A stretch of 9,260 nucleotides of DNA, taken from Bacteroidales bacterium. Its GTDB lineage: Bacteria; Bacteroidota; Bacteroidia; Bacteroidales; UBA932. The position numbers were made by a program, and so were the translations under genes. The notes below the pieces were generated by a model that ran no database searches, was not told the DNA's origin, and saw only the letters and a program-made list of their open reading frames with translations. Location of the stretch: positions 1 through 9,260 of the forward strand of contig JAGAAF010000012.1 of assembly GCA_017615435.1 (NCBI GenBank), read 5' to 3'. Shown piece after piece: positions 1-9,260 of this stretch (positions are counted from its first letter, which is position 1; the number at the start of each line of letters is the position of its first letter).

Positions 1-106
1 AACCAAATATACTGACAGATGAGGGCTGCCCGTCCGATGTCAGGGGGTAGGTTGCGAAGATAAATGACGGATCAAAACAGAACCCGGCTTACTTTCCCGC
101 CTTTTT
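1..106 (+). ncRNA. rnpB: RNase P RNA, 3' end (5' part outside window)
   Basis: This is the catalytic RNA of RNase P, which removes 5' leaders from pre-tRNAs. Only the last ~105 nucleotides are in the window. Seen in sequence: the near-universal 3' core block ACAGAACCCGGCTTA at 77-91, preceded by AGATAAATGAC (58-68) and GGGTAGG (45-51), in the same order as in the E. coli RNA. The GGT at 46-48 aligns with the L15 motif that pairs with the tRNA CCA end. A 6-bp stem pairs 12-17 with 38-43, corresponding to the stem just before GGGTAGG in E. coli. Only six bases separate GGGTAGG from AGATAAATGAC, so helix P18 appears absent. The 3' end is set at the T5 run (102-106), which probably acts as the terminator together with the P1 helix; its 5' strand lies outside the window. 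It converges on the ClC gene, whose stop codon begins six bases further on. Confidence 0.9.
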
Positions 107-111
107 CAATT

Positions 112-1872
112 TCAATCTTCAGCTGAAATACTCTTCAGCTCTTCCCTGTAAGCCATCAGGATTCGGGACTTGGAGATGAATCCGAGGTAGTGCTTCTGTG
201 CATCCAGCACGGGAAGACGCCAGGCTCCGGTCTTCTCGAACTTGTCCAGCACAGAACTCATCTTTTCGTCGCGCTCCACGTATGCCGGCGGCTGCTTCAT
301 CAGATTGAACACCCGCACGGAGTCGTACTTGGCCGAATCGAACATATGCTTGCGGATATCGTCCATCTCCACGACCCCCTGGAAGATACCGTCGGAACCT
401 ACGACAGGGAAAATTGCCGCCGTGGAATTAGATACCGTCTCCATAATCTCTCCCAGAGTGGCGTCCAACTCAAGCCTGGGGTACTTGTCGCGCACCAAAT
501 CGGAAGTCTTAAGCAAGGTCAGCACGGCCTGATCGGAATCGTGGGTCAGCAGTTCCCCGCTCTGGGCGATGCGCTTGGTGTAGATCGAATATCGCTCCCA
601 GATGCGCGTGACGCCGAACGACACTGCCGAAGCGGTAATCAGCGGCACGAGCAGATCGTAGCCGCCCGTAATCTCGGCGATAAGGAAGATCGAGGTCATC
701 GGAGCCTGCATAACGCCGGCCATCATAGCCGCCATTCCGACTAGGACGAAGTTGGGCTCTGGCATATCCCACAGCGCAGCGCCGGTCGCCACATTGAGCA
801 GTCGCGACACCACGAAGCCCACGATGGCGCCCACGAACAGCGTAGGACCGAAGGTACCTCCGACTCCCCCGCCCGCATTTGTCAGCGTCATAGACACGAC
901 CTTCACGAACATAATCACGATGAAAGCGGCCACAAGTCCCCACGGCGAACTGGTCAGGAATGCGAGCGGCGAATCGCCCATCTCACCGATGGCGCCGTTC
1001 AGCAGGATGCTCACATCGCCGTAGCCTTCACCGTAGAGAGGCGGGAAAAGGTAGACCAGAAGGCCCACGCCCACCGCGGCTATCGCCCAACGGACCCACG
1101 GCTTGCGGATACGGGCCAGGCGGTCCTCCAACTTCAGCGTCGTGCGGGTAAAGTAGAGCGACATAAAGCCACAGACCACGCCCAGGACTATGTAGAATGG
1201 GATATTTTTCAGCGCGAAAGGCGCGAGCGCACATTCGAACGACGGGCCGACACCACGGAAAAGGTAGGCCACAACGGTCGCGGAGACGGTGCTCAGCAGA
1301 AGCGGCATCATACTCGCCAGCGACACGTTGAACAGCAGGACCTCCATCGTGAACAGCAGTCCCGCCAGCGGAGCCTTGAACACGCCCGCGATAGCGCCCG
1401 CCGCACCGCATCCGACTAGAATGGTCATATTGCGGTACGACAGTTTTCCGGCCTTGCCTATGTTCGAGCCGATAGCGGCACCGGTGTAAACGATCGGAGC
1501 CTCCGCGCCCACAGAACCGCCGAAGCCGATGGTCAATGCCGATGTGAGCACGGACGACCACATATTGTGCGGCTTGATGCGCGAGTCGTTTGTGCTGACG
1601 GCAAGAAGGACCTTCGTCACGCCGTGACCTATGTTGTCCTTAATAACGTAGCGGACCAACACGCCGGAAATCAGCATACCGATGCCCGGCAGCACTATCC
1701 TCCACAGGGAGTTCGACTGAGTCATAGGCGCCACCGCAGCTTGCACCAGACCGATCAGGGCCTGAAGAAGAACTGCCGCAAAACCAGTGCAGAGCCCCAC
1801 GAGGAGGCTCAGCAACAGTAATTTTTGTGATTCTTTGAGTTTAAGCATCTCCGCCGTCGGCAGGGTCTTCAT
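112..1872 (-). CDS. ClC-family anion channel/transporter with C-terminal CBS pair
   Basis: This is an inner-membrane ClC protein of 586 residues that moves chloride or another anion, either as an H+ antiporter or as a channel. Seen: many hydrophobic segments between about residues 18 and 420; the gate motif GSVGAEAPIVYTG (119-131), with E124 at the external gating-glutamate position; PLAGLLFTMEVLL (168-180); GGGVGGTFGPTLFVGA (334-349); and a cytosolic tail with two CBS-like repeats (about 459-512 and 525-580), which in the family often bind nucleotides. Two canonical residues differ. The central-site Ser of GSGIP is replaced by His83 in GHGVT, and the internal proton glutamate (E203 in E. coli ClC) aligns with Val178. 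Transported ion and mechanism are therefore uncertain. The annotated ATG overlaps the upstream gene by 32 bases. A second in-frame ATG (Met9, 1846-1848) would cut the overlap to 8 bases without losing a membrane segment. No Shine-Dalgarno sequence decides between them. It is probably co-transcribed with the small upstream gene; no terminator of its own is visible. Confidence 0.93.
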   Translation of the reverse strand: MKTLPTAEMLKLKESQKLLLLSLLVGLCTGFAAVLLQALIGLVQAAVAPMTQSNSLWRIVLPGIGMLISGVLVRYVIKDNIGHGVTKVLLAVSTNDSRIKPHNMWSSVLTSALTIGFGGSVGAEAPIVYTGAAIGSNIGKAGKLSYRNMTILVGCGAAGAIAGVFKAPLAGLLFTMEVLLFNVSLASMMPLLLSTVSATVVAYLFRGVGPSFECALAPFALKNIPFYIVLGVVCGFMSLYFTRTTLKLEDRLARIRKPWVRWAIAAVGVGLLVYLFPPLYGEGYGDVSILLNGAIGEMGDSPLAFLTSSPWGLVAAFIVIMFVKVVSMTLTNAGGGVGGTFGPTLFVGAIVGFVVSRLLNVATGAALWDMPEPNFVLVGMAAMMAGVMQAPMTSIFLIAEITGGYDLLVPLITASAVSFGVTRIWERYSIYTKRIAQSGELLTHDSDQAVLTLLKTSDLVRDKYPRLELDATLGEIMETVSNSTAAIFPVVGSDGIFQGVVEMDDIRKHMFDSAKYDSVRVFNLMKQPPAYVERDEKMSSVLDKFEKTGAWRLPVLDAQKHYLGFISKSRILMAYREELKSISAED

Positions 1873-2215
1873 CCGAGCCGTACTGGGCGATGTTGTCGTC
1901 GGGAAGGGTTTCGCCCTCGCCGGAGGTGTCGGATGCAGAGGTGAGCTGCTCGGCCTCGGCCTCCTCTTCCCCTTCGAGCCAGCGCTCGAGATCTTCGACG
2001 TCGTCGACGTCCACCTTGATCTTTACGAGATATATTGCGTCGGGAATCTCGACAGTGACTGCATAGAAAGATGTGCCGTCCGGTTTCGGATACTTTACGA
2101 GATCGTTCAGATAATCGTTGAAACCGCGGGGATACTTCTCGGCAAACGCCGCTGCTAGTTCCTCGGACATATTTTCATAACTGACTACGTGTCTTTTCTT
2201 TCCGTCTGGTGTCAT
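1841..2215 (-). CDS. Small hypothetical protein with acidic C-terminal tail
   Basis: I cannot assign a function. The predicted protein has 124 residues, no signal peptide and no membrane segment. Residues 1-67 look like a compact alpha/beta domain: an amphipathic helix-rich start (MSEELAAAFAEKYPRGFNDY, 16-35) followed by beta-like strands around SFYAVTVEIP and AIYLVKIKV (49-68). From residue 69 onward there are 22 Asp/Glu and one basic residue (R78), so the tail is probably disordered. The domain resembles short uncharacterised proteins I associate with Bacteroidales genomes, but this is from memory. It is the first gene after the argS terminator, and its end overlaps the start of the ClC gene, which suggests translational coupling. 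It could be a cytosolic partner or regulator of the transporter, or simply co-located. Natural reading-frame composition and the conserved-looking domain argue that it is real. Confidence 0.75.
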   Translation of the reverse strand: MTPDGKKRHVVSYENMSEELAAAFAEKYPRGFNDYLNDLVKYPKPDGTSFYAVTVEIPDAIYLVKIKVDVDDVEDLERWLEGEEEAEAEQLTSASDTSGEGETLPDDNIAQYGSDEDPADGGDA

Positions 2216-2235
2216 AGTTTTATCTAATTGCGGTG

Positions 2236-2243
2236 CAATATTA
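2236..2243 (-). promoter_or_regulatory. Weak candidate -7 element for the small gene and ClC unit
   Basis: On the minus strand this reads TAATATTG, one mismatch from the Bacteroidota -7 consensus TAnnTTTG, about 20 bases before the ATG of the small gene. A T-rich TTTT lies where the TTTG -33 element would be, but those bases also belong to the U-tract of the argS terminator. Some promoter is expected here because the terminator isolates this unit; the exact element is a guess. Confidence 0.25.
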
Positions 2244-2259
2244 GGGCAATAAAACCGAA

Positions 2260-2304
2260 TAAAAAAATATTTCGGTGCTTTTTGTGAGAAAAAGCACCGA
2301 AATA
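2260..2304 (-). terminator. Rho-independent terminator of the htrA-rpoD-argS unit
   Basis: Bases 2268-2283 and 2289-2304 form a perfect 16-bp stem with a five-base loop (2284-2288). On the minus strand the stem is followed directly by a run of seven T (A2261-A2267 on the + strand), the classic intrinsic-terminator layout. It begins 21 bases after the argS stop codon. Read in the + direction there is no T-run, so the polarity points to argS. Confidence 0.88.
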
Positions 2305-2325
2305 CAGTTTAATGGGGTTGTCGGG

Positions 2326-4056
2326 CTACATTCTGTCCGGCAATTGAATACCCAGAAGTCCCATTGCGGAGCGCAGGACGTCGGCGACTACGGTGATGAG
2401 CTGAAGGCGCATCGAGAGGAGCGCGGCGTCCGGTTCGCGGAGTATCTGTGTGTCGTGGTAATACTGATTGAATTCCTTCGCGAGATCGTAGGAGTAGTTC
2501 GCCAGAACTGCCGGTGAGAAACTCTCAGCGGCCTCCGCCACCTTCGACGGGTATGCCGAAACGATCTTGACCAGTCGCACCTCCTTCGGGCTGAGCTCGG
2601 CGCTGTCCGCCGTCGCCGCCTTCAGGCCCTGCTCCTCCGCTTTGCGAAGGATGCTGCGGATGCGGGCGTGAGTGTACTGGATGAACGGACCGGTGTTGCC
2701 GTTGAAATCGATCGATTCCTTCGGATTGAAGAGCATAGTCTTCTTCGGGTCCACCTTCAGGATGAAGTACTTCAGGGCACCTAGGCCTATCATATGGTAC
2801 AACGCATCCTTTTCAGAGTCGCTGAGATCGGCGAGTTTGCCCGATTCGTCGGACGCGGCCTTCGCCTCCTGGTACATAGACTCGATAAGGTCGTCAGCGT
2901 CCACGACGGTTCCCTCGCGGGACTTCATCTTGCCCTCCGGCAGCTCGACCATACCGTAGCTGAGGTGATAGATGCGCTCCGCCCAGTCGAAACCGAGCTT
3001 TGCGAGCACGAGCTTCAGAACCTGGAAATGGTAGTCCTGCTCATTGCCGACCACATACACGTGTGAGTCGAGGCTATACTCGGCAAAACGCCTTTCGGCG
3101 GTACCGAGGTCCTGGGTCATATACACGGAAGTGCCGTCCGAACGGAGAAGCAACTTGCGGTCAAGCCCGTCGGCAGTGAGGTCGCACCACACCGAGCCGT
3201 CCGGATCACGCTGGAAAACGCCCATATCCAAGCCCTTCTGAACCAGCTCCTTTCCGAGCAGATAGGTCTGCGATTCGTAGTATGTGCGGTCGAAACTGAT
3301 TCCGAGGGCTTTGTAGGTCTGCGCGAAGCCTTCGAACACCCACTCGTTCATCATCTTCCAGAGCTCGCGGACGTGCTGGTCGCCCTTTTCCCAATCGACG
3401 AGCATCTTGTGCACGTCGTCGGCCACTGCCGGATTCTCATTCTCCATCTTGGCGTACTCCACATAGCAGTCGCCCACGAGGTGGTCGCCCTTCTTGCCGG
3501 TCGATTCCGGGGTAGCGCCGTTAAAACGCTGCTCCCACGCGTACATACTTTTGCAGATATGCACGCCACGGTCGTTCACGAGAGTTGCCTTGATCACCTT
3601 GTTGCCGGCAGCCTTCAGAATATCCGAAACCGATGCTCCAAGGAGATTGTTGCGGATATGGCCGAGATGAAGCGGCTTGTTGGTATTGGGCGAGGAGAAC
3701 TCGACCATTACGGTCTTACCCGTCGAAGGCAGCTGACCGTACTCTTTATCAGAGGCAACCGCCTGCAGGGCCTCCCTCCAGTATGTGCCGGAAAGGCAGA
3801 TATTGAGGAAACCCTTCACCACATTGTACGAAGAAACCTCAGGGCAGTTCGCCTTGAGGTATTCTCCTATTGCGTTGCCGGTAGCTTCCGGCGCCTGATG
3901 CGAGGTCTTGAGAAGAGGAAACACCACCAGGGTGTAGTCTCCCTCAAACTCTTTGCGGGTAACCGCCACCTGAAGCGATTCAGCCGGGCAATCCGCGCCG
4001 TACAGAGCTTTGACGGCCTCTGAGGCCTTCGCGGCAAGGAACTGTTCCGCAGTCAT
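2326..4056 (-). CDS. argS: Arginyl-tRNA synthetase
   Basis: This is a class Ia synthetase that charges tRNA-Arg with arginine in the cytosol, using ATP. It has 576 residues, within the usual range for bacterial ArgRS. Seen in order: the N-terminal Arg-specific additional domain (about 1-85, with KEFEGDYTLVVFPLLK); the Rossmann catalytic domain opened by VEFSSPNTNKPLHLGHIRN (118-136), where HLGH (130-133) is the HIGH signature; VNDRG (160-164); YVVGNEQDYHF (334-344); the KMSKS-like loop GKMKSREGT (375-383); and the anticodon-binding DALR domain (about 455-576, with GPFIQYTHARIRSI near its start). The loop reads KMKSR rather than KMSKS; departures at this loop are common in ArgRS and do not suggest inactivation. 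Its ATG shares one base with the rpoD stop codon (TAATG), implying coupled translation. Transcription ends at the hairpin at 2260-2304. Confidence 0.97.
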   Translation of the reverse strand: MTAEQFLAAKASEAVKALYGADCPAESLQVAVTRKEFEGDYTLVVFPLLKTSHQAPEATGNAIGEYLKANCPEVSSYNVVKGFLNICLSGTYWREALQAVASDKEYGQLPSTGKTVMVEFSSPNTNKPLHLGHIRNNLLGASVSDILKAAGNKVIKATLVNDRGVHICKSMYAWEQRFNGATPESTGKKGDHLVGDCYVEYAKMENENPAVADDVHKMLVDWEKGDQHVRELWKMMNEWVFEGFAQTYKALGISFDRTYYESQTYLLGKELVQKGLDMGVFQRDPDGSVWCDLTADGLDRKLLLRSDGTSVYMTQDLGTAERRFAEYSLDSHVYVVGNEQDYHFQVLKLVLAKLGFDWAERIYHLSYGMVELPEGKMKSREGTVVDADDLIESMYQEAKAASDESGKLADLSDSEKDALYHMIGLGALKYFILKVDPKKTMLFNPKESIDFNGNTGPFIQYTHARIRSILRKAEEQGLKAATADSAELSPKEVRLVKIVSAYPSKVAEAAESFSPAVLANYSYDLAKEFNQYYHDTQILREPDAALLSMRLQLITVVADVLRSAMGLLGIQLPDRM

Positions 4057-4916
4057 TATCCCAGATAAGTCTTAAGGAGTTTGCTTGCGGAAGGTTTCTT
4101 GAGTTTGCGTATGGCTTTCTCTTTGATCTGGCGGACACGCTCCCTCGTGAGGTCAAGGTTCTCTCCAATCTCCTCGAGAGTCATCTCCTGGCAGCCGATG
4201 CCGAAGAAACACTTGATGATCTCCCTCTCACGGGGAGTGAGGATCTGGAGCGAACGCTCGATCTCGGTGCTGAGCGACTCGTTCGTCAGGCCCTTGTCGG
4301 CCATAGGCGAATCGTCGTTCGGCAGAACGTCCAGAAGGCTGTTGTCTTCGCCTTCCACAAAGGGGGCGTCCACACTTACGTGGCGTCCTGAGACCCTTAA
4401 GGTATCGGCAATCTTATCGCGAGGGATGTCGATCATCTCGGCAAGTTCCTCAGTCGAAGGCTGGCGTTCGTTTTCCTGCTCGAAGCGGCCCAGGGCCTTG
4501 TTGATCTTATTGAGCGATCCGACCTGGTTCAGGGGCAGACGCACGATACGGCTCTGCTCAGCGAGGGCCTGGAGGATGCTCTGACGGATCCACCACACTG
4601 CGTAGGAGATGAACTTGAAACCGCGGGTTTCATCGAACTTCTCTGCGGCCTTGATCAGGCCGAGGTTTCCTTCGTTGATAAGGTCCGGGAGGCTGAGGCC
4701 CTGGTTCTGATACTGTTTCGCCACGGAAACCACGAACCTCAGGTTTGCCTTCGTGAGTTTTTCAAGCGCCTCCTGATCACCCTTGCGGATGCGCTGCGCG
4801 AGTTCCACTTCCTCTTCCGGTGACACCAACTCTTCGCGGCCTATTTCCTGGAGATACTTATCCAGCGAGGCGCTCTCGCGGTTGGTGATGCTTTTTGTAA
4901 TCTTAAGCTGTCTCAT
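4056..4916 (-). CDS. rpoD: Primary RNA polymerase sigma factor (sigma-70 family, Bacteroidota type)
   Basis: This is the housekeeping sigma factor, which directs RNA polymerase to -33/-7 promoters. At 286 residues it is much shorter than E. coli RpoD because region 1.1 and the non-conserved insert are missing, as is usual for the primary sigma of Bacteroides and relatives. Seen: region 1.2 (about 15-48, [20 protein letters not shown]); region 2 (49-122), including [20 protein letters not shown] (76-95) and the region 2.3/2.4 block [17 protein letters not shown] (98-114); region 3 (about 125-205); and region 4 (220-282), with the helix-turn-helix [20 protein letters not shown] (245-264). The close match to the Bacteroides primary sigma and the intact regions 1.2-4 separate it from ECF or alternative sigmas. 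It starts 16 bases after the htrA stop codon and overlaps argS by one base, so it is probably expressed from the htrA promoter, possibly helped by internal promoters that I cannot identify. Confidence 0.96.
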
Positions 4917-4932
4917 TATCTGTCTATAAACT

Positions 4933-6318
4933 TTACTGCTCCTTGGGGAGGGCGTAGAAGACAGAGCGTCCGGAGGGAGTAAGGCCTTCGATGACCACTA
5001 CCCTGCCGGCTTTTCCGGCTTCATCCACCACATCCTGAGGTTTCGAGACAGGATGATCATTCACATAGCGTATGATCAGGCCATCCTGAACTCCGGCATC
5101 AGCAAGTTTACCGTTTCCGACGGACACCACCTCGACTCCCGCCTTTATGCGGAGAGCTTTGAGTGTCTTGGAATCCGCAGCTTTGAGTTTCGCACCGTAG
5201 AATACGGCTGAGCCGTCTTCCTCGACTGTTCCCTTATTCTCCGAATCAGAGTTGAAGGTAACCTTTACGGTGTGGACCTTGCCGTCGCGGACATACTCAA
5301 TCTGGGCGACGTCGCCCGGATGGTAGCTGTTAACGATAGTCTGCAGCGATGAAGTGCCTTTGACGGGCTTGGAATCAACCTTACGGAGCACATCTCCGGC
5401 CTTGATTCCGGCTTTGTCTGCAGAGCCGCCTTTGCCGACCTCAACAATATATACGCCGTCAAGGTCGGAAAGTTTCATATCCTCGGCGATTTTTTCAGTG
5501 ACTGGGCTCATAGTAACTCCAAGTTTCGCCCTGCGCACCGCACCGAAGTCGATAAGGTCAGCAACTGTTTTCTTTACGATATTAGAAGGGACAGCAAAAG
5601 AATATCCGGTGTAAGATCCTGTCTGTGAGATAATTGCAGTGTTCACGCCTACCAGCTGGCCCTTCTTGTTCACGAGGGCGCCGCCGGAGTTGCCGGGGTT
5701 CACGGCAGCATCGGTCTGGATGAACGACTCAATCTTGAACTCTCCGGTGTAGTTCGGCATCGAACGGCCCTTGGCGCTGACGATGCCCGCCGTGATGGTG
5801 GAGCGCAGATCGTAGGGCGAGCCGATCGCGAGCACCCACTCGCCGAGGCGAAGCTGGTCGGAGTCGGCCATCTCGAGCGCCGGCAGGCCGGTCGCATCGA
5901 TCTTGATAAGGGCCACGTCAGTCGCGGGATCGGTGCCGATGATGGTGGCATCGTACGAGCGGTTGTTGTTGAGCGTCACGCGTACTTTTGTGGCCTGCGA
6001 GACGACGTGGTTATTGGTAACGATATATCCGTCCGGGCGGATGATCACACCCGAGCCGCTGCCCTTGCGCTCCCTGCTCTGAGGCTGCGCGAACTCGTCG
6101 CCGAAGAAGAAGCGGAAGAAAGGATCGTCCAGCTGGGGCGCCTGATAGGTCTGGGTAACTGTGACTTCCACATAAACGACGGCCTCCACGGCGGTCTCCG
6201 CTGCATAAGTGAAGTCGGGATAATCACGCTGCTGAGCGTCTGACAAATTGGCAGAATTGGCCGGCACCGCCGCCATCAGGCCAAGCGCTGCCAGAACTGA
6301 AAATAAGGTTTTACGCAT
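4933..6318 (-). CDS. htrA: HtrA/DegP-type periplasmic serine protease with two PDZ domains
   Basis: This is a Do/HtrA-family protease and chaperone that degrades or refolds damaged envelope proteins in the periplasm. It has 461 residues. Seen: a signal peptide (MRK, hydrophobic core, NSA with probable cleavage after A23); an LA-loop-like insert rich in Phe and Pro (about 55-85); and a trypsin-like domain with the triad His104 (TNNHVV), Asp134 (ATDVALIKI) and Ser211 in [13 protein letters not shown]1 (about 265-355) contains [20 protein letters not shown], with carboxylate-binding-loop-like features; a diverged PDZ2 (about 375-455) contains [17 protein letters not shown]. All catalytic residues are present, so it should be active. 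It heads the htrA-rpoD-argS cluster and is transcribed away from dnaN. I recall the htrA-rpoD order from Bacteroides genomes too. DegP and DegQ cannot be told apart from sequence alone. Confidence 0.95.
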
Positions 6319-6374
6319 AGTACTATTGATGTTTTAACTAATAATCGTATTCGCCTGTTCATAAAGTCAAATTG

Positions 6375-6407
6375 TGTGCCAAATATCCGAGATATTTGTT
6401 ATATTTG
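6375..6407 (+). promoter_or_regulatory. Predicted promoter of dnaN and the exonuclease gene
   Basis: TATATTTG (6400-6407) matches the Bacteroidota -7 consensus TAnnTTTG exactly. TGTG (6375-6378), 21 bases upstream, is one mismatch from the -33 TTTG. Transcription would begin near 6412-6414, giving a leader of just over 20 bases. AAGGA (6425-6429), five bases before the ATG, is a possible ribosome-binding site, which is unusual for this window. The sigma factor needed is encoded by rpoD in the neighbouring divergent unit. Confidence 0.55.
6380..6398. promoter_or_regulatory. Perfect 8-bp inverted repeat next to the dnaN promoter (possible operator)
   Basis: CAAATATC (6380-6387) and GATATTTG (6391-6398) are exact reverse complements separated by CGA. 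The repeat lies between the proposed -33 and -7 elements of dnaN and within the 116-bp gap shared with htrA. It could bind a dimeric regulator. Alternatively, each arm is a one-mismatch -7 element (GATATTTG), making a back-to-back pair facing dnaN and htrA. AT-rich promoter DNA can also produce such repeats by chance. Confidence 0.35.
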
Positions 6408-6434
6408 CCCAGATAAACAAAACCAAGGACACAT

Positions 6435-7553
6435 ATGGAATTCAACGTTTCGAGTGCAGAACTCCTCAAAAGCATAATGGATGTCAGCAAGGCCATCCCC
6501 GCCAAGTCGGTGCTTCCTATTCTTGAAAACTTCCTCTTCGTTGCCAAGGACGGCAGCCTTGAGATTACAGCCTCCGACCAGGAGCTCACCCTTCGCACCA
6601 CCCTCGCAGTGGAACTTCGCGAAGAAGGCAGCATCGCAGTGCCCGCCCGTCAGATGATAGACCTCATCAAGGCCCTGCCCGATCAGCCTGTCAGCATAAA
6701 GACCACTTCGGACAGCTCGTTCGAATGCACTTGGGCGAACGGTAATTCCTCCCTCCCCTTCTTCCCCGCCGAGGACTATCCCGAGATAGTCGGCGCAGGT
6801 GATGACGCGCAGACTGTCGTCTTCCCCGCCCAGGCCCTTGCCGACGGCATCAGCGGAACAATCTACGCCACCGCGGACGATGAGATGCGCCCTGCGATGA
6901 ACGGTATCTTCTTCGATATGGGAACCCAGAGCACCACCCTCGTGGCCTCGGATTCGCATAAGCTCATCTGCTACACCGACGCAGATCTGCAGGCCCCCGC
7001 AGAGGCTTCCTTCATCCTGCACAAGAGGCCCGCTGGCGTTCTGAAGAGCATCCTTGGTAAAGATGTCGAGACAGTCGAGGTCACCTTCGACACCAACACA
7101 GCCGTGTTCAAGTTCGGCCAGACCCTTATGGTCTGCCGCCTGATAGTCGGAAGGTATCCTAAATATCGCGACGTCATCCCTCAGAACAACAGCAATATCC
7201 TGAAGATCGAAAGGGCACAGCTTCTTGACACGGTGCGCCGTGTGGCAGTCTGCGCGAACAAAGCTTCGAACCATATCAAGTTCGACCTCAAGGCCGGCCA
7301 GCTGGAAATCACAGCCCAGGACCTCGGCTTCGCCATCGCAGCTTACGAAATGATCAAGTGCGATTACAACGGAGCAGACCTCAGCATAGGTTTCAAGAGC
7401 AGCTTCCTTATCGAGATCCTCAGCAATATGACCTGCGAGACCGTCGTAATGAAGTTCGCCGATCCTCGCCGTGCAGCCCTCATCGTCCCTGCGGAAGAAG
7501 AGGCCGAGAGCGAAAAGATCTGCGGCATCATTATGCCGATTATGGTTTCTTAA
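6435..7553 (+). CDS. dnaN: DNA polymerase III beta subunit (sliding clamp)
   Basis: This is the beta clamp, a ring-shaped dimer that tethers DNA polymerase III and repair enzymes to DNA. It has 372 residues, close to the family norm. Seen: three repeated clamp folds (about 1-120, 121-245 and 246-372); an N-terminus of the form MEFNVSSAELLKSIMDVSKA followed by PAKSVLPILENFLF (22-35); SLEITASDQELTLRT in the first domain; GIFFDMGTQSTTLVASDSHK in the second; GRYPKYRDVIP, matching the conserved interdomain segment that includes part of the partner-binding cleft; and the typical end MPIMVS, where bacterial clamps usually end in MPM-type residues contributing to the same cleft. It is transcribed divergently from htrA. 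The exonuclease gene follows after 12 bases, so the two are very probably one operon. It is not next to dnaA in this window. Confidence 0.98.
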   Translation: MEFNVSSAELLKSIMDVSKAIPAKSVLPILENFLFVAKDGSLEITASDQELTLRTTLAVELREEGSIAVPARQMIDLIKALPDQPVSIKTTSDSSFECTWANGNSSLPFFPAEDYPEIVGAGDDAQTVVFPAQALADGISGTIYATADDEMRPAMNGIFFDMGTQSTTLVASDSHKLICYTDADLQAPAEASFILHKRPAGVLKSILGKDVETVEVTFDTNTAVFKFGQTLMVCRLIVGRYPKYRDVIPQNNSNILKIERAQLLDTVRRVAVCANKASNHIKFDLKAGQLEITAQDLGFAIAAYEMIKCDYNGADLSIGFKSSFLIEILSNMTCETVVMKFADPRRAALIVPAEEEAESEKICGIIMPIMVS

Positions 7554-7565
7554 ATACTTTAGCCA

Positions 7566-8414
7566 ATGGAACTCAACCTCCAGAGGCCCCTGCTTTTCTT
7601 CGATATCGAGAGCACGGGGCTTAATATCCCTAACGACAGCATCATCGAACTCAGTTTCGTGAAAGTCTTCCCCGGCGGCGAGCAGCGCATCAAGACCTGG
7701 AAGATCAAACCCTGGGACTACGAAAACAAGCGCCAGCGCCCGATAGACCCGCAGGCCTCGAAGGTGAACGGCGTCACTGACGATATGCTGGTTGACTGCC
7801 CCACTTTCTATGAAGTGGCGGACGAAGTTGCGGAGTGGCTGAAAGACAGCGACCTTGCAGGCTTCAACTCAGCCAAGTTCGACCTCCCGATGCTCGCAGA
7901 GGAATTCGAGAGGGTCGAGCTCGCCGGCAAGCACTTGGATGTGGACCTGCACTCACCGAAGATGGTGGACGTGCAGAATATCTACCACGCTATGGAGCCC
8001 CGCAATCTGCGCGCAGCTTACCGCTTCTACTGCGGAGGCGAGGATTTCGACAATGCGCACACCGCCGAGGCTGACACAGTCGCCACCTACGAAGTGCTGA
8101 AGGGACAGCTGGACCGTTATCCGGATCTGCTTAAGAATGACGTGGAGAGCCTCGCGGCCTTTGTCGGAAAGAAATATGTGGACTTCGCCGGACATCTTAT
8201 CTTCAACGATGAGGGCGAAGAAGTTGTCAATTTCGGAAAGCACAAAGGCAAAACAGCCCGCCAGGTCTATGCTTCAGACCCGTCCTACTTCTCCTGGATT
8301 CAGGACGGCAGTTTCACCCTGGACACCAAAAAGCAGTTCGCCCGCCTCAAAGAAAAATTCAGCCGCGAGAGACTCGCAGCCAAATCCACGATGGGCGGCG
8401 GAAAACTGTTCTAA
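7566..8414 (+). CDS. DEDDh 3'-5' exonuclease with ExoX-like C-terminal domain
   Basis: This is a DnaQ/epsilon-like exonuclease of 282 residues that removes nucleotides from DNA 3' ends. Seen: Exo I FFDIESTG with the metal ligands Asp13 and Glu15; VNGVTDDML (68-75); Exo II LAGFNSAKFDLPML with Asp106; and Exo III HTAEADTVATYEVL with His165 and Asp170, completing the DEDDh set. After the nuclease domain comes a short module with VNFGKHKGKTARQVYASDPS (221-240) and Y241/W244, which resembles the C-terminal domain of exodeoxyribonuclease X and related enzymes. It sits directly behind dnaN, which suggests a role in replication fidelity or repair at the clamp. Whether it is the main proofreading subunit or a separate repair exonuclease cannot be decided here. 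It has no PHP or BRCT domain. Its stop codon overlaps that of the convergent flavoprotein gene. Confidence 0.94.
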   Translation: MELNLQRPLLFFDIESTGLNIPNDSIIELSFVKVFPGGEQRIKTWKIKPWDYENKRQRPIDPQASKVNGVTDDMLVDCPTFYEVADEVAEWLKDSDLAGFNSAKFDLPMLAEEFERVELAGKHLDVDLHSPKMVDVQNIYHAMEPRNLRAAYRFYCGGEDFDNAHTAEADTVATYEVLKGQLDRYPDLLKNDVESLAAFVGKKYVDFAGHLIFNDEGEEVVNFGKHKGKTARQVYASDPSYFSWIQDGSFTLDTKKQFARLKEKFSRERLAAKSTMGGGKLF

Positions 8415-9260
8415 AGCGCTTTCGCGGCGCTGATTCCGGCTAAATAGCCCGTGCAGAAGGCGGCTTGGAGGTTATAGCCTCCGGTGTCGCAGTCCATATC
8501 GAGGACCTCGCCGCAGAAATATAAGCCGGGGACGATGCGGGATTCGAGAGTTTTCGCAACTACGTCGTCAGTGCTGACTCCGCCGGCTGTGATGACGCAG
8601 CGTTCGTAGCCCACGTAGCCGGCGATGTCGAACTTCCACTCCTTCAGCGCCTTTGCTATAGTGACGAGGTTCACCCACACCTTGGTGTCGGTGCGGCTGC
8701 GGCGCTCGAGCGTCATTATTCCGGGATTGCAGGATACAAACGCCGGGATGAGTTCCCACGGCATCAGCTTGCCAAGCAGGATACGGCATTTCTCCTTTTC
8801 GTGCAGCCGTGCGCTGCGGGGGTCTTGATCGACATCCTTCCAAAGGTCTTTGATGCGTGCGGTAAGCTCGGTCAACTCCACTCCGCTCTTGAGGTCAAGC
8901 ACCACGCTCACTCGCGAGCCGTTGATCAAGGATTTCACGGCCTTACGGCTGATTTGGAAGCCCACAGGGCCTTCGAGTCCACCGTCCGTGAAATCCACGT
9001 CACCGAACTCCTCCTGCGCGACCGTCCCCTCTACCAGCAACTGAACGCCTATGTTCTTCAGCTGCATCCCGCAGAGCTTCGAGCCAAGGTCCGCCATAGG
9101 GGTAGCACGGTCGATATGGAGGTCGCGCGAGTCGGTTTGCTTGTAGCCAAGCGGGACGAGCGCGGTGAGCGAGGGGAAGGTGGGGACGATGTGGTGCCCC
9201 GAATCAGCGGCCCAGCGAAGACCGTCGCCGGTCGAGCCGGTCGTGGGATAGCTGAGCCCT
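8411..9260 (-). CDS. HI0933/BaiN-like FAD-dependent oxidoreductase, N-terminus outside window
   Basis: This is a flavoprotein of the HI0933 family (YhiN/BaiN relatives), whose physiological substrates are mostly unknown. The C-terminal 282 residues are visible. I extended the frame to the window edge because codons upstream of the in-frame ATG at 9095-9097 are open and encode conserved family sequence: SYPTTGSTGDG (9253-9221) and later TALVPL. Further motifs are FTDGGLEGPVGFQISR (insert domain) and, near the end, TAGGVSTDDV, TLESR, GLYFCGEVLD and GGYNLQAAFCTGYLAG, the flavin-binding C-terminal signature. The N-terminal Rossmann GxGxxG half, roughly 120-130 residues, should lie beyond 9260. 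The gene converges on the exonuclease gene, with a 4-base overlap of the ends. BaiN-like names imply bile-acid reduction, but family membership alone does not show that activity. Confidence 0.93.
   Translation of the reverse strand, partial: GLSYPTTGSTGDGLRWAADSGHHIVPTFPSLTALVPLGYKQTDSRDLHIDRATPMADLGSKLCGMQLKNIGVQLLVEGTVAQEEFGDVDFTDGGLEGPVGFQISRKAVKSLINGSRVSVVLDLKSGVELTELTARIKDLWKDVDQDPRSARLHEKEKCRILLGKLMPWELIPAFVSCNPGIMTLERRSRTDTKVWVNLVTIAKALKEWKFDIAGYVGYERCVITAGGVSTDDVVAKTLESRIVPGLYFCGEVLDMDCDTGGYNLQAAFCTGYLAGISAAKAL

Follow-up and report, generated by a model that had tools for sequence, protein, structure and literature searches.

Why should a stretch of 9,260 bases from a Bacteroidales bacterium (the window, by which we mean the whole stretch of DNA analysed here) contain the palindrome CATG not even once? 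The original prediction had claimed a total absence, and the machine count in the window was indeed 0, compared with 24.1 sites expected from the CAT, ATG and AT counts (a maximal-order Markov comparison, which had been proposed as a check) and 35.0 expected from base composition, a strong under-representation. When all 256 tetramers were counted CATG was the only one missing from the window, the other self-complementary tetranucleotides being present as predicted. The number of ATG given before (about 100) was close to the 102 counted, and the quoted tail of dnaN at 7527–7544 is exact. CTAG was rightly said to be present, but the two positions named for it (1415 and 2780) are one base low, as the sites lie at 741, 1416, 2155 and 2781; with 4 copies against 9.5 expected it is also scarce in the window. 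In ten relatives with normal CATG content (chosen by hand) the longest runs free of CATG span 727–2,502 bases.

The window carries ordinary chromosomal genes (Table 1), and an NlaIII-type operon is not among the genes in its 9,260 bases. That rnpB is also free of CATG holds for its 3' end but cannot be said of the whole gene, as the window edge cuts it.

Table 1: Features of the window with their positions, supporting matches and CATG counts.
Feature	Position	Strand	Match or remark	CATG
3' end of rnpB (RNase P class A)	1..107	+	Rfam RF00010, E 1.1e-11, below gathering score; cut by window edge	0
ClC-type chloride channel with CBS domains	112..1872	-	PF00654, PF00571	0
124-aa ORF between clc and argS	1841..2215	-	no Pfam match	0
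argS, arginyl-tRNA synthetase	2326..4056	-	PF00750, PF05746	0
RpoD-type sigma factor	4056..4916	-	PF00140, PF04542, PF04539, PF04545	0
DegP/HtrA-type protease	4933..6318	-	PF13365, PF13180	0
dnaN, DNA polymerase III beta subunit	6435..7553	+	PF00712, PF02767, PF02768	0
RNase T/ExoX-like exonuclease	7566..8414	+	PF00929, PF20600	0
HI0933-like flavoprotein	8411..9097	-	PF03486, PF22780	0

As the window is mostly coding sequence, a chance gap or a general codon bias might come to mind, but we give this reading practically no weight. Synonymous codons were shuffled in eight window ORFs (8,769 coding bases) for 2,000 rounds, and the shuffled sequences contained 31.8 CATG on average (sd 3.9) and never fewer than 17 compared with the 0 observed, in agreement with the earlier statement that the avoidance is stronger than codon bias. 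The avoidance does reach synonymous sites before Met as had been described, since none of the 69 codons preceding ATG in the window ends in C whereas 1,194 of 2,846 do so elsewhere (the Asp-Met, Asn-Met and Leu-Met examples given before are covered solely by this count). Similarly, His codons in front of a G are CAC in 11 cases and CAT in none, while at other positions 11 CAC and 12 CAT are found. The same signature is present in other CATG-poor members of the genus: with ORFs of 150 codons or more called by a simple procedure, NNY-ATG pairs use C in 76 of 3,367 cases in genome G300, in 35 of 1,352 in G287 and in 14 of 395 at eight avoider loci, compared with 736 of 1,005 at 13 hand-chosen non-avoider loci, and this despite the fact that ORFs of G300 mostly favour C over T outside these pairs.

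In order to follow how the sites disappeared we compared the window with its relatives, which had been found by a dnaN scan of genome contigs with the best 80 of 118 loci being retained (L numbers), and with a genome-wide set of 300 genomes from the genus of G001 (G numbers). As the near relatives L002 and L003 have genomes within this set (G010 and G011), the window lineage, an uncultured gut member of the Bacteroidales, probably belongs to the genus of G001 as well, the name of which would be Cryptobacteroides. L001 and L002 share 84–85% DNA identity with the window and have a normal CATG content (o/e 0.97 and 1.21), but from their aligned CATGs the window kept 0 of 20 and 0 of 36, respectively, while it retained about 60% of the control words GATG and CATC in the same comparisons. 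Fifteen CATGs are common to L001 and L002 (15 of 20 and 15 of 36). Seventeen are common to L002 and L004 and are therefore ancestral, and every one of them has been lost in the window lineage. The window is probably a metagenomic contig, and one could argue that NlaIII digestion during library making, assembly or binning simply dropped DNA bearing CATG. Such an artefact seems extremely improbable, as the lost sites do not correspond to gaps in the alignment but carry substitutions, most of which are silent, as eight other strongly depleted loci come from several different sampling projects according to their record titles, and as one strong avoider, G125, keeps CATGs in its rDNA.

The replacements follow the reading frame. 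Relative to L001, all 5 sites with the phase CAT-G read CAC-G in the window, all 3 at xCA-TG were replaced by a silent xCB-TG and all 10 at xxC-ATG have turned into xxT-ATG, the two further L001 sites absent from the window being intergenic. L002 and L004 gave a similar phase pattern plus a few other changes, some of them non-silent. As a silent replacement exists for each coding CATG, the word can disappear without altering any protein; this is possible for every codon pair bearing CATG but also true of most other palindromes. Nearly every loss is thus a change that is silent in its frame, which points to selection against the word CATG, and not to decay of a modified base, as the process that would have removed the sites of the window. 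Since the change tracks the codon phase, it is the genetic code and not the chemistry of a single base that decides which letter is altered.

The original prediction had also named mutation at a modified CATG. In such a scenario a cytosine-5 methyltransferase would mark the site and deamination would lead to TATG or CATA. Indeed, the window shows C-to-T or G-to-A more often than any other change (11 of 20 sites from L001, or 10 of 21 in the pairwise alignment, and 22 of 36 from L002). However, 10 of these 11 and 20 of these 22 transitions are located at xxC-ATG, where C-to-T is always silent, and in the other codon phases A or T has been altered instead with few exceptions. Deamination would also predict that CATG is kept where C-to-T is not silent, but the window keeps none, and the CAC-G and xCB-TG replacements show that the losses are not confined to C-to-T and G-to-A. 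The same is true for eight other pairs of an avoider and a normal locus (hand-chosen, some rows sharing a locus), where 5 of 251 CATGs were kept compared with 86 of 186 in five pairs of normal loci: 79 sites changed by C-to-T or G-to-A, 78 at A or T, 53 by C/G transversions and 36 at multiple positions. In addition, 26 of the 34 strong avoiders scanned (see below) lack a PF00145 match. As the losses affect all positions of the word and for the most part took the silent route, we regard mutational decay as very unlikely, and both the window and the eight pairs fit loss through selection on the word.

Compared with sisters that are 84–85% identical and normal in CATG, the purge in the window is recent, having taken place after their split, and the "long-term" pressure proposed before does not agree with this. 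One relative looks like a purge caught in progress: L003 is 94% identical to L001, yet the two have just 2 of 13 CATGs in common compared with 205 of 332 for ten control words, and with L002 used for polarisation six losses are assigned to L003 and two to L001. In line with this the density of CATGGC is 273 per Mb in the genome of L003 and 1,129 per Mb in the genome of L002.

Having found the loss in one lineage, we asked how often it occurs in the genus. A CATG o/e of 0.12 or less was observed for the window, L005, L042, L070, L072, L049 together with L063 and L053 together with L074, which represent seven clades in a tree built from the single gene dnaN, with clades counted by eye from the printed tree. 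Each of them adjoins less depleted relatives, some of which are partly depleted themselves (L060 with 0.58, L006 with 0.46). L053 has 0 CATG vs 87 expected. The comparison of CATG density in related genomes, which had been suggested earlier, thus gave a patchy picture with normal sisters beside near-total avoiders. We then looked at all words across 81 loci, with near-total loss defined as o/e below 0.25 at an expected count of at least 15. This was the case for CATG at 9 of 80 loci, for GATC at 2 of 80, for ACGT at 1 of 80 and for CTAG at 28 of 47, while the other twelve palindromes showed no such locus and non-palindromes fell below 0.25 in only 2 of 18,410 tests, so that the effect is limited to one or a few palindromes in the window as well as among the 81 loci. 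The scarcity of CTAG is general among the related loci (28 of the 47 testable), unlike the patchy loss of CATG. As individual cases, L066 (19,552 bases) has 0 ACGT compared with 33.4 expected, L005, which is also free of CATG, has 15 GATC out of 80.9 expected, L055 has 5 out of 21.3, and AGCT reaches an o/e of 0.25 in L050.

For the genome-wide view the density of CATGGC served as a proxy; it covers just a fraction of all CATG sites and was calculated with rounded genome sizes. Over the 300 genomes the median is 714 per Mb; 31 genomes show 175–450 and 35 are below 175, that is below a quarter of the median, and the latter are referred to as strong avoiders. In G300, from which 1.08 Mb of about 2.0 Mb were read, 173 CATGs were counted where 4,094 would be expected, with no site at all in 454 of 545 two-kb bins, and G287 has 58 CATGs within 246 kb. 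Many of the strong-avoider assemblies look incomplete (1.3–2.0 Mb), and while some are small and probably are incomplete, G300 with its 2.0 Mb and long contigs is not easily dismissed.

A candidate for the driving force was found within the genus itself. A full-length nuclease of the PF05315 family (NlaIII/IceA1-type), for which 30 chosen genomes had been scanned at first, is encoded in 2 of the 300 genomes, G004 (E 5e-117) and G147 (E 3e-114). In both operons it is located between a 262–264 aa methyltransferase of the PF01555 type (termed 'beta') and a D12 methyltransferase, with the adjoining D12-class enzymes in G004:C51 and G147:C58 (cut by contig end), so that both parts of an NlaIII/IceA1-type system, the nuclease and the adjacent D12-class methyltransferase, do occur in this genus. 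The same methyltransferase pair without PF05315 but with a different 383-aa protein in between is present in G175:C26; G175 encodes an EVE-PD-(D/E)XK protein. With an alignment of the beta methyltransferase as query, 3 of 300 genomes matched at E ≤1e-10, namely G004, G147 and G175, and when ordered by CATGGC density these rank 7th, 11th and 17th from the bottom. If kinship is ignored, three genomes drawn at random would all be among the lowest 17 of 300 with a probability of 1.5e-4. By their homology these enzymes would be CATG-specific. Weak matches to the beta enzyme (E about 1e-6) were seen in G033 and G002 when single-protein methyltransferase scans were run over 50 of the 80 loci, and distant D12 relatives (31% and 26% identity) occur in G045 and G024, two genomes with normal CATG content.

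For the wider search we scanned 34 of the 35 strong avoiders, with G133 being omitted because of its ratio to the control pattern of 0.68, and 26 further genomes, from which G008 (the genome of L005) was dropped as an avoider at its dnaN locus, leaving 25 others for comparison. The NlaIII-type pair was absent from 31 of the 34 avoiders. Methyltransferases in general are not enriched among avoiders, as any of PF02086, PF01555 or PF00145 is matched in 18 of 34 (for two of these solely by hits under the curated cut-off) compared with 12 of the 25 others. The two matches below the cut-off, to PF01555 in G069 and G125, are probably RNA methyltransferases; 16 of the 34 avoiders have no match to the three families at E ≤0.001, and without these two 18 of 34 have none. 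A scan with PF07669 over 60 genomes matched 47, mostly PrmC- and HsdM-like as judged from lengths and positions, with avoiders not clearly separated. A screen for methyltransferase motifs in 246 kb of G287 and 1.08 Mb of G300 gave none that was convincing, as by reading G300 contained only PrmC- and RsmD-like motifs, and a candidate from L161 turned out by reading to be a PAP2-like ORF. The NlaIII-type pressure originally proposed is partly supported and is the best-supported of the causes considered: pairs are found in 3 of 300 relatives, all of them strong avoiders, but 31 of the 34 strong avoiders scanned lack the pair.

Taken together, we think it likely that the window reflects restriction-site avoidance under pressure from CATG-specific Type II systems that are gained and lost over time, with a recent purge by selection on the word. 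In this model a CATG-specific orthodox Type II restriction–modification system, consisting of an NlaIII/IceA1-type nuclease and CATG adenine methyltransferases, would set a cost per site, which we infer from the operons above. The nuclease would occasionally cut an incompletely methylated CATG in its own host and cells with fewer sites would win. The systems would move between species of the genus, and as they do so the purge would begin on arrival and outlast the loss of the system. For a CATG system as driver there is an association in three genomes, while for all others, the window among them, this role is inferred.

Avoiders in which no system is visible might suggest instead an undescribed non-classical agent that penalises CATG, for example a partnerless nuclease for which a genome lacking the word counts as self, or an undescribed modification system. 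We consider this rather unlikely, although the three DNA methyltransferase families are without a match in 16 of the 34 strong avoiders, the few CATGs left in G300 go along with solely PrmC- and RsmD-like motifs, and strong avoidance is spread over seven clades. Both G300 and G287 retain CATGs (the 173 and 58 mentioned above), which an unguarded nuclease would cut, many of the genomes without a system look incomplete, and loss of the system after the purge would give the same picture, as passages of Rusinov et al. 2015 (PMC4687349) imply. That self is actually defined by the absence of CATG, the methyltransferase becoming dispensable after the purge and an undescribed CATG-directed agent keeping many avoiders clean, is in our opinion quite improbable.

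Some CATG sites have been kept. A conserved CATG of the 16S rRNA is present in all 18 genomes (of the 300) in which this stretch was found, and two of these, G102 and G125, are strong avoiders, with 4 CATGs in 626 bases of 16S in G125; the 16S pieces of both are short or located at contig ends, so that wrong joining or binning is possible. The pressure against CATG is thus not absolute, and the sites kept in the two avoiders fit a cost that is tolerable and selected against. When the ORFs of G300 are divided by their preference for C, the lowest quarter accounts for 41 of 76 leftover NNC-ATG and 33 of 35 leftover CAT-G sites, which suggests recent arrival. Contig G300:C7 (L288:4989-13137) of this otherwise purged genome also contains CATGs in the core genes rpoB (3), rplA (3) and tuf (1), the genes being assigned by reading.

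Avoidance of palindromes is usually a modest under-representation spread over many of them and not the removal of one word. The phenomenon itself is known as restriction-site avoidance, but its completeness, speed and recurrence are unusual here. According to passages of Rusinov et al. 2015 (PMC4687349), avoidance is due to orthodox Type II systems and includes traces of lost systems, and as described there the word in our case is a palindromic Type II site and the pattern is common to related genomes whether a system is encoded or not. In contrast to the description in these passages, the avoidance found here is near-complete, separates relatives with 84–85% identity and occurs in seven clades. 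According to PMC10359461, which like PMC2745766 treats palindrome avoidance in chromosomes and plasmids, target avoidance follows the taxonomic distribution of Type II systems. In a literature search, with most subscription papers outside its scope, no earlier account of a CATG purge in Bacteroidales or Cryptobacteroides was found.

The iceA1-hpyIM system is known from Helicobacter pylori. As in NlaIII (Neisseria lactamica) and IceA1-HpyIM, the PF05315 nuclease of G004 and G147 is located beside a D12 methyltransferase, but the operon of the relatives differs by its second methyltransferase, the beta enzyme of 262–264 aa. Titles of papers cited in PMC3261200 and PMC13340068 describe iceA1 as CATG-recognizing and hpyIM as a CATG-specific methyltransferase gene, and going by these titles CATG is the palindrome of a known orthodox Type II system, although the body text of one of the two gives CTAG. 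H. pylori shows no avoidance with a CATG o/e of 1.25, as stated in a part of PMC3849833. As most of its iceA1 genes are broken according to a passage of PMC13340068, it is only a partial counter-example.

The genus offers an unusually clean natural experiment on the strength of restriction in shaping a chromosome. With CATG-containing and CATG-free sister pairs in one genus, the purge rate, the cost per site and the recovery time become measurable, and unknown defences directed at CATG could be sought in those strong avoiders that show no system.

The position 3' of lptG is occupied by two different cassettes (L081:171-2965 and L180:4699-6880): with matching flanks, G004 carries its NlaIII-type operon there and G001 a cassette consisting of a C5 methyltransferase with a helix-turn-helix-like start (by reading) and a 273-aa ORF. 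As a general home of CATG systems this spot had to be rejected, because in 16 other strong avoiders no methyltransferase-like ORF was seen there; an isolated SPPF motif turned up in an ORF of G220 that has a lipoprotein-like start, and several of the stretches reach contig ends. That the zero CATG of G001 was inherited from an ancestor with the system of G004 is not supported either, as their dnaN loci are just 76–80% identical. G001 additionally harbours a restriction island (L179:1722-9801, in G001:C2) with a REase-ARP/PDDEXK_13 nuclease, a D12 methyltransferase, an AAA_5 protein (weak match), a DUF2357-PDDEXK_7 protein and a KAP-type NTPase. This island keeps 14 CATGs in 10 kb, compared with 0 in the 21 kb around dnaN (L053) of the same genome.
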